Shown here one piece after another: positions 1 to 64,000 of a stretch of DNA of 64,000 nt. Numbering within the stretch: the stretch's first letter is position 1; each line of letters opens with the position of its first letter. The stretch covers positions 1-64,000 of the forward strand of contig NZ_RKLT01000004.1 of NCBI RefSeq assembly GCF_019599505.1. The letters are read 5' to 3'. Source of the stretch: Haloarcula nitratireducens. GTDB lineage: Archaea > Halobacteriota > Halobacteria > Halobacteriales > Haloarculaceae. The translations under genes were made by a program, and so were the position numbers. The notes under the pieces are model-generated. The model searched no databases. It saw only the letters and a list, made by a program, of their open reading frames with translations, and had not been told where the DNA came from.

Positions 1-139
1 CCCATCCAATCTGGCTGCTGATGGTGCAGGCAGTTTGCCACTCGTTGATGGTGGCGTCGAGCAGTTGCTTCTGCTCGTCGGAGAGGATAGGGCGGGTGAT
101 TGCGGTGCGTCTCAGGTAGTCGTCCGCTACGTCTTTCAA
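1..139 (-). CDS. tnpB: RNA-guided endonuclease TnpB (IS200/IS605 family), N-terminal fragment
   Basis: Only the first 46 or so codons lie in the window; the gene continues past base 1. Read from a TTG at 139, the protein begins MKDVADDYLRRTAITR and continues with an LSDEQKQLLDATINEWQ-type helix and a CTISSQIGW stretch. This is the usual N-terminus of haloarchaeal TnpB (OrfB) proteins encoded by IS200/IS605 and IS1341-type elements, which are RNA-guided DNA nucleases. No TnpA gene is seen upstream, so this could be a tnpB-only element or the second gene of a pair whose tnpA lies elsewhere. The reading frame stays open upstream of the TTG, so the exact start is uncertain. Whether the gene is intact cannot be judged from this window. 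Confidence 0.72.
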   Translation of the reverse strand, partial: MKDVADDYLRRTAITRPILSDEQKQLLDATINEWQTACTISSQIGW

Positions 140-194
140 TAGAAGGATATGGTACTTAATAGCTCGTGGTTGGTGGCAGCGGGTGTCGGCTTCC

Positions 195-218
195 TCCCCG
201 CCCACGGTGGGGCGGGGA
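195..218. repeat. GC-rich hairpin upstream of tnpB, possible element end
   Basis: A 9-bp perfect stem (TCCCCGCCC pairing with GGGCGGGGA) encloses a 6-nt loop, about 56 bp upstream of the tnpB start. IS200/IS605 elements carry subterminal hairpins at their ends, recognised as single strands. A hairpin this close to the 5' side of tnpB could mark the left end of the element. The element boundary itself was not identified. Confidence 0.45.
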
Positions 219-350
219 ATCCGCCTCGCTACCTAGTTTGAAAGCGTCCACCGCCGCGGCGGACCCCGCTAGTTCGTCGTCCTCGACCCGGCGAGTGACA
301 GCGATTTCTCGGAGTGCTGCCGCACCCATACTGATCCTCGTACGAGTCGT

Positions 351-548
351 TCAGCCGCCCCACTCGCTGCCGACGTCGTCGGCTATCTGTTCGCGCCACG
401 ATTCGAAGCGCGCCTCGCAGGGCGGGCTGTCCTCGATGTGGTCGACGAATCCGGCACCGCCGTCGGTCAGCCCCGCGCCGCAGAACGGGCAGAAGTCCGG
501 GTTCTCCCAGTCCGGCGAGTCTCGCTGTGGGTGATCGTGTGAAGTCAC
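351..548 (-). CDS. Small zinc-finger protein (DUF7501-like), 65 aa
   Basis: This short protein carries a CPFCG knuckle near residue 20 and a further Cys in the segment DSPPCEARFESW, followed by an acidic tail ending in GSEWGG. It resembles a family of small conserved haloarchaeal zinc-binding proteins (DUF7501, recalled rather than searched). The GTG at 548 is preferred over an in-frame TTG at 575. An AT-rich TATA-like element (GAGTATTTGCC on the coding strand, near 572-582) lies about 27 bp before the GTG, as expected for a leaderless haloarchaeal transcript. It stands alone between the tnpB fragment and a DUF2267 gene. Its role is unknown; nucleic-acid or protein binding is a guess from the zinc knuckle. 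Confidence 0.6.
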   Translation of the reverse strand: MTSHDHPQRDSPDWENPDFCPFCGAGLTDGGAGFVDHIEDSPPCEARFESWREQIADDVGSEWGG

Positions 549-782
549 ACGTGTGGTGTTGACGCCGCCGGGCAAATACTCTTTCGCGCTCGCCGCTCAC
601 TCCCCGGGGTCGCCGAGAGCCGGGTGGGCGGACGCGTCCAGGGAACTACGTGCCGCCCGGCTCTCGGACGACGCGCACGTCGCTGCCCACCTGAACCTAT
701 GCCCGTCGAGCGACGCGGGACGGGGGGGACGTTGTAAGCGGGGCGCTACAACGGTTATGTGGCTCCACGACCTATTCGGAGT

Positions 783-1157
783 ATGCAGTACGACCAGTTG
801 CTCGACCGCCTCCAAGCGCGGACCGATCTCCCGAGACGGAACGCGGAGCGGCTCCTCCGCGTCACGCTCCGAACGCTGGCCGAGCGGATCGGCGAGGACG
901 AGGCGGACCAGCTCGCCGCGGAGCTGCCGAGCGAGCTCGCCGACGAACTCCGCCGCGGCAAGGGCGAGCGGTTCTCCGCCGAGGAGTTCGTCGAGCGGGT
1001 CGGGGAATCCCTGGGGACGGATCCCGCGGCGACGCAGGCCCACGCCCGCGCCGTCTTCTCGCTCCTCCGCGAGGCCGTAAGCGCCGGCGAGATCGAGGAC
1101 GTCCGCGGCCGCTTGCCCGACTCCTTCGACCGGTTCTTCGAACCGCCCGAGGGATGA
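783..1157 (+). CDS. DUF2267 domain protein
   Basis: The 124-aa protein starts MQYDQLLDRLQARTDL and has the DUF2267 pattern: a helical bundle with repeated 'A..LLR.TLRTLAERI', 'LAAELPSELADELR' and 'HARAVFSLLREAVSAGEIEDVRGRLP' blocks. The last block ends in a DSFDRFFEPPEG tail. DUF2267 proteins are widespread, soluble and functionally undefined, and often sit next to stress or CBS proteins. Here a CBS-pair gene is convergent 17 bp downstream. The ATG at 783 is chosen over an earlier in-frame start at 759 because homologs begin at this point and the bases just upstream look like promoter (TTATGTGG near 753). Confidence 0.85.
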   Translation: MQYDQLLDRLQARTDLPRRNAERLLRVTLRTLAERIGEDEADQLAAELPSELADELRRGKGERFSAEEFVERVGESLGTDPAATQAHARAVFSLLREAVSAGEIEDVRGRLPDSFDRFFEPPEG

Positions 1158-1174
1158 CTGGTCGCCGTCGTGGC

Positions 1175-1597
1175 TCAGTACGGCGGCGATTCGGCCTCGA
1201 TGACGCCCACGAGGTTATCGAGCTCGTCGGTGAGCAAGACGAGGACGTCGTCCAGCGTGACGATCCCCGCGACGGTGCCGTCGTCGTCCACCACCGGCAT
1301 CCGCCGGACCGCGTGTTCGTACATCTTCGCCGTCGCCTCGAGGATCCCCGCCTCGGTGTCGACGGTGGTCGGCGTCTCCGTCATCACGTCTTCGGCGGTT
1401 ACCTCCGTCGGGTCGCGCCTGGGCTCTAACACCTGGAGCGTGAGGTCGCGGTCGGTGACGATACCCACCGGGCGGTCGTCGTCCTCGATGACGACGCTCC
1501 CGACCGCCTCCTCTTTCATTATCGTCGCGAGGTTGCCCGCGGACTGCTCTCTGTGCGCTGTCTTGACGCTCGTTCGCGCCACGTCGCGTATCGGCAT
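1175..1597 (-). CDS. CBS-pair protein
   Basis: This 140-aa protein consists almost entirely of two CBS motifs forming one Bateman module. The first (residues 5-60) includes the GNLATIMKEEAVGSVVIEDD and RPVGIVTDRDLTLQVL segments. The second (residues 68-130) contains AEDVMTETPTTVDTEAGILEA and DGTVAGIVTLDDVLVLL. Stand-alone Bateman proteins of this type usually bind adenosine nucleotides (AMP, ATP, SAM) and act as energy or ionic-strength sensors. No partner domain is fused, so the effector is unknown. It converges with the DUF2267 gene. The ATG at 1597 gives the expected MPIRDVARTSV start. Confidence 0.9.
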   Translation of the reverse strand: MPIRDVARTSVKTAHREQSAGNLATIMKEEAVGSVVIEDDDRPVGIVTDRDLTLQVLEPRRDPTEVTAEDVMTETPTTVDTEAGILEATAKMYEHAVRRMPVVDDDGTVAGIVTLDDVLVLLTDELDNLVGVIEAESPPY

Positions 1598-2056
1598 CGT
1601 TCTCCGGTCGGATTATCGGGGGCCGGCGTACAATAGTATACGCACACCGGTCGACGTTTCGACGGCAATACCGCTCGCGAGAGTATCTCCCCCGCGCCGG
1701 CTCGACGTTCGACGGTATCCGTGGTTCGGACCACCGCCGCGTCCGCTCTGCGGCGCCCGAACGTATCGATCCGCAAGGGTCGCTTAGGGGACACAGCGGC
1801 ATACGCGACGGGCCGACGGCGCGAACGCGCTCGGAAGTAGCCCCCGCTTTTCTCCGATAAGACGCCAATACCGGCGATGTTATAACAGGGGTACCTATGT
1901 TACTGAACCGGTAACCGCGACGCCGTGACGAGCGCCGTCGTAGCTCATCGACGCGTCCGAACGGGGCGGAGACACCGTCGAGACCGCTTCACTCACCGGT
2001 AGTCAGCCGCTTCCGGCGCTGGATCGTCGACCGATACGGAGCGAGCGCTACGGCCC
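1598..2056. other. Intergenic stretch without a gene
   Basis: These 459 bp lie between the CBS gene start and the remains of a membrane-protein gene. A TATA-like GATGTTATAACAGG lies at about 1876-1889 and a partly symmetrical GGTTACTG/CAGTAACC-like segment around 1897-1914. No convincing reading frame or RNA gene was seen. Confidence 0.5.
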
Positions 2057-2426
2057 TCACTCGTAGGTGAGTCGCTGAAGGCTGTAGCGGTACGTCCGCG
2101 GGTCCCGTTTCACGACGAGCGTGTAGCCGTCACCGGACCGCTCGAGCCTGTCGAAATGCCGGCCCAAGTTCCCCGGGTTCAGCGATCCATCAGTCGACGC
2201 GCGTCGTCGCCGGTCCGGAGCAACACCGGAAGCAGACTCGTCACCGGGATGGGGACCGCTTCGGTCATTCACCACGCGGCTATCCAGAGCGTGCTCGCCA
2301 GCACGGCGTTGGCCCCCCGGCGAGAGGCCGACCGGGGAGACGACGTACCGCACGAGGGCGAACGCGACCGTCGAGGACCAGCCCGACTCGTTAGAGGGTC
2401 GCGTACTGCGTGTCGCGTTCGTTCAT
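2057..2426 (-). pseudogene. Decayed haloarchaeal membrane protein gene
   Basis: The coding potential is spread over all three minus frames. It starts at ATG 2426 with MNERDTQYATL and meets a stop. It resumes in a second frame as a hydrophobic stretch (TVAFALVRYVVSPVGL) and shifts to a third with ANAVLASTLWIAAW followed by a stop. A later segment reads MTEAVPIPVTSLLPVLLRTG then DDARRLMDR and stops. The C-terminal part, NLGRHFDRLERSGDGYTLVV then KRDPRTYRYSLQRLTYE, lies in yet another frame. The order makes sense as one two-TM protein with a charged C-terminal domain, broken by several frameshifts and stops. A TATA-like element (GTTTTAGTAT, around 2450-2458) is preserved 25-31 bp before the ATG. 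Sequencing error cannot explain this many lesions easily. Confidence 0.55.
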
Positions 2427-2590
2427 GTTCCACCTGTTAACCGGTGGGATACTAAAACGCTACAGGTCGGTTCCGAACCGCGACCGTCGCCGTCGATCGG
2501 CGGGTCGTTCGGGACGTGCCGGTTCGCGACTCGATAGGTCGTCACACGGTATTATGTAGCTGGCCCGACCAGTTTCGAGCGGGATTCCCA

Positions 2591-3340
2591 ATGATCGACA
2601 GACTCGCGGACCAGACGGCACTGATCACAGGTGCGGCATCGGGTATCGGGCGGGCGATAGCGATCCGGTTCGCCGAGGAGGGGGCAAACGTCGTCGTCGC
2701 GGACATACGCGAGGAGCCGCGCGAGGGCGGACGGCCGACACACGAGGTCGTCGCGGACGCCGAGTTCGTCGAGACCGACGTCTCCGACGTCGACGCGATG
2801 CGCGACGCCGTCGAGGAGACGGTGTCGGCGTTCGGCGGCCTCGACGTGCTGGTGAACAACGCCGGGATATTCCCCGGCAGCCGTCCGATAGAGGCGGTCG
2901 AGGAGGCGGAGTACGACCGCGTCATGGACGTCAACCTCAAGAGCGCCTACTTCGGGAGCAAGTTCGCGGCGGGCGAGATGCGCGAACAGGGCGAGGGCGG
3001 TGCCATCGTCAACATCTCCTCCATCGCGGGACTGGTCGGCTACGACGACGCCGCGTCCTACTGCGCCTCGAAGGGCGCGGTCGCGAACCTCAGCAGGGAA
3101 CTGGCGCTCGAACTCGGCCCGGACGACATCCGCGTCAACGCGATCAACCCCGGCGTCGTCGAGACGGCGATGACCACCCAGGACACGCCGGCCGCCGGCA
3201 CGATGGACGAACAGATTCCCCTGCACCGAGACGGCCAACCCGAGGACATCGCCGGGGCCGCGCTGTTCCTCGCGAGCGACGACGCGGCGTACGTCACCGG
3301 TCACAACCTCGTCGTCGACGGGGGTTACACCGCGAAGTGA
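2591..3340 (+). CDS. SDR-family NAD(P)-dependent oxidoreductase
   Basis: This 249-aa classical short-chain dehydrogenase has a Rossmann TGAASGIG motif at residues 14-21, an acidic VVVADIR end of beta-2 (favouring NAD+), the NNAG motif and the catalytic Ser in VNISSIAG. The Tyr/Lys pair lies in SYCASKGAV, and the C-terminus reads YVTGHNLVVDGGYTAK. The closest general group is glucose-1-dehydrogenase / 3-oxoacyl-ACP reductase-like enzymes; the substrate cannot be read from sequence. The ATG at 2591 is preferred over an upstream GTG in the same frame because homologs start here. A TATA-like TATTATG (about 2550) lies some 40 bp before it. The gene is monocistronic and followed at 50 bp by a cupredoxin gene on the same strand. 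Confidence 0.9.
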   Translation: MIDRLADQTALITGAASGIGRAIAIRFAEEGANVVVADIREEPREGGRPTHEVVADAEFVETDVSDVDAMRDAVEETVSAFGGLDVLVNNAGIFPGSRPIEAVEEAEYDRVMDVNLKSAYFGSKFAAGEMREQGEGGAIVNISSIAGLVGYDDAASYCASKGAVANLSRELALELGPDDIRVNAINPGVVETAMTTQDTPAAGTMDEQIPLHRDGQPEDIAGAALFLASDDAAYVTGHNLVVDGGYTAK

Positions 3341-3389
3341 CCCCGACACCCACGCGAACTGCTTTGTGGGTCGAAACCGAATTCGGCGT

Positions 3390-4001
3390 ATGGGCGACCA
3401 GAGTTTCCAGTCCGAGGTATCGCGGAGAGAGTTCTTCCGGGTCGCGGCGGGAGCGACCGGCGTCGCGGCGGCCGCAGACCGAGCCGCGGCGCAGGAGGGC
3501 GACGGGGACGGCGGCGAGACCGTCACCATCGACATGACCGACGACTTGGTGTTCGACCCCGACGAGCAGACCATCGCGCCGGGGACGACCGTCGTCTGGG
3601 AGAACGTCGGAGGAATCGGTCACTCGGTGACGGCCTACGAGGACGAGATCCCGGAGGAGGCCGAGTACTTCGCCTCGGGCGGACTGGAGAGCGAACAGGC
3701 CGCTCGGCAGGCGTATCCCAGCGAGGGCGACGTCGCGGGCGGCGAGAGCTACGAACACACCTTCGACGTCGAGGGCGAGTACGGCTACTTCTGTATCCCG
3801 CACGAGGGCGCGGGGATGGTCGCCTCGCTGACGGTGACGACGGAACCGCAAGGCGGTGGCGACGGCGGCGTCCAGGAGGGGCTCCCGAGCGTTCCGGAAA
3901 GCGCGATCACCGTCGGCGTGGGTGCCGCCGCCACGATCTTCGCCGTCTTCGTCCTCGCGTACGTCTTCACGAAGTACGGCGGGGACTACGGGGAAGAGTG
4001 A
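3390..4001 (+). CDS. Tat-exported, membrane-anchored cupredoxin (halocyanin-like)
   Basis: The 203-aa protein begins with a twin-arginine signal (SRREFFRVAAGATGVAAAA, residues 11-29). It continues with a plastocyanin-type domain (about residues 45-155) and ends with one membrane helix (AITVGVGAAATIFAVFVLAYVF) before a short charged tail. Type-1 copper ligands are visible: His in GIGHSVTAY, then Cys, His and Met in YFCIPHEGAGM. It should be a blue-copper electron carrier held on the outer face of the cell membrane. Unlike the halocyanin at 15608 it has no lipobox and relies on the C-terminal anchor. No respiratory genes are adjacent, so its redox partner is unknown. Confidence 0.88.
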   Translation: MGDQSFQSEVSRREFFRVAAGATGVAAAADRAAAQEGDGDGGETVTIDMTDDLVFDPDEQTIAPGTTVVWENVGGIGHSVTAYEDEIPEEAEYFASGGLESEQAARQAYPSEGDVAGGESYEHTFDVEGEYGYFCIPHEGAGMVASLTVTTEPQGGGDGGVQEGLPSVPESAITVGVGAAATIFAVFVLAYVFTKYGGDYGEE

Positions 4002-4072
4002 GCCGCGTGGCGAAAAAAGTGACAATTCGATAATGCGAGCGTATTTGCGACCCGGCGACGAACAATTGCTCG

Positions 4073-4492
4073 ATGGGTCACTACGACACTATTCTCGTCC
4101 CGACGGACGGGAGCGAACGCGCCGAGGACGCTATCGAAGTCGCGTTCCGACTGGCCGAGGAAAACGAGAGCGTCGTCCACACGCTGTTCGTCGTCGACAC
4201 CGGACTCTACGGTGAACCGGCGCTCAGCAGCGTCGAGTTGTTCGTAGACGAATTAGAGGACGAAGGGCGGGACCTGCTGACGGAGTTAGTCGGCCGCGGG
4301 GCCGAACGTGGCATCGACGTCGAACGGGAGGTACGTCACGGCGAACCGGAAACGACCATCGTGGAGTACGCCGACGAGGTCGACGCCGACTTGGTCGTCA
4401 TGGGATATCAGGGACACTCGCACCGGAAGTCGAGGGGGTCGGTCTTAGACGGCGTGCTAGAGCGGACCGACCGACACGTCCTCGTCATCTAA
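4073..4492 (+). CDS. Universal stress protein (UspA family)
   Basis: This is a single-domain 139-aa Usp fold. It starts MGHYDTILVPTDGSERAEDA (beta-1 with the TDGS nucleotide contact) and has an IVEYADEVDADLVVMGYQGH strand near residue 100. The phosphate-binding loop GYQGHSHRKSRGSV is close to the G-2x-G-9x-GS pattern of ATP-binding Usps but two residues shorter. It ends with DRHVLVI. These proteins are cytoplasmic and help cells survive stress, usually as homodimers. The gene stands alone; the ATG at 4073 follows an AT-rich leader. Confidence 0.9.
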   Translation: MGHYDTILVPTDGSERAEDAIEVAFRLAEENESVVHTLFVVDTGLYGEPALSSVELFVDELEDEGRDLLTELVGRGAERGIDVEREVRHGEPETTIVEYADEVDADLVVMGYQGHSHRKSRGSVLDGVLERTDRHVLVI

Positions 4493-4634
4493 GGCGACTG
4501 GCCGAGCGACGCGGTAGTAGTTCGGTCCTTCCGACTGGGAGCGCCTCGCGGCGAACGTCGACGTGACGGTATCGAGTGGCTACGCCGGGATTTCCGGTTA
4601 TAACTACGGGGCCGCCGGGAGAGGACGCCGATGT

Positions 4635-5396
4635 ATGCCAGCGAAACGCTCCTTCGACATCGACACGCCCGCCGGGACAGGGACCGACACGACGCTCGTC
4701 GTCGGCCAGGCACACCCTGGGATGGCCGGAGTAACCGCGGCCGACTACCTCGTTCGGCACCTCGACGCGACGCAGATCGGCCACCTCTCGCCGGCGGAGC
4801 TCCCCGGAATCGCGCCCTTCGAAGAAGGGGTTCCGCGTCACCACAGCCGGTTCTACACGCTCGATTCGACCGATTTGACGGTCCTCGTCGAGGAACTGTT
4901 CATCCCGGTGACGAGCGCTCGACCCTACGCCGACGCGCTCATCGAGTGGATAGACGAGCAGGCCATCGAGGAGGTCGTCGTCTTGCACGGCGTTCCGTTT
5001 CCGCACGGCCCTGACGAGCACGAGGTGTTCCACGTCTCGACGCCGGGATTTCGCGAGACGCGGCTCGCGGACGGGGAGATTCCGCCGCTGAAGGGCGGCT
5101 TCCTCGACGGCGTCGTGGGGGAACTGGTAACGCACAGCCTCGACGAAGCGGGCTCGGAAATCGGCGTGTTCGTCACCCCGACTCATCCGCCGGGACCGGA
5201 CATCGACGCCGCGCTCAAACTCCTCGACGTGCTGACGACAGTGTACGGGTTCGAAATCGACGAGACCGAACTCCGCGAGCTGGGCGAACAGTTCAAGCAG
5301 TACTACGAGCAGTTGGCCAACCGAATGGCCTCGGTGGCGGAGGAATCGGACTCCCTGGGCAGCCACGACTACCCAGAGGACCGTATGTACATGTAA
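4635..5396 (+). CDS. PAC2-family protein (proteasome assembly chaperone-like)
   Basis: The 253-aa protein starts MPAKRSFDIDTP and carries the PAC2 core: TLVVGQAHPGMAGVTAADYL, HLDATQIGHL, a PRHHSRFYTLDSTDLTVLVE segment and the EEVVVLHGVPFPHGP strand. A GVFVTPTHPPGPDIDAALKL segment follows. A C-terminal helix (ELRELGEQFKQYYEQLANRM) is probably coiled. Archaeal PAC2 proteins are ATP-grasp-independent homologs of proteasome assembly chaperones and their client is rarely proven. ATG codons at 4631 and 4635 overlap in different frames; only 4635 opens this frame. A TATA-like GGTTATAAC at about 4597 lies about 35 bp upstream. Confidence 0.85.
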   Translation: MPAKRSFDIDTPAGTGTDTTLVVGQAHPGMAGVTAADYLVRHLDATQIGHLSPAELPGIAPFEEGVPRHHSRFYTLDSTDLTVLVEELFIPVTSARPYADALIEWIDEQAIEEVVVLHGVPFPHGPDEHEVFHVSTPGFRETRLADGEIPPLKGGFLDGVVGELVTHSLDEAGSEIGVFVTPTHPPGPDIDAALKLLDVLTTVYGFEIDETELRELGEQFKQYYEQLANRMASVAEESDSLGSHDYPEDRMYM

Positions 5397-5732
5397 ATAG
5401 CAGTATTTGTACTCTTCTTCCGTAATTTGATTATATAATATAAGCACCTATACTCTTTTTATACGACTTAGTCATAAATGAGGCAGCTATTATAATCAAG
5501 CGTAACGGGACAGATTCGAACGATACGTCGACAAGTCTCGAGGAACTAGCGTTCGCTCGAACGCGACCGACGGTCCGTCGTCTGCGCTCTCGCACGGTGC
5601 GTCGATAACGCGCAGGACATCGCCGCTCTCGTCGCGGTCAACTCGCAGCTCTTCACCACCCTCGGCGCTGTCTGACCGTTCGGTGCGGCATACTGCGTAG
5701 GAGCTCGACACCGCGACGAACAACGGGGCCCT
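5397..5732. other. Intergenic: AT-rich block then GC-rich block, no assured gene
   Basis: Bases 5397-5500 are strongly AT-rich, with TTATATAATATAAG and TTTTTATACG segments that could hold promoters or a transcript end. From 5500 to 5730 the composition returns to GC-rich. A 75-codon minus-strand frame (5496-5723) exists there, but it lacks a recognisable family and a convincing start. Confidence 0.5.
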
Positions 5733-6803
5733 TTACGGTTCGACCACGTCGCCGCTCTCTGCGGCCTCGTGGACGGCGCGGATGATGCGCATGTCCTGCA
5801 GGCCGTGGCGACCGTCGGCGACTATCTCTCCGTCCGTGAGCACCCGGTCGGCGAAGAAGTCGAACTCCTCGCGCATCTCGCGCTGTGAGTCGAAGGCGTC
5901 GTGGGAGACGGTAGTCGAGAGGTCGCCCCGGGAGAGGTGCATCGTGCACTCACCGTGGAACGCCGGACGTAGGTCGATCTGTCCCTCGGTCCCCGTGAGC
6001 TTCAGTTGCGTGTCCTCGTGGGCGTTCTGGCTCGTGGTCGTGACCATCTTCACGTCGTCCTCCAGAACGAGGAGCGACCCCGAGCGCTCGTCGGGGACGT
6101 CGGCGAACGCTTCGTGGTGGGAACTCATCTGTGACTGGACGGCCACGGGGTCCCGGTCCAAGATGAACCGAGCGGTGTTGAGCGAGTAGATGCCCAGGTC
6201 CATCACCGAGGTGCCGTACCCCGAGACGTCCGGATCCAGCCGCCACTGGTCGTGGTCCGGAATCATCTCTAAGAGCGGCTGGGTGTTGTTACCGTACACC
6301 GACACCGGGTCGCCGATGAAACCGTCGGCGACCAGCTCCTTCGCCCGTCGTACGGCCGGGTCGGTGTGCATCCGGTAGGCGATCATCAGCGGGACGTCTC
6401 CACTCTCGGCGACGTCGACCATCTGTTCAGCCCGTTCGACCGTGGATTCCATGGGCTTCTCACAGAGAATCGCCTTGTCGAGGTCGGCCGCGGTCTCGAC
6501 GTACTCGAGGTGGTAAGCGTTCGGCGTGCCGACGTACACCGCGTCGTAGGCGTCGCTCGCCTCGCCAGCGTGGAACTCGTCGTAGCTGATGCCGCGGTCG
6601 ACGTCGCTCTCCTCGGCCAGTCGCTGTGCCTTCTCCGCCGAACTGCTGACGAGCGTCGTCACTTCCCCGAGGTCGGAGTTCTCGATGGCCGGCAGGGCGA
6701 GGTCCATCGTCCACCAGCCCAGTCCTAACAGCGCGTACCGGACGCTGCCCTCGGTCGTCGTCTGCCAGTCGCGTTCGTCGTAGGCGTCGAGCCAGTCTTT
6801 CAT
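5733..6803 (-). CDS. gfo6: Gfo/Idh/MocA dehydrogenase, D-xylose 1-dehydrogenase (Gfo6) type
   Basis: The 356-aa protein has an N-terminal Rossmann motif (YALLGLGWWTMDLALPAIE), the SSSAEKAQRLAEE NADP-side segment and the VGTPNAYHLEYV strand. The family signature CEKPMESTVERAEQMV supplies the active-site Lys. A C-terminal alpha/beta domain contains SVMDLGIYSLNTARFILDRD. The run from DWLDAYDERDW to the end closely follows the NADP-dependent D-xylose 1-dehydrogenases of Haloarcula and Haloferax, which make D-xylono-lactone in the oxidative pentose pathway. A related aldose (such as galactose or glucose) is a possible alternative substrate. No xylonate dehydratase or aldehyde dehydrogenase is next to it. 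A TTTTACT promoter element (about 6828) precedes the ATG at 6803 by about 25 bp. Confidence 0.72.
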   Translation of the reverse strand: MKDWLDAYDERDWQTTTEGSVRYALLGLGWWTMDLALPAIENSDLGEVTTLVSSSAEKAQRLAEESDVDRGISYDEFHAGEASDAYDAVYVGTPNAYHLEYVETAADLDKAILCEKPMESTVERAEQMVDVAESGDVPLMIAYRMHTDPAVRRAKELVADGFIGDPVSVYGNNTQPLLEMIPDHDQWRLDPDVSGYGTSVMDLGIYSLNTARFILDRDPVAVQSQMSSHHEAFADVPDERSGSLLVLEDDVKMVTTTSQNAHEDTQLKLTGTEGQIDLRPAFHGECTMHLSRGDLSTTVSHDAFDSQREMREEFDFFADRVLTDGEIVADGRHGLQDMRIIRAVHEAAESGDVVEP

Positions 6804-7404
6804 CGCTACTGGCTACCGGTGACGGGGAGTAAAAGCTTCGGCGAGCGTCTGTGTACTCGTCTCGATACGACTCGTAAATAGCGTACGAGGATGCGAGTGA
6901 ATATCGTCTTCTATACGCTATTCGCGTATCGGTATTCGAATGTATACTGCAATACTCCCAATACGAGTGTATAATTCGAAATGCGATTCTAGTAGTCGCC
7001 TCATATATATATATATTGGGGATTGTAGCAACTATCTCGGGCGTTGCGTCGCGTGTTCGAATAGAGATAAGGATAAAAATGGAAGTTCGTTCGTGAGAGC
7101 GTTGACATCGGCCGGTCGGCTGGCTGATGGTCGCCGGCGCTCTCCGGACACGACCGAAATTACTTCTTGGAGTTGGGTTCGTTCGTTACTTTCGAGGCCA
7201 CACGTTCTGCTTGTACCTGTCAGTGCTCGCTGGCCGACTCCACATCGGCTTTTTTCTCTCTCCGGTGCGAAGGTGAGAGCGAAACCGGACAACGGGCCGA
7301 AGCGGCCGGTCGCCGAGGTCGGGTATATAAAATCTTGCGGCCGAACACCGGAAGACCCCGAGATATGTAAAAGACTTATTGTTGTTACCGGCTAGCATAC
7401 TAGT
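6804..7404. other. AT-rich intergenic region between divergent genes
   Basis: This 601-bp divergent region separates gfo6 (minus) from a DUF7260-type gene (plus). Bases 6850-7080 are AT-rich, with an (AT)n run near 7003-7016 and repeated ATTCGAA / GTATAC-like words. The 9-mer AATAGCGTA occurs at 6877-6885 and inverted at 6914-6922. TTATTGTTG near 7377 probably serves the downstream gene as a TATA element. No reading frame here resembles a known protein. Confidence 0.5.
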
Positions 7405-8139
7405 ATGGCCGCTGTCTCCGACCCTGACGACTCCCTGCTGTTCGTCGATTCGTTGCGGGAGTACGTCCTCGAACCCCTGATTGCCGCTGAATCGTTGGCC
7501 GCGCGCGAGCACACCGAGTTGACTGCCGAACGAGACGCGTTCGAAGCGCTCCGCGAACGAGTGGAAGCTATCGAACCCGTACAGACCGTGACGACCCAGT
7601 CGCCGTCGTGGTCGACGTCGTCGTCCGGGTCGACCGCGTGCGCCGACGTCCGTACCGCGTACCGAGAGACCGTCGTGGCCGTCGACCACTACGACGAGGT
7701 GTACGACGAGCCGCTCCTCCAGAACGTCACGGCCGAGCTCAGCCCCGACATCGGCGGCGCGCTCGACCCGGGAAGCGGCGTCCAGTTCTCCCCGCAGGTG
7801 AAACGGCTGGTACTCGCGAGCGTCGAGGACTGCGTCGAGCGACGGACGGCGCTCTGTGAGGTCGTCGAACGCGAACTTGACGCGCTGGCCGACCAGAAGC
7901 GAGCCCTAATCGACCTCCTCGACGAACTCGACGGCTGTACGATTCCCGAGTGGTACGGCGAGTCCTTCGACGAGGAACTGACCGCGGTGATGTCGGCGCG
8001 ACAGCGACACCTCCAGCACGGCTTACAGCAGTTCGAGGGGACCGAGTTCTGTTCGTACCTCTACGGCGACGAAGGGTGGACGCATCCGGTGTTGACCGCC
8101 GTCGCCCGCCTCCGCGAAGCGGTCGTGACCGACGAGTGA
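7405..8139 (+). CDS. DUF7260-like haloarchaeal protein
   Basis: This 244-aa soluble, largely helical protein has an N-terminal helix (VDSLREYVLEPLIAAESLAA), a variable SPSWSTSSSGST linker near residue 70, and a conserved core beginning at VRTAYRETVVAVDHYDEVYD. Next come LLQNVTAELSPDIGGAL and FSPQVKRLVLASVEDCVERR, and a C-terminal part ending EFCSYLYGDEGWTHPVLTAV. This pattern matches the family I recall as DUF7260, found only in haloarchaea and without a known role. No membrane helix or catalytic motif is visible. The ATG at 7405 sits about 27 bp after a TATA-like ACTTATTG, so the transcript is probably leaderless. T-rich runs follow the stop codon. Confidence 0.75.
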   Translation: MAAVSDPDDSLLFVDSLREYVLEPLIAAESLAAREHTELTAERDAFEALRERVEAIEPVQTVTTQSPSWSTSSSGSTACADVRTAYRETVVAVDHYDEVYDEPLLQNVTAELSPDIGGALDPGSGVQFSPQVKRLVLASVEDCVERRTALCEVVERELDALADQKRALIDLLDELDGCTIPEWYGESFDEELTAVMSARQRHLQHGLQQFEGTEFCSYLYGDEGWTHPVLTAVARLREAVVTDE

Positions 8140-8154
8140 GCGCGTAGCGAGCGG

Positions 8155-8172
8155 TATTTTTCGGTTTTTCGG
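8155..8172 (+). terminator. Oligo-T terminator after the DUF7260-like gene
   Basis: Two T5 runs (TATTTTTCGGTTTTTCGG) begin 16 bp after the stop codon at 8139. Archaeal RNA polymerase terminates at such oligo-T tracts. The next gene has its own TATA element, which fits a transcript end here. Confidence 0.6.
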
Positions 8173-8278
8173 AGACTGCATCGCGGATCCGTTTCCTCGC
8201 GGGCGATTCGATCGCGACATAGTGTCATTCGGCAAAGAAATATATACCATAATTAAAAACTGTATTGCAGAACGGTCC

Positions 8279-9511
8279 ATGACCAACAAAACAGGCGACG
8301 ACGACCGGACGACACCGGCGTACAGACGGCGACTGACAGCGAGCGACGTCGACCGACGGGCGATCCTCAAATCCGGGGCGGCGCTCCTCGGAACGGCGGG
8401 ATTGGCCGGCTGTCTCACCGACGACGGCGACGGAGGCGGCGACGGCGGAGACGGCGGTGGCGGCGACGGTACCGCCGGTGACGGGACGGGGACCGACGAC
8501 GGAACTACGACCGGCGACGGCGGCGGTGGCGGTGGGACGACCAACATCGCCATCGTCTCCAGTCCCGCGGGATTCGGGGACCGGGCGTTCAACGACCTCG
8601 CGCTGGAGGGACTACAGAACGCCGCCGAGGAGTACGACATCGAACTCCAGCAGGTCGAGGAGACCGACCAGTCCCAGTACGGCACCGTTCAGTCGCGGCT
8701 CGCCGAGAGCCAGAACCCGGATTACGACCTCATCGTGCTGGTCAGCTACAACCACACGCAGGCGCTCCAGACCAACGCCGAGGAGTACCCCGACCAGCGG
8801 TGGATGCTCATCAACGCCCACGTCGAGCAACCGAACGTCGCCGGCTACACGTGGGCAAACCACGAGATGTCCTTCCAGGCCGGCGTGCTCGCCGGGACGA
8901 TGACCACCAGAGAACTATCCCACGAAGGAAATACGCTGAACCCCGACAATGCGACCATCGGGTTCGTCGGCGGCGTCGACGGCGCGCTCATCAACGCCTT
9001 CGAGCGCTCGTACGTCGCCGGGGCCGAGTGGGTGAACGAGGACGTCGGCGTCCGCGTCGGCTACATCGGTAACTACACCGACACGCAGACGGCGAACAAC
9101 ATCGCCAGCTCGCAGTACGACGCGGGCGCGGACATCGTCTACCACGCCGCCGCGGCGGCCGGACAGGGCGTCTTCCAGGCCGCACAGGACGCCCAGCGGT
9201 TCGCCGTCGGCGTCGACGCCGACCAGTCCGTGACGCTGCCGGACTACCAGGACGTCATCATGGGCTCCGCGGTGAAGTACATCAACCGCGGGACCTCCGA
9301 GGTGGCACAGGCAGTCGTCGAGGACAACTGGGAGAGCGTGCAGGGGCCGAACGTCCTCGGCCTCGAAGAGAACGCCGTCGAGGTGGTCCTCGGGCAGGCC
9401 GTCGGGCCGAAGCTCCCCGACGTGGTCACACAGAACCTAGAGGAATCGAAGCAGGCCATCGTCGGCGGGGACGTCACGGTCCCGTGTACCGCCGGTGGCT
9501 GTCAGGACTGA
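8279..9511 (+). CDS. BMP-family ABC transporter substrate-binding lipoprotein
   Basis: This 410-aa exported binding protein has a Tat/lipoprotein signal (DRRAILKSGAALLGTAGLAGC, lipid-modified Cys at about residue 45). A Gly/Asp-rich linker (to about residue 90) leads to a PnrA/Med/BMP domain. That domain starts TNIAIVSSPAGFGDRAFNDL and includes DLIVLVSYNHTQALQ, ATIGFVGGVDGALINAFER, DIVYHAAAAAGQGVFQAA and VGVDADQSVTLPDYQDVIMG. BMP proteins bind purine nucleosides in characterised bacterial systems. The ATPase and two permeases follow directly, making a complete importer, so nucleoside or ribose-like uptake is the best guess. A TATATACC element at about 8240 gives a short leader before ATG 8279. 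Confidence 0.9.
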   Translation: MTNKTGDDDRTTPAYRRRLTASDVDRRAILKSGAALLGTAGLAGCLTDDGDGGGDGGDGGGGDGTAGDGTGTDDGTTTGDGGGGGGTTNIAIVSSPAGFGDRAFNDLALEGLQNAAEEYDIELQQVEETDQSQYGTVQSRLAESQNPDYDLIVLVSYNHTQALQTNAEEYPDQRWMLINAHVEQPNVAGYTWANHEMSFQAGVLAGTMTTRELSHEGNTLNPDNATIGFVGGVDGALINAFERSYVAGAEWVNEDVGVRVGYIGNYTDTQTANNIASSQYDAGADIVYHAAAAAGQGVFQAAQDAQRFAVGVDADQSVTLPDYQDVIMGSAVKYINRGTSEVAQAVVEDNWESVQGPNVLGLEENAVEVVLGQAVGPKLPDVVTQNLEESKQAIVGGDVTVPCTAGGCQD

Positions 9512-9550
9512 AGCGGTCGCCCCGCTCGATTTATCGCCTTTACTACCACT

Positions 9551-11125
9551 ATGACAACCAGAAACGCGGGCCAGTTCGCGGTGCGACTCGACGGCATCAC
9601 CAAGCGGTTCGGCGACGTCGTCGCCAACGAGGACGTCGACCTCGCCGTCGAATCGGGGTCGGTCCACGCCCTCGTCGGCGAGAACGGCGCGGGGAAGACC
9701 ACGCTGATGAGCGTCCTCTACGGGCTCTACCGACCGGACTCGGGAACTATCTCGGTCCACGGGGAGGAGCGCCGCTTCTCCTCGCCGCGGGACGCTATAG
9801 ACGCCGGCGTCGGCATGATACACCAGCACTTCCAGCTGGTGGATACGATGACAGTCCTCCAGAACGTCGTGCTCGGTCAGGAACCGACCAGCGGCGGGCT
9901 GGTCGACCAGTCCAGCGCGCGCGACGACGTGAAAGCTATCTGTGACACCTACGGCTTCGACGTCGACCGGTATCTCGACACGCGCGTCGAGCAACTCGGC
10001 GTGGGCGTCCAACAGCGCGTCGAGATCGTCAAGAGCCTCTATCGGGGCGCGCAGACGCTCGTCCTCGACGAGCCGACGGCGGTGTTGACCCCCCAGGAGG
10101 TCGACGCGCTGTTCGACGTGATGGCCGAACTCACCGACCGCGGGCGCTCGCTCATCTTCATCACGCACAAACTCGACGAGGCGATGACGGCGGCCGACCG
10201 CATCACGGTGCTGCGGGACGGCAAAGCGGTCGGCACCGTCGACGCGGCGACCACCTCCCGCGAGGAACTCGCGCGGATGATGGTCGGCCGAGACGTCCTC
10301 TTCGAGGTCGAGGAGCGCGAGACGACGCCGGGCGACGTACTGGTCGAGGTGAACGACCTCCGCGTGCGTGACGACCGCGACCTCGAACAGGTCGGCGGCG
10401 TCGACGCCGAGATACGCGAGGGCGAAGTGCTGGGGATCGCGGGCGTCGAGGGGAACGGCCAATCCGAGCTCGTCGAGGCGCTCGTCGGCCTCAGAGCGGT
10501 CGACTCCGGAACTATTTCGTTCGAAGGCACCGACGTGACCGAGACGAGTCGCCGCCGCCGTATCGAGTCCGGCATCGCCTACGTCCCCGAGGACAGACAG
10601 GAGGAGGGACTCGTACAGGACTACACCCTCGTGCGCAACGCGCTCCTGGGGAATCAGACGCTCGACCCCTTCGAGCGTAACGGCTTTCTCGACTGGAACG
10701 CCGTCCGCGACCACGCCGACGACATCATCGACGCCTACGACGTGCAACCCGGCGACCGGGAGGCCGAGGCCGCGTCGCTCTCGGGCGGGAACCAGCAGAA
10801 GTTCATCGTCGGCCGGGAGCTGGAACGCGACCCGGACTTCGTGGTCGCCTCCCACCCGACCCGCGGGGTCGACATCGGTTCTATCGAGTTCATCCACAAC
10901 CGGCTGCTGGAGATGCGCGACCGCGGGATGGCGGTCCTGCTCGTCTCCTCGAAGCTCGACGAGGTCCAGAAGCTCTCCGACCGCATCGCCGTCATGTACG
11001 AGGGGCGGTTCGTCGACGTCGTCGACCCCGACGACGTGACCGAACACGACCTCGGCCTGTTGATGACCGGCGACTCGCCGACGGACGACCGATCGGGCGA
11101 CGGCGACCGGGAGGTCGAACTGTGA
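9551..11125 (+). CDS. Nucleoside-type ABC importer ATPase with two ATPase domains
   Basis: The 524-aa protein has two ABC domains in tandem, as in RbsA/YufO-type ATPases. Domain 1 has a canonical Walker A (GENGAGKTT, about residues 41-49), a Q-loop region (IHQHFQLVDTMTVLQNV), an atypical signature (GVGVQQRVEIVKSL) and Walker B (TLVLDEPTAVLT). Domain 2 has a degenerate Walker A (GVEGNGQSELVEAL), the signature LSGGNQQKFIVGRE, and a Walker B region without the Glu (FVVASHPTRGVD). That asymmetry is normal for this family. The gene starts 39 bp after the binding-protein gene and overlaps the next permease by 4 bp, so the four genes form one operon. Confidence 0.93.
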   Translation: MTTRNAGQFAVRLDGITKRFGDVVANEDVDLAVESGSVHALVGENGAGKTTLMSVLYGLYRPDSGTISVHGEERRFSSPRDAIDAGVGMIHQHFQLVDTMTVLQNVVLGQEPTSGGLVDQSSARDDVKAICDTYGFDVDRYLDTRVEQLGVGVQQRVEIVKSLYRGAQTLVLDEPTAVLTPQEVDALFDVMAELTDRGRSLIFITHKLDEAMTAADRITVLRDGKAVGTVDAATTSREELARMMVGRDVLFEVEERETTPGDVLVEVNDLRVRDDRDLEQVGGVDAEIREGEVLGIAGVEGNGQSELVEALVGLRAVDSGTISFEGTDVTETSRRRRIESGIAYVPEDRQEEGLVQDYTLVRNALLGNQTLDPFERNGFLDWNAVRDHADDIIDAYDVQPGDREAEAASLSGGNQQKFIVGRELERDPDFVVASHPTRGVDIGSIEFIHNRLLEMRDRGMAVLLVSSKLDEVQKLSDRIAVMYEGRFVDVVDPDDVTEHDLGLLMTGDSPTDDRSGDGDREVEL

Positions 11126-12255
11126 GCGGCCTCGATAGCGGGAACGTTCGAGCGACGCTCGACCGAGCCGCCGATCGGATGGTCCGCGCCTCCGTCTTGG
11201 AGCGGTTCGCCATCGCGGTGGCCTCGACGTCGCTGGCGCTGTTGCTGGGGGCCGTAATCGTCGCCGCCTCGGGGTACGACGCCGTCGAGTTCGTCACCGC
11301 GCTCGTCTACGGCGCGTTCGGGACCATCTCCAACATCGCTTTCACCCTTCGGCAGACGACGATGCTCCTCCTCACCGGCGTGGCCGTCGCCATCGCGTTC
11401 CGGGCCGGCGTGTTCAACATCGGCGTCCAGGGGCAGTTCGTCGTCGGCGGGTTCGCCACCGTCGTCACCGTGCTCTTTCTCGCGCCGTTCCTGCCGACCG
11501 GCGTCGTCGGCGGCGTCCTCCTGATGACACTGGGCACCGCGGCGGCCATGCTCGCCGGCGGTGCGTACGCCGCGATTCCGGGCGTAATGAAGGCCTACGC
11601 CGACGCGAACGAAGTCATCACGACTATCATGCTGAACTTCATCGCCTCGGGCGTCGTCTTCTACCTCGTCGACAGCCACCTCCGTCCCGAGGGCGCGTCG
11701 GCCCCGAACACCGAGCAACTCCCGTCGTACGTCGACCTCCCCGGGTTCGCCTTCGGTAGTAGCTCTTTCTCGGTCATCGGGCTGGGCGTCGCTCTCCTGA
11801 CCGCCGTCGTCGTCGCGTTCGTGCTCGGTCGCACCCGCTACGGCTACGACCTCGTCACCAGCGGCCACCAGGCGGCGGCCGCGGCCTACGCTGGCGTGGA
11901 CCCGAAACGCACCGTCGTCCTCACGATGACGTTCTCGGGGATGGTCGCGGGCCTCGCGGGCGCGATGTTCGCCATCATGATTCTGGGCTACTACAGCGAC
12001 CCGAGCACGTTCCCCCGCTTCGGCTTCGACGCGATCGCCGTGAGTCTGCTGGCGGCGAACAACCCGCTCGGCGTCGTCCCGGCCGCCCTGCTGTTCGGCG
12101 GACTCGACGCCGGCGGGCAGTACATCGGCTTCACGCTCGACGTGCCCCGGCAACTGGTCGACGGCGTCGTCGGACTCGTCGTCTTGTTCGTCGCCACGCC
12201 GGAGCTGTTCCGGATGGCCGGTCGACGAACCGGCCTCGGGGGTGACGAGGAGTGA
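11122..12255 (+). CDS. ABC importer permease 1 (BPD_transp_2 family)
   Basis: This 377-aa integral membrane protein of about ten helices belongs to the branched-chain/ribose-type permease family used with BMP binding proteins (YufP/NupB-like). Characteristic segments are AIAFRAGVFNIGVQGQFVVG, YADANEVITTIMLNFIASG and GHQAAAAAYAGVDPKRTVVL. AGLAGAMFAIMIL and GFDAIAVSLLAANNPLGVVP follow. The GTG start overlaps the ATPase stop, and its own stop overlaps the GTG of the next permease, indicating translational coupling. It forms the channel together with the 12252 protein. Confidence 0.92.
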   Translation: MSGLDSGNVRATLDRAADRMVRASVLERFAIAVASTSLALLLGAVIVAASGYDAVEFVTALVYGAFGTISNIAFTLRQTTMLLLTGVAVAIAFRAGVFNIGVQGQFVVGGFATVVTVLFLAPFLPTGVVGGVLLMTLGTAAAMLAGGAYAAIPGVMKAYADANEVITTIMLNFIASGVVFYLVDSHLRPEGASAPNTEQLPSYVDLPGFAFGSSSFSVIGLGVALLTAVVVAFVLGRTRYGYDLVTSGHQAAAAAYAGVDPKRTVVLTMTFSGMVAGLAGAMFAIMILGYYSDPSTFPRFGFDAIAVSLLAANNPLGVVPAALLFGGLDAGGQYIGFTLDVPRQLVDGVVGLVVLFVATPELFRMAGRRTGLGGDEE

Positions 12256-13307
12256 GCGTCGCGGAGTACGCGAACCCGGTCCGCGTCACCGTCGGCGTCG
12301 GCCTGCTGGTCCTGTTGGTCGTCGGCGGAGTTGCGACCCTGCTCGATCTCCCCGGGGCGGAACTGCTCACCGTCGGGGCCGCACAGCGGGCGTTGCAGGC
12401 GGCTATCCCCATCGCGCTGGCGGCCATCGGCGGCCTCTACGCCGAGAAGAGCGGCGTGTTCAACATCGGACTGGAGGGATTCATGATATTCGGGGCGCTG
12501 GCGGCCGCCGCCACCGCCTCGATCGCCTCCGGCGAGGGCGCGGTCACGCAGGCGCACCTCTGGCTCGGCATTCTCGTCGCGGTACTCGTCTGCGCGCTGC
12601 TCACGGTGATCTACGCGCTGTTGACCATCCGCTATCGAGCCGATCAGATCGTCGCCGGACTGGCCGTCTGGTTCGTCGCGCTCGGGTTCGGCCCGTTCAC
12701 CGCGACGGTCATCTGGGGCGGCGTCTCCAGTCCGTCGCTGCCGAACGTCGATACGATCACCGTCCCGGTCCTCGCGGAGATCCCGGTGCTCGGGCGACTG
12801 GTCTTCGACTCCTCGCCGCTGCTGTGGCTCACTCTCTTCCTGACCGCCGCGGCGTGGGTCGTCCTCTATCGCACCCGCTACGGCTACTGGGTGCAGGCCG
12901 CCGGCGAGAACCCGCAGGCGCTCGACACCGCGGGCGTCTCCGTCAATCGCGTCCGCTACGCCACCGTCATCTTCTCCGGGGCGATGGCGGGGCTGGGCGG
13001 TGCCGTCCTCTCGATCGGCATCGGCAGCGGCTTCACGGGGACCGGCGTGACGATGGTCGACGGACGGGGATGGATCGCCATCGTCGCGTACCTCTTCGGC
13101 AACTACAATCCGGTCGGCGCGTTCGGCGCGGCGCTGCTGTTCGGCGCGATGGAGATGCTCCAGATCCAGCTCCAGACCATCGGTATCGCGCTCCCTGGGA
13201 GTATCACCGAGCTGTTTCCGTACGTCGCCGTGCTGGTGGTGCTGGCCGCCGTCGGCTACACGCGGATGCCCGCGGCCGTGGGCGAACCGTACGAGACGGA
13301 GAAGTGA
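12252..13307 (+). CDS. ABC importer permease 2 (BPD_transp_2 family)
   Basis: The 351-aa membrane protein is the second channel subunit (YufQ/NupC-like). It has AAIGGLYAEKSGVFNIGLEG then FMIFGALAA, the RADQIVAGLAVWFVALGFGP segment, the cytoplasmic loop YGYWVQAAGENPQALDTAGV and a conserved GRGWIAIVAYLFGNYNPVGA helix. It starts with GTG in a 4-bp overlap with permease 1 and is the last gene of the importer operon. A converging surface-protein gene begins 36 bp downstream. Confidence 0.92.
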   Translation: MSVAEYANPVRVTVGVGLLVLLVVGGVATLLDLPGAELLTVGAAQRALQAAIPIALAAIGGLYAEKSGVFNIGLEGFMIFGALAAAATASIASGEGAVTQAHLWLGILVAVLVCALLTVIYALLTIRYRADQIVAGLAVWFVALGFGPFTATVIWGGVSSPSLPNVDTITVPVLAEIPVLGRLVFDSSPLLWLTLFLTAAAWVVLYRTRYGYWVQAAGENPQALDTAGVSVNRVRYATVIFSGAMAGLGGAVLSIGIGSGFTGTGVTMVDGRGWIAIVAYLFGNYNPVGAFGAALLFGAMEMLQIQLQTIGIALPGSITELFPYVAVLVVLAAVGYTRMPAAVGEPYETEK

Positions 13308-13343
13308 CGGCGGACTTCCCCGTCTCACCGACCCGTTCGCCGG

Positions 13344-15458
13344 TCAGCGCACCGCGCGACGCACCCGGACGACAGCGCCGACGAGGACGAACGCGACGAA
13401 CGCCACCGCCGCCAGCCCGAGGTCGAAGCCGGGACCGTCACCTTCCGTCAGCCCGGTGCCAGGATTCTGGTCCCAGTTGTCGTTCTCCCCGACGCGCATC
13501 CGACCCGCCTCGACGCCCTCGACGGCGACGGTTCCCTCTCTGGCCGGGAACTCGAGCGTCACGTCCTTGCGCTCGCCGGGTGCGAGCGAGACGTTGCGAG
13601 TGGCGGCCGCCTCGCCGTCGACGGTGACGGTCAGCGTCCGATTTGCCGGGCGGTCGCCGGGGTTCTCGACGGTCGCCACGATGCTCGTCTCGTAGCCCGA
13701 TCTGGCCCAGTCGGGCGGGCTGGTCGTCTCGACGACGCTCACCTCGCCCGGCTCGAGCGAGACGATCGCCAGCGAGGAGAGGCCGTCGGCGGTCGCACGA
13801 TGCAGTCCCGCGTCGGCGTCGTAAGTCGTCTCCAGCGGTCGCCACGAGCCGTTGGCGTACCGGTACAGCGCGACGCTGTCGCGCGAGCGATCGGCCGGCA
13901 GGGCCGATTCGTCGACCCGGACCGCGACGTCGACGGCCCGAACTGTCTCGTCGTCAGCACCCGTCTGGACCGGAACGTACCCCAGCACGTCACCGGGGGA
14001 AACCGACGGAAGTGCGCCCGAGTCCGCCCGCGCCGCCCCCACCGTCGCCTGAACGCGCTGTCGCTCCGCCGCGAAGGTGACGCGCATGCCGGAGACGGCG
14101 ACGGCGGACTGTCCGTTCGCCCGGAAGTCTGGCGTCACCGTCGTTCCGACCGCGGCGTTTCGGACGGTGAATCTGAGGCCGTCGCTCGTCTGTGACTGCG
14201 TGACGAGCAGGGTCGACGAGTCCCGTTCGTCGGGCGGGTTGCCGTACCTCGGGCCGTCGCTTCCGCCGCTCTCGTCGCTCGCTCCGTCGTCGTCGCTCGA
14301 CACCGACCCGGCGTCCGCGTCGCCGCCGTCACCCGAGTCGTCGGGAGTCGGAGTGGCCGTCGGCGTCGCCGTTGGTGTTGGTTCCGGTGTCGGCGTCGGC
14401 GTCGGCGTCGCGGTCGGTTCGGGCGTCGGCGTCGCCGTCGGCGTCGCCGTTGGTGTTGGTTCCGGTGTCGGTGTAGCCGTCTGCGTCGCGGTCGGTTCGG
14501 GCGTCAGCGTCGCCGTCGGTGTTGGTTCCGGTGTCGGCGTAGCCGTCTGCGTCGCGGTCGGTTCAGGCGTCGGCGTCGCAGTTGGCTCCGGCGTCGCGGT
14601 CGGTTCAGGCGTCGGCGTCGCAGTTGGCTCCGGCGTCGCGGTCGGTTCGGGCGTCGCGGGCTGGTCAAATATCGGTGACAGGAGCGGCGGAAGCCCGGGC
14701 GTCGAAGAAGGCGTCTCCGTCTCGGTTTCGTCCGCTTCGTCCGCCTCGTCGGTCGTCGTCGGCGCTTCGGTGGTCGCTTCCTCGGTTTCCGCCTCCGTTT
14801 CAGTCTCTTCCTCGGTTTCCGCCTCTGTCTCAGTCGCTTCGTCAGTTTCCGTCTCCACGTCGGTGGTCGTCTCGGTCGGATCTTCCGTGGCAGTCTCCGT
14901 CTCAGTAGTTTCCTCGGTCGGCTCTTCCGGGACCGTCTCCTCCTCGGTCGCTTCCTCCGTCACTGGCTCCGCCGTGGGTTCTGCAGTCGCCGTCTCCGCT
15001 TCGGTCGTCTCCGTCTCGGTCGCTTCTTGCGTCTCTTCCTCGTCGGTGGGCGACAGTATCTCGTCGATGAGCGAGCCGAGCCCGCCGTCGTCGGTCTCGG
15101 TTTCGTCCGCGTCGTCTACGTCGTCGCTTTCGGTCGCACTCTCCGTCTCGGTGGCTTCGCCGGCGGTCGTCTCCGATTCCGCTGTCGGATCTTCGGTCGC
15201 CGTCTCGGTTTCCACGCTATCTGTCGCCGTTTCCGGACTATCGGTTTCCGTTTCCGTCTCGGTGGCTTCGTCGGCGGTCGCCGTCGGCTCCTCCGTGGCC
15301 GTCTCGTTCGTCGGCGTCTCCGAGTCGACCTGGAAGGCCGGCGACTGAGCGAGCGCGGTCGCGTCGTGAGCCGCCGCGGTGGCCATCGGCGTCGCACCGA
15401 GGATCACCAGCGCGAACGCGAGAGAGAGGAGTAATCGAGATGGCGAAGTCCAACCCAT
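13344..15458 (-). CDS. Secreted Thr/Glu/Pro-repeat surface protein with C-terminal anchor
   Basis: The 704-aa protein has a Sec signal ([20 protein letters not shown], cleaved near ATAAA). A long Thr/Glu/Ala low-complexity stalk (about residues 45-270) follows, then a [12 protein letters not shown] Pro/Thr repeat (about 275-375). A globular region starts near [20 protein letters not shown] and includes [17 protein letters not shown] and [26 protein letters not shown]-like domain ([20 protein letters not shown]) comes next, and one C-terminal helix ([18 protein letters not shown]) precedes RVRRAVR. The Thr-rich stalk is a likely O-glycosylation zone lifting the domain off the S-layer. The globular part resembles the PGF-pre-PGF class of haloarchaeal cell-surface proteins. 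Its ligand is unknown. Confidence 0.78.
14365..14660. repeat. Tandem repeat coding for a Pro/Thr-rich spacer
   Basis: Imperfect tandem DNA units built on GGTGTTGGTTCCGGTGTCGG recur at 14374, 14452 and 14518 (spacings of 78 and 66 bp), followed by shorter GTCGCAGTTGGCTCCGGC units. On the minus strand they encode [12 protein letters not shown] repeats of the surface protein at 13344-15458. Copy number probably varies between strains by slippage or recombination. Confidence 0.75.
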
Positions 15459-15607
15459 GGAGGCCGTCGGGCCATCGCGGGATTAGTTACACACAGGCAA
15501 GAGACTGATAAGCCGTCCCTATCGGGCGGTAGCTACCCGGTCCGACGGCGAGGCCGAGAGCCGATAAGAAGAGTGTAACTATCGACCAGCAAGCCCAGTG
15601 AGAACAT

Positions 15608-16153
15608 ATGGCAGTTTCCGACGTCTCCCGGCGTCAAGTACTGCAGACAGCGGCCGCCGTCGGCGTCGTCGGCGCGGCTGGATGCGGTGGTGGCGACGGT
15701 GGCGACGGTAGCGACGGTGGAGGCGGAAGCGGCGACGCCTCGGTCCCCCCCGAAGACTATCCCAGCATCGACGAGTGGCTAACCGAGACGGCTATCGGCG
15801 GCGCGGACGACACGTACGCCGGGTCGCTGACCGACCACCGTGACAACGCCAGTCTCACCGTCGACGTCGGTGCGGAGGGCAACGACGGGAACTTCGCGTA
15901 CGCCCCGTCCGCCGTCGTCGTCTCGACGGGCACGGAGGTCCGCTGGAACTGGACCGGCGAGGGGAACCCGCACAACGTCGAGGCGCTGCCCGAGGAACAG
16001 CTCGGCGAGTCCGACTACGAGTTCAGTTCGGGCGAAGCGGTTGGCGGGTCCGGCGTGAAGTACACCCGAACGCTGGAGGAATCCGGCGTCGCACTGTACC
16101 ACTGTGAACCGCACCTCTCGCTGGGGATGAAAGGCGGCATCGCCGTGGAGTAA
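15608..16153 (+). CDS. Halocyanin-domain blue copper lipoprotein
   Basis: This 181-aa protein has a Tat-type signal (SRRQVLQTAAAVGVVGAAGC) with a lipobox Cys at about residue 26, a Gly/Asp linker and one halocyanin domain. The domain includes GNFAYAPSAVVVSTGTEVRW and the copper ligands His (GEGNPHNVEAL) and Cys-His-Met (YHCEPHLSLGM). It should be a lipid-anchored one-electron carrier on the outer membrane surface. The gene is monocistronic. Next to it, convergent, is an AhpD-like peroxidase-related gene. Confidence 0.92.
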   Translation: MAVSDVSRRQVLQTAAAVGVVGAAGCGGGDGGDGSDGGGGSGDASVPPEDYPSIDEWLTETAIGGADDTYAGSLTDHRDNASLTVDVGAEGNDGNFAYAPSAVVVSTGTEVRWNWTGEGNPHNVEALPEEQLGESDYEFSSGEAVGGSGVKYTRTLEESGVALYHCEPHLSLGMKGGIAVE

Positions 16154-16166
16154 CGGCGGTCGGCGC

Positions 16167-16751
16167 CTACCCGTCGACGTCCCGTCCGAGGTCGTAGAAC
16201 TCCTCGTTCGGCCGTATATCGGCGAGTTGCGCCAACCGGTTCGAGAGGTTGAAGAAGGCGGCGACGCTGCCGATGTCCCAGATGGCACGGCGGCTGAAGC
16301 CGTGCTCTTCCAGTCGTTCGAGGTCGCTCTCGTCTACCGCGGCCGGGTGTTCGGTCAGTTTCACCGCGAAGTCCAGCATCGCCTTGTGGGCCTCGTTGAT
16401 GTCGGCCGTGCGGTGGTTCGTGGCGACCTGTTCGGCCAGTCGCGGGGCCTCGGCGTGGATACGGAGGAGCGCGCCGTGGGCGACGACGCAGTACAGGCAG
16501 TGGTTGTCGCCGCTGACCGCGACGATAATCATCTCTATCTCCGCGCGTTCGAGTTCCGTGTCCTCGACGAGCGCGTCGTGGTACTCGAAGAACGCCCGGA
16601 AGTGCGAGGGGCGATAGGACATCGCCGAGAAGACGTTGGGCGTAAAGCCCGCGCGGTCGGTCTCCTCGTCTATTCGCTCCCGGACGTCGTCGGGGAGGTC
16701 CTCGCGGTCGGGGACCTGAAAGTGCCGCATCGGCTCTCCCGTGTCATCCAT
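16167..16751 (-). CDS. Peroxidase-related protein (AhpD/CMD superfamily)
   Basis: The 194-aa all-helical protein has the AhpD signature CLYCVVAHG near residue 100 (the CxxC pair plus the downstream His of the proton relay). Other family blocks are FTPNVFSAMSYRPSHFRAFF, TELERAEIEMIIVAVSGDNH and a C-terminal FNLSNRLAQLADIRPNEEFY. Proteins of this 'uncharacterized peroxidase-related enzyme' group are thought to reduce peroxides or keep thiols reduced, but few are tested. ATGs at 16757, 16751 and 16730 are in frame; 16751 (MDDTGEPMRHF) is chosen and cannot be settled from sequence. Confidence 0.85.
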   Translation of the reverse strand: MDDTGEPMRHFQVPDREDLPDDVRERIDEETDRAGFTPNVFSAMSYRPSHFRAFFEYHDALVEDTELERAEIEMIIVAVSGDNHCLYCVVAHGALLRIHAEAPRLAEQVATNHRTADINEAHKAMLDFAVKLTEHPAAVDESDLERLEEHGFSRRAIWDIGSVAAFFNLSNRLAQLADIRPNEEFYDLGRDVDG

Positions 16752-16872
16752 ACACATACTAGCGTCTCGTACACCCTTCAGTGTTGACCCGGCAAACGCT
16801 GCCCGGGCCTTCGGGGGGTCCGCATTTCCAGTCCAAAGGTCTATGTCTCCCCGGCCCCGACCTAGAGTCACT

Positions 16873-17244
16873 ATGAGCACGGAGACAGAGGACGCGGACG
16901 ACCTGCGCGAGCGCATCACGAACTTCCTGCGCCGGAACTTCCCGCAGATTCAGATGCACGGCGGCAGCGCGGCCATCGAGGAGATCGACCGCGAAGAGGG
17001 CAGCGTCACCATCCGGCTGGGCGGTGCCTGCTCCGGCTGTGGCATCTCCCCGATGACCATCCAGGCCATCAAGACGCGCATGACCAAGGAGATCCCCGAG
17101 ATCAGCGAGGTCGTCGCGCGCACCGGGACGGAACAGCAGGAGGGCATGGCCGGCGGTAGCGGCATGAACCCCTCGTTCCCCGGCGGCGACTCCCGCGGCG
17201 GCGACGTCGGCGGCGAGGACGAAGGCCCCGAAGCGCCGTTCTGA
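16873..17244 (+). CDS. NifU C-terminal domain Fe-S scaffold protein
   Basis: This 123-aa protein has a single NifU-like domain: LRERITNFLRRNFPQIQMHG, GSAAIEEIDREEGSVTIRLG and the cluster-binding GACSGCGISPMTIQAI, with the CxxC pair near residues 55-58. A Gly-rich disordered tail (GMAGGSGMNPSFPGGDSRGG) follows. Such proteins carry [4Fe-4S] or [2Fe-2S] clusters to apo-proteins. ATG 16873 gives the expected start; earlier in-frame starts are not supported. It is divergent from the AhpD-like gene across about 120 bp. Confidence 0.9.
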   Translation: MSTETEDADDLRERITNFLRRNFPQIQMHGGSAAIEEIDREEGSVTIRLGGACSGCGISPMTIQAIKTRMTKEIPEISEVVARTGTEQQEGMAGGSGMNPSFPGGDSRGGDVGGEDEGPEAPF

Positions 17245-17699
17245 GGCCAGACTTCTCCCCATTTTTCTCAGTCGGAGAGCGGCGGCACTGTCTCGGCTCA
17301 GCGGCGGACGTCTGACTTCCGAGGACGTTCGAACTCAGACGTGGCACATCCACGGACATACTCGAATTCGTATACTTCGAAATAGCGTATCGATTCCGGA
17401 CAAACTCGAAGTACCGGGAAATATTCGGTATTTGGGCTTCGATTTGACCTCACCGATGCATTTCTTTCGAGGGAACTACCTTCGCCATTCCAAGTACGGT
17501 CCGGATCCCATCTCGTCGCAAAAGACGTCTTACAGTCGCCAGATACGGATTATCGTCGATAGATAGCGACGCCAATCCGCCACCTACGGCGATTTGAACG
17601 ATACGTTACCATTCTGCAGAAGTATAAGTTTCAAAATAGTATCTGAGTGGTATGTATCTTGCTGCGTTCTGGACCGAAAGTGGCGGCAGGTCGGTTCCG
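17245..17699. other. AT-rich intergenic region, no gene
   Basis: The 455 bp between the NifU gene and the 3' end of the sugar-transport operon are convergent and clearly more AT-rich than the flanks. A GAATTCGTATACTTCG segment and AATAGCGTA (17381-17389) resemble words in the region near 6900. An oligo-T tract ends the NifU transcript. Nothing else was identified. Confidence 0.5.
17262..17266 (+). terminator. Oligo-T terminator after the NifU-domain gene
   Basis: A T5 run in CCCCATTTTTCTC lies 17 bp after the stop codon and fits an archaeal intrinsic transcript end. Confidence 0.5.
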
Positions 17700-18608
17700 T
17701 CAGGTCCCCTTCATGCCGCCGCTCGCGAGTCCCTCGACGATCCAGTGCTGGAACACCGCGAACAGCACGACGACGGGGATCATCGTGACCGTCGCAGCGG
17801 TCAACAGCAGCTCCCAGGCGACAGTGTTCTGAGACTGGAACAGCTGCAAGCCGAAGGGGAGGGTCCGGGTCGCCGCCGTCTGCGAGAGGATGGAGACGAA
17901 CAGGAAGTCGTTCCACGAGAGGATGAAGGTGTAGAACCCCGCGACGGTGATGCCCGGCAGCGACATCGGTACGATGATGCGCCCGAGGATGTCCAGGTGC
18001 GAGCAGCCGTCCATCTTCGCGGCCTCGTCGAGCGACTCGGGGATGTCGTCGAAGTAGCCCTTGAGCAGCCACGTTCCCAGCGGGATGCCCAGGACGGAGT
18101 GAGCGATGATGATGCCCAGCAGCGAGTCGATGAGGTTCAGCGAGAACATCACCAGGAAGAAGGGGATGAGGATGAGCACCCGCGGCAGCATCTGCGTCCC
18201 CAGGAACGTGAACAGCAGGCCGCTTCGACCGGGGTACTCGAACCGGGACATCGAGTACGCCGCGAGCGTCCCGACGACCAGCGTGATCGCCGTCGTCGCG
18301 GTGGCGACGATGGTGGAGTTGATGAAGTACTGCTGGAACAGCCCCGTCGAGAGGATGGCGACGTAGTTCTGGAGCGTCAGTTCACTCAGCGCCGGCACCA
18401 GTCGCGGCGAGTAGAGGAAGTCCGGCGAGGTGAACGTCGCCATGACCATGTACGCCACCGGGAGCAGCAGGAACGACATGTAGACGCCGAGGACGGCGTA
18501 CACGCCCAGCGCGCGCTTGGGCGACATGTCCTCCGCGAGCCACGCGTCCAGTCGATCCGAGAGCGAGCGGTTCGTCGAACGTGCTTGCGATTGCGTATCA
18601 GTTGCCAT
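17700..18608 (-). CDS. Sugar ABC transporter permease (MalG/UgpE type)
   Basis: The 302-aa protein has six predicted membrane helices and the EAA loop that docks to the ATPase (IPESLDEAAKMDGCSHLDIL then GRIIVPMSLPG, about residues 190-220). It is the third gene of an operon with a family-1 binding protein (19539-20936) and a MalF-type permease (18611-19531, 2-bp gap). No ATPase lies in this operon; the MalK-type ATPase at 22449-23630 is the obvious partner. Given the glycosidases nearby, alpha- or beta-galactosides are the likely cargo. Confidence 0.93.
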   Translation of the reverse strand: MATDTQSQARSTNRSLSDRLDAWLAEDMSPKRALGVYAVLGVYMSFLLLPVAYMVMATFTSPDFLYSPRLVPALSELTLQNYVAILSTGLFQQYFINSTIVATATTAITLVVGTLAAYSMSRFEYPGRSGLLFTFLGTQMLPRVLILIPFFLVMFSLNLIDSLLGIIIAHSVLGIPLGTWLLKGYFDDIPESLDEAAKMDGCSHLDILGRIIVPMSLPGITVAGFYTFILSWNDFLFVSILSQTAATRTLPFGLQLFQSQNTVAWELLLTAATVTMIPVVVLFAVFQHWIVEGLASGGMKGT

Positions 18609-18610
18609 AG

Positions 18611-19531
18611 TCAGTCACGCGCCTCCAGGGTGGCGTACACGACGGTAAAGGCCATCATGATGAGCAGCATCACGACGCCGATGCTCGCGGCGTAACCCAT
18701 CGCGTACTGCTGGAACGCCTGTTTGTAGATGTACGTCGCGAGCACCTCGGTGTTGCCCAGCGGGCCGCCCCCCGTCGAGAGGAAGACGATGTCGAAGTTG
18801 TTGAACGTGAAGATGACGTGCAACACGATCATGATCATCGACACGTACGAAATCTGCGGGAGCGTGATGTAGCGAAAGCGCTGGAGCGGCCCGGCCCCGT
18901 CGAGGCGGGCGGCCTCGTACTGGGTCTCCGGGATGGACTTCATCGCCGCCAACAGCGCGATGGCGTAGAACGGCGTGTTCCGCCAGACGTGCATCAGCAC
19001 GATTAGCGGGAACGCCACGCCCGGTTGGCCGAACCACGCGGACGTCTCCATCCCGAGACTTCCAAGGATGACGTTGACCGGACCGAACCCGGTCTGGGTC
19101 AGAAAGCGGAAGATGATGACCATCACGATGATGGGCAACACCCACGTGATCATCGACAGGCTCCGGAAGAGCCCCGCGCCGGGCACCTTCTCTTTGAGCG
19201 CCAGCGCGAGACCCAGCCCGAGCAGGTACTGTAGCGAGACGGCTATCGAGGTCAGCAACACCGTGTGCCACAGCGCCGACCGGAACGTCGCGTCGGCGAA
19301 CATCTGCGCGAAGTTCTGTAACCCGACGAACGTCTGTTGCTCGGGGTTCAACAGCGACGCCTCGAAGAAGGCCAACTGGATACCTCGGAGCGTCGGGAAG
19401 ATGATGATGACGCCCATCAGGACGACCGCGGGGAGTACCAGCGCGTAGCCCAGCCACGTCTCCTCGAGGAACGACCGGAACGCCTCGACGTAGCCGCCAG
19501 CCGTCGGGCCGGTGTCGGTGCTCGTTGCCAT
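18611..19531 (-). CDS. Sugar ABC transporter permease (MalF/UgpA type)
   Basis: The 306-aa membrane protein has the MalF-type order: a first helix ALVLPAVVLMGVIIIFPTLR, QTFVGLQNFAQMFADATFRS, TVLLTSIAVSLQYLLGLGLA and the EAA loop IPETQYEAARLDGAGPLQRF. It forms the channel heterodimer with the 17700-18608 product. It lies 7 bp downstream of the binding-protein gene. Its start codon ATG at 19531 opens MATSTDTGPTAGGYVEAF. Confidence 0.93.
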   Translation of the reverse strand: MATSTDTGPTAGGYVEAFRSFLEETWLGYALVLPAVVLMGVIIIFPTLRGIQLAFFEASLLNPEQQTFVGLQNFAQMFADATFRSALWHTVLLTSIAVSLQYLLGLGLALALKEKVPGAGLFRSLSMITWVLPIIVMVIIFRFLTQTGFGPVNVILGSLGMETSAWFGQPGVAFPLIVLMHVWRNTPFYAIALLAAMKSIPETQYEAARLDGAGPLQRFRYITLPQISYVSMIMIVLHVIFTFNNFDIVFLSTGGGPLGNTEVLATYIYKQAFQQYAMGYAASIGVVMLLIMMAFTVVYATLEARD

Positions 19532-19538
19532 CAGGTGC

Positions 19539-20936
19539 TCAGAGCTCGCTTTCGAGGTTCTTCAGCTCGTTGTGGAACTGTTTACCAGCCTTGTACGGGT
19601 CGGTTCTGCCGTAAGCGACCTCCTGCATGTGCTTATAGAACGGCTGCCGGACGGGACCCCAGCCGATTTTCGCCAGCGCGCGACCCGTCTCGAAGACGTC
19701 GGTGAACGGTCGCCAGCTCTCGTTGGTGATGGTCGACTCGACGTCCTCGTGGACAGGAGTCATGCCGTCGCCTCTCGCGTCTTCGCCCATCGCCTTCAGC
19801 GTGGCCGGCGAGGCGAACGACGCCACGACTTCCCTCGCGGCCTCCTGCTGGTCGGAGTGGCTGTTGACCATGACCGGCTTGACTTCGAGGAAGGTTCCCT
19901 TCGAGGCCCCCTCGCCACGGGGCAGGTGGGCCACTCGCGTCCGCTCGTTCAGTATCTTCTTGGCCTTGCTGCTGTCGTTGATATTCTCACCGGTCGTCCA
20001 CCCGCGGATCCACGTCCCGCACTCGATGAACGCGAAGTTCCCGTTGATGTAACCGGGGTCGTTGACCTGCCACCCGGTCCCAAGCTGGTCGGGGTTACCG
20101 ACCGGGTTCTCGGCGGCGTAGATCTGGTAGTACCAGTTGTCGAAGACCTGTCCGAGCGCGTCGGCCTCGATGTTGAGCTTCCAGGACTCGCCGTCGGGGA
20201 CGTACAGCTGGTCGGTGTGCTGATAGACGTGGGACATCCACTCTTGGAACGCCCGGACGCTGCCGTCCTTGGTGGAGTTGTGGTACGCCCACATGTCGTC
20301 GTACTCGCTGTTTATCATCCGGCCGACCTCGTGGAAGGCCGAGGCCGACTGGGGGACGTCCTGGCCGAGCTCGTCGAGGATGTCCTTCCGAGTGATGAAC
20401 GCGCGAGCGTTCCCGTTGTACGGTAGGCCGTACAGTTTCCCGCGGTAGGTCAGCGCCTCGATGGTGCTGTCGACGTAGCCGTCGTAGAAGTCCAGCCCCT
20501 CCGCCCAGTCGCCGAGCGGGGAGAGATGACCGGCCTCGACGTATTCGGCGAGATGACTCAGGACGCCTTCGATGGCGTCCGGATCGCCGGTCCGAGCGCC
20601 GGTGAGGAACTTCTGTCGGAGGTCCTCGTAGGAGAACCGGCCCATCTCGAGGCTGGTGTCCGAGCGCTGCTTGAAGTTCTCTTGGAACGTCTCCTTCCAG
20701 ACGGGCGGCGACCCGTCGTTCGGGAAGGCGTAGTTCCAGAAGAGGACGCTGTCGCCGCTGCCACCGCCGCCGCTTCCCTCGGTACCGGTGCCGCTCCCGC
20801 TTCCGCCGTCGGCACCCATCTCGTCGGCCGCACCGTCTCCGCCACCGCCACAGCCGGCGAGTCCGGCGGTGGCTCCGACGCCGATGGCCTTCACGAGCGA
20901 GCGTCTGCTGAGTCCAGAGGAGCTACGGTCTGACAT
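19539..20936 (-). CDS. Extracellular sugar-binding lipoprotein (family 1)
   Basis: The 465-aa protein starts with a Tat lipoprotein signal (SRRSLVKAIGVGATAGLAGC, Cys about residue 29) and a Gly/Ser-rich linker. The maltose-binding-type fold includes VLFWNYAFPNDGSPPVWKET, RGKLYGLPYNGNARAFITRK, GNFAFIECGTWIRGW and a C-terminal WGPVRQPFYKHMQEVAYGRT. Trp and Tyr are frequent, as in sugar-binding clefts. It is the first gene of a three-gene operon. TTATAAAT (minus strand, about 20970) lies roughly 35 bp before the ATG. It is divergent from the GH4 glycosidase, so one control region probably serves both. Confidence 0.93.
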   Translation of the reverse strand: MSDRSSSGLSRRSLVKAIGVGATAGLAGCGGGGDGAADEMGADGGSGSGTGTEGSGGGGSGDSVLFWNYAFPNDGSPPVWKETFQENFKQRSDTSLEMGRFSYEDLRQKFLTGARTGDPDAIEGVLSHLAEYVEAGHLSPLGDWAEGLDFYDGYVDSTIEALTYRGKLYGLPYNGNARAFITRKDILDELGQDVPQSASAFHEVGRMINSEYDDMWAYHNSTKDGSVRAFQEWMSHVYQHTDQLYVPDGESWKLNIEADALGQVFDNWYYQIYAAENPVGNPDQLGTGWQVNDPGYINGNFAFIECGTWIRGWTTGENINDSSKAKKILNERTRVAHLPRGEGASKGTFLEVKPVMVNSHSDQQEAAREVVASFASPATLKAMGEDARGDGMTPVHEDVESTITNESWRPFTDVFETGRALAKIGWGPVRQPFYKHMQEVAYGRTDPYKAGKQFHNELKNLESEL

Positions 20937-21067
20937 TGGGTAAACCCTAGCGTGGACATTGGACTATCCCCATTTATAATTTTCCCTCAAAGAACGTGGA
21001 TGACCCCTGCGAACTGTTGACACTATCCAGTAGATTTATCACTCGCTGTCTGAGAGGTATACGGTGC
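20937..21067. promoter_or_regulatory. Divergent promoter region of sugar importer and GH4 glycosidase
   Basis: This 131-bp gap holds a minus-strand TATA element (AAAATTATAAATGG, about 20968-20981) for the binding-protein operon. A plus-strand AGATTTATCAC (about 21033-21043) serves the GH4 gene, about 28-33 bp before its ATG. The 17-bp palindrome found elsewhere in this region was not seen here. Confidence 0.6.
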
Positions 21068-22375
21068 ATGCCGAAGATCGCCTTCGTCGGAGCGGGTAGT
21101 ATGGTGTTCGCCACGAAACTCGTGGGGGACATCCTCTCCTTCGACGAACTGAACGACAGCACCATCGCGTTGATGGACGTAGACGAGCATCGACTCGAAC
21201 AGACCACACGCATCGCCGAGGCGATGGTCGAAAACGAGGACTTAGACGCCACCATCGAATCGACGACCGACCGCGTGGACGCGCTCGACGACGCCGACTA
21301 CGTCATGAACATGATCAACGTCGGCGGCACCGAACCGTTCGAGAACGAGATCCGCGTCCCCGAGAAGTACGGCGTGAAACAGGCCATCGGCGACACCATC
21401 GGCCCGGGCGGCATCTTCCGCGGCCTCCGGACCATCCCGACGATGCTCGACATCGCGAGCGACATGGAGGAGCTCTGTCCCGACGCCCTCCTGTTGAACT
21501 ACACGAACCCGATGTCGATCCTCTGTCAGACCATGTTCGAGGCGACGGACGTCGAGACCGTGGGGCTGTGCCACAGCGTCCCCCACACCGCAGAGGCCAT
21601 CGCCGACTACGTCGACGTCCCCGAAGACGAACTGGAGTACTGGGTCGCCGGCGTCAACCACGTCGCGTGGTTCCTCGAAGCCGAACACGACGGCGAGAGC
21701 GTCTATCCCGACCTCCGCGAGGCCTACGACGACGAGGAGACCTACGAGCGCGACACTGTCCGCTTCGAGATGATGAAGCACTTCGGCTACTTCCCGACGG
21801 AGTCCTCACATCACATGTCCGAGTACGTCCCCTACTTCCGGACCGACGAGGACACCATCGAGGAGATGACCGGAACGGACTACGCCGAGCGGATGCCCAC
21901 AGCGACGTACCTCGAAGGGTGGCAGGCCCGCTCCGAGGAGCGCGACGACCCGGAACTCGGCGTCGACCTGGACGAGGTCGGCGTCGAGCGCTCCGAGGAG
22001 TACGCCTCTCGGCTCATCCACTCCCTGGAGACCGACACGACCCGTCGCCTGAACCTCAACGTCAGCAACGAGACGAACGCCATCGAGTCGCTCCCGACCG
22101 ACGCCTGCGTCGAAGTCCCCGTCCTCGTCGACGGCACCGGCCTCCGGCCGTGTTCGGTCGGCGAACTCCCGAAGTCTGTTCGGACCTTCCCCCAGCAACA
22201 CGTCGCCGTCCAGCAGCTCGTCGTCGAGGGCGCGCTGGAGAACGACCGCGAGAAGATCCACCGGGCCGTCAAGCAGGACCCGCTGACGGCCGCCGAGCTG
22301 ACGCTGCCCGAGATCCACGAGATGACAGAAGAACTGCTCACGAAGAACGAGGCGTACCTGCCGGCGCTTCGCTGA
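21068..22375 (+). CDS. Glycoside hydrolase family 4 alpha-galactosidase/alpha-glucosidase
   Basis: This 435-aa GH4 enzyme (MelA/AglA type) hydrolyses glycosides by NAD+-dependent oxidation at C3 with a divalent metal. It opens with the NAD-binding IAFVGAGSMVFATKLVGDI. It has YVMNMINVGGTEPFENEIRV, the IGDTIGPGGIFRGLRTIPTM loop, LNYTNPMSILCQ, the metal Cys in TVGLCHSVPHTAEAI and the metal His in YWVAGVNHVAWFLEAEHDG. A C-terminal domain ends EELLTKNEAYLPALR. Alpha-galactosides are favoured by the neighbouring D-galactonate dehydratase and beta-galactosidase, but GH4 specificity cannot be fixed by eye. ATG 21068 matches the GH4 N-terminus. Confidence 0.9.
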   Translation: MPKIAFVGAGSMVFATKLVGDILSFDELNDSTIALMDVDEHRLEQTTRIAEAMVENEDLDATIESTTDRVDALDDADYVMNMINVGGTEPFENEIRVPEKYGVKQAIGDTIGPGGIFRGLRTIPTMLDIASDMEELCPDALLLNYTNPMSILCQTMFEATDVETVGLCHSVPHTAEAIADYVDVPEDELEYWVAGVNHVAWFLEAEHDGESVYPDLREAYDDEETYERDTVRFEMMKHFGYFPTESSHHMSEYVPYFRTDEDTIEEMTGTDYAERMPTATYLEGWQARSEERDDPELGVDLDEVGVERSEEYASRLIHSLETDTTRRLNLNVSNETNAIESLPTDACVEVPVLVDGTGLRPCSVGELPKSVRTFPQQHVAVQQLVVEGALENDREKIHRAVKQDPLTAAELTLPEIHEMTEELLTKNEAYLPALR

Positions 22376-22448
22376 GTACGACCCGACTATCCGCTTCTGC
22401 TCCCGTCTTCGGCTATCACGACGCCCGCGCTTTTCCGTGGAGCCGCCG

Positions 22449-23630
22449 TCACTCGACGCCGATCTCGACGCCGCTGACGTCGTCGAGTCCGGCCAGCGCC
22501 GCCACGTCGTCGCTGTCCGGGGGCGCGCGGTTCCGCAGCGCCTCGCCGGTCTCGCCGTCGAAGAGGTGGATGCGGTCCTGCGGGAACTGCACGGTGAGCG
22601 TGCGGCCGGACTCGATGACGATGTCGCCTTCGAGCGTCGCGGTGTACTGCTCGCCGCCGATGTCGAGGTAGACGTAGCTCACGTCGCCGAGCGGTTCGGT
22701 GACCTTCACCGTCGGCGAGATGGCGTTGTGCGTCCCCTCGGGCACCGCTTTCACGTCCTCCGGGCGGATACCCAGCGTGAGGCGCGGGCCGTGGCCCTCG
22801 ACGTCGGCGTAGACGTCGTCGTCGAGTTCGTACTCGAAGGCGTCGTGAATCAGCGTCGGCGTCGCCCCGGACGTGTCGAGTTCGACGTCGAAGAAGTTCA
22901 TCGACGGCGACCCGATGAATCCCGCGACGAAGCGGTTGGCCGGTTCGTGGTAGCATTCCAGGGGCGTCCCGAGTTGCTGGAGTCGCCCGTCGTCCAGGAC
23001 GGCGATGCGGTCGGACATCGTCATCGCCTCGGTCTGGTCGTGCGTGACGTAGATGGTCGTCACGCCGAACTCCTGCTGGAGTTCCTGCAGTTCGGTTCGC
23101 ATCTGCGTGCGGAGCTTCGCGTCCAGATTCGAGAGCGGTTCGTCCATCAGGAACACCTCCGGTTCCCGGACGATGGCCCGACCCAGCGCGACGCGCTGTT
23201 GCTGGCCGCCGGATAGCTCGTCGGGCTTCTTATCGAGGAGCCCACCGATCCCCATCATGTCGGCCGCGTTCTGGACCCGGTCGGCGATCTCGTCCTTCGA
23301 GAGGTCCGTGGTCATCTTCAGCCCGAACGCCATGTTCTCGCGAGCCGTCATGTGGGGATACAGCGCGTAGCTCTGGAACACCATCGCCATGTTGCGCGAC
23401 TTGGGCTTCTTCTCGGTGACGTCCTCGCCGTCGAGGACGACCTCGCCCTCCGTGGGGTTCTCCAACCCGGCGATCATCCGCAGCGTCGTCGACTTCCCAC
23501 AGCCCGACGGCCCGACGAGGACGACGAACTCGCCGTCTTCTATCTCCGCGTCGAACGAATCGACCGCGACGATGTCGCCGCCGTCGTCGTGGAACACCTT
23601 CGTGAGGTCTCGAATCTCTAGCTCGCCCAT
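22449..23630 (-). CDS. Sugar ABC transporter ATPase (MalK/UgpC type)
   Basis: The 393-aa ATPase has Walker A GPSGCGKSTT (about residues 38-47), the Q-loop MVFQSYALYPHMTARENMAF, signature LSGGQQQRVALGRAI, Walker B EVFLMDEPLSNLDAKLR and the switch His in IYVTHDQTEAMTMSD. A C-terminal TOBE-type domain follows (LTLGIRPEDVKAVPEGTHNA). It completes the importer whose binding protein and permeases are at 17700-20936, although it is transcribed separately. Its own promoter (GATTTAAC on the minus strand, about 23660) lies downstream of a 17-bp palindrome at 23720-23736. Confidence 0.93.
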   Translation of the reverse strand: MGELEIRDLTKVFHDDGGDIVAVDSFDAEIEDGEFVVLVGPSGCGKSTTLRMIAGLENPTEGEVVLDGEDVTEKKPKSRNMAMVFQSYALYPHMTARENMAFGLKMTTDLSKDEIADRVQNAADMMGIGGLLDKKPDELSGGQQQRVALGRAIVREPEVFLMDEPLSNLDAKLRTQMRTELQELQQEFGVTTIYVTHDQTEAMTMSDRIAVLDDGRLQQLGTPLECYHEPANRFVAGFIGSPSMNFFDVELDTSGATPTLIHDAFEYELDDDVYADVEGHGPRLTLGIRPEDVKAVPEGTHNAISPTVKVTEPLGDVSYVYLDIGGEQYTATLEGDIVIESGRTLTVQFPQDRIHLFDGETGEALRNRAPPDSDDVAALAGLDDVSGVEIGVE

Positions 23631-23719
23631 GCCACATCCACTATTGTAATAGGTGTTAAATCTTGTTACGAGTCGAGTAGACGGTTGTAATGACGCTACC
23701 CGCCGAACTCCCCGCGAGC

Positions 23720-23736
23720 GTTTCCGATGCGTGAAC
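23720..23736. promoter_or_regulatory. Candidate operator upstream of the MalK-type ATPase gene
   Basis: The 17 bases GTTTCCGATGCGTGAAC match the perfect element at 25357-25373 in 13 of 17 positions. They keep the TGAAC arm shape (GTGAAC) and the CGATG centre. The site lies about 90 bp before the ATPase start, upstream of its TATA box, where an activator might bind. Confidence 0.35.
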
Positions 23737-23799
23737 GAATCACGTCCGGAACCGGGTGGCGGAAACGCGGCGACGAGAGGAGCGTCGAGGTGGCCGCCC

Positions 23800-24984
23800 T
23801 CACCACTCGGCGACGCTGCCGTCTTCGTGTCGCCACACCGGGTTGTGCCAGTCGACGTCTTTCTCGGCCTGCTCGCGGACGTACGCTTCGTTTATCTCGA
23901 CGCCCAGTCCCGGGTCCGTGGGGACGCTGACGAAGCCGTCCTCGTACTCGAACACGGACGGGTCTTCGAGGTAGTCCAGCACGTCCGTCGTCTCGTTGTA
24001 GTGGATGTTCAGGCTCTGCTCCTGAATCAGGGCGTTGGGCGAACAGGCGTCGACCTGCACGCAGGAGGCCAGCGCGAGCGGTCCGAGCGGACAGTGGGGA
24101 GCCATCGCCACGTCGTAGGCCTCGGCCATCGAGGCGATCTTCTTGACCTCGGTGATGCCGCCGGCGTGCGAGAGGTCCGGTTGGATGACGTCGACAGCAC
24201 CGTCCTCGAACACCTCCTTGTAGTCCCACCGGGAGAACATTCGTTCGCCCGTCGCTATCGGAATCGTGGTGTGGGCGGCGATGTCCGGCAGCGCCTCGTT
24301 GTGTTCGGGCAGCACCGGTTCCTCGATGAACATCGGTTCGTACGGTTCGAGCGCCTTCGCCAGCCGTTTCGCCATCGGCTTCGTGACGCGGCCGTGGAAG
24401 TCGACGCCGATGTCCACCTCGTCGCCGACCGCCTCGCGCACCTCGCGCAGGCGGGTCGCGGCGGCCTCGACCGTCGCCGGGTCGTCCACGCGCTCGATCG
24501 CCGGCGTCGCGTTCATCTTCAGCGCCGAGAAGCCCGCCTCGACCTGTTCGCGGGCCTGCTCGGCGACGTCGGAGGGCTCGTCGCCGCCGATCCACTGGTA
24601 GACGCGGATCCGGTCGCGGGCGGCCCCGCCGAGCAACTGGTGGACCGAGACGCCCAGCTGCTTGCCCTTGATGTCCCAGAGCGCCTGGTCGATGCCCGCG
24701 ATGGCCGACATGAGGATCGGGCCGCCGCGGTAGAACCCGCCGCGGTACATCGTCTGCCAGTGGTCCTCGATGTTCGCCGGGTCCTCCCCCAGTAGGTAGT
24801 TCTCCATGAGTTCCTCGACGGCCGCCCTGACCGTGTGAGAGCGGCCCTCGACGACCGGTTCGCCCCACCCGGCGGTGCCGTCGGCCGTCTCGACCCGGAG
24901 GAAGAGCCATCGCGGCGGCACCTCGAACAGTTCGTAGTCGACGATGCGATTCTCGGGTCCGTCGTCGGTGGCGTTCGAACTCAT
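23800..24984 (-). CDS. dgoD: D-galactonate dehydratase
   Basis: The 394-aa enolase-superfamily enzyme dehydrates D-galactonate to 2-keto-3-deoxy-D-galactonate. It follows E. coli DgoD almost segment by segment: VPPRWLFLRVETADGTAGWG, MYRGGFYRGGPILMSAIAGI, QALWDIKGKQLGV, DIGVDFHGRVTKPMAKRLAK, FIEEPVLPEH, IATGERMFSRWDYKEV, QPDLSHAGGITEVKKIASMA, VAMAPHCPLGPLALASC and a WRHEDGSVAEW end. The acidic metal ligands and the HCPLGP catalytic His are present. ATG 24984 is chosen because similarity starts just after it; the frame is open much further upstream without similarity. Nearby alpha- and beta-galactosidases point to oxidative (De Ley-Doudoroff-type) galactose use. Galactose dehydrogenase and KDGal kinase/aldolase genes are not in the window. 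Confidence 0.93.
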   Translation of the reverse strand: MSSNATDDGPENRIVDYELFEVPPRWLFLRVETADGTAGWGEPVVEGRSHTVRAAVEELMENYLLGEDPANIEDHWQTMYRGGFYRGGPILMSAIAGIDQALWDIKGKQLGVSVHQLLGGAARDRIRVYQWIGGDEPSDVAEQAREQVEAGFSALKMNATPAIERVDDPATVEAAATRLREVREAVGDEVDIGVDFHGRVTKPMAKRLAKALEPYEPMFIEEPVLPEHNEALPDIAAHTTIPIATGERMFSRWDYKEVFEDGAVDVIQPDLSHAGGITEVKKIASMAEAYDVAMAPHCPLGPLALASCVQVDACSPNALIQEQSLNIHYNETTDVLDYLEDPSVFEYEDGFVSVPTDPGLGVEINEAYVREQAEKDVDWHNPVWRHEDGSVAEW

Positions 24985-25160
24985 CGGTGACGCGGCGAGC
25001 GAACGGAGAGAGTCGTCGCTGACGCTTCGTCGCTGTCGCGGCCCGTGGCGGCGTGTTCCGCCCCGCGGTGCGTGGATCGTGTATCGATTGGCATCGTGCG
25101 GGGGTTCGTGAACGGCCCATTTAATCGTTGTGTCGGCAACCAGAGGACCGTATCGAGGGT

Positions 25161-25177
25161 TTTCACGGTGTGTGAAC
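25161..25177. promoter_or_regulatory. Candidate operator, copy A
   Basis: TTTCACGGTGTGTGAAC matches the perfect 17-mer at 25357 in 14 of 17 positions. It lies about 180 bp before the dgoD start and close upstream of its likely TATA element. Confidence 0.4.
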
Positions 25178-25356
25178 GAAACACCGCCCCGCTCCGGTCG
25201 GTCGAATCCGGCGCTGGCCGGAGAGTTCGTGCGAACTGTGGGCAACCGACACGCGGTCGCTCCGAACCGCTCCGCGAGACCGCTCGAATCGACGGTTCAC
25301 GCTCGCTACAGCGTTCGCCTCGACCTCGCCGCGGCGAGAGTAGGTATGGCCGGTGA

Positions 25357-25373
25357 GTTCACGATGTATGAAC
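25357..25373. promoter_or_regulatory. Candidate operator, copy B
   Basis: GTTCACGATGTATGAAC has 5-bp palindromic arms (GTTCA/TGAAC) around seven bases. An exact reverse-complement copy lies at 25547-25563. Both copies are preceded by GTGA on the plus strand. This is the size and shape expected of a dimeric regulator's site. Confidence 0.5.
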
Positions 25374-25546
25374 ACCAGAGACCGATACCGCCGGTCCACG
25401 TCTCTCGTCAGTCGGGGAAACGCCGCGCTCGTCGGCGTGAGGCGCGGTCGGTCGCGACGGGTCCCGGGCGTCGAACGTCGAAACGACCCCTATGGATAAC
25501 ATAAGTACGTTCGTTATTTCGCACGGGTAGCTCGCGGGCTCCGTGA

Positions 25547-25563
25547 GTTCATACATCGTGAAC
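25547..25563. promoter_or_regulatory. Candidate operator, copy C (inverted)
   Basis: GTTCATACATCGTGAAC is the exact reverse complement of the site at 25357-25373. The two are 190 bp apart start to start, so looping between bound dimers is conceivable. Confidence 0.5.
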
Positions 25564-25649
25564 TATCCGAACACGGAGTTCGCGAGCTGACCCTACGGGA
25601 TTCGACCCGACGAACACACGTTTCTCGAAAGGCCCACAGTCCCGCACTT

Positions 25650-25664
25650 ATCCATACTATGGAT
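25650..25664. repeat. Perfect 15-bp palindrome downstream of bgaH
   Basis: ATCCATACTATGGAT has 7-bp perfect arms around one base, in AT-rich DNA about 100 bp past the bgaH stop. The half word TATGGATA also occurs near 25493. It could be a binding site or a transcript-end hairpin. Confidence 0.35.
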
Positions 25665-25760
25665 ATTCCTACGCTCAGTTACCTCCACATATATCCCTAT
25701 ACTCGCAATATATTCTGAATTTCTACTTTTCGTTCTTATATTAGACCCTTTTGGACCTAT

Positions 25761-27749
25761 CTATTCCAGAGAAAGCGTGGCTGCCGGCGTCTCGACGACG
25801 GCTACGTCGAACGCGCCGACGGTTTCGCCGCCGACGACGAACGCGGCGTCGTCCGGGACGGAGAGTGAGCGCGTCTCGCTCGTGAAGTTCGTCACCCACG
25901 CGTAGCCGTCGCGTTCGGCGACGCGCACACCGGTCGGGAATCGCGACGTGTACGCGACGCCCGCAGCGCTCAGCAGGTCCGTCACCAACTCGTCGGCGAG
26001 TCGGTCCGTGGGCCAACAGCCACAGTACGTGACGCTTCCCCCGTCGCGGTCCGCGCGGGTGATAGCCGTCCGCCCCTCGGCGACGCCCGCGGTGTACGTC
26101 CCGACGGCGGCCGCCCCCTCGGCGTCGAGCCAACTGGCCCACGTCCGGTAGTCGTGGGTCTCGCCGTCGTAGCGAAGCCTGGTCGGCATCCCGTCGGGGA
26201 GGCTCTCGTGCTGGTCCACGCGCACGCCCGCGAGGTCGGCCAGCGGTCCCGGCGCGAGCGACTCGTGGAGCTGATTGTGCGGGTCTTTCTCGCCGGTGCG
26301 CGCGCCGAGCAGGAGGTGGCCGCCGTCCGCGACGTAGGCTTCGAGGCGGGCGGCGAGGTCGTCGCCGACGAGATAGAGCGTCGGCGCGACGGCGGCCGCG
26401 TAGTCCGCGAGATCGCTCGTCGGCGAGACGACGTCGACCTGCACGCCGCGCGCGCGGAGCGCGGCGTAGTACGCGCGGAGGTGCGACCAGTAGTGCCAGT
26501 CGGGGGAGTGCGGCTGAACGTCGGTCGCCCAGAGGCTCTCGTAGTCGTGCAGTAGGGCGACGGGCGCGTCCACCGGCTCGAGGTCGAACAGTTCGTCGGC
26601 GGCCGCCGCGGCGTCGTCGTACCCCCGGTCGGCGCTCCCGTCCTGCTTTCGGAGGCCGGCGTGGTACTGCTCCTGGCCCTCCCGACAGCGCCGCCACCGG
26701 AAGTACAGCACCGCGTCGGCCCCGTGGGCGACGGCGTGGTGCGCCCACAGTCGCATCGCACCTTCGCCGGGCTGGGGGGCGTGGGGCGGCCAGTTCACGT
26801 CGCCGGGCTGCTGTTCGAGCACCCAGAAGGGCGCGCGCTTCGCGCCGCGGTAGAGGTCGTGGTTCATCGCCACCTCATCCGGGTCGCCCGCGCGCAGTTC
26901 GTCCGTCGTCGCTTTCCCCGGCCGACGGTCCTGGACGAACCCCGTCGGGTAGGAGTCCCAGCCGAGGAAGTCGAGGTCGTCTGCCAGCGAGTGGGCGTCG
27001 AGCGCGCCGAAGTCGCCCATGAAGTTGTGCGTGACGAACCAGTCGTCGTTCGCCTCGCGGATCAGGTCGGCGTGCAGGCGATTGTAGTCGACGACGCTGT
27101 CGTTCGAGAAGCGGTAGTAGTCGAGAAGCCGCGAGGGGTGGTGCTCGGCGGGCGTCGGACCGGGCGGGTCGACGGCCGCGAAGGAGTCGTACTGCTGGCT
27201 CCAGAAGGTGTTTCCCCACGCCTCGTTCAGCGTCTCGACATCGCCGTACGTCGCTTCGAGCCACTCGCGGAAGGCGGTCGCGCAGTCCTCGCAGTAACAC
27301 CGGACGGTGTCGTGACAGCCGTACTCGTTGTCGGTCTGCCAGCCCGCGACGTGGGGATCGTCGACGTAGCGTTCGGTTACTTTCCTGACGATTCGTTCGG
27401 TCTCCTCGCGGTAGGTCGGCGAGTTGAAACAGGTGAATCGGCGGCTCCCCCACTCTCGCGGGGTCCCGTCCGGATCGGCCTGCCGGACGTCGGGGTGTTC
27501 GTCGACCAGCCACTTCGGTGGCGTCGCCGTCGGCGTACACAGCACCGCGTCCATGCCGTGGTCGCCGACGAGTGAGACGGCCTCGTCCAGCCACGCGAAG
27601 TCGAACTCGCCGCGTTCGGGTTCGACGCGCCCCCACGCGAACTCGCCCATGCGGACGTACTCCATCCCCGCGTCGGCCATCTGTCGCACGTCCGTCTCCC
27701 AGCGCTCGCCGGGCCAGTGCTCCGGGAAGTAGCAGACACCGATGGTCAT
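25761..27749 (-). CDS. bgaH: GH42 beta-galactosidase
   Basis: The 662-aa cytoplasmic enzyme hydrolyses beta-D-galactosides. It reads as a close homolog of the haloarchaeal BgaH: MTIGVCYFPEHWPGERWETD, YVRMGEFAWGRVEPERGEFD, the acid/base Glu in WQTDNEYGCHDT, the Cys-rich metal motif VRCYCEDC, DLDFLGWDSYPTGFVQDRRP and the nucleophile Glu in FWVLEQQPGDVNW. The trimerisation/Rossmann-like domain follows (VALLHDYESLWATDVQP), and a C-terminal beta domain ends PAATLSLE. ATG 27749 is chosen over an in-frame start at 27773 because BgaH proteins begin MTxGVCYFPEHW. It is divergent from the sulfatase-fold gene and upstream of the palindrome-rich region leading to dgoD. Confidence 0.96.
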   Translation of the reverse strand: MTIGVCYFPEHWPGERWETDVRQMADAGMEYVRMGEFAWGRVEPERGEFDFAWLDEAVSLVGDHGMDAVLCTPTATPPKWLVDEHPDVRQADPDGTPREWGSRRFTCFNSPTYREETERIVRKVTERYVDDPHVAGWQTDNEYGCHDTVRCYCEDCATAFREWLEATYGDVETLNEAWGNTFWSQQYDSFAAVDPPGPTPAEHHPSRLLDYYRFSNDSVVDYNRLHADLIREANDDWFVTHNFMGDFGALDAHSLADDLDFLGWDSYPTGFVQDRRPGKATTDELRAGDPDEVAMNHDLYRGAKRAPFWVLEQQPGDVNWPPHAPQPGEGAMRLWAHHAVAHGADAVLYFRWRRCREGQEQYHAGLRKQDGSADRGYDDAAAAADELFDLEPVDAPVALLHDYESLWATDVQPHSPDWHYWSHLRAYYAALRARGVQVDVVSPTSDLADYAAAVAPTLYLVGDDLAARLEAYVADGGHLLLGARTGEKDPHNQLHESLAPGPLADLAGVRVDQHESLPDGMPTRLRYDGETHDYRTWASWLDAEGAAAVGTYTAGVAEGRTAITRADRDGGSVTYCGCWPTDRLADELVTDLLSAAGVAYTSRFPTGVRVAERDGYAWVTNFTSETRSLSVPDDAAFVVGGETVGAFDVAVVETPAATLSLE

Positions 27750-27861
27750 ACCGCCTCCGCGTAGCGGGGTCACATACGTCTTCCCCCGCCGACCGAGCCG
27801 GGACCGGCGCGTAGCAAACGAAAGCGCACGGTTTTAATCTCCCGACCGAGTCCTAGCGCGT

Positions 27862-29364
27862 ATGACCGACACGGACGGGTCGAACGTCCTTTTCGTCGTT
27901 CTGGACACGGTTCGGAAGGACCGCCTGTCCGTCTACGACGACGACGTGACGACGACGCCCAACCTGCGGGAGTTCGCCGAGGAGGCCGCCGTCTTCGAAC
28001 AGGCCGTCGCGCCGGCCCCGTGGACGTTACCCGTCCATGCATCCCTGTTCACGGGTCTCTACCCCAGCGAACACGGAGCCACGCAAGAGAACCCCTACCT
28101 CGAAGGGGCGACGACGCTCGCCGAGTCGCTGTCGGCGGCGGGCTACGACACCGCCTGTTACTCCTCGAACGCCTGGATAACGAGCTACACGAACCTCACC
28201 GCCGGCTTCGACGACCACGACAACTTCTTCCAGATCATGCCGAGCGAACTGCTCTCGGGCCCGCTGGCGACGCTCTGGAAGACGATGAACGACAATGACA
28301 CCCTGCGCGGGGTAGCCGACCGACTCGTCCAGGTCGGCAACAAGATGCACGAACATCTGGCGGAGGGCGGCGGCGGCGACACCAAGACGCCGCAGGTCAT
28401 CGACGAGACCATCGACTTCGTCGACGAGAGCGACGACTTCTTCGCGTTCATCAACCTGATGGACGCCCACCTCCCCTATCATCCGCCCGAGGAGTACGCC
28501 GAACGGTTCGCGCCCGGCGTCGACTCCACCGAGGTCTGCCAGAACTCCAAGGAGTACAACTGCGGCGCGCGAGACATCGGCGGCGAGGAGTGGGCCGACA
28601 TCAAGGGCCTCTACGACGCCGAACTGGCTCACATCGACGACCAGCTCGACCGGCTCTTCTCGCACCTCAAGGAGACCGGCCGGTGGGAGGAGACCACCGT
28701 CGTCGTCTGCGCGGACCACGGCGAACTGTTCGGCGAACACGATCTCTACGGCCACGAGTTCGGCATCTACGACCCGCTGGTGAACGTCCCGCTCATGGTG
28801 AAACACGCCGACGTGGAACCCGAGCGCGACGACGAGACGACGGTCGAACTCGTCGACGTCTACCACACGATCCTGGACGCCGCGAGCGCCGAGGGTCGCG
28901 GCGAGTCGCTGCAGTCACACCGCTCGCTGCTGTCGCCGGACTACCGCGAGTTCGACGCCGACCTCGGCGGCGTCCCCCGCGGCGACGTGGGCTTCGTCGA
29001 GTACCACCAGCCGGTCGTCGAGCTGCGCCAACTGGAGGGGAAAGCCGAGGCCGCCGGCATCGAACTGGACGAGCAATCGCGCTTTTACTCGCGGATGGGC
29101 GCGGCCCGGACCCCCGACTCGAAGTACATCCACTGTACGCGCATCCCCGACGAGGCCTACGACCTCACGGAAGACCCCGGCGAGACGACGAACCTCGCCG
29201 GAACGGACGCGGAGCCGCCTCACCTCGAAGACGCGCTGTGGGCGTTCCTCGACGAGGTCGACGCCGACTGGCCCGCGGAGGCAGACGGAGCCGACGGCGA
29301 CGTGCTGGACGGGATGGACACAGAGACGAGAGATCGCCTGCAGGACCTCGGCTACATCGACTAG
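27862..29364 (+). CDS. Sulfatase/alkaline-phosphatase-fold hydrolase or transferase
   Basis: This 500-aa cytoplasmic-looking member of the alkaline phosphatase superfamily has no signal peptide. Metal-binding segments are VLFVVLDTVRKDRLSVYDD (N-terminal Asp) and VVVCADHGELFGEHDLYGHE (Asp-His pair). The nucleophile region reads APWTLPVHASLFTGLYPSEH. Thr stands where arylsulfatases have the Cys/Ser that becomes formylglycine, and the CxPSR consensus is absent. A Thr nucleophile is used by LtaS-type phosphoglycerol transferases, so phospho-transfer or phosphodiester cleavage fits better than sulfate ester hydrolysis. The flippase-like gene starts 3 bp downstream, suggesting a joint role in cell-envelope glycans or lipids. 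TTTTAATC (about 27833) sits about 27 bp before the ATG. Confidence 0.85.
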   Translation: MTDTDGSNVLFVVLDTVRKDRLSVYDDDVTTTPNLREFAEEAAVFEQAVAPAPWTLPVHASLFTGLYPSEHGATQENPYLEGATTLAESLSAAGYDTACYSSNAWITSYTNLTAGFDDHDNFFQIMPSELLSGPLATLWKTMNDNDTLRGVADRLVQVGNKMHEHLAEGGGGDTKTPQVIDETIDFVDESDDFFAFINLMDAHLPYHPPEEYAERFAPGVDSTEVCQNSKEYNCGARDIGGEEWADIKGLYDAELAHIDDQLDRLFSHLKETGRWEETTVVVCADHGELFGEHDLYGHEFGIYDPLVNVPLMVKHADVEPERDDETTVELVDVYHTILDAASAEGRGESLQSHRSLLSPDYREFDADLGGVPRGDVGFVEYHQPVVELRQLEGKAEAAGIELDEQSRFYSRMGAARTPDSKYIHCTRIPDEAYDLTEDPGETTNLAGTDAEPPHLEDALWAFLDEVDADWPAEADGADGDVLDGMDTETRDRLQDLGYID

Positions 29365-29367
29365 CCA

Positions 29368-30393
29368 GTGAGCGACGAAACCCCCTCGGTCGATCTCACC
29401 GACCAGAAGACCGTCGCACAGATAGTGCTGGGCTTCGCCGTCGCCGGGCTCGTCGTCTACCTCCTCGTGGACTTCGTCGGGACCGCCGGCGTCCTCGCCG
29501 AGCTGCGGACGGCGGAGCCGACGTGGCTCGCGCTGGCCTGCCTCTCGACGATGCTGTGTCTCGTCGCGTGGGGGAAGGCCTGGCAGATCGTGCTCGCGGT
29601 CGTCGGCATCGAGGAGCGCTTCTCCAGCCTCGTCGTCACCTACTTCGCCGCGACGTTCGCCAACTACGTCACGCCGCTGGGACAGGCCGGCGGCGAGCCG
29701 TTCATCGCTTACGTCCTCTCGCGCGACACCGAGGCCAGCTATCAGGACAGCCTCGCCAGCGTCGTCACGGCGGACTTACTGAACCTCTTCCCGTTCGTCA
29801 CCTTCGCCGGCGTCGGCTTCGCGGCGCTGCTGTATCGGAGTTCGCTCCCCGACACCATCGAACCGCTCGCGGGCGGCCTGGTCGTCCTCTCGGTGGGCGT
29901 CCCGGTCTTCGCCGCCGTCGGCTGGCGATACCGGAAGCGACTCGCCGAGACCGGACTCGGTCTCGTGGCACCGGTGGCGAGACGGACGCCGCGCGTGACG
30001 CTGTCGGGCCTGCGCGAGCGCCTCCGCGAGACGGAGACGGCCTTCCAGCGCATCGCCACCGACCGCCGGGCGCTCGTCGAGGCGCTCTCCTTCTCGTACG
30101 TCGGCTGGGTGTTCTTCGCGCTCCCGCTCTACCTGGCCGCCCAGTCCATCGGCGTGGAGCTGACGGTCCTGCTCGTCCTCTTCATCGTCCCGGCCTCGAC
30201 GCTCGCGGGGATCGCCCCCTCGCCCGGCGGCTCGGGAGCCATCTCCACGGCGCTGGTCGTCCTCATCGTCGCGCTGACCGCCATCAGCCGCACCGACGCG
30301 ACGGCCGTCGCCATCCTCTATCGCGTCGCCAGTTACCTCTTCGCGCTCCTGCTCGGCGGCGGCGCGGCGCTGTACGTCCTCAAGCGGAACTGA
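29368..30393 (+). CDS. Flippase-like integral membrane protein (UPF0104/LPG-synthase TM family)
   Basis: The 341-aa protein has about eight membrane helices and family blocks WLALACLSTMLCLVAWGKAW, AATFANYVTPLGQAGGEPFI and APSPGGSGAISTALVVLIVA. The C-terminal half reads AILYRVASYLFALLLGGGAA. Members of this family include the membrane part of lysylphosphatidylglycerol synthase and archaeal proteins near glycosylation genes; lipid or lipid-linked-sugar translocation is suspected. It starts with GTG 3 bp after the sulfatase-fold gene, so the two are co-transcribed. Confidence 0.88.
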   Translation: MSDETPSVDLTDQKTVAQIVLGFAVAGLVVYLLVDFVGTAGVLAELRTAEPTWLALACLSTMLCLVAWGKAWQIVLAVVGIEERFSSLVVTYFAATFANYVTPLGQAGGEPFIAYVLSRDTEASYQDSLASVVTADLLNLFPFVTFAGVGFAALLYRSSLPDTIEPLAGGLVVLSVGVPVFAAVGWRYRKRLAETGLGLVAPVARRTPRVTLSGLRERLRETETAFQRIATDRRALVEALSFSYVGWVFFALPLYLAAQSIGVELTVLLVLFIVPASTLAGIAPSPGGSGAISTALVVLIVALTAISRTDATAVAILYRVASYLFALLLGGGAALYVLKRN

Positions 30394-30448
30394 CCGCCGG
30401 CGAATCGCCCGATTAGACGTTCAATGGGAAGGGACTGAAAGGGGCGTT

Positions 30449-30534
30449 GTCGGCGTTATGCGCCGACTGCTCGGGAGACCTTCGGTCTCTCGCCGGGGCT
30501 TTCCGGTCGTTCACAACTGTCTCCCTGCGGAGAC
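30449..30534. repeat. Cluster of three hairpins in an intergenic gap
   Basis: Between two convergent genes lie three perfect stems. They are GTCGGCG-TTATG-CGCCGAC (30449-30467), GAGACC-TTC-GGTCTC (30475-30489) and GTCTCC-CTGC-GGAGAC (30519-30534). The GTCTCC/GGAGAC halves of hairpins 2 and 3 could also pair with each other. They follow GGGACTGAAAGGGGC (30431-30445). A bidirectional transcript end or a small structured RNA is possible; no mobile element ends were recognised. Confidence 0.5.
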
Positions 30535-30555
30535 GCGCAGAAATTCCGGTATTTT

Positions 30556-31671
30556 CTAGGCGGTGTTGTGTTCGACGAACGTCGGCCGCCAGTTGTCCGA
30601 CTCGCGGAGGTCCCGCCCCGCGACGCGCCAATCGCCGTCCGGGGGAATCGGCGAGACGATCATCGTCGTCGGCGTCGCGAGCAGTCGGAGCGGCAGCCGC
30701 TGATCGCTGTGGAAGCCGAAGTCGGCCAGCAGGTCGCGCGGGATCGAGTCGCCGCGCACCGCGACCACCGTGGAGTCCCCGTGGTCGGCGAGCGCGCGGG
30801 CCAGCAGCGCCGGGAGCGCCCGGTCCCGTTCGACGTCGCCGACCAGCGGGACCACGTCGGCGACGTTGGTGACGGTCCCCGACTCCGCCTCCTGCGTTCC
30901 GGTGACGAGCCCGGCGACCGGGTCGCCGCCCAATCGGGCGGTGTAGGCGGTGTACTCCCACTGCGGGTTGCCGAAGCGGTACTCGAAGAACTGCTCGTCG
31001 CGGTAGGCGTGGATCTCGGCGGGCGGGCGGCGGCGATAGAGGCGCGCGAGGGTCTGTGCGGGAATCCCGGTGTGGCGGGTGACGCTCACCTCCGGCGGGC
31101 GGTCGACGCGCCGACCGCGCGCGCCGAGATACCCGCGGGCGGCCAGCTTTCCCGCGGCCGAGAGAAGGCGGTCGTCGACGCCCGCGTACGCCGCCGGGTC
31201 CTGCACCCGATAGTACGTGGTATGCTCGCCGGCGATCTCACAGCCGAGCTTCGCCAGTCCCGCGGTCGTCTTCGCGTTCGGGACGTTGAACGTGAACGCG
31301 GGCGGTCCGTCGGCGTACCCCTCGAAGAGCCGCTCGCTCATCCGGCTGAACAGGCCCTGTCGGCGGTGGCCCTCGTGGACCATCGTCTCGCAGGACTGGA
31401 TGGCGGTGTGGTACGTATCGCCCGCGCGCATCTGAAAGGCGAGGTTGGGCCGCGCGCCCACGATCTCGCCGTCGCGCTCGGCGACGACGATGGGCGACTC
31501 GGTGAGATAGGGGTTGTCGGCGAACTTCCAGTCGAACCACGCCGTCGAGTACTCCGGCCAGATCCGGTCGTGCAGCGCCATGAATCCCTCGCGGTCGCCC
31601 GGCTCGAACCAGCGGATAGTGTAGTCGTCGTCGGACGTCGACCGCTCGACGGTCGCCCGGCTAGTCGCCAT
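30556..31671 (-). CDS. GNAT-family N-acetyltransferase (two-domain)
   Basis: The 371-aa protein has an N-terminal GNAT domain (about residues 18-165). Its segments are YTIRWFEPGDREGFMALHDR, ERDGEIVGARPNLAFQMRAG, and the acetyl-CoA loop in IQSCETMVHEGHRRQGLFSR with the R/Q-x-x-G-x-G/A pattern HRRQGL, then AFTFNVPNAKTTAGLAKLGC. A second, GNAT-like half contains WEYTAYTARLGGDPVAGLVT. Related haloarchaeal proteins often lie in surface-polysaccharide regions. The acceptor is unknown. Its ATG at 31671 overlaps the stop of the small Cys/His protein upstream by 11 bp, so they are translated together. Confidence 0.85.
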   Translation of the reverse strand: MATSRATVERSTSDDDYTIRWFEPGDREGFMALHDRIWPEYSTAWFDWKFADNPYLTESPIVVAERDGEIVGARPNLAFQMRAGDTYHTAIQSCETMVHEGHRRQGLFSRMSERLFEGYADGPPAFTFNVPNAKTTAGLAKLGCEIAGEHTTYYRVQDPAAYAGVDDRLLSAAGKLAARGYLGARGRRVDRPPEVSVTRHTGIPAQTLARLYRRRPPAEIHAYRDEQFFEYRFGNPQWEYTAYTARLGGDPVAGLVTGTQEAESGTVTNVADVVPLVGDVERDRALPALLARALADHGDSTVVAVRGDSIPRDLLADFGFHSDQRLPLRLLATPTTMIVSPIPPDGDWRVAGRDLRESDNWRPTFVEHNTA

Positions 31672-31882
31672 CCTCTAAGTTCAGACCGGGGACGAGCTGG
31701 TCGGCGGCGTGGTGCCGTTGGTACACCGCACAGTGGGTCTCGTGGTGGAACTCGTGGCGGTCCCGACAGAGGTCGGCCTCCATCGGTGAGACGAACGCCG
31801 CCTGGATCTCACAGTACGGTCGCTCGTGGTCGAACGTCTGCTCGCCGTCCGAGTTGCGGTAATCGAGGTGCGGACAGACCAT
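31661..31882 (-). CDS. Small Cys/His-rich conserved haloarchaeal protein
   Basis: This 73-aa protein has the metal-ligand-like pattern MVCPHLDYR near the N-terminus and then HERPYCEIQ, EADLCRDRHEFHHETHCAVY and RHH. At least four Cys and many His could bind Zn2+ or a cluster. It is the first gene of a two-gene operon with the GNAT acetyltransferase, overlapping it by 11 bp. CAATAACC on the minus strand about 30 bp before ATG 31882 is the likely TATA region. Function unknown. Confidence 0.75.
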   Translation of the reverse strand: MVCPHLDYRNSDGEQTFDHERPYCEIQAAFVSPMEADLCRDRHEFHHETHCAVYQRHHAADQLVPGLNLEDGD

Positions 31883-32007
31883 CGAGAGAATTGGCGACGG
31901 GCAGTCGTTTGGTTATTGAGGCGGTTCTGGGGATAATTCGCGGTTACCGGCGCGAAATCGCCGATAGCTGTGTCGTAACCAAGTATCGAACGGTGTGAGT
32001 GACACCA

Positions 32008-32874
32008 GTGTCATACGACGACTACCACCGGCGGAAGAAGGTCATCCTCACCGTGGCCACGACCGGCGCGGTTCACGGGAAGAACGTCAATCCCAACCTG
32101 CCCGAGCAGCCCGAGGAAATCGCCCGACAGGTGGCGGCCTGCGAGGAACTCGGGGCGTCGATCGCCCACGTCCACGGCCGGAACGAACGCGGGGAGAACG
32201 ACGCGTCGCGGCTCCAGGAGGTGAACGACGCCATCCGCGACCGCTGCGAGGACATCATCATCCAGAACACGACCGGCGGGCAGAGCCCCTACGAGCAGCG
32301 CGTGGCGGGCATCAGAACGGACCCGCCGCCCGAGATGGCGTCGCTGGACATGGGACCGTTCAAGCGCGACAAGCACATCATCACGAACCACACCCGGAAC
32401 AACATCGAGCGCCTCGCCGTCGAGATGCGGGCCAAGGGCATCAAACCGGAGATGGAGGTGTTCAACTCCGGCCAGCTGGCCGAGGTCAAACGGCTCATCG
32501 ACGAGGGACTGGTCGAGGAACCGCCCTACGTCAACCTCATCTTCGGCGGCTCGTTCACGCCCGCGCGGCCGCGGAACCTCATCAACATGGTCGACAACCT
32601 GCCCGAGAACGCCGAGTGGAACGTCCTCGCGGTCGGTCCCCATCAACTGCCGCTGACGACGATGGCCGTCCTGCTCGGTGGCCACGTCCGCGTCGGGATG
32701 GAAGACAACCTCTACTATCGCCGCGGTGAGAAAGCCGCGAGTAATCAGCAGCTCGTGGCCCGCACCGTCGAGATACTCGACCGCCTCGACCGGGAGATCG
32801 CGACGCCCGAGGAGGCCCGAGAGATGCTGGGGATGCCGAAGAAACAGGTCGAGCAACCGGCCGACGGCGACTGA
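32008..32874 (+). CDS. BKACE-family beta-keto acid cleavage enzyme (DUF849)
   Basis: This 288-aa TIM-barrel protein is related to 3-keto-5-aminohexanoate cleavage enzyme (Kce), which condenses beta-keto acids with acetyl-CoA to give acetoacetate and a new CoA ester. Family blocks are KKVILTVATTGAVHGKNVNP, PEEIARQVAACEELGASIAH then VHGR (zinc His pair HVH), IIIQNTTGGQSPYEQR, EVFNSGQLAEV, LIFGGSFTPA and HVRVGMEDNLYYRRGEKA. The substrate is not predictable. GTG codons at 31999 and 32008 are both possible; 32008 gives the usual MSYDDYH start. An inverted repeat GGTGT-N5-ACACC (31992-32006) lies directly before it. Confidence 0.88.
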   Translation: MSYDDYHRRKKVILTVATTGAVHGKNVNPNLPEQPEEIARQVAACEELGASIAHVHGRNERGENDASRLQEVNDAIRDRCEDIIIQNTTGGQSPYEQRVAGIRTDPPPEMASLDMGPFKRDKHIITNHTRNNIERLAVEMRAKGIKPEMEVFNSGQLAEVKRLIDEGLVEEPPYVNLIFGGSFTPARPRNLINMVDNLPENAEWNVLAVGPHQLPLTTMAVLLGGHVRVGMEDNLYYRRGEKAASNQQLVARTVEILDRLDREIATPEEAREMLGMPKKQVEQPADGD

Positions 32875-33082
32875 GTGGGGTGGCTCGTCTCCGCCGTGGG
32901 CAACGAGCGGCGATCGGCGAGACGACGTATCCGAGTCATCATCGACCAACGACGGTGGGGTCGAGAACCCCGGTAAGCACGGCAGTCGCTCGCCGCTAGT
33001 GAGTGTCACATCGCGGTAAGTGGTCCTTGTTAGCAAGACTCTGACGAAGGCCGCGGACTCGACCGGTCGGTAATCGGGTTAG

Positions 33083-33970
33083 CTATCGAGCGTCTCGCTC
33101 CCGCTCCCAGAGGCGGAGGAGCCTCGTGAGCGTCTCGTTGACCGGCACGGGCTCGGCCGCTCGCTCGACGACGTAGCCGTTGATGGCGTCGACCTCGGTC
33201 GGTCGGCCGGCTTCCACGTCCTGCAACGTCGACGAGCGGTTCGCGGCGGTGTTCCGAACCACTGTCTCGGTCAGCGAGACGGCGCGTTCGTCGGTGAGGT
33301 CGACGCCCCGCTCGCGGGCGACGCGGGCCGTCTCGCGGGCGGCGTCGGCGGCGAGTTCCCGCCCCGGACCGTCGGCGAGCGCGCCGTTCTCCGCGCGAGC
33401 GAGCGCCGTCGCGGCGTTGATAGCGGCGTTGACCGCCAGTTTCTCCCACAGGCGCGTCGGCATGTCCGTCGCCACCGTCGTCTCGATCCCGGCCGCGTCG
33501 AACGCCTCGCCCACTCCGTCGGCCACCGGAGAGGGACCGCCCGCTCGCGCGCCCAGCACCACCTCGCCGCGGCCCGTGAACGCGACGGTGCCCGGCCCCT
33601 CCAGCCGCGCGCCGTAGGAGCAGGTGCCCGCGAGCACCGGACAGTCGAGTTCGGCCGCGAGCGTCACCTCGTTGCCCATCCCGTTCTGCACGGAGAGGCA
33701 CGCCGAGAGCTCGCAGTCGGCGAGCGCGCGGGCGGCGTCTCCGGTGTCGCCGCTCTTGACCGCCACCAGGGCGAGATCCGCGGCTTCGGGGACGGCGGTG
33801 TCGGCCGCCGGGTCGGCGCGGAACTCCTCGACGCCGACCACGTCGAGGCCGTCGCGTCGAACCGCGGCGACGTGGGGGTCCCGCCCGACGAGCGTCACCT
33901 CGTGCGCGCGGGCGAGCATTCCCCCGAGGAGGCTCCCGAGGCTCCCGGCCCCGAAGACGACGACGTGCAT
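33083..33970 (-). CDS. panE: Ketopantoate reductase-family dehydrogenase
   Basis: The 295-aa protein begins with the NADP-binding MHVVVFGAGSLGSLLGGMLA and has VAVKSGDTGDAARALADCEL and the conserved LSVQNGMGNEVTLA. The catalytic Lys lies in RLWEKLAVNAAINAATALAR. A C-terminal helical domain includes SSTLQDVEAGRPTEVDAING. This is the PanE fold; enzymes of this fold reduce 2-dehydropantoate to pantoate for CoA synthesis, but paralogs act on other 2-keto acids, so the substrate is provisional. ATG 33970 is selected because the long upstream extension of the frame is not protein-like. A TTTTGTACC element lies about 25 bp before it. Confidence 0.85.
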   Translation of the reverse strand: MHVVVFGAGSLGSLLGGMLARAHEVTLVGRDPHVAAVRRDGLDVVGVEEFRADPAADTAVPEAADLALVAVKSGDTGDAARALADCELSACLSVQNGMGNEVTLAAELDCPVLAGTCSYGARLEGPGTVAFTGRGEVVLGARAGGPSPVADGVGEAFDAAGIETTVATDMPTRLWEKLAVNAAINAATALARAENGALADGPGRELAADAARETARVARERGVDLTDERAVSLTETVVRNTAANRSSTLQDVEAGRPTEVDAINGYVVERAAEPVPVNETLTRLLRLWERERDAR

Positions 33971-34149
33971 GTGTTGGGGAAAGCGGGGGCGGTACAAAAG
34001 GGTTCGAGCGGTTCCGATCCACACAGAAGGCCGCTTCAGGGACCGACCGGCCGGGCGGAGGACGGAAGACGGACGGTGGCTGTATCGAGACTGTCGTCCG
34101 GGAATCGCCTTATGCCAGCGATGACCGTTCGATAGCCGGTTCTCGTCGG

Positions 34150-34365
34150 TTACCCGTCGACGGCTTCGAGGTGGTTCTTTCCTATCCACTCCTCGAAGCA
34201 ATCGTCACAGAAAGCGACGTATTGGTCGATGTTCGAATCGTAACAGGATTTAGTCGCGTCTTCGCTGCATGATGGGGCGATACACAAAACGTGCGTCGAC
34301 CCGTCATCCATAGTGACTACTTCGCTTTCCCCGGGTGTCTTCTCGGCATCGTCCGACCGCGTCAT
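34150..34365 (-). CDS. Small cysteine-rich protein, probably zinc-binding
   Basis: The 71-aa protein contains LCIAPSCSEDATKSCYDSNI and FCDDCFEEWIGKNHLEAVDG, giving a C-x5-C...C...C-x2-C arrangement suited to a zinc finger. It has no close relative I can name. Its codon use and lower GC content differ somewhat from the neighbours. It stands alone with flanking gaps of 100-250 bp. Confidence 0.6.
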   Translation of the reverse strand: MTRSDDAEKTPGESEVVTMDDGSTHVLCIAPSCSEDATKSCYDSNIDQYVAFCDDCFEEWIGKNHLEAVDG

Positions 34366-34616
34366 GAGCGCTCTCCCCCCTGATTCGCAGCCGTGAGTCG
34401 AATCGTACTGTCGGAGCGTGGCAACGCCCCACGGATAGTGGGGTCCCCGACTCCTCGGTTCTCAGCCGACGTCGCATCTTCGAGGTGGGAAAGTATCTTC
34501 TCCCGATGAGCTTTCACTATCATGAGCGATGGTCCCGCTTGGTTCGTGGACTGGGCGGGTTCCGCAAAGAAGTACGCCTTGACCGATCAACCGTTTTATA
34601 CGCTGAGGGTCCGCGA

Positions 34617-35282
34617 CTACTCGTATTGCGAGCCGGCGGAGAGCAAGGCCTTCCGGAGGACCTTCTCGTTGGCGGGACGAATCCGATCGGAGATCGCCTG
34701 CCGGGAGATGCCGAGCTCGTCGGCGAGCTCGGTGAGGTCGACCTCCCTCGGCGTGGCGAAGTATCCTCGGCGCAGGGCCAACACGAGAGCTTCGCGCTGT
34801 TCGGGCGAGAGGTCGAAGCGATGCCCGCGTTCGGTGTCCTCGTTTAGCGTATAGGTGCGTTCGATGTGAATCGTGATACTCCGGTCGGTACAGAAGTTGT
34901 GGAAACGGGTGAGTTTCTCGTGGTCGGCAAAGCGAACCCGAAACGCCCACTGGTCGGCCCCGGTCGCCTCGAGGATGGTCGCGTCGAGGTCTGCGAGCTC
35001 TTCGATGAGGTTCTCGGGGTCATTCAGCCACCGGAATCGGTACAGGCGACTGTCGCCGACCTCGTCGAGTTCGCGGAACGCCTCGACGTTCGAATGGTCG
35101 CGGACCGCCGTCTCGAACGCGTCGATGTCTTCGGGGGGACCGGTCACCCAGAGTAACGGCAGTACGGCCTTGCCGGTGGGAACGATGCGTTCGAGTTCGA
35201 TCTCCATCGTGGGTGGCCCCGACAGAGCCTGTCCGAGAGTGAACTCCTCGGCGTCGAGTGTGAACTCCAGAATGACGCTCAT
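34617..35282 (-). CDS. Bat-like HTH-10 transcriptional regulator
   Basis: This 221-aa protein has an N-terminal bacterio-opsin-activator-associated domain (MSVILEFTLDAEEFTLGQAL to about residue 155) and a C-terminal HTH-10 DNA-binding domain (FDLSPEQREALVLALRRGYF, then REVDLTELADELGISRQAIS and DRIRPANEKVLRKAL). No PAS or GAF sensor is fused. Members regulate metabolism or phototrophy genes in haloarchaea; the target cannot be inferred. ATG 35282 is chosen because similarity starts there, although the frame is open far upstream. It is divergent from the hypothetical gene at 35430. Confidence 0.88.
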   Translation of the reverse strand: MSVILEFTLDAEEFTLGQALSGPPTMEIELERIVPTGKAVLPLLWVTGPPEDIDAFETAVRDHSNVEAFRELDEVGDSRLYRFRWLNDPENLIEELADLDATILEATGADQWAFRVRFADHEKLTRFHNFCTDRSITIHIERTYTLNEDTERGHRFDLSPEQREALVLALRRGYFATPREVDLTELADELGISRQAISDRIRPANEKVLRKALLSAGSQYE

Positions 35283-35429
35283 ACCTTGAGCGTCTTCTAT
35301 CGGCCGACTTGTAGGCGTTCCCATCAACTGACACCGCGAGCCGCTCGACGACCGAGAGCGGGTTGACTTCGACAGCGCCGGCGACACCGAGACCACCAAC
35401 CACAACACGCCGCGCCGCGAACGACCGCC

Positions 35430-35990
35430 ATGGACGAGCGGAAATCGGACGCCGAGCGCGTCACCGACGCCATCGAAGACGTCGGCGTGGACCGCCTCAC
35501 GGACGCCATCGTCGACGCGTGGGAACGGGCCGGACTCGACACCGGGACGCCGACGTGGCCCGACGACGAACCCCTGTTTCGGGTGCGACCGCCCGTGAGC
35601 GACGAGGACGCCGGACTGGACGCGCTCGCGGCGGTGCTCGATACGACGCCGCGCCGTCCCGAGACAGCGTTCTGCTACCTCGACCGCGGCCGTCGAGCGG
35701 ACCTCGTCGGTCCCGGGCGCGTCGAACTGGAGGCGCTGTCGGGCCACGCCGACGTCACCGTCGACGCCGACCACACCGCCGGCACCGTGCCGTTCACGCC
35801 CCAGACGTTTGACGCGCTCGCCACGCTCTTCGACGAGCTCTCGTATCTCGTCGTCCGCGACGCCGACGATGTGGCTATCGCCGAGTGGCGCGCGGAGACG
35901 CTTCGCTTCGCGCTGCCGGAGAGCGGTCTGGAGACAGTGAAAAACTCGCTCGACGCGGCGACGGCCGACCGCATCGAGCGGGCGGAGTAA
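35430..35990 (+). CDS. Conserved haloarchaeal hypothetical protein
   Basis: The 186-aa acidic, soluble protein starts [20 protein letters not shown]. It has a helical N-terminus, a beta-rich middle (ETAFCYLDRGRRADLVGPGR) and a C-terminal helix (SGLETVKNSLDAATADRIER). No catalytic motif, membrane segment or signal is evident, and I do not recognise the family. It is followed 2 bp after the stop by a GTCTCC-N4-GGAGAC hairpin that may end its transcript. Divergent transcription from the HTH-10 gene raises the possibility of control by it. Confidence 0.75.
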   Translation: MDERKSDAERVTDAIEDVGVDRLTDAIVDAWERAGLDTGTPTWPDDEPLFRVRPPVSDEDAGLDALAAVLDTTPRRPETAFCYLDRGRRADLVGPGRVELEALSGHADVTVDADHTAGTVPFTPQTFDALATLFDELSYLVVRDADDVAIAEWRAETLRFALPESGLETVKNSLDAATADRIERAE

Positions 35991-35992
35991 CA

Positions 35993-36008
35993 GTCTCCTC
36001 GCGGAGAC
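35993..36008 (+). terminator. GTCTCC-N4-GGAGAC hairpin after the 35430 gene
   Basis: A perfect 6-bp stem with loop TCGC begins 2 bp after the stop codon. The same stem with another loop occurs at 30519-30534, also in a gap after genes. No oligo-T run follows, so the terminator role is tentative. Confidence 0.4.
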
Positions 36009-36011
36009 ACT

Positions 36012-36091
36012 GCTTCGACGTGCGGATCAGTCCTCACTCGTACGAATCCGCTACTCACCGATAAACCGCTTCGACGTGCGGATCAGTCCTC
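36012..36091. repeat. 24-bp direct repeat at the 3' end of the DUF7130-like gene
   Basis: GCTTCGACGTGCGGATCAGT plus CCTC occurs at 36012-36035 and again at 36068-36091. The second copy contains the stop codon and the last codons of the gene at 36083-36388, so the first copy looks like a partial duplication of that gene end, 56 bp away. Confidence 0.75.
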
Positions 36092-36388
36092 GGTCCAGTA
36101 GTAAATCTCCTCTTTGGGCGCGCCACAGGAGGGGCACTCGTCGGGGATGTCCTCCTCGATATCGCCCATCTCGCCGCACTCCCAGCAGCGCCACATCAGT
36201 TCGGCCTGCCCGGCGGCGCCCGTGGTCCGGTGCTCGTCGGACATCGACTCGATGCCGCCCTCGACGGTGACGTAGAAGCCGTGCTGGTCGAACCCGCGGA
36301 TGCTGCCGAGCTCGTTCCCCTCCTCGTCGAACACCGTCTTGCCGAAGGAGAGTTCGTCGTCGTCGGCGTTGACAAACATGTCTGTCAT
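36083..36388 (-). CDS. Rubredoxin-like zinc-ribbon protein (DUF7130-like)
   Basis: The 101-aa protein has an N-terminal PRC-barrel-like half (GKTVFDEEGNELGSIRGFDQ, HGFYVTVEGGIESMS). The C-terminal part is a rubredoxin-type ribbon with paired CxxC motifs (WRCWECGEMGDIEED and ECPSCGAPKEEIYYWTED). It resembles a conserved haloarchaeal family (DUF7130, recalled). It binds zinc or iron; electron transfer or a structural role are both possible. Its C-terminal codons lie in a 24-bp repeat. Confidence 0.82.
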   Translation of the reverse strand: MTDMFVNADDDELSFGKTVFDEEGNELGSIRGFDQHGFYVTVEGGIESMSDEHRTTGAAGQAELMWRCWECGEMGDIEEDIPDECPSCGAPKEEIYYWTED

Positions 36389-36429
36389 ACAGGTGAACCG
36401 ACGGCGGGAGGTGTGATAAAGGCTAGCGC

Positions 36430-37674
36430 CTAGCGCGAGAAGAGACTGTTGTGAACGGGCGCGAAGTCGCTCGACTCGCTCTCGACGGCCTTCGTATCGG
36501 AGACGGCGTTGCCGTCGAGTCCCTCCTCTAAGAAGTCAGATAGCGGCGGGCCGACGCTGTCGGGTTCGACGAGGAAGGCGTCGTGGCCGTAATCGGAGTC
36601 GACGACGTGGTGAGCGACGTCGGTGTCCGTCTCGCGCAGGGCGTCGGCCAGCGCCTCGGACTGCTGGGTCGTGAAGTGCCAGTCGCCGGTGAAGGACATC
36701 ACCAGCGCCTCGCCGTCGAAGGCCGCCAGCGCGTCGGCGTCCGACTCGAACCCCGAGGAGAGGTCGTAGTTGTCCATCGCCCGCGTCAGGTAGAGGTAAC
36801 TGTTGGCGTCGAAGCGCTCGACGAACTTCGAGGCGTTGTAATCCAGGTAGGACTCCACGTCCCGGTACGGGAAGAACCGGCCCGCGGGGTCGGTCGGGAA
36901 CGCGCGCTCGGCCTCCCGCGTCGCGGCGCGGCGACCGAACCGGCGCTCCATGCTCGCCTTCGAGAAGTACATCACGTGGCCGATCTGCCGGGCCAGCGCC
37001 AGTCCCTCGTCGGGGTGGGTCCCGCCGTCGGACGAGGTCCCGTTCTCGTCGCTGTCGGAGCCGCCGTAGTAGTGGCCGCCGTTCCAGTCGTCGTCGGTGG
37101 TGATAGCCCGGCGGGCGATGCCGTTCAGCGCGAGACACTGCGGGTCCAGTCGCGGGGCGGCGGCCACCGGGACGAGCTTCTCGACGTGGTCGGGGTGACG
37201 CTTACCCCACTCTAAGACGTTCATACCGCCGACGCTGCCGCCGACGACGGCGTACAGCGCGGGAATCCCGAGTTCGTCGAGTAGGCGGCGCTGGGCCTCC
37301 GTCCAGTCGGCGACCGTGACGGGGGGGAACTCCGGACCGTACGGCTCGCCGGTCTCGGGGTTCGTACTGGAGGGGCCCGACGAGCCGTAACAGGAGCCGG
37401 GGACGTTCGCGCAGACGACGAAGTACTCCGTCGTGTCGATGGCCTTCCCCGGGCCGACGATGTCGTCCCACCACGCGTAGGCCTGGTCGCCGCCGTCCTC
37501 GAAGCGGCCGCGCGAGGAGACGTGAGCGCTTCCGGTCAGGGCGTGACAGACGAGGACGGCGTTGTCGCCCTCGAACTCGCCGTAGGTCTCGTAGGCCAGT
37601 TCGAGGTCGGCGACGGTCTCGCCGCACTGGAACTCGAACTCGCCGACCGAGACGGTCTCCGATTCGACGCTCAT
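36430..37674 (-). CDS. metX: Homoserine O-acetyltransferase
   Basis: This 414-aa alpha/beta-hydrolase acetylates homoserine in methionine synthesis. Visible are [32 protein letters not shown], the nucleophile elbow [20 protein letters not shown] (Ser in GGSVGG), the Asp of the triad in [20 protein letters not shown] and the His in [15 protein letters not shown]. An acidic insertion ([20 protein letters not shown]) is typical of halophilic proteins. ATG 37674 overlaps the metY stop in an ATGA arrangement, so the two genes are translationally coupled. The longer upstream frame is a shadow of metY. Confidence 0.95.
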
Positions 37675-38957
37675 GTGGCTCGCTCGATGGCCTCGTCGAT
37701 GTCCCCGAGCACGTCCGCCGGGTCCTCGATGCCGACGCTCATCCGAATCAGGTCCGGGCTGACGCCGCTCGCGCGCTGTTCTTCCTCCGAGAGCTGGGCG
37801 TGGGTCGTGCTCGCGGGGTGGATGACGAGCGTCTTCGCGTCGCCGATGTTGGCGAGGAACTGCGCTAAGTCCGTCTCCTCGCAGAACTGTCGGCTGGCGT
37901 CGTAGCCGCCGTCGAGCCCGAACGTGACGACGCCGCCGTAGCCGCCGTCGAGGTAGCGGTCGGCGAGGTCGTGGGTCTCGTGGCTCTCGAGGCCCGGGTA
38001 GGTGACCCACGACACGTCGTCGTGGTCCCGGAGGTGCTCGGCGACGGTCAGCGCGTTCGAGCAGTGCCGCTCCATCCGAAGCGAGAGGGTCTCGCTCCCC
38101 TGGAGGGTCGCCCACGCGTCGAAGGGCTTCTGCCCGTCACCGAGCGAGCGGAGGCCGCGCTGGCGGGCGGCCATCGTGAACGCCCGGTCGCCGAATCGCT
38201 CGGCGAAGTTCGCCCCGAAGGCGGGGTTCTCAGCGCCCATCTCGGGGAACTTCTCGGGGTAGTCGGCCCACGGGAACGACCCGCCGTCGGCCAGCACTCC
38301 GCCGATGGTGGTCCCGGAGCCGTGGATCCACTTCGTCGTCGACTCCCAGACGAGGTCCGCACCGCGGTCCAGCGGCCGACAGAGCGCGGGCGTCCCGAAG
38401 GTGTTGTCCACGAACAGGGGGACGCCGTGGTCGTGTGCGACCTCCGCGATCTCTTCGAGCGGCGGGACCACGAGCGAGGGGTTACCGATGGTCTCGCAGT
38501 GGACGTAGGCCGTGTCGTCGTCGATGGCCTCGGCGTAGGCGTCGGGGTCCAACGTATCGACGAAGCGCGACTCGATGCCCCGTCGGCTGGCGGTGTTGGC
38601 GAGATACGAGTGCGTCCCGCCGTAGATAGAGGACGCCGAGACGACGTTGTCGCCGGCTCGGGCCAGCACCGTCGTCGCGGCGTCGAGCGCCGCCATCCCC
38701 GACCCGGTGGCGACGGCGTCGACGGCGTTTTCGAGCGACGCCAGCCGGTTTTCGAGGGTCCGAACGGTCGGGTTGTCGAACCGAGAGTAGACGTTACCGT
38801 CGTCCTCCAGCGCGTAGCGGTCGGCGGCCGTCTCCGCGTCCTCGAAGACGTACGAGGAAGTCTGATAGATGGGCGGCGCGCGCGCCCCGGTCGCCGGGTC
38901 GGGCTCCTCCTGTCCGGCGTGGACGCAGCGCGTCCCGAATCCGTAGCGATGAGTCAT
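37671..38957 (-). CDS. metY: O-acetylhomoserine sulfhydrylase
   Basis: The 428-aa PLP enzyme of the Cys/Met metabolism family makes homocysteine from O-acetylhomoserine and sulfide. Characteristic parts are [80 protein letters not shown], the PLP Lys in [16 protein letters not shown] and [23 protein letters not shown] 38957 ([10 protein letters not shown]) is chosen over the in-frame start at 38984. A TATA-like GGTTATAG (minus strand, about 38990) lies about 30 bp before it. First gene of the metY-metX operon. Confidence 0.95.
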
Positions 38958-39104
38958 GTGCAGTATGCATATATCTCCGAACATCTATAACCACGAGTTA
39001 CGGCAAAACTCTCCCCGTGTGGGTCGTTAGCTCGTGAATCGGGGAGCGAACGAGGCGGGGCCGGAGGACGGCGACGGCGGGGGCTACCACCGCAGCGGAA
39101 CCGG

Positions 39105-39428
39105 TCAGTCGACGGCGGCTGACTCGAACAGGGGAGAAGGGGTCGACGACTCGGCGGGGTCGCAGATCTGGATCCGGCCGTCGCCGCTGACGAAGACGTT
39201 CCATCCCGAGACGGAGAAGAAGAATATCTGTTCGGGGTCACGCACCGCGTCGGAACTCTCGAAGAGCGTATCGAGCGCCACCGCGTCTATCGTGTCGGCG
39301 AGCGGTTCGAGTTCTATCGGGCGGACCCCCTCGACGGTCGCTATCGCCTCGATGAGCGTCTCGGACAGCGTCGCTTCGTCACCTTCCCACACCGCTTCGT
39401 GTTCTGGCTCGCAGTCACAGTACGTCAT
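39105..39428 (-). CDS. HalOD1 output-domain protein
   Basis: This 107-aa protein is a single HalOD1 domain: SETLIEAIATVEGVRPIELE, PLADTIDAVALDTLFESSDA and the beta hairpin FSVSGWNVFVSGDGRIQICD. HalOD1 is a haloarchaeal output domain predicted to work downstream of signalling proteins. A short N-terminus with CDCEPEH is unusual and might bind metal. No kinase or receiver gene is adjacent. One of four HalOD1 genes in this window. Confidence 0.85.
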   Translation of the reverse strand: MTYCDCEPEHEAVWEGDEATLSETLIEAIATVEGVRPIELEPLADTIDAVALDTLFESSDAVRDPEQIFFFSVSGWNVFVSGDGRIQICDPAESSTPSPLFESAAVD

Positions 39429-39591
39429 TGTCAGGGCGTCCCGTAGACGGGGGAAACGGACAGAGTGTCAAAGTAATGGGCGAGTTAGTCGGTAGGCGAG
39501 GGCATCTGACCGCCGGTAGGGTCAGCGACGTATCGACCGCGGCGCACTTTGCCTCGGAGGATACAAACCCACGGCCCCTCAAGACGGACCA

Positions 39592-39864
39592 ATGACAGAC
39601 TCCGAGGAGACGGTGCGGTGCTGGCTGGTCGAACGCTCCAGTTTCGGCGACGAGCGGATGGTGACGCTGGTCTACGCCACGCCCGAGGGGGACCGCCACG
39701 TCACGAAGCAGCTCTCGACGAACCTCCTGATGAAAAAGCGCGTCACCGCGGCGATCGACGTCGAACCCGACCGACTGGAGCCGGTCGCCGACGAGGACCG
39801 CGAGCGCTACGCGACCGAAGCCCGGCGGATGGCCGACAACCAGGACCCGGATTCGGAGGTCTGA
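39592..39864 (+). CDS. Small conserved haloarchaeal protein (DUF7967-like)
   Basis: The 90-aa protein reads VRCWLVERSSFGDERMVTLV, YATPEGDRHVTKQLSTNLLM and KKRVTAAIDVEPDRLEPVAD. The C-terminus is helical (ERYATEARRMADNQD). It matches a short conserved haloarchaeal family of unknown role (DUF7967 from memory). No motif for catalysis or DNA binding is obvious. It precedes the ABC exporter by 75 bp, and each probably has its own promoter. Confidence 0.78.
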   Translation: MTDSEETVRCWLVERSSFGDERMVTLVYATPEGDRHVTKQLSTNLLMKKRVTAAIDVEPDRLEPVADEDRERYATEARRMADNQDPDSEV

Positions 39865-39939
39865 GACGCCGCAACCGCCGTTTTCGTTCAGTGTAGTCAA
39901 CACGAAAGACTATACCGGAGGGCGGCACAAACCCGGCGT

Positions 39940-40875
39940 ATGACCGCTATCGAACTGAACGACGTCCGCAAGGAGTTCGGGGACGTCGTCGCCCTGCAAG
40001 GTGTGGACCTGACGGTCGAGGAGGGGGAAGTGTTCGGTTTCCTCGGCCCGAACGGGGCGGGGAAGTCGACGACGATCAATATCCTCCTGGATTTCGTCCG
40101 GCCGACGGCGGGGTCCGCGAAGGTGCTCGGAATGGACGCGCAGGACGATTCGAAGGCCATCCGCGAGCGCATCGGCGTCCTCCCCGAGGGCTACGACGTC
40201 TACGAGCGACTGACCGGCCGCGAGCACATGGAGTTCGTCATCGAGTCGAAAGACGCCGACGACGACCCGGAAGCGCTGCTCGAACGGGTGGGCGTCGCCG
40301 ACGCGATGGACCGGCGAGCCGGCGGCTACTCCAAGGGAATGAAACAGCGCCTCGTGCTGGCGATGGCGCTGGTCGACCAGCCCGACCTGCTCATCCTCGA
40401 CGAACCGACGACCGGGCTCGACCCGAACGGCGCTCGACAGATGCGCGATCTGGTCCGCGAGGAGAGCGAACGCGGCGCGACGGTCTTCTTCTCCTCGCAC
40501 ATCCTCGGTCAGGTCGAGTCGGTGTGTGACACCGTCGGCATCCTCCAAGACGGGCGACTCATCGCCAAGGACAGCGTCGAGGGCCTCCGGTCCGCGGCAC
40601 AGGGCGACATGAAACTCGTCGTCACCGTCGCCGACGCCGACGGACTGGAGAGCGCCGTCGAACAGGTCCGCTCGCTCCCGGAAGTCTCGGGCGTCACGCG
40701 GGAGGGGGACCGCGCCGTCGTCAACTGCCAGGGGGACGCGAAGATGACCGTCCTCAACGCGTTCGAGGAGGCGGGCGTCACCGTCGAGGACTTCGAGACC
40801 GAGGAGGCCTCGCTCGAAGACCTCTTCACCGCCTACACCGACCAGCGCGAGCGAGAACGGGAGGTCCAGGCGTGA
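39940..40875 (+). CDS. ABC transporter ATPase (ABC-2 exporter type)
   Basis: The 311-aa ATPase carries Walker A GPNGAGKST (about residues 37-45), the Q-loop region ERIGVLPEGYDVYERLTGRE, a signature variant YSKGMKQRLVLAMAL (the usual LSGGQ replaced, as common in this exporter class), Walker B LLILDEPTTGLDPNGARQM, the H-loop FFSSHILGQVESVCD and a C-terminal regulatory segment. Its stop overlaps the GTG of the permease gene. NosF/CcmA-like ATPases of this shape drive ABC-2 permeases; the cargo is unknown. Confidence 0.92.
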   Translation: MTAIELNDVRKEFGDVVALQGVDLTVEEGEVFGFLGPNGAGKSTTINILLDFVRPTAGSAKVLGMDAQDDSKAIRERIGVLPEGYDVYERLTGREHMEFVIESKDADDDPEALLERVGVADAMDRRAGGYSKGMKQRLVLAMALVDQPDLLILDEPTTGLDPNGARQMRDLVREESERGATVFFSSHILGQVESVCDTVGILQDGRLIAKDSVEGLRSAAQGDMKLVVTVADADGLESAVEQVRSLPEVSGVTREGDRAVVNCQGDAKMTVLNAFEEAGVTVEDFETEEASLEDLFTAYTDQREREREVQA

Positions 40876-41897
40876 GCACCGCCGACGCCGGCCCGCTCGG
40901 GGACGTCGACCGCACCCTCAGGAACACCTTCGAGTGGTACACCGTCTCGAAGAAGGAGTTCAAGGACGCCATCCGCTCGAAGGGGCTGTGGCTGCTCGGG
41001 CTCATCTTCACCGTCGCGTTCATCTCGCCCGTCGCGCTCGCGCTGTATTTCGATATCGGTGTGAGTCAGGGCGCACAGGAACTCGGGATGCAGCTCCTGC
41101 TCTCGCAGATCTACACGCGGATGGTGACGTTCCTGTTGCCCGTCGTCGCCATCTTCGTCGGCTTCGCCGCCATCTCGAAGGAGCGCACGTCGGGGTCGCT
41201 GAAGCTCCTGCTGTCGCTGCCCCACTCCCGGAAGGACGTCATCGTCGGGAAGGTGCTGGGCCGCTGTGCGGTGCTCGGCGTTCCCCTCGCTATCTCGCTG
41301 GGCCTCACCGCCGTCTTCCTGGCGCTCTCGCGGCTGACGTTCAAGCCGGGGCTGTTCGCGGTGTTCAGCTTCTTCACGGTGGTGTTCGCGCTGGTGTTCG
41401 TCGCCATCACCGTCTCCATCTCCGGGGCCTTCTCGAAGAGCCTCTGGTCCGGTGCGGCGAACTTCATCGTCTACTTCTACTTCACGTTCCTCTGGAACGC
41501 GGGTGCCAACGGCGTCGGGAAGATCCTCACCAACGAACTGGGCGTCACCGGGGCGATACGCTGGCACGTCGTGCTCCTGTTGAAACTCCTGAACCCGAAT
41601 CAGGCCTACCAGACGCTCGTCAACTCGGTTCTCGGCGAGGGCGAGAACGCCGCCCGCAGCGCTCGCTACGGGATGTTCAGCCAGGGTGAGCAGGCGAGCC
41701 GCACCATCTGCTCGAACGTCCTCAACGGGTCGCCGCAGGCCCAGGAAGGGCTCTTCGGGGCGTTCGTCTCCTGTCAGGCCGGCGGCAGCTCGATGCCGTT
41801 CGTCTACTCAGACCCCGCCGTCGTCGTGTTCATGCTGGCGTGGGTCGGGATAGCCGCGACCATCAGCTACTACACGTTCAACCTCGCGGACTTGTAA
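40872..41897 (+). CDS. ABC-2 type transporter permease
   Basis: The 341-aa membrane protein has an N-terminal cytoplasmic part (TVSKKEFKDAIRSKGLWLLG), six or so helices, and the ABC-2 motif AISKERTSGSLKLLLSLPHS plus RKDVIVGKVLGRC after helix 2. A large loop (LGEGENAARSARYGMFSQGE) precedes the last helix, reminiscent of NosY-type permeases. It begins with GTG overlapping the ATPase stop. Copper/periplasmic maturation or natural-product export cannot be distinguished from context. Confidence 0.9.
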   Translation: MSTADAGPLGDVDRTLRNTFEWYTVSKKEFKDAIRSKGLWLLGLIFTVAFISPVALALYFDIGVSQGAQELGMQLLLSQIYTRMVTFLLPVVAIFVGFAAISKERTSGSLKLLLSLPHSRKDVIVGKVLGRCAVLGVPLAISLGLTAVFLALSRLTFKPGLFAVFSFFTVVFALVFVAITVSISGAFSKSLWSGAANFIVYFYFTFLWNAGANGVGKILTNELGVTGAIRWHVVLLLKLLNPNQAYQTLVNSVLGEGENAARSARYGMFSQGEQASRTICSNVLNGSPQAQEGLFGAFVSCQAGGSSMPFVYSDPAVVVFMLAWVGIAATISYYTFNLADL

Positions 41898-41922
41898 CGG
41901 CGACCGAACGCCTCGTTTCTCG

Positions 41923-44040
<2,118 letters not shown>

Positions 44041-44110
44041 TCACTAATACTGTCCGCTGTGTGCCGCTGGCGCTGTCGGCGCGTTCAGCGTCCGCTCACC
44101 GAGAGCGCGA

Positions 44111-44407
44111 TCAGACGGCGGGTCGCGCCGACACGGTGCCGTCGCCCGCGACTGTCACTGTGAGTCCCTCGTGCGTGAACGAAAACCGGCGGTCCGGCGA
44201 GTCGTTTCCGGACCCGAACAGCGTGTCGATCGCCTCCGCGTCGACCGATTCGTAGATCGGCGTCCCCTCGGCCGGCGTTCGGCCGGTCGCGGCGGCGATC
44301 GTCTCGACGACTGCCATGCTCGGTTCGGTCTCTGCCCAGTCGAACTGCTCGCTGACGGCCCCCACGGAAGCTCGCTCTCGGTCAGCGGTATCGAAAGATT
44401 TGCTCAT
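44111..44407 (-). CDS. HalOD1 output-domain protein
   Basis: The 98-aa protein has a single HalOD1 domain from about residue 30: SMAVVETIAAATGRTPAEGT, PIYESVDAEAIDTLFGSGND and the strand pair FSFTHEGLTVTVAGDGTVSA. It lies just downstream, same strand, of the opsin-transducer operon with a 101-bp gap. A minus-strand AT-rich promoter region (44410-44466) carries GAAATAGCGTA. A functional link to the opsin locus is possible but unproven. Confidence 0.85.
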   Translation of the reverse strand: MSKSFDTADRERASVGAVSEQFDWAETEPSMAVVETIAAATGRTPAEGTPIYESVDAEAIDTLFGSGNDSPDRRFSFTHEGLTVTVAGDGTVSARPAV

Positions 44408-44508
44408 GGTCTACAACTGGTTAGCGTATTTCTGTCATATGTGTATAAGCGTTGGTACGCTATTTCAGTATCTGAAAACGCCGAAGTACCCGCGCGAGTC
44501 GAGTGGAC

Positions 44509-45231
44509 TCAATCGCTTCCGCTCACGCCCGCCTCGTCGGCGAATGACGCGGGACCGCTGTCCGTCGAGCCTACCCCGCCGACCGCGATGGCAGTGACGT
44601 TGACGAAGAGGAACCCGGCGAAGCCGACCCTGATGAGCAGGCCGATATACACTCTGAGGACGGCGATGACGAACGAGTCGAACACCGCCGCGACCGAGAG
44701 CAGCGCGTAGACGATGAGCATCCCGACGAGGAACAACAGGAGGTTTCGGGACTTCCAGTGGAGGAGCCGCTGTCCGTCGGGAACGTCGGCCGCCCGACGC
44801 CAGATCGGCCCGAAGAGTAAGTACGCCATCAGGCCGTGTCCGAGGACGACGACGGCGAGACACGCGAGGCCGACGACGCCGCCGACGACGGACGCGACGT
44901 TGAACGCGACGACCTGGACCGCCGGGACGACGGCGGCGACGGCGAGCATCCGCCGGGACTCGTCGGCCAGCGCCACCGCGACAGTCCACAGCACGGAGTA
45001 CGCGACCAGGTCGTCGATCATACTCGGGACCGAGAGTCGAGTCCCGGCGACGGGGGCGACGCCCATCGACGTCAGCGCGCTCATCGCGGCCGAGAAGCCG
45101 ACGACGGCGACCACCGGATAGCAGTAGCGCCGCCGAGACGCCGGAACGCGGCTGAGCCAGCCCAGAAAGACGAGGAACGCCGCGGCCGAGACGGCCGCGG
45201 CGACGCCGTAGACGCCGGATTGGCTAATCAT
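44509..45231 (-). CDS. Seven-TM type-1 opsin lacking the retinal-binding lysine
   Basis: The 240-aa protein has seven hydrophobic helices and aligns by eye with sensory rhodopsin II. Helix C is [20 protein letters not shown] versus SRII 'ALGVGWVPVAERTVFAPRYIDW'. Helix G is [16 protein letters not shown] versus 'VYLDLVTKVGFGFIAL'. In this pairing the Schiff-base Lys is Arg201 (codon AGG at 44629-44631) and the helix-G Asp is Gly197 (GGC). The helix-C Arg is Ser70 and the TTP motif is AYS. The helix-F Trp/Tyr/Pro/Trp pocket is replaced by small aliphatics ([16 protein letters not shown]). The helix-C Asp (Asp73) and the transducer-contact Tyr (Tyr195) remain. It cannot bind retinal in the normal way. 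ATG 45231 lies inside the 3' end of the transducer gene (8-bp overlap). Lysine-less type-1 opsins have been described in haloarchaea; their function is open. Confidence 0.88.
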
Positions 45232-46846
45232 CGTCGCCACCCACCGTCTGTCGCCCGGCGGTCGGTGTCGGGTCGGCCGACGCGCCGTGACCCCCGTCGC
45301 GCGTGTCGAACGCCGACAGGCGGTCGATGAGTTCGTCGGTGCGGGCGGAGAGATCGTCGGCCCGGCGGCGCACGTCGCTCATCGTCTCGGCGGTCTCCTC
45401 GGCGGTGTCGGCCAGCGCGTGCGAGCGCTCGGCCACGTCGGCGGCGGCGTCACCGACGGTGTCGATGGTCGCGGCCACCTCCTCGGTGGCGGCCGCGCCG
45501 TCGTCGGTCGCCCGGGCGATCTCGCCCATCGCCTCGTCGACGTCGTCGACGGTGTCGGTGAGCTGTGCCAGCGTGTCGCCCGCGTCGGTGACCGTCTCGA
45601 CGCTCTCGTCGATGCGCGCTCGGGTGGCGTCCATCTCCCGGGTCACTTCGTCGACGTCCGACCGAGCGCCGGCGACGATGCCCTCGATCTCGTCGATGGC
45701 GTTCTGGGTCTCCTCGGCGAGGCTCTTGACCTCGTCGGCGACGACGGCGAAGCCCTCGCCGCCCTCGCTGGCGTGCGAGGCCTCGATGTTCGCGTTGAGC
45801 GCGAGGATGTTGGTCTGCTCGGCGATGTCGTCGATGATGCCGGTCGTCGACTCCACGTCCCGCATCCGGTCGTTCAGCGCCGCGACGAGGGCGTCCAGGT
45901 CGGCGATAGCCGTCTCGACGCCCTCGATGGACTCGATGGCGTCGGTGACGCGCTCGGCTCCGGTCGCGCCGACGTCCGAGGCCCGCCCGGCCCGCCGGGC
46001 GACTTCGTCCGTCGTCGAGGCGACCTCCTCGATCGTCGCCGAGAGGTCGTTCGTCTCCGCGACGGCGGTCTGGAGCCGGTTCGCCTGCCCCTCGATGTCG
46101 CGTGCCAGCTCGCGGATGTCCCCGGCCAGCGATTCGTTGAGCCGTTCGACGTCGGCCGCGTCGTCGGCGACGGCCCCGCTCGCGCTCTCGACGACGGTGG
46201 CGAACTCCCGGATCTCGTCGACCGTCGTCGAGAGGTCGCCGGCCATCTCCTCGTAGGCGACCGCGATTCGCTCCACCGCGTCCACGTCCACGTCGGTCTC
46301 CAGTCGCCGCGTGAAGTCGCCGTCGGCGGCCGCGGCCATCGCATCGCCGATGTCCGTGGCGTGTTCGATGAGCGTCTCGTTGAACGCCTCGGCCTCCCGT
46401 CGGGCCGCCTCCGCGTCTCGCTGGGACTCCTCCGCGTCTTCGCGGGCGTCCTCGGCCGCTCTCCGCGCCGTCTCGGACTCGTCGAGCGCTTCGCCGAGCG
46501 AGTCGCTCATGTCGTCGAACGCCGTAGCGAGGTGGCCGAACTCGTCGGCCCGGTCCACGTCGGGACTGGCGTCGAGGTCGCCGTCCTCGATGGCCTCCGC
46601 GGCACCGGTCAGCCGGCGGAGCGCGACGGCCGCGTTGCCGCCGAGGACGATGCCGAGCAGACCGAGGTTGAGCGCGACGACGAACAGCGTGCCGGCGATC
46701 GCCGACAGCCCCGCCTCCGTGTTCACCGCGTGGACGGCGAAGAGCGCACCGAACGCGAGCGTCGCGACCAGCGTCACCGCGAGCGCCGCGCCGATGCGCC
46801 TGCTGTAGTGGCCGGCTATCGGTTCGAATCCGCGTGTCGTCTCCAT
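45224..46846 (-). CDS. Sensory-rhodopsin-type methyl-accepting transducer (Htr-like)
   Basis: The 540-aa protein has two membrane helices ([20 protein letters not shown] and [20 protein letters not shown]) joined by only about six residues, so there is no extracellular ligand domain. Two HAMP-like segments follow (about residues 72-125 and 165-225), then a long coiled coil. The MCP signalling tip is [20 protein letters not shown], then [20 protein letters not shown]. This architecture is that of Htr transducers, which receive their signal laterally from a sensory rhodopsin. The opsin gene overlaps its 3' end, matching the htr-sop gene order. Output should be through CheW/CheA to the archaellum; no che genes are in the window. 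TATA-like AAATATAAG lies 25 bp before the ATG. Confidence 0.92.
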
Positions 46847-46870
46847 AGCGAAGGGGGTCCGGAAATCGGA

Positions 46871-46879
46871 CTTATATTT
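46871..46879 (-). promoter_or_regulatory. TATA element of the transducer-opsin operon
   Basis: On the minus strand AAATATAAG sits 25-33 bp before the transducer ATG at 46846, within a GAGTAAATATAAGTCC context, giving an almost leaderless mRNA. No TATA element is seen before the opsin, so both genes probably share this promoter. Confidence 0.6.
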
Positions 46880-47025
46880 ACTCCCCGGAATTTACATTCT
46901 GATAACCACGGCGTCGGCACGTGCCATGTGAGCGGCTCGCACGGCCAGACTGGGAAGTCGGTTCGTTCGGGAGGACCGGAAGTGACAGGAGGTTCGGCCG
47001 AGGCGATCGCGTCGCGCAGCGGGCC

Positions 47026-48138
47026 TCAGAGGTCGGCGACGTCCTCGATGGCGTCGGTGAGTTTCCGGATGCTCTCGACGTCGTGTTCGCCCATGTGCCC
47101 GATGCGGAACGTCTCCTCGCCGAGCTGCGAGCCGTAGCCGTTCGAGAAGACCATGTCGTACTCCTCGGAGACCTCTTCGATGGTCGCGGCGACGTCGATG
47201 CCCTGCGTGTTCTCGATACAGGAGACCGTCTGGGAGCGATACCCCTCCTCGGCGAAGAGGTCGAAGTGCTCGCGGGCCCACTCGTGGACGTACTCGGTCA
47301 TCTCGCGGTGCCGCTCGTCGCGGCCCTCGTGGGTCTCTTCGAGCATGTGTTTCATCTGCTTGCGGTAGGCGAGCATGACCGGGATGGCCGGCGTCGAGTG
47401 GGTCTGGCCCTTCCGGTCGTAGTAGTCGAGACAGCGCTGGAAGCCGCCGTACCACGACGCGGAGTCCTTCCCGACCTCGCGGTCGTAGGCGTCGTCGCTG
47501 ACGACGCAGACCGCGAGACCGGGCGGCATGGCGAAGGCCTTCTGGGTCGAGGCGAAGATGACGTCGATGTCGTGCTCGTCGATGTCGACGTAGTCGCCGC
47601 CGAGCGCGGAGACGGCGTCGACCACGAAGTAGGTGTCCGGGTACTCCGCGACGACGTCGCCGATCTCCTCGATGGGGTTGCGGACGCCGGTCGAGGACTC
47701 GTTCATCACGGTCGCGACGACGTCGTAGTCCGTGTCACCCTGTTCGAGTTCCTCGCGGATGTCCTCGGGTTTGATCGCCTGCCCCCACTCGTATTCGAGT
47801 CGGTCGACGTCCTTGCCGAGCCGCTCGGCGACGTTCGCGTGGCGCTCGCTGAAGCTCCCGCAGGTCGGGACGAGGATGTTCTCGTCGACGAGGTTGAGCG
47901 TCGAGGCCTCCCAGAACTCGGTCCCGGAGGCCGTCAGGACGACGACCTCGTTGTCGGTGCCGAGGAACTCCTTGGTGTCCTCGACGATGGTCGTATAGAG
48001 GTCGGTCATCCGGTCCATCCGGTGGCCGAACATCGGCTGGGCCATCTCGTCGATGACGTCTTCGCGGACCTCCGTCGGGCCGGGGATGTACAGCGTCTTC
48101 TCGGGGTAGTCGTCTCTGTATTCGCGTTTTTCGGTCAC
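47026..48138 (-). CDS. Class V aminotransferase (alanine-glyoxylate/serine-pyruvate type)
   Basis: This 370-aa PLP enzyme opens YPEKTLYIPGPTEVREDVID and has MAQPMFGHRMDRMTDLYTTI, VVVLTASGTEFWEASTLNLV, ATVMNESSTGVRNPIEEIGD and FVVDAVSALGGDYVDIDEHD. The PLP Lys lies in IFASTQKAFAMPPGLAVCVV. It belongs to the group that transaminates alanine or serine with glyoxylate or pyruvate, and in haloarchaea is often linked to glycine/serine interconversion. GTG at 48138 (MTEKREYRDDY) is chosen; the frame extends further upstream without family similarity. Monocistronic. Confidence 0.9.
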   Translation of the reverse strand: MTEKREYRDDYPEKTLYIPGPTEVREDVIDEMAQPMFGHRMDRMTDLYTTIVEDTKEFLGTDNEVVVLTASGTEFWEASTLNLVDENILVPTCGSFSERHANVAERLGKDVDRLEYEWGQAIKPEDIREELEQGDTDYDVVATVMNESSTGVRNPIEEIGDVVAEYPDTYFVVDAVSALGGDYVDIDEHDIDVIFASTQKAFAMPPGLAVCVVSDDAYDREVGKDSASWYGGFQRCLDYYDRKGQTHSTPAIPVMLAYRKQMKHMLEETHEGRDERHREMTEYVHEWAREHFDLFAEEGYRSQTVSCIENTQGIDVAATIEEVSEEYDMVFSNGYGSQLGEETFRIGHMGEHDVESIRKLTDAIEDVADL

Positions 48139-48238
48139 GGGAGACACCTGTTGTACGTCGCCTCGCAGTCGGGGGGCATGGTAGTTTTGATACCGTCGCG
48201 TCTGGCCGGGGACGGCTCTCTTCGTTTCGATCGGCGAG

Positions 48239-48748
48239 CTACGTGAGCCGGCGCACGGCGAACAACACCACGCCCGCGTACAGCGTCGGGCCGACCAGAT
48301 CAAGCGCGCTAACGCCCGTGAACCCGCCGACGATAGCGGCGACCAGCCACAGTAGAATCGGTGTGACGGCGAGCGCGGTGCCGCCGTCGCGAATCGCATC
48401 GTCCGCGCTCGGCTGGCGGGCCGCGTACGCCCCGATAGCGACGACGGCCGCGAGGTACGCCCACGTCATCCCCTCGGGAGCGACGATGGGAAGCGTCACC
48501 AGCGCGACGACCCCCAGCGCGACGCCGACGAGTCGCGAACCGTCCGCCCGCCGCCGGAAGACGCGAGTCACTCCGTCGACGTCGCCGGCTTCGAGGGCGG
48601 ATTCGAGGTCGGCCATCGACGCCTCGCCCGCGAACTGTCCGCCGCTGGCGTCGGTCGGCACCGAGAAATCCGCGCCGCAGTGCATGCACCACGTCGCCGT
48701 GGCGCTGACCTTCCCCGAGCAGTGTGGACAGCGCGGGTCTGCTCTCAT
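48239..48748 (-). CDS. Zinc-ribbon membrane protein
   Basis: The 169-aa protein has an N-terminal double CxxC ribbon (CPHCSGKVSATATWCMHCGA, residues 7-26), an acidic linker (MADLESALEAGDVDGVTRVF) and four predicted membrane helices. Such ribbon-plus-TM proteins are common and uncharacterised in haloarchaea. ATG 48748 is used because the longer frame upstream overlaps the divergent gene and has no ribbon. Divergent from the membrane protein gene at 48815. Confidence 0.75.
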   Translation of the reverse strand: MRADPRCPHCSGKVSATATWCMHCGADFSVPTDASGGQFAGEASMADLESALEAGDVDGVTRVFRRRADGSRLVGVALGVVALVTLPIVAPEGMTWAYLAAVVAIGAYAARQPSADDAIRDGGTALAVTPILLWLVAAIVGGFTGVSALDLVGPTLYAGVVLFAVRRLT

Positions 48749-48814
48749 CAGTGGTATCTCGGTATCCCAGCGAGATAGCCGTTTGGGGGCAAACATTGAA
48801 ATCACCTGCTTCGC

Positions 48815-49450
48815 ATGAGTAGGGGTATGGACTGGGGCGCGGGGGCGGAGAGACTGTTGTACGACGGCGAGACCGTCGAGGAACGGGTCTCGCTCGGCGA
48901 GAGCGGCGTCGTCGTGACGAGCCACCGCGTCCTCGTGTTCACGCCCGAGCGCGAGGGACCCAACTTCCGACAGGTCGACCGGCCCAACGTCGACGGCGTC
49001 GGTCGGCGGACCAGCGGCGAGGGCCGCCTCCTCGAAGGGGGACTGAAGGCGCTCGTCGCCGGCGTCGCACTCGTCGGCGCGGGTCAACTGGTCAGCCTCG
49101 ACAGTTTAGCCAGCGGCGTCTCGCTGGAGGGCGGGAGCGCGGCCACGGCTCCGGGTCTGGGCGGGATGATGGGCACGCTTCAGACGATGCTCTCGCTCGT
49201 GGCGCGACTCGACGACCTCATGGTTCTGTTCGGCGGGCTGGCGCTGGCGCTGTCGGCCGTCGCGCTCGGCGTCTACGCGTGGAGCCGCGAGCAGTTACTT
49301 ATCATCGAGGTAGCCGGCGGCGACGACGTGGAACTGCCCGCGCCTGCCGACGGCGGGGCGATAGACCGCCTCCGTGGGGCGCTTCTCCCCGGCGACGCCC
49401 CGCCCGAGGCGGGACAGGCGACGCCGCCCGTGGACGACCCGCTGGCGTGA
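48815..49450 (+). CDS. Conserved haloarchaeal membrane protein with PH-like N-terminus
   Basis: The 211-aa protein has an N-terminal beta-rich part (LLYDGETVEERVSLGESGVV, VTSHRVLVFTPEREGPNFRQ) resembling bacterial PH-like domains. Two membrane regions follow (LKALVAGVALVGAGQLVSL and LMVLFGGLALALSAVALGVY). A short YAWSREQLLIIEVAGGDDVE strand and a Pro-rich tail end the protein. Function unknown. ATGs at 48815 and 48827 are both possible. UvrC starts 53 bp downstream on the same strand, so co-transcription is possible. Confidence 0.75.
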   Translation: MSRGMDWGAGAERLLYDGETVEERVSLGESGVVVTSHRVLVFTPEREGPNFRQVDRPNVDGVGRRTSGEGRLLEGGLKALVAGVALVGAGQLVSLDSLASGVSLEGGSAATAPGLGGMMGTLQTMLSLVARLDDLMVLFGGLALALSAVALGVYAWSREQLLIIEVAGGDDVELPAPADGGAIDRLRGALLPGDAPPEAGQATPPVDDPLA

Positions 49451-49503
49451 CTGTCGACTCGCCGGCGTGACGTTCAACTCCGCCGAGCCCTAACCTCACA
49501 GCG

Positions 49504-51240
49504 ATGGACACAGACGGCGTTCGGACGCGGGCCGGCGACCTCCCCCGAGAACCGGGCATCTACCAGTTCGAGGACGCCGAGGGCCGAGTGCTGTACGTCG
49601 GCAAGGCCGTCGACCTGCGGGACCGCGTGCGCTCGTATGCGGACCCCCGAAGTCGACGCATCCGGAAGATGGTCGGGCGCGCCGACCGCATCGACTTCGC
49701 GGTCACCGATACGGAGACGCAGGCGCTCTTGCTCGAAGCCAACCTCATCAAGCGCCACCGGCCGCCGTACAACGTCCGCCTGAAAGACGACAAGTCCTAC
49801 CCGCTGGTCCAACTCACCGACCACGCCGTCCCGCGCATCGAGGTGACACGAGATCCCGAGGACGGCGCGACGGTGTACGGTCCCTTCACCGACAAGGGCC
49901 GGGTCGAGGTGGTCGTGAAGGCCCTGCGGGAGACCTACGGCCTGCGCGGCTGTTCGGACCACAAGTACAGCAACCGCGATCGGCCCTGCCTGGACTACGA
50001 GATGGGCATCTGTACCGCGCCCTGCACCGGCGAGATCAGCGAGGCGGACTACGCCGCCGACGTGACGAGCGTCGAGCGCTTTTTCGAGGGCGAGATCGGC
50101 GTGCTCGCGGACCCGCTCCGCCGCGGCATGGCCGCCGCCGCAGAGGAACAGGAGTTCGAACGCGCGGCGAACCTCCGGGACAAACTCGACGCGGTCGAGG
50201 CGCTTCACGGGGAGGGCGATACGGCCGTCAGCGACGCCAACGGAGCGTCCAGCACCGACGTGCTCGGTGCCGCTGTCGAAGGAAACAGGGCCGTCGTCGC
50301 CCGCCTCCACGCTGAGGACGGGAAACTCGTCGAGCGCGAACGGCACACGCTCGACTCGCCCGACGGCGAGGGACCGGAGGACGTCTACCGGGCCTTTCTC
50401 ACGCAGTACTACGCCGAGCGGGAGTTCCCAGACGAGATTCTCTGTGCCGAGGACCCCGCCGACCCCGACATCGAGGCGTGGCTCGAACGCGAGGGCGTCG
50501 CGCTGCGAGTCCCCGGCGCGGGTCGCGAGGCGACGCTCGTGGACCTCGCGCTGAAGAACGCCCGCCAGCGCGGCGGCGTCAGCGACGAGGTGGGTGCGCT
50601 GGCCGACGCGCTGGGAATCGACCGCCCGGACCGCATCGAGGGGTTCGACGTGAGCCACGCGCAGGGCCGGAGCGTCGTCGGGTCGAACGTCCTCGCCGTC
50701 GACGGGTCGCCCGAGAAATCGGGCTACCGCCGGAAGAAGCTCACCGAGCGCAACGACGACTACGCGAACATGCGCGAACTGATCCGCTGGCGCGCGCTGC
50801 GCGCCGTCGAGGGACGCGACGACCGGCCCGACCCCGACCTGTTGCTCATCGACGGCGGCGAGGGACAGCTGGGGGCCGCACGGGACGCGCTGGCCGAGAC
50901 GGGCTGGGACGTGCCCGTCGTCGCCCTCGCCAAGGATGAGGAGTTGGTGATCGCGCCCGACGGGGTATACGACTGGGCGGACGACGCCGCGCACCTCCAC
51001 CTCCTCCAGCGAGTCCGCGACGAGGCCCACCGCTTCGCCGTCCAGTACCACCAGACCCTGCGCGACGACGTCTCGACGGCGCTCGACGAGGTGCCCGGCG
51101 TCGGCCCGGCGACGCGGAAACGCCTGTTGCGTCGCTTCGGCAGCGTCGACGGCGTCCGCGAAGCCTCGTCGGACGAACTGACCGCCGTCGACGGCATCGG
51201 CGAGCGAACCGCCGAGACGCTTCGAACGCGACTGCGCTGA
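49504..51240 (+). CDS. uvrC: UvrABC system endonuclease subunit UvrC
   Basis: This 578-aa nucleotide-excision repair nuclease has the N-terminal GIY-YIG domain for the 3' incision ([20 protein letters not shown], then [20 protein letters not shown]). It has the [20 protein letters not shown]ys cluster and a UVR motif ([20 protein letters not shown]). The RNase H-like domain for the 5' incision follows ([37 protein letters not shown]), and a C-terminal HhH pair ([20 protein letters not shown]). Haloarchaea use the bacterial UvrABC system; uvrA and uvrB are elsewhere. Confidence 0.96.
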
Positions 51241-51983
51241 TTCTGTATCGCGGATAGCGATTTATCTACGGCGTAGCGCCGATTCGACCCGACCGTCGAG
51301 AGACGGCCGCGCTCGTCGTTCGACCCGCGACTCGACGATTCTCGCCGACGATACGGCTCCGCGACGCCTGCAAACGACCGAAACGGCGATTCATCTCGCC
51401 GGCGGTCGCGGCCGCCGAGAGCAGGTCGGCGTGCGTCGCCATCGCACACGACTCCCCAGAGCATCGTTTCGAGTGCACTGACGACGCGCTACAGTAACGG
51501 GGCGCAGGCGACCTATCCGTCGCAGTAACGCTGAAACGGACAGTACCCTTCCACGCAGAGAAACCGGCGTGAGACGGCGAGACGAGCGAAACGTGGACGC
51601 TACGACGATACACGCGTTACCATCCTACACAGCTCGCGATCGGTCGGGACTTCTCCTCGCTACGAGCGAGATCTATCGCCGGAAACCGACGCGATCGGGA
51701 CGTTCTAGCCGTTACTCCGTATTTCGGCTACGGATCCAGCCTCCCCCTCGATAAATCCTTACGCGCGATATAGAATCAACATCGCGGCGTATCTGGCGGT
51801 CACAGATCGGGCGCGAAAAACGCTGCTTCGGACGGTCTTCTCGTCGGCCATCGAGACGGGATGCAGGATCACCCGTCGCAGCCCACTCGCACGCCGCGAA
51901 TTCGCGTCGAGAGGGCGACGCGTCGGAGAATTCGCCGAATAGCAACGGCATAATAATGGGGATACCCGCGGTATACCTGTCCA
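51241..51983. other. Long intergenic region upstream of the asparagine-synthetase-like gene
   Basis: The 743 bp after uvrC contain no recognisable gene. CATAATAATGG at about 51948-51958 is the likely TATA element of the next gene, about 30 bp before its ATG. Short frames (for example plus-strand 51569-51754) lack family likeness. A small peptide gene was looked for here and not found. Confidence 0.5.
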
Positions 51984-53729
51984 ATGACCGGATCGTTTCG
52001 CCTACTGGTGGCCGACCCGGCCGCCAGAACGCTGGAGACAGACACCGGGACGTGGGTCGTCGCCGGCATCGACGTGTCGAGTATCGAGAGGGTCCTTCGA
52101 GACGCCGCGTCGATCGCCGAAGTCAAGCGAGCGCTGCCGTCGGTCACCGAGGACGCCATCGCGGTCAACGTCGAGGACGACTCGGGGCGAACCGTCCACG
52201 CCTACCGTTCGGTCACCGGCGGTCACCGCCTCTACTGGACGAAGGTGAACGGCGAGTTCGTCCTCGCCGACCACTTCCGCAACGCGCTGGCCGAAGTCCC
52301 GGTCGAGGAACGCGCGGTCAGCGACGAGACGATCATCGACCACCTGCTGTTTCGCGCGCCCGTCGGCGCGACGGGATTCGTCGAGGGGGTCGACGGCGTC
52401 GAGCAGGGCGAGTGGCGCACCTGGCACCTCGACAGCGGCGAGACGACCAGCGAACGCGTCGGAACGCTCTCGACGCGGACGGAGACGCCACCGTCGCGAG
52501 CCCCCGCGGCCATCGAGTCGACCTACGACGACCTGATGGCGACCGACGGGTTCGACGGCGACGCTATCAACCTCTACTCCGGGGGCGTGGACTCGACGCT
52601 CACCCAGACGTTCTTCGAGGACTCGACGATGCTGAACGCCGGCGTGGACTCAGAGGAGTACGCCTACGAGGTCGAGTACGCGCGCGAGGGGGCCGACCAC
52701 TTCGACGCGCCGTTCGAACAGGAGATGATCCCCGAGGCGGACGTCCTCGAACACTTAGAGGACAGCATCGACGCGACCGGGTCGCCCTCCTGTCCGTTAC
52801 AGGTGCTGATGGTGAACGAGGCGCTCCGGCAGCACTCCGGGCGACGATACGTGATGGCCGTCGGCGCGGACTCCATCTTCGGCAACACGCCCATGAGGGG
52901 GCCGCGCTACGCCGACTGGGCCAGTCCGCTGCTGAACACGCCCGTCTCCCGTGGTCTCGCCCAGTACGGACCCGGACCGGTCGGCGGGTTCGTCGAGTGG
53001 ATGGACGAACTCGACGCCCAGTTCGACCGCCCGGTCGACGACGCGGACTCGTACGCACACCAGTACGCGACGTACTCGAACCCCGGCTACGCGAAGCGAC
53101 TGTTCGATCCCTCGCTCGTCGACGACCGCGTCGCCGCCCAGACGGAGTACGTGACCGAACGGGTGCCACTCGACGACACGTACAGCCGATTCGCTCGGCA
53201 GGCCGAGTGCCGGCACATGAACCTCGTCTTCGGCCACCGGGTCGGCGCGCGCTGGCGACAGCTGGCGATGGCCCACGGGAACGCGCTGACCAACCCCTTC
53301 GAGACCCAGAGCATGATCGAGACGTCGCTGTCGATCCCCGCCGAGCGGCGCTTCGTCTCCGGTCCCAGACACCTCTACGACGTCTCGACGAAACACCACC
53401 TCAAGCAGTTGCTACGCGACCGGCTGCCGGAGTACCCCATCGGGCAGCCGAAGGGCGCGGGCGTGTTGCCGTTCCAGCGGTACCTGCGGTCGGGGCCGCT
53501 CTCGTCGGCGTTCGAGACGTACGAGCCGCCGTCGTTCGTCCCCGACGGCGAACGCGAGTCCGTCATCGAGGGCAGCGGCCGGCAGTCATGGAACGTCCTC
53601 ACCTACGCCATCTGGCGCGACCGAGTCCTCGAAAACGCCGACCTTCCCCGTCTCTCGACGACGCGGGAACGCACGTGGACGGTCCCCGGACGAGGCGCTT
53701 CGCGGTCCCCCGGCGAAAGCGCGACGTGA
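51984..53729 (+). CDS. Asparagine-synthetase-like ATP-dependent ligase without glutaminase cysteine
   Basis: The 581-aa protein has a shortened N-terminal half that keeps the AsnB-type sheet end (VTGGHRLYWTKVNGEFVLAD, then HFRNALAEVPVEERAVSDET, IIDHLLFRAPVGATGFVEGV). The mature N-terminus MTGSFRLLV lacks the Cys at position 2 needed for glutamine hydrolysis. The synthetase half has the PP-loop INLYSGGVDSTLTQTF (SGGVDS at residues 199-204), AVGADSIFGN in place of the usual GxGxDE motif, and a conserved C-terminal ATYSNPGYAKRLFDPSLVDD region. It should adenylate a carboxylate and couple it to an amine other than glutamine-derived ammonia, as beta-lactam or macrolactam synthetases do, or use free ammonia. 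No partner gene is adjacent. Confidence 0.85.
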   Translation: MTGSFRLLVADPAARTLETDTGTWVVAGIDVSSIERVLRDAASIAEVKRALPSVTEDAIAVNVEDDSGRTVHAYRSVTGGHRLYWTKVNGEFVLADHFRNALAEVPVEERAVSDETIIDHLLFRAPVGATGFVEGVDGVEQGEWRTWHLDSGETTSERVGTLSTRTETPPSRAPAAIESTYDDLMATDGFDGDAINLYSGGVDSTLTQTFFEDSTMLNAGVDSEEYAYEVEYAREGADHFDAPFEQEMIPEADVLEHLEDSIDATGSPSCPLQVLMVNEALRQHSGRRYVMAVGADSIFGNTPMRGPRYADWASPLLNTPVSRGLAQYGPGPVGGFVEWMDELDAQFDRPVDDADSYAHQYATYSNPGYAKRLFDPSLVDDRVAAQTEYVTERVPLDDTYSRFARQAECRHMNLVFGHRVGARWRQLAMAHGNALTNPFETQSMIETSLSIPAERRFVSGPRHLYDVSTKHHLKQLLRDRLPEYPIGQPKGAGVLPFQRYLRSGPLSSAFETYEPPSFVPDGERESVIEGSGRQSWNVLTYAIWRDRVLENADLPRLSTTRERTWTVPGRGASRSPGESAT

Positions 53730-53932
53730 ACGTGCGACGCCGGGATATCGGGGACCGGAATCGACGGTGAGCACGGAACCGTCCGGAGCAGATCGGTACG
53801 CGGTCGTCTGACGCCGGGTCACCGACTGATACGGAGATAGATTTTAATACGGTCTCTTTCAAAGTCGGAGTCGAAACTGGGGCATCGGACGGGTGGCGCT
53901 CGAACGAGCCCAGCAGAGCAAGGTGAGAAGAC

Positions 53933-54268
53933 GTGAAGGGTCACGAAGAGAACGAACCGAGACCGAGCGATCGACCGATCAGTGTCGCTTCCACGGCCGC
54001 GACGCCGGACATGGTCGTCGAACACGACTTCGACGACCCGCACAGCGAACTGACGGTGACCGTCGTCGACGCCGTCTCGAAGGCGGTCGGCGTCTCACCG
54101 GCCGACGTCGTCCCGCGCGTGAACGACCACGTCGACCCGGACGCGCTCGACCGGATCTTCCGCCCCCGACCCGACGGATCGGGCCGAGAGGGGCGACTCA
54201 CCTTCGAACTGGTCAACTGTCTCGTCGAGATCACCGGCGACGGGACGGTCCGCGTGTACAACACGTAA
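53933..54268 (+). CDS. HalOD1 output-domain protein
   Basis: The 111-aa protein contains one HalOD1 domain: ELTVTVVDAVSKAVGVSPAD, VVPRVNDHVDPDALDRIFRP and LTFELVNCLVEITGDGTVRV. GTG 53933 gives a polar 27-residue N-terminus; ATG 54011 (MVVEHDFDD) is an alternative. TTTTAATACGG (about 53843) may be its promoter. It is followed by a second HalOD1 gene 175 bp on, with which it shares the 'VDPDALDR(I/L)FRP' block. Confidence 0.85.
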   Translation: MKGHEENEPRPSDRPISVASTAATPDMVVEHDFDDPHSELTVTVVDAVSKAVGVSPADVVPRVNDHVDPDALDRIFRPRPDGSGREGRLTFELVNCLVEITGDGTVRVYNT

Positions 54269-54443
54269 CGGCTCGACCGCAACTGAGACAGTTTCTCCCA
54301 ACGGTCGACGAGGCGGAACTGCTGTCTGACACCGCTGTGGCCGGGTGAATTCGGTGTCCCTCTATACGTATACCGACCCGGATGCGCCGGGTGATAAGAA
54401 TATATGCCAAACTGTTTCATGGGTGGACGTGTATAGGGTGCGT

Positions 54444-54737
54444 ATGCACGAGAACGTGGAAAGGCGCTCCCTTTCCGCGGACCGGCCCCTCTCTGAATCC
54501 GTCGTCAGAGCCATCGCCGACGCCGAGGGCATCGAACCGGCGCAGGTGGCCAGTCGGGTCTACGACGTCGTCGACCCGGACGCGCTCGACCGCCTGTTCC
54601 GGCCGGCGAACGACCAGACGCGACGAGAGGACGCGCAGCTGTTCTTCCGACTGGACGACTACGAGGTCACCATTCAGGGCGGGGAGCTCGTCGTCGTCCG
54701 GCCCGCCCGACCGGCGGAGTCGCCGGACCAGGGCTGA
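54444..54737 (+). CDS. HalOD1 output-domain protein
   Basis: The 97-aa protein has LSESVVRAIADAEGIEPAQV, VYDVVDPDALDRLFRPANDQ and FFRLDDYEVTIQGGELVVVR, one HalOD1 domain. ATG 54444 is chosen over an in-frame GTG at 54345 because GAATATATGCC (about 54396-54406) between them is a good TATA element 40 bp before the ATG. It looks like a diverged duplicate of the 53933 gene. Confidence 0.87.
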   Translation: MHENVERRSLSADRPLSESVVRAIADAEGIEPAQVASRVYDVVDPDALDRLFRPANDQTRREDAQLFFRLDDYEVTIQGGELVVVRPARPAESPDQG

Positions 54738-54882
54738 GTCGGGGTCTTCGAATACCGACGGACCGAGCCGAAACCAGTACCCGAGCGGCGGCCGGTCTCG
54801 ACGAGTCACGAGACAGCGAAAAGGACACGGCGGCGGCGACGTCGCCCGATAGCAACGGGGCAGAGCGAGTTCGAACGGCCGC

Positions 54883-56193
54883 TCAGGACTGCTGTAGCTT
54901 GAGGAGGCCGGAGGGCGTGGTGACTTCGAGCTTGTCCTGGCTCTGCCAGTCCTCGATGATGTCCAGGAGGTGGTTGAGGTGCTCCTTGTCGACGCTCTGG
55001 TCTTTGCCGATGTTTCCGAAGTTGACGACGGTGAGCTGGTTGTACTTCGCCGCGAGGTTGATCATCCGGGCCGCGCCGTTCAGGTCCGAGCCGCTGACCG
55101 TCGAGACGGCGGAGGTGCCGACCGGCGGGATGGCGTTCGGTCCCGCGCCGTAGGCGAAGCCGTACTCGTGGAACTCGTCGACGAGGTCGAGCGTCGTCCT
55201 GTTGTAGCTCCCGTACGGGATGGACATGAACCGCATCCCCTCGCGGAACCCTTTCAGGCGGAGGTACTCCTTCGTCTGTTTGATGGTGCGGCGCTGTTCG
55301 TCCTTTGAGAGTTTCGGCAGGGGCGTGCCGATGTGGGGCGAGGAGACGACGTCCCAGTCGGCGTTCTGCATCTCCCGGAGCTGTCCGGTCGTGAGCGCGC
55401 CACTGCTGTTGATTCGGTCGGGGACCGCGGCGACCATCGCGGGTATGCCGCGCTTCTTGAGTTCCTGGAACGCCACGTCGTACTGAGAGGCGTACGTGTC
55501 GCTAAAGGAGAGCATGACGCGACCCTTGTCGGTCGGCTTCTTGTGCTTGCGGAGGTCGTCGACGACGAAGTTGATGGGTTCGCCGTCCGAGAGGACGACG
55601 ATGCGCAGCTCCTGGACGCTCTTCAGCATCGGGTCGCCGCGGAGGCCGGTGTAGCCGAGGTCGACGCGCATCCAGCCGTCCATCGCGTCGGGGATGTAGC
55701 GCCGGCAGACGAGGTGGTCGCTCCGGGCGGGCGCGATGACCTCCATCGCGAGCTTGCCCGGGCTGGGTTTCTCCATCTTCACGGCGATCGAGAGGTTGTT
55801 CTTCGTGAGGTCGAGGCCGTCGGGATAGGCCTTGTACATCCCCGCGCCGCCGCCGGAGGGGTTCTGGATGCGAACGGACTGACTGCCGCGGAAGACGTCC
55901 TCGGTCTCCGCGGAGACGTCGCCCTGGATCGTCCCCCAGTACTCGAGGTCCTCGAAGTCGTCGAGGACCTTCCCGCGGTTCGTGTAGTCGCGCTGTTGGG
56001 AGGGCGTCCCGGTCTCCTCGGGCGTTCCGGTCCCGTTCTCGGCCTGGGCCGGGGTCGACGTCGCCGTCCCGTCGCTTTCGGGCGTCTGGGTGTCTGACTG
56101 ACCGGAATCTCCGAAGGCACCGCACCCCGCGAACGCAGCGGCACCCGCTGCGGTTGTCGTGAGGAACGCGCGGCGGTTGGAGTTGCGTTTCAT
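54883..56193 (-). CDS. Polysaccharide-deacetylase-like Tat lipoprotein with degraded active site
   Basis: This 436-aa protein has a Tat lipoprotein signal (NRRAFLTTTAAGAAAFAGC, Cys about residue 24), a Thr/Pro/Glu linker and a beta-sandwich carbohydrate-binding-like module (YWGTIQGDVSAETEDVFRGS to about residue 220). A deacetylase-type barrel follows: GRVMLSFSDTYASQYDVAFQ, MVAAVPDRINSSGALTTGQL, DWDVVSSPHIGTPLPKLSKD, FMSIPYGSYN. Active NodB enzymes have TFDDG and HxxxH; here the first reads SFSDT and only one His is seen. It may bind surface polysaccharide without deacetylating it, or use altered chemistry. Monocistronic. Confidence 0.82.
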   Translation of the reverse strand: MKRNSNRRAFLTTTAAGAAAFAGCGAFGDSGQSDTQTPESDGTATSTPAQAENGTGTPEETGTPSQQRDYTNRGKVLDDFEDLEYWGTIQGDVSAETEDVFRGSQSVRIQNPSGGGAGMYKAYPDGLDLTKNNLSIAVKMEKPSPGKLAMEVIAPARSDHLVCRRYIPDAMDGWMRVDLGYTGLRGDPMLKSVQELRIVVLSDGEPINFVVDDLRKHKKPTDKGRVMLSFSDTYASQYDVAFQELKKRGIPAMVAAVPDRINSSGALTTGQLREMQNADWDVVSSPHIGTPLPKLSKDEQRRTIKQTKEYLRLKGFREGMRFMSIPYGSYNRTTLDLVDEFHEYGFAYGAGPNAIPPVGTSAVSTVSGSDLNGAARMINLAAKYNQLTVVNFGNIGKDQSVDKEHLNHLLDIIEDWQSQDKLEVTTPSGLLKLQQS

Positions 56194-56436
56194 CTCGCTT
56201 GCCCCTTCTCCCTGTCGTCCCTTTACATTGAAGTTGCTAAAGTGCTATTAGACCGGACATAAGCTCGTTTCGCGCTGTTTTGCGGATCAACGAAACCGCG
56301 GTACATAGCCGGTGTGAGTCGTGAAATCTCCGTGCGAAACGACCACACATTCGGTGTCAGATACTATTCACTAATCGAAGTTACGGCCGGAGAAAGGGCG
56401 GGAGCGGCGGGCTGGGCGGCGTGTGAGTCCGTCGAT

Positions 56437-56772
56437 TCAAGGCATCCCGCTTCGGACGGCACACGAGAGGAGGACGAGCGCGAACACCATGACGGTGAGC
56501 CACTGTCCCGTAGGCGACTGTAGCAGTACGAGGAGATCGTAGGCCAGCGCCGGTTGCGTGACGCGCTCGATGGCGATCGTTATCAGGAGGATGCCGGTGA
56601 TGCCGGCGACGAGGCGAACGGCGAGTTCGACCGGGTGTTCGCTCGCCGCGTGACGAAACCGCGTCGAGCGGGCGGAAAACGACGACGCCTTCCCGCGGAG
56701 TTCTTCCCCTTCGATGTGGTTGTCACCCCCGTATTCTCGGTTCGACCGCTCGGTCCGATTCGCATCGCGCAT
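56437..56772 (-). CDS. Small two-TM hypothetical membrane protein
   Basis: The 111-aa protein has a charged N-terminal half (MRDANRTERSNREYGGDNHI) and two membrane helices (LAVRLVAGITGILLITIAIE and GQWLTVMVFALVLLSCAVRS). I do not recognise the family. ATG 56772 is preferred over 56799 because a TATA-like TAATTATG (about 56805) is about 30 bp before it. Divergent from the MoxR gene. Confidence 0.65.
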   Translation of the reverse strand: MRDANRTERSNREYGGDNHIEGEELRGKASSFSARSTRFRHAASEHPVELAVRLVAGITGILLITIAIERVTQPALAYDLLVLLQSPTGQWLTVMVFALVLLSCAVRSGMP

Positions 56773-56897
56773 GTGCGTAAGTTCCCGCTCTAGGTGCATA
56801 ATTACGACACCGTTAAGCGGGGCGCGGGCGCTCGTCCGGCCGCGCTCGAACCCCTTAGGTTGGCGATAATAAGGCCGCTCGGCCGTGAGACGGAGGT

Positions 56898-57890
56898 ATG
56901 GACGCAACCGCGGTTCGAGCGCAGTGTACGACGCTGCTGGAGGAAGTGAGCCGAGCGGTCGTCGTCGACGACGAGGTGTTACGGACGGTCCTCGCGGGGT
57001 TTCAGGCCGGCGGCCACGTCCTCTTAGAGGACGCGCCGGGGACCGGCAAGACCCTGACCGCCCGGTGTTTCGCGACGGCGCTCGGCCTGTCGTACTCCCG
57101 TATTCAGTTCACGCCCGACCTCCTCCCCTCGGACGTGACCGGCACGCACGTCTACGAGGAGACCGACGGGGACTTCGAGTTTCAGCCGGGACCCGTCTTC
57201 GCGAACGTCGTGCTGGCCGACGAGATCAACCGCGCGTCGCCGAAGACGCAGGCCGCGCTGCTCGAAGCGATGGAGGAGGGGCAGGTGACCGTCGACGGCG
57301 AGACCCACCCGCTCCCGGAGCCGTTCTTCGTCATCGCCACGCAGAACCCGGTCGAACAGGAGGGCACGTTCCCGCTGCCGGAGGCCCAGAAGGACCGCTT
57401 CGTCGTGAAGACGAGCCTGGGCTTCCCCGGGATGGAGGGCGAACTCGAACTCATCGACCGGCGGGCCTCCCGGACGAGTCAGACGCCCGCCGTCGAGCCG
57501 GTCTGTGACGAGGCGGACGTGCGGCAGCTCAGGGCCGCCCCCGAATCGGTCCACGTCGAGGACGACGTCCGTCGCTACATCGCCACGCTCACCCGGGCGA
57601 CGCGGTCCGACGACCGGGTCGACGGCGGCGTCTCACCGCGGGGGACCCAGCGGCTGTTCGAGGCCGCCCGCGCCGTCGCGGTCGGGAACGGCCGGGAGTA
57701 CGTCACGCCCGAGGACGTGAAGTTCGTCGCGGAGTCGGTGCTGGCTCACCGACTCGTGCTGACGGCCGACGCCCGCGTCGACGGCGTCGAGAAGGCGGAC
57801 GTGGTCGCGGACATCACCGAGGAGACGCAGGTGCCGACGGTCAATTATACAGCGCCAGGGTCAACAGCAGCCCCGAACCGAGCAGACTAG
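56898..57890 (+). CDS. MoxR-family AAA+ ATPase
   Basis: The 330-aa protein has Walker [21 protein letters not shown], the [20 protein letters not shown] loop, Walker [21 protein letters not shown], sensor 1 [20 protein letters not shown] and a C-terminal lid ([20 protein letters not shown]). MoxR ATPases are thought to act as chaperones for metal insertion or complex assembly with DUF58/VWA partners. The DUF58 operon here lies convergent on the other strand, and the last 50 bp of this gene overlap the end of the DUF7519-like gene. Confidence 0.93.
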
Positions 57891-58521
57891 CGAGCACGGG
57901 TAGCGAGAGCCCGGTCACGTCGGCGTCGACGATGACCTGCACGGCGAGAATGGCCCCGCCGCCGACGGCCGCCGTCGCGCCCGCGTGGGTCAGTTCGACC
58001 GTTCTCGTTTCGGCCTCGCGACCGACCTGTTCGCCGAGGTTCACGGCCCGTTCGGCGAGGTCCCACGCGAGCACCGTCCCGACGCCGGCGACGAGCAAGC
58101 CGGTGGTGTCGGTCCCGTACACACCGGCGCTGGCGATCACCGAAATCAGCAACAGCCCCGACCCGACCGAGACGAGCGCGCGCTCGCGGCCCGCCCAGAC
58201 CGGGCCGAGCGCGAGGACGAGGACGAACAGCCCGACCAGCCCGGGATACAGTTCGATACCGTCGCTGAACGACGCGATCCGCGCGCTGCCGAGCGCCAGC
58301 GCCCCGGCGACGCCGGCCGTCCCGAGAGACGAGAGCGCGAGCGCCGCCGGGACGTGACCGCGCCGACGCAGTTCGAGGCCGAGCGCGAGCGGGACGAGCG
58401 CGACGAGCGTCACCCCGATGGTGAGCCGCTGGGCCGGCGTCGTCCCGACCAGCGCGAGCGCGGCCGCGCCGACGAGCACCGATAGCGCTCCGCTCAAGAC
58501 GGCGGGTCTGTGCGCCGTCAC
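57841..58521 (-). CDS. DUF7519-like membrane protein
   Basis: The 226-aa protein has about seven hydrophobic segments (AVLSGALSVLVGAAALALVG, LTIGVTLVALVPLALGLEL and others) and a conserved cytoplasmic loop LAERAVNLGEQVGREAETRT. It is the last gene of the DUF4129-DUF7269-DUF58 operon and starts with GTG in a GTGA overlap with the DUF58 stop. DUF7519 is recalled from this syntenic position. Its 3' end runs into the MoxR gene on the opposite strand. Confidence 0.8.
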   Translation of the reverse strand: MTAHRPAVLSGALSVLVGAAALALVGTTPAQRLTIGVTLVALVPLALGLELRRRGHVPAALALSSLGTAGVAGALALGSARIASFSDGIELYPGLVGLFVLVLALGPVWAGRERALVSVGSGLLLISVIASAGVYGTDTTGLLVAGVGTVLAWDLAERAVNLGEQVGREAETRTVELTHAGATAAVGGGAILAVQVIVDADVTGLSLPVLASLLGSGLLLTLALYN

Positions 58522-59789
58522 GCCGACCACCGCTCCTGTGCTCGGACGAGCGCCGCCCCGTAGGGCCGGTCGGGCGTCCACTCGACGGTCCGGACGCCGC
58601 CCTCGCGCAGCGAGTCCAACCGCCTCGACCGCTCGAACCCGGCAAGGCGGCCGCCGACGCTCTCCTCGTTGGTCACGTCCGGCGAGATCACCGTCACGGC
58701 GTGGCCGTTGGCCTCAAGCCGCAGACACGCCTCGGCGATGGCGTCGTCGGGCAGCGGCGAGAACAACACGACCTGCGTGTCGCCGCGCAGTCGCTTCCGG
58801 AGTTCGGTCGCCTGTTCGGACAGCGTCTCGGCCGTCGTCGGCTCGGCCGGACGGTGGACCGACAGCGTCGGGTGAGACGCGAGCAGGTCCCGCCCGCGGG
58901 CGGCCTGTTCGGTCCCCGCCCCCGGCGCGAGCCAGCAGAAGTCGGTGCCGAACCCGGCGAGCCCGACCCGGTTGGCGGTCTCGAGCAGCGCGCCGAAGGT
59001 CTGTTCGATCGCGCCCAGGCAGTGCGAGACCGCGTGGGGTTCGCCCGGCGCTCGGGTCCGAAAGGCGGCCTCGCGGCCGTCGAGACACAGCACCACGGAG
59101 GTCGCCCGTTCCTCGCGGTACTCGGCGGTCGCCAGTTCGCCGGTCCGGGCGAAGCGCTTCCAGTCGACGCGGGAGAGCGGGTCGCCCGCGCGGTAGTCGC
59201 GGGTGCGGTGGAACTCGATGCCGCTCCCGCCCTCGTCGGTGACGAGGTTGCCGACCCGCCGGCCGGTCCGTCGCCGGAGCGGGACCGCCGGCACCGACGA
59301 CTCGCAGGCGAGGCTGGTGTCGGTGCCGACGGTGGTCTCGACCTCGTTCGCCCCCGCGATATCGCGGGCGACGACCGACGCCGGTTCGAAGCGGTGGACG
59401 CCGCGGGTCGCGCGGACGGTGTAAGAGAACGTCGTCGAGGCCCCGGGCCGCAGGACCGCCGCGTGCCGCGGCGTCCCGTCGCTCACCGACAGCATCGGCG
59501 GGACGCCGTCGACGATGCGACAGTCGGTCAGCGTCCCCTCGCCCGTGTTGCGGACCGTCACCGTGACCTCGACCGGGTCGCCGTCGGCGGGTTCGTCCGC
59601 GTCGGTAGTCCGGTCGATGTCCAGCGAGACGGTCGGCGGACGCGTCAGCCGCGGGTACGCCGTGAGGGCGATTCCGGCCGTCGCGAGCAGGAGGAGCGAC
59701 GGCCGCTTGAGCAGGACGCCGGCCGCGCCGGCGAACAGCGCGACGCCGACGACGCCTCGCCACCGCGTGGTCGTCCGAACAGTACTCAT
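58518..59789 (-). CDS. DUF58 domain protein
   Basis: The 423-aa protein has two N-terminal membrane helices (GVVGVALFAGAAGVLLKRPS, LLLLATAGIALTAY), an extracellular-type beta domain (DGDPVEVTVTVRNTGEGTLT), and the DUF58 core GIEFHRTRDYRAGDPLSRVD, WKRFARTGELATAEY. A VWA-like region follows (ATSVVLCLDGREAAF). DUF58 proteins work with MoxR ATPases. ATG 59789 overlaps the stop of the gene before by 4 bp. Confidence 0.92.
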   Translation of the reverse strand: MSTVRTTTRWRGVVGVALFAGAAGVLLKRPSLLLLATAGIALTAYPRLTRPPTVSLDIDRTTDADEPADGDPVEVTVTVRNTGEGTLTDCRIVDGVPPMLSVSDGTPRHAAVLRPGASTTFSYTVRATRGVHRFEPASVVARDIAGANEVETTVGTDTSLACESSVPAVPLRRRTGRRVGNLVTDEGGSGIEFHRTRDYRAGDPLSRVDWKRFARTGELATAEYREERATSVVLCLDGREAAFRTRAPGEPHAVSHCLGAIEQTFGALLETANRVGLAGFGTDFCWLAPGAGTEQAARGRDLLASHPTLSVHRPAEPTTAETLSEQATELRKRLRGDTQVVLFSPLPDDAIAEACLRLEANGHAVTVISPDVTNEESVGGRLAGFERSRRLDSLREGGVRTVEWTPDRPYGAALVRAQERWSA

Positions 59790-60388
59790 TCGACCGCCTC
59801 CCCCGCTCGCGCCTTCGTCACGACCGCTTCGGCGGTTCGGCGCGCGCCGCGCCGGAACCACGTCTCGCCGCGGGCCGCCGCCCGAATCCGCGAGCGAACC
59901 GGCGGCGAGAGCGAGGCCCCGAGGAAGGCCGCCGCGTCGGGGTCGTCCGTCCAGTCGCCCGCCTCGACCCGCCGTCGGGCCTCCGCCCGGCGACAGCCCT
60001 CGGCGGCGAGTTCGGCGCGGACCGCGTTCTCGCGGAGGCGCTCGCGGACCGCCTCGCGGCGGTCGGAGAATAGCCGAGCGCGCAGGCCGACCTCGCCGGC
60101 GAGCGTCTCGTCGAAGTCGCTCCCGAAGCGGGGCGCGCGCTTCACGGTCTCCGGTCGGGGCGGCGTCGCCTGCTCTAACTCCGTGACCGCTCGGCCGCCG
60201 AGCGCCGCCGCGACCAGGACGAGCGCGGCGACGCCGAACGCGGCGACGAGGAGGTAGTCGTTGCCCAGCGCCGCGACGGCGGCGTCGGTCGGCACGGCGG
60301 CGGCGAGTTCGGGGTCGAGGACGAGCAGGCCGGCGGCGGCGAGGGCGACCGATCCGGCCGCCGCGAGGACGCCGCGGGCGACGTTCAC
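59786..60388 (-). CDS. DUF7269-like membrane protein
   Basis: The 200-aa protein has two N-terminal helices (GVLAAAGSVALAAAGLLVLD and DYLLVAAFGVAALVLVAAAL) and a cytoplasmic C-terminal domain (GSDFDETLAGEVGLRARLFS, RREAVRERLRENAVRAELAA, EGCRRAEARRRVEAGDWTDD). It starts with GTG overlapping the DUF4129 stop and ends overlapping the DUF58 start. The family (DUF7269, from memory) is known only from this operon type. Confidence 0.82.
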   Translation of the reverse strand: MNVARGVLAAAGSVALAAAGLLVLDPELAAAVPTDAAVAALGNDYLLVAAFGVAALVLVAAALGGRAVTELEQATPPRPETVKRAPRFGSDFDETLAGEVGLRARLFSDRREAVRERLRENAVRAELAAEGCRRAEARRRVEAGDWTDDPDAAAFLGASLSPPVRSRIRAAARGETWFRRGARRTAEAVVTKARAGEAVE

Positions 60389-61209
60389 GTCGACTCCCCT
60401 CCGAGGTCGAGCCGGGCGAGGGACTCCCGCGCCCGCCGTTCGTGGTCCGGCGTCGGTCCCGACTCGGCGTAGCGCACCTCGCGGAAGACCTCCGTGAGCC
60501 GCCCGACGGCCTCGGGGTCGAGCCCGGCCTCGACCGCCCGCCGGCGGCACTCGTCGGCCGTCTTCGCCCACGGCCGGTCGATGTCGAGGTGCGTGACCAT
60601 CGCGTACCACGCCCGGTGGACGTCGTCGCCGAACTGCCCGTCGTCCCACGGCCCGGCTATCGAGTCGGACGCCCCAGCCCGGCCGTCACCGTCGGGGACG
60701 AACGCGAGCGCGAGCGCCGCGATTCGGGCGCGGTAGCGATAAGCGAGCGCGACGACTGCTCCGGCGGCGAGCGCCGCCAGCGCGTACGGTAAGATGAGCC
60801 TCAACAGTTCGAGCAACTGTTCTACGAGCGAGCGCGGCGAGTCGGTGGACGCGTCTTCGGACTGGCTCGACGCGCCGCCCGAAGAGCCGCGTTGACCGCT
60901 TTTCGCGTCGCTCTCGCTCGACTGGCGCTGTCGTTCCCGAGCGTTCGAACCGTCTCGTCGTTCGACCCGCTCTCTGTTCGACTCGATGCTCTCGTCGATG
61001 GCCTCGGCCGATCCCTGTCCGACCGGCTGTGAGTCGAAGTCCACGTCGAGGACGTCCGCCGGTGCGCTCGACACCGTGCTGTCGAGAGTCGTCCCCGCGA
61101 CGCCCAGCGTGGCCATACAGAGCACGGCGACACCGATCGAGAGGAGTTGGGCTCGGTCCATCGTCACCCGCCCGCGTGGGGAGCACTGCAGTTCATCGTC
61201 TGTTGGCAT
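60385..61209 (-). CDS. DUF4129 domain membrane protein
   Basis: The 274-aa protein has an N-terminal helix (LLSIGVAVLCMATLGVAGTT), a Ser/Arg/Gln-rich low-complexity extracellular stretch, a second helix (LILPYALAALAAGAVVALAY) and the C-terminal DUF4129 domain (DDVHRAWYAMVTHLDIDRPW, LTEVFREVRYAESGPTPDHE). It leads the operon. ATG 61209 would be nearly leaderless behind CATAACTAA (about 61233); ATG 61161 (MDRAQLLS) is an alternative. The operon plus MoxR suggests an envelope-linked assembly or stress system. Confidence 0.86.
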   Translation of the reverse strand: MPTDDELQCSPRGRVTMDRAQLLSIGVAVLCMATLGVAGTTLDSTVSSAPADVLDVDFDSQPVGQGSAEAIDESIESNRERVERRDGSNARERQRQSSESDAKSGQRGSSGGASSQSEDASTDSPRSLVEQLLELLRLILPYALAALAAGAVVALAYRYRARIAALALAFVPDGDGRAGASDSIAGPWDDGQFGDDVHRAWYAMVTHLDIDRPWAKTADECRRRAVEAGLDPEAVGRLTEVFREVRYAESGPTPDHERRARESLARLDLGGEST

Positions 61210-61368
61210 ACTGTAACGTACCTGACTGGTTAGTTATGCAGGCGCTAAGCGGGAATCCCGCCGTCCGGCGGTTCCGGCTCGCTTCGGCTCGCTTGGCTCG
61301 GTTTCCCGCGTCGATCGCTTAGCTCGCGTATAATAACACGTCGAGGGCCGAAAGGGGAGACAAGAGCT

Positions 61369-62550
61369 ATGCAAGCCGTCATACTGGCCGCCGGAGAAGG
61401 GACGCGGATGCGGCCGCTGACAGACCAGCGACCGAAGCCGATGCTCGGCGTCGGGGGGACGCCGCTGGTCGAGCACGTCGCGCGATCCGCCGTCTCGGCC
61501 GGCGCCGAGGAAGTAATCGTCGTCGTCGGCTACGAAGGGGAACAGGTGAAGCGCCACCTCGGCGACGGCGTCGGCGACGCGCCGGTCCACTACGCCGAAC
61601 AGGAAGACCAACAGGGGACGGCCGACGCCGTCGCGGCCGCGCGGGAACACCTCGACGGCCCGTTCGCCGTTCTCAACGGGGACAACGTCTACGAGCCGGA
61701 CGCGCTCGCACGCCTCTTCGAGAGCGCGCCGTCGATCGCCTGTACGCGGGTGGACGAACCGTCGAACTACGGCGTCGTGGAGACCGACGGCGAGACGGTC
61801 AGCGGCCTGCTGGAGAAGCCCGCGGAGCCGCCGAGTGATCTCGTCAACGCCGGCGCGTACGTCTTTCCCGCCACCGCCCGCGAGGCGCTCGACGTGACCG
61901 AGAGCGAACGGGGCGAGCGCGAACTCACCGACGTCCTCAACCGCGTCATCGACGACAGCGACGTCACCCCGGTCGTCATCGACGACTGGCTGGACGTGGG
62001 CCGCCCCTGGGAGCTGCTGGCGGCCAACGAACGGCACGTCAGCCGTCAGAGCCGAACGCTCGGCGGCGACGTCCACGACGACGCGACCGTCGCGGGAGAC
62101 GTCGTCGTCGAACCCGGTGCGTCCGTCGCTCAGGGCGCGACTGTCGAGGGACCGGTGGTCGTCGAGTCCGGCGCGTCCGTCGGCCGCGGCGCGACCGTCC
62201 GCGGGCCGACGCTACTCGGCACCGACACCGAGATCGGAACGGAGGCCGAAGTCGAGAACAGCGTTCTCATGTCGGGGACGAGCGTCGGCCGCGAATCGGT
62301 CGTCCGCGACAGCGTTCTCGGGCGCAACTGCCAGCTCGGAGCCGAGACGACGGTGCGAAACGGGAGCGACGACGACGGGTCCGTCTCCGTCACGGTGAAG
62401 GGCGACCGCGTCTCGACCCGCCGACAGACGTTCGGCGCGGTCCTCGGGGACGGCGTCGAGACCGGCGCCGAGACGACGCTCGAGCCGGGTGTGAAGCTCC
62501 CGACCGACGCGACGACCGAGCCGGAGGTGCGAGTCAGCGATGACCCCTGA
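61369..62550 (+). CDS. Sugar-1-phosphate nucleotidylyltransferase with left-handed beta-helix domain
   Basis: This 393-aa protein is of the GlmU/AglF type. The N-terminal pyrophosphorylase has MQAVILAAGEGTRMRPLTDQ and RPKPMLGVGGTPLVE, FAVLNGDNVYEPDAL, EKPAEPPSDLVNAGAYVFP and VIDDWLDVGRPWELLAANER. The C-terminal hexapeptide repeats (VVEPGASVAQGATVEGPVVV and following) form a beta helix. A true GlmU would also have an acetyl-CoA site; here the helix ends with a variable acidic tail, so acetyltransfer is unsure. It should make a UDP- or dTDP-sugar for surface glycans. TATAATAAC (about 61328) is its promoter. It is 48 bp upstream of a flippase gene. Confidence 0.9.
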   Translation: MQAVILAAGEGTRMRPLTDQRPKPMLGVGGTPLVEHVARSAVSAGAEEVIVVVGYEGEQVKRHLGDGVGDAPVHYAEQEDQQGTADAVAAAREHLDGPFAVLNGDNVYEPDALARLFESAPSIACTRVDEPSNYGVVETDGETVSGLLEKPAEPPSDLVNAGAYVFPATAREALDVTESERGERELTDVLNRVIDDSDVTPVVIDDWLDVGRPWELLAANERHVSRQSRTLGGDVHDDATVAGDVVVEPGASVAQGATVEGPVVVESGASVGRGATVRGPTLLGTDTEIGTEAEVENSVLMSGTSVGRESVVRDSVLGRNCQLGAETTVRNGSDDDGSVSVTVKGDRVSTRRQTFGAVLGDGVETGAETTLEPGVKLPTDATTEPEVRVSDDP

Positions 62551-62598
62551 AGCGACCTCGACACCGAGACCGAACGCGGCTCGTTCGGAGCACTAACT

Positions 62599-64000
62599 AT
62601 GGAACGAAACACCTTCACCGCGTTCCTCTCGGTGGCCGGGTCGCGCCTGGCTATCATCGTCGCCTCCGTCTTCATCACGCCGCTGCTGTTCCGACTGCTC
62701 GGCGCTGGGACCTACGGGAAGTGGGCGACCGTGATGTCGGTGTTCGGCCTCCTGATGATACTGGTGAGCTCCGGCATCAACGGCGGCTCGCGGAAGTTCC
62801 TCTCGGAGAAGCGGGATATCCCCCACTGGCAGGAGCACGTCTTCTCGTACTTCTTCGTCCTCGCGGCGGTGTTAGCCCTCCTCGCGGCCGGCGGGCTCGC
62901 CCTCGCGGCCTGGACCGGTCTCGTCGCCAGCACGCTCGGCCCGGAGTACACGAGCTACTTCTATCTGCTCGCGGTGCTCACCATCGTCGCGCAGTTCCGC
63001 TCGTACGTCCGGCGGTCGCTCATGGGGCTGAAGCTCGAACATCTCTCCGAGCCGATGCGGGTGGCTCACAAGGTGCTGTTCGGCGTGTTCGCCGTCTCGT
63101 TCGCGTGGCTCGGCTACGGCGTCAAGGGCGTCCTCGTCGGCGAAATACTCGCCAGCAGTGGCGTCATTATCATCGCCAGCATCGCGATGGCACGGGAACT
63201 GACGCTATCGCGTGTCGTCGAGCCGCTACCGTCCGAGTTCCCGAAGCGGGAGCTGATCGACTTCAACAACAGCGGCATCGTCTACCACTTCCTGATGCAG
63301 TCGCTCATCCACGTCGACGTCCTGATGCTCGGGTACTTCCTCGCCAACAGCAGCACCGTCGGCGTCTACAAGGGAGCGCTCGTCATCGTCCAACTGCTGT
63401 GGATTCTGCCGAAGTCGGTCCAGAGCGTGATGGTCCAGACCGTCTCCGACCACTGGGCCAACGACCGCATCGAGAAGATCAACGCCATCTCTCACCGGGT
63501 TGTCCGGTACACGACGCTGCTGTCGATACTGCTGTCCATCGGGCTGGCGGCGCTGGCGTACGACTTCGTCCCGCTGTACCTCGGCGAAGAGGGGCAGGCG
63601 GCCGTCGAACCCCTCCTGTTGCTGATTCCCGGGACGCTGTTCTACGCCATCGGTCGTCCCGTCTTCGCCATCAGTTACGCCAAAGGGGAGATGCGGACGC
63701 TGATACTCGTGACCAGCGTCGCCGCCGGCGTGAACTTCGTGATGAACGCGGCTCTCATCCCGACCTACGGGATGTACGGGGCAGCCGTGGCGACCACGAC
63801 CGGCTACGCCACGCTCCCGCTGGCACACACCTGGGGGGCGCGCGTGCTGGGCTACAAGCCGTTCGGCGACTTCCGCGGCGCCCGCATACTGGCGACGACG
63901 GTCATCGGCGCTGTCCCCATCGTCGGACTCTCGCTGCTCATCCAGAACACGTATCTGGCGCTGGCCGTCGTCCCCCCCGTCGGCCTGCTGGTCTTCGGGC
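62599..64000 (+). CDS. Oligosaccharide flippase (MATE/Wzx-like), truncated by window end
   Basis: The open frame begins at ATG 62599 (MERNTFTAFLSVAGSRLAII) and runs 467 codons to the edge without a stop. At least eleven membrane helices are visible. Wzx-like landmarks are FITPLLFRLLGAGTYGKWAT, SSGINGGSRKFLSEKRDIPH, MLGYFLANSSTVGVYKGALV and LIPTYGMYGAAVATTTGYAT. Such proteins flip lipid-linked glycans to the outer face for glycoprotein or polysaccharide assembly. The nucleotidyltransferase just upstream suggests the left end of a surface-glycan locus continuing to the right. Confidence 0.9.
   Translation, partial: MERNTFTAFLSVAGSRLAIIVASVFITPLLFRLLGAGTYGKWATVMSVFGLLMILVSSGINGGSRKFLSEKRDIPHWQEHVFSYFFVLAAVLALLAAGGLALAAWTGLVASTLGPEYTSYFYLLAVLTIVAQFRSYVRRSLMGLKLEHLSEPMRVAHKVLFGVFAVSFAWLGYGVKGVLVGEILASSGVIIIASIAMARELTLSRVVEPLPSEFPKRELIDFNNSGIVYHFLMQSLIHVDVLMLGYFLANSSTVGVYKGALVIVQLLWILPKSVQSVMVQTVSDHWANDRIEKINAISHRVVRYTTLLSILLSIGLAALAYDFVPLYLGEEGQAAVEPLLLLIPGTLFYAIGRPVFAISYAKGEMRTLILVTSVAAGVNFVMNAALIPTYGMYGAAVATTTGYATLPLAHTWGARVLGYKPFGDFRGARILATTVIGAVPIVGLSLLIQNTYLALAVVPPVGLLVFG

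Follow-up and report, generated by a model that had tools for sequence, protein, structure and literature searches.

The window analyzed here, a 64,000-nt stretch of DNA from Haloarcula nitratireducens, encodes a lysine-less haloarchaeal opsin (ORP) together with an adjacent HtrII-like transducer, and the ORP probably serves as the membrane input half of a two-protein taxis receptor for something other than light, with an inherited salt bridge for its switch. This proposal draws on the anatomy of the gene, the loss of its retinal site, purifying selection, linkage to the transducer, and the co-occurrence of a base and an acid across relatives. Lysine-less haloarchaeal opsins are already known as a class, as the initial annotation of this DNA had stated, and Becker et al. 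(2016; PMC4915679) distinguished group A, with Arg at the Schiff-base site, from group B, with leucine or another hydrophobic residue there. They proposed a non-light taxis role for group A (PMC4915679), and the ligand and output of these proteins were left open in that paper. Judged by sequence, the window ORP is a member of published group A; what we add is a wider spread of the class, a third Arg lineage, and a charge-pair rule with its exceptions. Among the open-access papers returned by literature searches on lysine-less or Arg opsins, no title or abstract opening beyond that of Becker et al. (2016) dealt with haloarchaeal Arg ORPs; some of these papers (e.g., PMC10308929 and PMC7714340) mention ORPs or lysine-less rhodopsins. 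In the searchable part of the main text of that article, the terms "salt bridge" and "counterion" had 0 occurrences and a third ORP group was not found (PMC4915679).

Results

The ORP gene (44509..45231, minus strand; ORF list, translation, phmmer, AlphaFold2) encodes 240 aa from an ATG, or 243 aa if translation begins at an alternative GTG at 45240. Its kinship to opsins is weak but significant: the 7 PDB chains that phmmer listed with E values up to 1 are without exception SRII (best 2ksy, E 8.5e-6), and the Pfam family PF01036 (Bac_rhodopsin) gave no match to the protein at E up to 1. AlphaFold2 predicted seven transmembrane helices (4-26, 31-55, 68-87, 93-116, 118-140, 152-180, and 186-210; mean pLDDT 89.1, pTM 0.83). 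Both the location of the reading frame and the SRII-like alignment of helix G were present as first annotated (minus strand; phmmer alignment to SRII), and codon read-out confirmed the replacement of the Schiff-base lysine, since codon 201 (44629..44631, minus strand), at the SRII K205 position in helix G, is AGG and encodes Arg. The initial annotation had also described the Asp counterion as changed to Gly197. That description holds for SRII D201, whose position is taken by codon 197 (GGC, Gly; 44641..44643, minus strand, codon read-out), but the main counterion, SRII D75, is kept as Asp73 (GAC). A second Asp that had escaped mention, Asp74 (GAC), stands next to it at the SRII W76 position, the two helix C codons together occupying 45010..45015 on the minus strand. 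Since the main counterion Asp is kept, the site is a remodelled charge pair and not a plain loss.

The remaining retinal-binding features were lost as had been reported. In the alignments, helix C has S70 in place of SRII Arg72 and A-Y-S at 77-79 in place of the TTP motif, and helix F has V169, L172, I173, and A176 where SRII has W171, Y174, P175, and W178; the aromatic pocket of SRII (W76, W171, Y174, and W178) is accordingly absent, its members being D74, V169, L172, and A176. The only lysine of the protein, K160 (codon at 44752..44754, minus strand), lies outside the pocket, near the cytoplasm in helix F (residues 152-180 of the model) and at that end of it, so no other lysine can hold retinal in the pocket. 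With Arg201 at the attachment site, the covalent retinal site is gone and retinal cannot be bound covalently, in agreement with the earlier claim. Like other group A ORPs, the window ORP combines the Lys to Arg change with W76 to Asp (D74), Y174 to Leu (L172), and W178 to Ala (A176), keeps Tyr199 (Y195) and Asp189 (D185), and has an adjacent HAMP/MCP transducer (PMC4915679); it differs from them in being a sequence not described before, whose nearest relative shares 82% identity with it. Compared with the SRII-HtrII system of Natronomonas pharaonis, it shares the seven-helix fold, the gene pair, Asp75, Tyr199, and a two-helix HAMP transducer, but lacks the lysine at the site, the aromatic pocket, Arg72, and Asp201.

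The adjacent gene, which the initial annotation did not mention, points to taxis. It encodes a 540-aa HtrII-like transducer (45224..46846, minus strand) with two N-terminal TM helices joined by a short turn, a HAMP domain (75-117; Pfam E 6.7e-13), and an MCP signalling domain (303-464; MCPsignal, E 2.8e-35), and its residues 26-132 match NpHtrII (2f95_B) at E 4.4e-14. The stop of the transducer gene and the start of the ORP gene overlap by 8 bases (45224..45231, minus strand; ORF list, codon read-out). The residue aligned with transducer Asn60 in NpHtrII we take to be Asn74, its numbering being our assumption; position 60 is Asn in 29 of 35 group A transducers and His in 6 of 35. On the ORP side, codon 195 (TAT, Tyr; 44647..44649, minus strand; codon read-out, alignment) corresponds to SRII Y199 and is invariant in 58/58 database homologues; in SRII, Tyr199 contacts the transducer (PMC4915679; PMC5292967).

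A transducer gene lay directly upstream on the same strand for 56 of 59 distinct group A genome proteins, none being seen next to L007 (at a contig end), L074, or L082. Group A transducers were 43-93% identical to that of the window and adjacent group B and C transducers 32-37%, while no transducer was found near the ORP at seven group B or B-like loci. The turn between TM1 and TM2 spanned only 17-21 residues in 35/35 full-length group A transducers read, which therefore lack an extracellular domain and have no sensor domain of their own. ORP and transducer distances rose together (r 0.91 over 35 sequences, without correction for shared species history). In group A the cytoplasmic helix halves were the more conserved (entropy 1.18 vs. 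1.58, P = 0.002), whereas 15 lysine-bearing sensory-type opsins had the reverse pattern (1.36 for cytoplasmic halves vs. 1.13). Although they lack a neighboring transducer, the group A ORPs L074 and L082 are intact; the gene preceding L074 is one that we presume, from its sequence and without a family search, to be a bat-type HTH regulator.

A protein homologue search with a cutoff of E 1e-3 returned 58 rows, one of them the window ORP itself, with Haloarcula amylovorans closest (82% identity). Arg was present at 201 in all 58, so Arg201 is not a matter of chance, and at position 74 there was Asp in 57 rows and Glu in the other. Scanning species genomes gave 16 loci, and when 392 genomes sampled from the order were searched, 101 matched at E 1e-15; in most of the 392, only the best seven candidates were scored, and some matches may be missed. 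Group A matches above 125 bits occurred in 50 of the 392, the next lower matches being at 102 bits and below. Together with three more reached through loci, these are the 53 carrier genomes studied, the window's own genome not being among them.

In a 72-protein tree, 47 lysine-less ORPs stood apart from 25 lysine-bearing opsins (100/100). A lineage for which we coin the label group C branched first (17 rows, 100/98), followed by L096 (93/76 for the rest), and groups A (100/100) and B (100/99) were sisters (98/91). The window ORP fell in the ORP clade within group A, in a tree where the sequences of Becker et al. are not placed by name. Group A comprised 58 rows in a 93-row tree (100/100), with Arg in 56, Tyr in L016, and Ser in L087; L086, outside that tree, is the 59th group A protein and also has Arg, which is thus kept in 57 of 59 distinct genome proteins. 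L086 is frame-shifted, with its transducer gene still present, and L040, L074, and L082 are intact genes. Since L016 and L087 lack Arg and have a transducer, Arg is not required in every group A protein. Within group A, L016 (L016:3503-4240) and P0113-P0120 form a lineage in which Tyr occupies the Schiff-base site and the counterion site is taken by Gln or Arg.

The group A ORP is maintained by selection. Under a codon model (GY, F3X4) applied to six genus-level sets, with genus labels assigned by means of named loci and of database matches that were identical or close, omega was 0.148 in Haloarcula, 0.137 in Halosimplex, 0.108 in Halorubrum, 0.157 in Halorussus, 0.086 in Halorientalis, and 0.203 in Halomicrobium. 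Simple counts for the closest printed pairs (0.19 to 0.69) were also below 1 and are expected to be inflated in such GC-rich genes. An intact frame under selection, and a conserved Arg alongside dN/dS well below 1, had been put forward as signs of function. Both were found: Arg was kept in 58/58 homologues and 57/59 genome proteins, omega was 0.086-0.203 in the six sets, and the gene was kept in the 8 of 53 carriers without detected Blh.

Blh, the retinal-making enzyme, was detected in 45 of the 53 carriers, most of which therefore have retinal available, and each of these 45 has a best PF01036 match above 175 bits. No Blh match was found in the other 8 of 53. Five of these (G002, which is H. 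amylovorans, G115, G147, G200, and G276) gave no PF01036 match; in G341 the PF01036 matches were confined to its two group A genes, G109 had only a His-type ORP (L127), and G008 had one lysine-bearing, halorhodopsin-like opsin (L058), a lysine-bearing opsin not being found in 7 of the 8. These genomes speak for independence from retinal. The lycopene-cyclase domain TIGR03462 had one match in 7 of these 8 genomes and none in G109, and three Blh genomes had three matches each. Of the 53 carriers, 52 have the CheA dimer domain, as do 300 of the 392 sampled genomes; within the sample this amounts to 49/50 carriers vs. 251/342 others, a comparison uncorrected for kinship and completeness. G341, the genome of L082, has two group A genes and no CheA match.

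Group C (L088, L094, L099, L107-L117, L119, L120, L124; P0059-P0101) is the third Arg lineage and comes from Haloterrigena, Natrinema, and Natronorubrum. Like the window ORP it has Arg at 201 (in 43 of its 44 rows from the database) and an adjacent transducer (at the three loci checked, L088, L094, and L099); unlike it, group C retains R72 (44/44), Y73, D75 or Glu (43/44), and D201 (44/44). The remaining row, P0102, has His at 201 and Gly at the counterion site. The group C protein P0059 matches PF01036 at 68.7 bits, and named members are annotated as bacteriorhodopsin or rhodopsin. Group C branches before A and B and could lie near the first step of retinal loss. The transducer of one group C locus (L112:1743-4001) has 753 aa with HAMP at 297-347, leaving a large segment ahead of HAMP, in which no Pfam sensor family was found at E 0.01.

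Across the relatives, the residue at 201 followed the acid of helix C. Site 201 over 205 rows, a count that omits only the frame-shifted L086, was R in 149, K in 25, L in 16, Y in 8, V in 3, F in 2, H in 1, and S in 1. Acid at 73/74 agreed with Arg at 201 in 179 of the 180 lysine-less rows; the exception, L040, has Arg with Asn-Asn and, since its gene is intact, is a real exception to the rule. When 209 positions were scanned in six residue classes, acid at 73/74 followed the Arg pattern most closely (179, against 174 for the runner-up), while acid at 197 (SRII D201) did not track Arg (22 rows with acid and no Arg, 61 with Arg and no acid). Five later rows (L127-L131) brought the set to 185 lysine-less proteins. 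With K or R as the base, 148 had both charges, 33 neither, 3 the acid only, and 1 the base only (L040), i.e., agreement in 181/185. The acid-only rows (L127, L129, and L130) all have His at the Schiff-base site, and when His was counted as a base, 151 had both, 32 neither, and 2 the base only (L040 and P0102), for agreement in 183/185. In L127, L129, and L130, the His and the helix C Asp make a titratable pair.

A likelihood test of dependent vs. independent change, for which the scored columns were excluded from tree building, returned P = 6.9e-5 and 4.9e-5 (2.5e-6 and 4.3e-6 on smaller row sets, and 6.8e-7 with L040, L074, L082, and L086 out); since parsimony counts few changes, three of the base (losses) and five of the acid, these values are guides only. 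The neutral class comprises group B, in which Gly-Tyr goes with Leu, Phe, or Val, along with L096, L087, and the Tyr lineage P0113-P0120 with Gln or Arg at 73. Group B ORPs resemble the window ORP as lysine-less relatives, some with an adjacent MCP gene, but differ in having a hydrophobic residue at 201 and Gly-Tyr at 73-74, so that both charges are gone. The counterion of halorhodopsin is chloride, and L058, by our reading a halorhodopsin, combines Lys with a Thr in place of D75. As no row like L058 was in the lysine-bearing set compared, the charge-pair rule is claimed for ORPs only.

Discussion

We propose that the ORP and its transducer probably form an SRII-HtrII-like complex that would inform CheA of a stimulus other than light, most likely a small molecule, either extracellular or membrane-borne. 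In SRII, an interhelical salt bridge joins the protonated Schiff base of helix G to Asp75 of helix C, and its loss is the signal. Disruption of such a bridge, between the Schiff base and Asp73, reportedly leads to constitutive signalling (Spudich et al. 1997). In NpSRII, Lys205, Asp75, and Trp76 sit in the vicinity of the Schiff base, and the transfer of the Schiff base proton to its counterion, Asp75, comes with a loss of hydrogen bonds and greater freedom of movement for helices C and G (PMC5292967). Arg201 would be an encoded cation that replaces the protonated Schiff base, paired with Asp73/Asp74 in a salt bridge equivalent to that of SRII without retinal, and the stimulus may act by breaking or making this bridge.

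The sensor-less transducers also bear on an alternative that we consider unlikely, in which the ORP senses no ligand and is either a structural or tuning subunit that fixes the state of the transducer or a responder to ionic strength, pH, or membrane state via its buried charge pair. A more conserved output half and a more variable input half would fit such a role, and a buried Arg-Asp pair could be sensitive to ions or pH. However, since all 35 full-length group A transducers are without a sensor domain and the ORP is under purifying selection, an input-free pair would need a reason to be kept. The initial annotation had suggested voltage or membrane sensing, but no evidence in this analysis points that way. 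It is more improbable still that the ORP is a photoreceptor, with retinal bound non-covalently or with another chromophore such as carotenoid. Blh and a strong PF01036 match in 45/53 carriers would be consistent with this, and Becker et al. left an alternative chromophore open (PMC4915679); however, the pocket aromatics are gone, the closest relative genome, that of H. amylovorans, has neither Blh nor a PF01036 match, and two expressed ORPs, one from Halorubrum distributum, gave no 480-580 nm band (PMC4915679).

A role in gene control or stress response instead of motility has a slightly smaller probability again. L074 and L082 have no transducer nearby, L074 standing beside the putative bat-like regulator, and non-motility roles were raised for some group B ORPs (PMC4915679), but the window ORP and those of 55 further group A loci, out of 59 in all, have an MCP transducer as neighbor, and 52/53 carriers have CheA. 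Although one group A copy, L086, is truly frame-shifted, the chance that the window ORP is a decaying opsin or a sequencing error is very slight: the partner is adjacent in 56/59, and Arg in 58/58 homologues with omega of 0.086-0.203 contradicts a pseudogene or an error in the sequence, and we reject both.

We regard the receptor reading, with its inherited salt bridge, as the best explanation of the window pair, and the third Arg lineage, the charge-pair rule, and the wider spread of the class suggest an SRII-like switch run by a non-light trigger. It is possible, though we hold this broader view more tentatively than the reading of the window pair, that lysine-less opsins in general keep the SRII switch, with the helix G cation and the helix C anion kept or lost together and light replaced by another trigger acting on the same bridge. 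The lineages behind this view are group A (Arg), basal group C (Arg), the neutral group B and Tyr lineage, and a His lineage with the acid. If correct, a light receptor can turn into a receptor for something else with its switch unchanged, and type 1 opsins would be a general receptor fold with a swappable input. The rule that R201 goes with D73/D74 predicts which substitutions would lock or free the receptor. The ORP pair offers a small, clean test system, as its transducer has no sensor domain of its own and the close relative H. amylovorans has no detected PF01036 opsin or Blh.

An adjacent class V aminotransferase hinted at serine or pyruvate sensing, a candidate we rejected: at group A loci longer than 5 kb, this gene and LigA were nearby in Haloarcula, Halosimplex, and Halomicrobium (L001-L006 and L008) and neither was at the others, so their presence looks like local synteny. 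Scans of the window for tRNAs and composition yielded nothing informative. Two small stand-alone HalOD1 (halobacterial output domain) proteins are encoded near the ORP pair, at 44111-44407 and 39105-39428, both on the minus strand.
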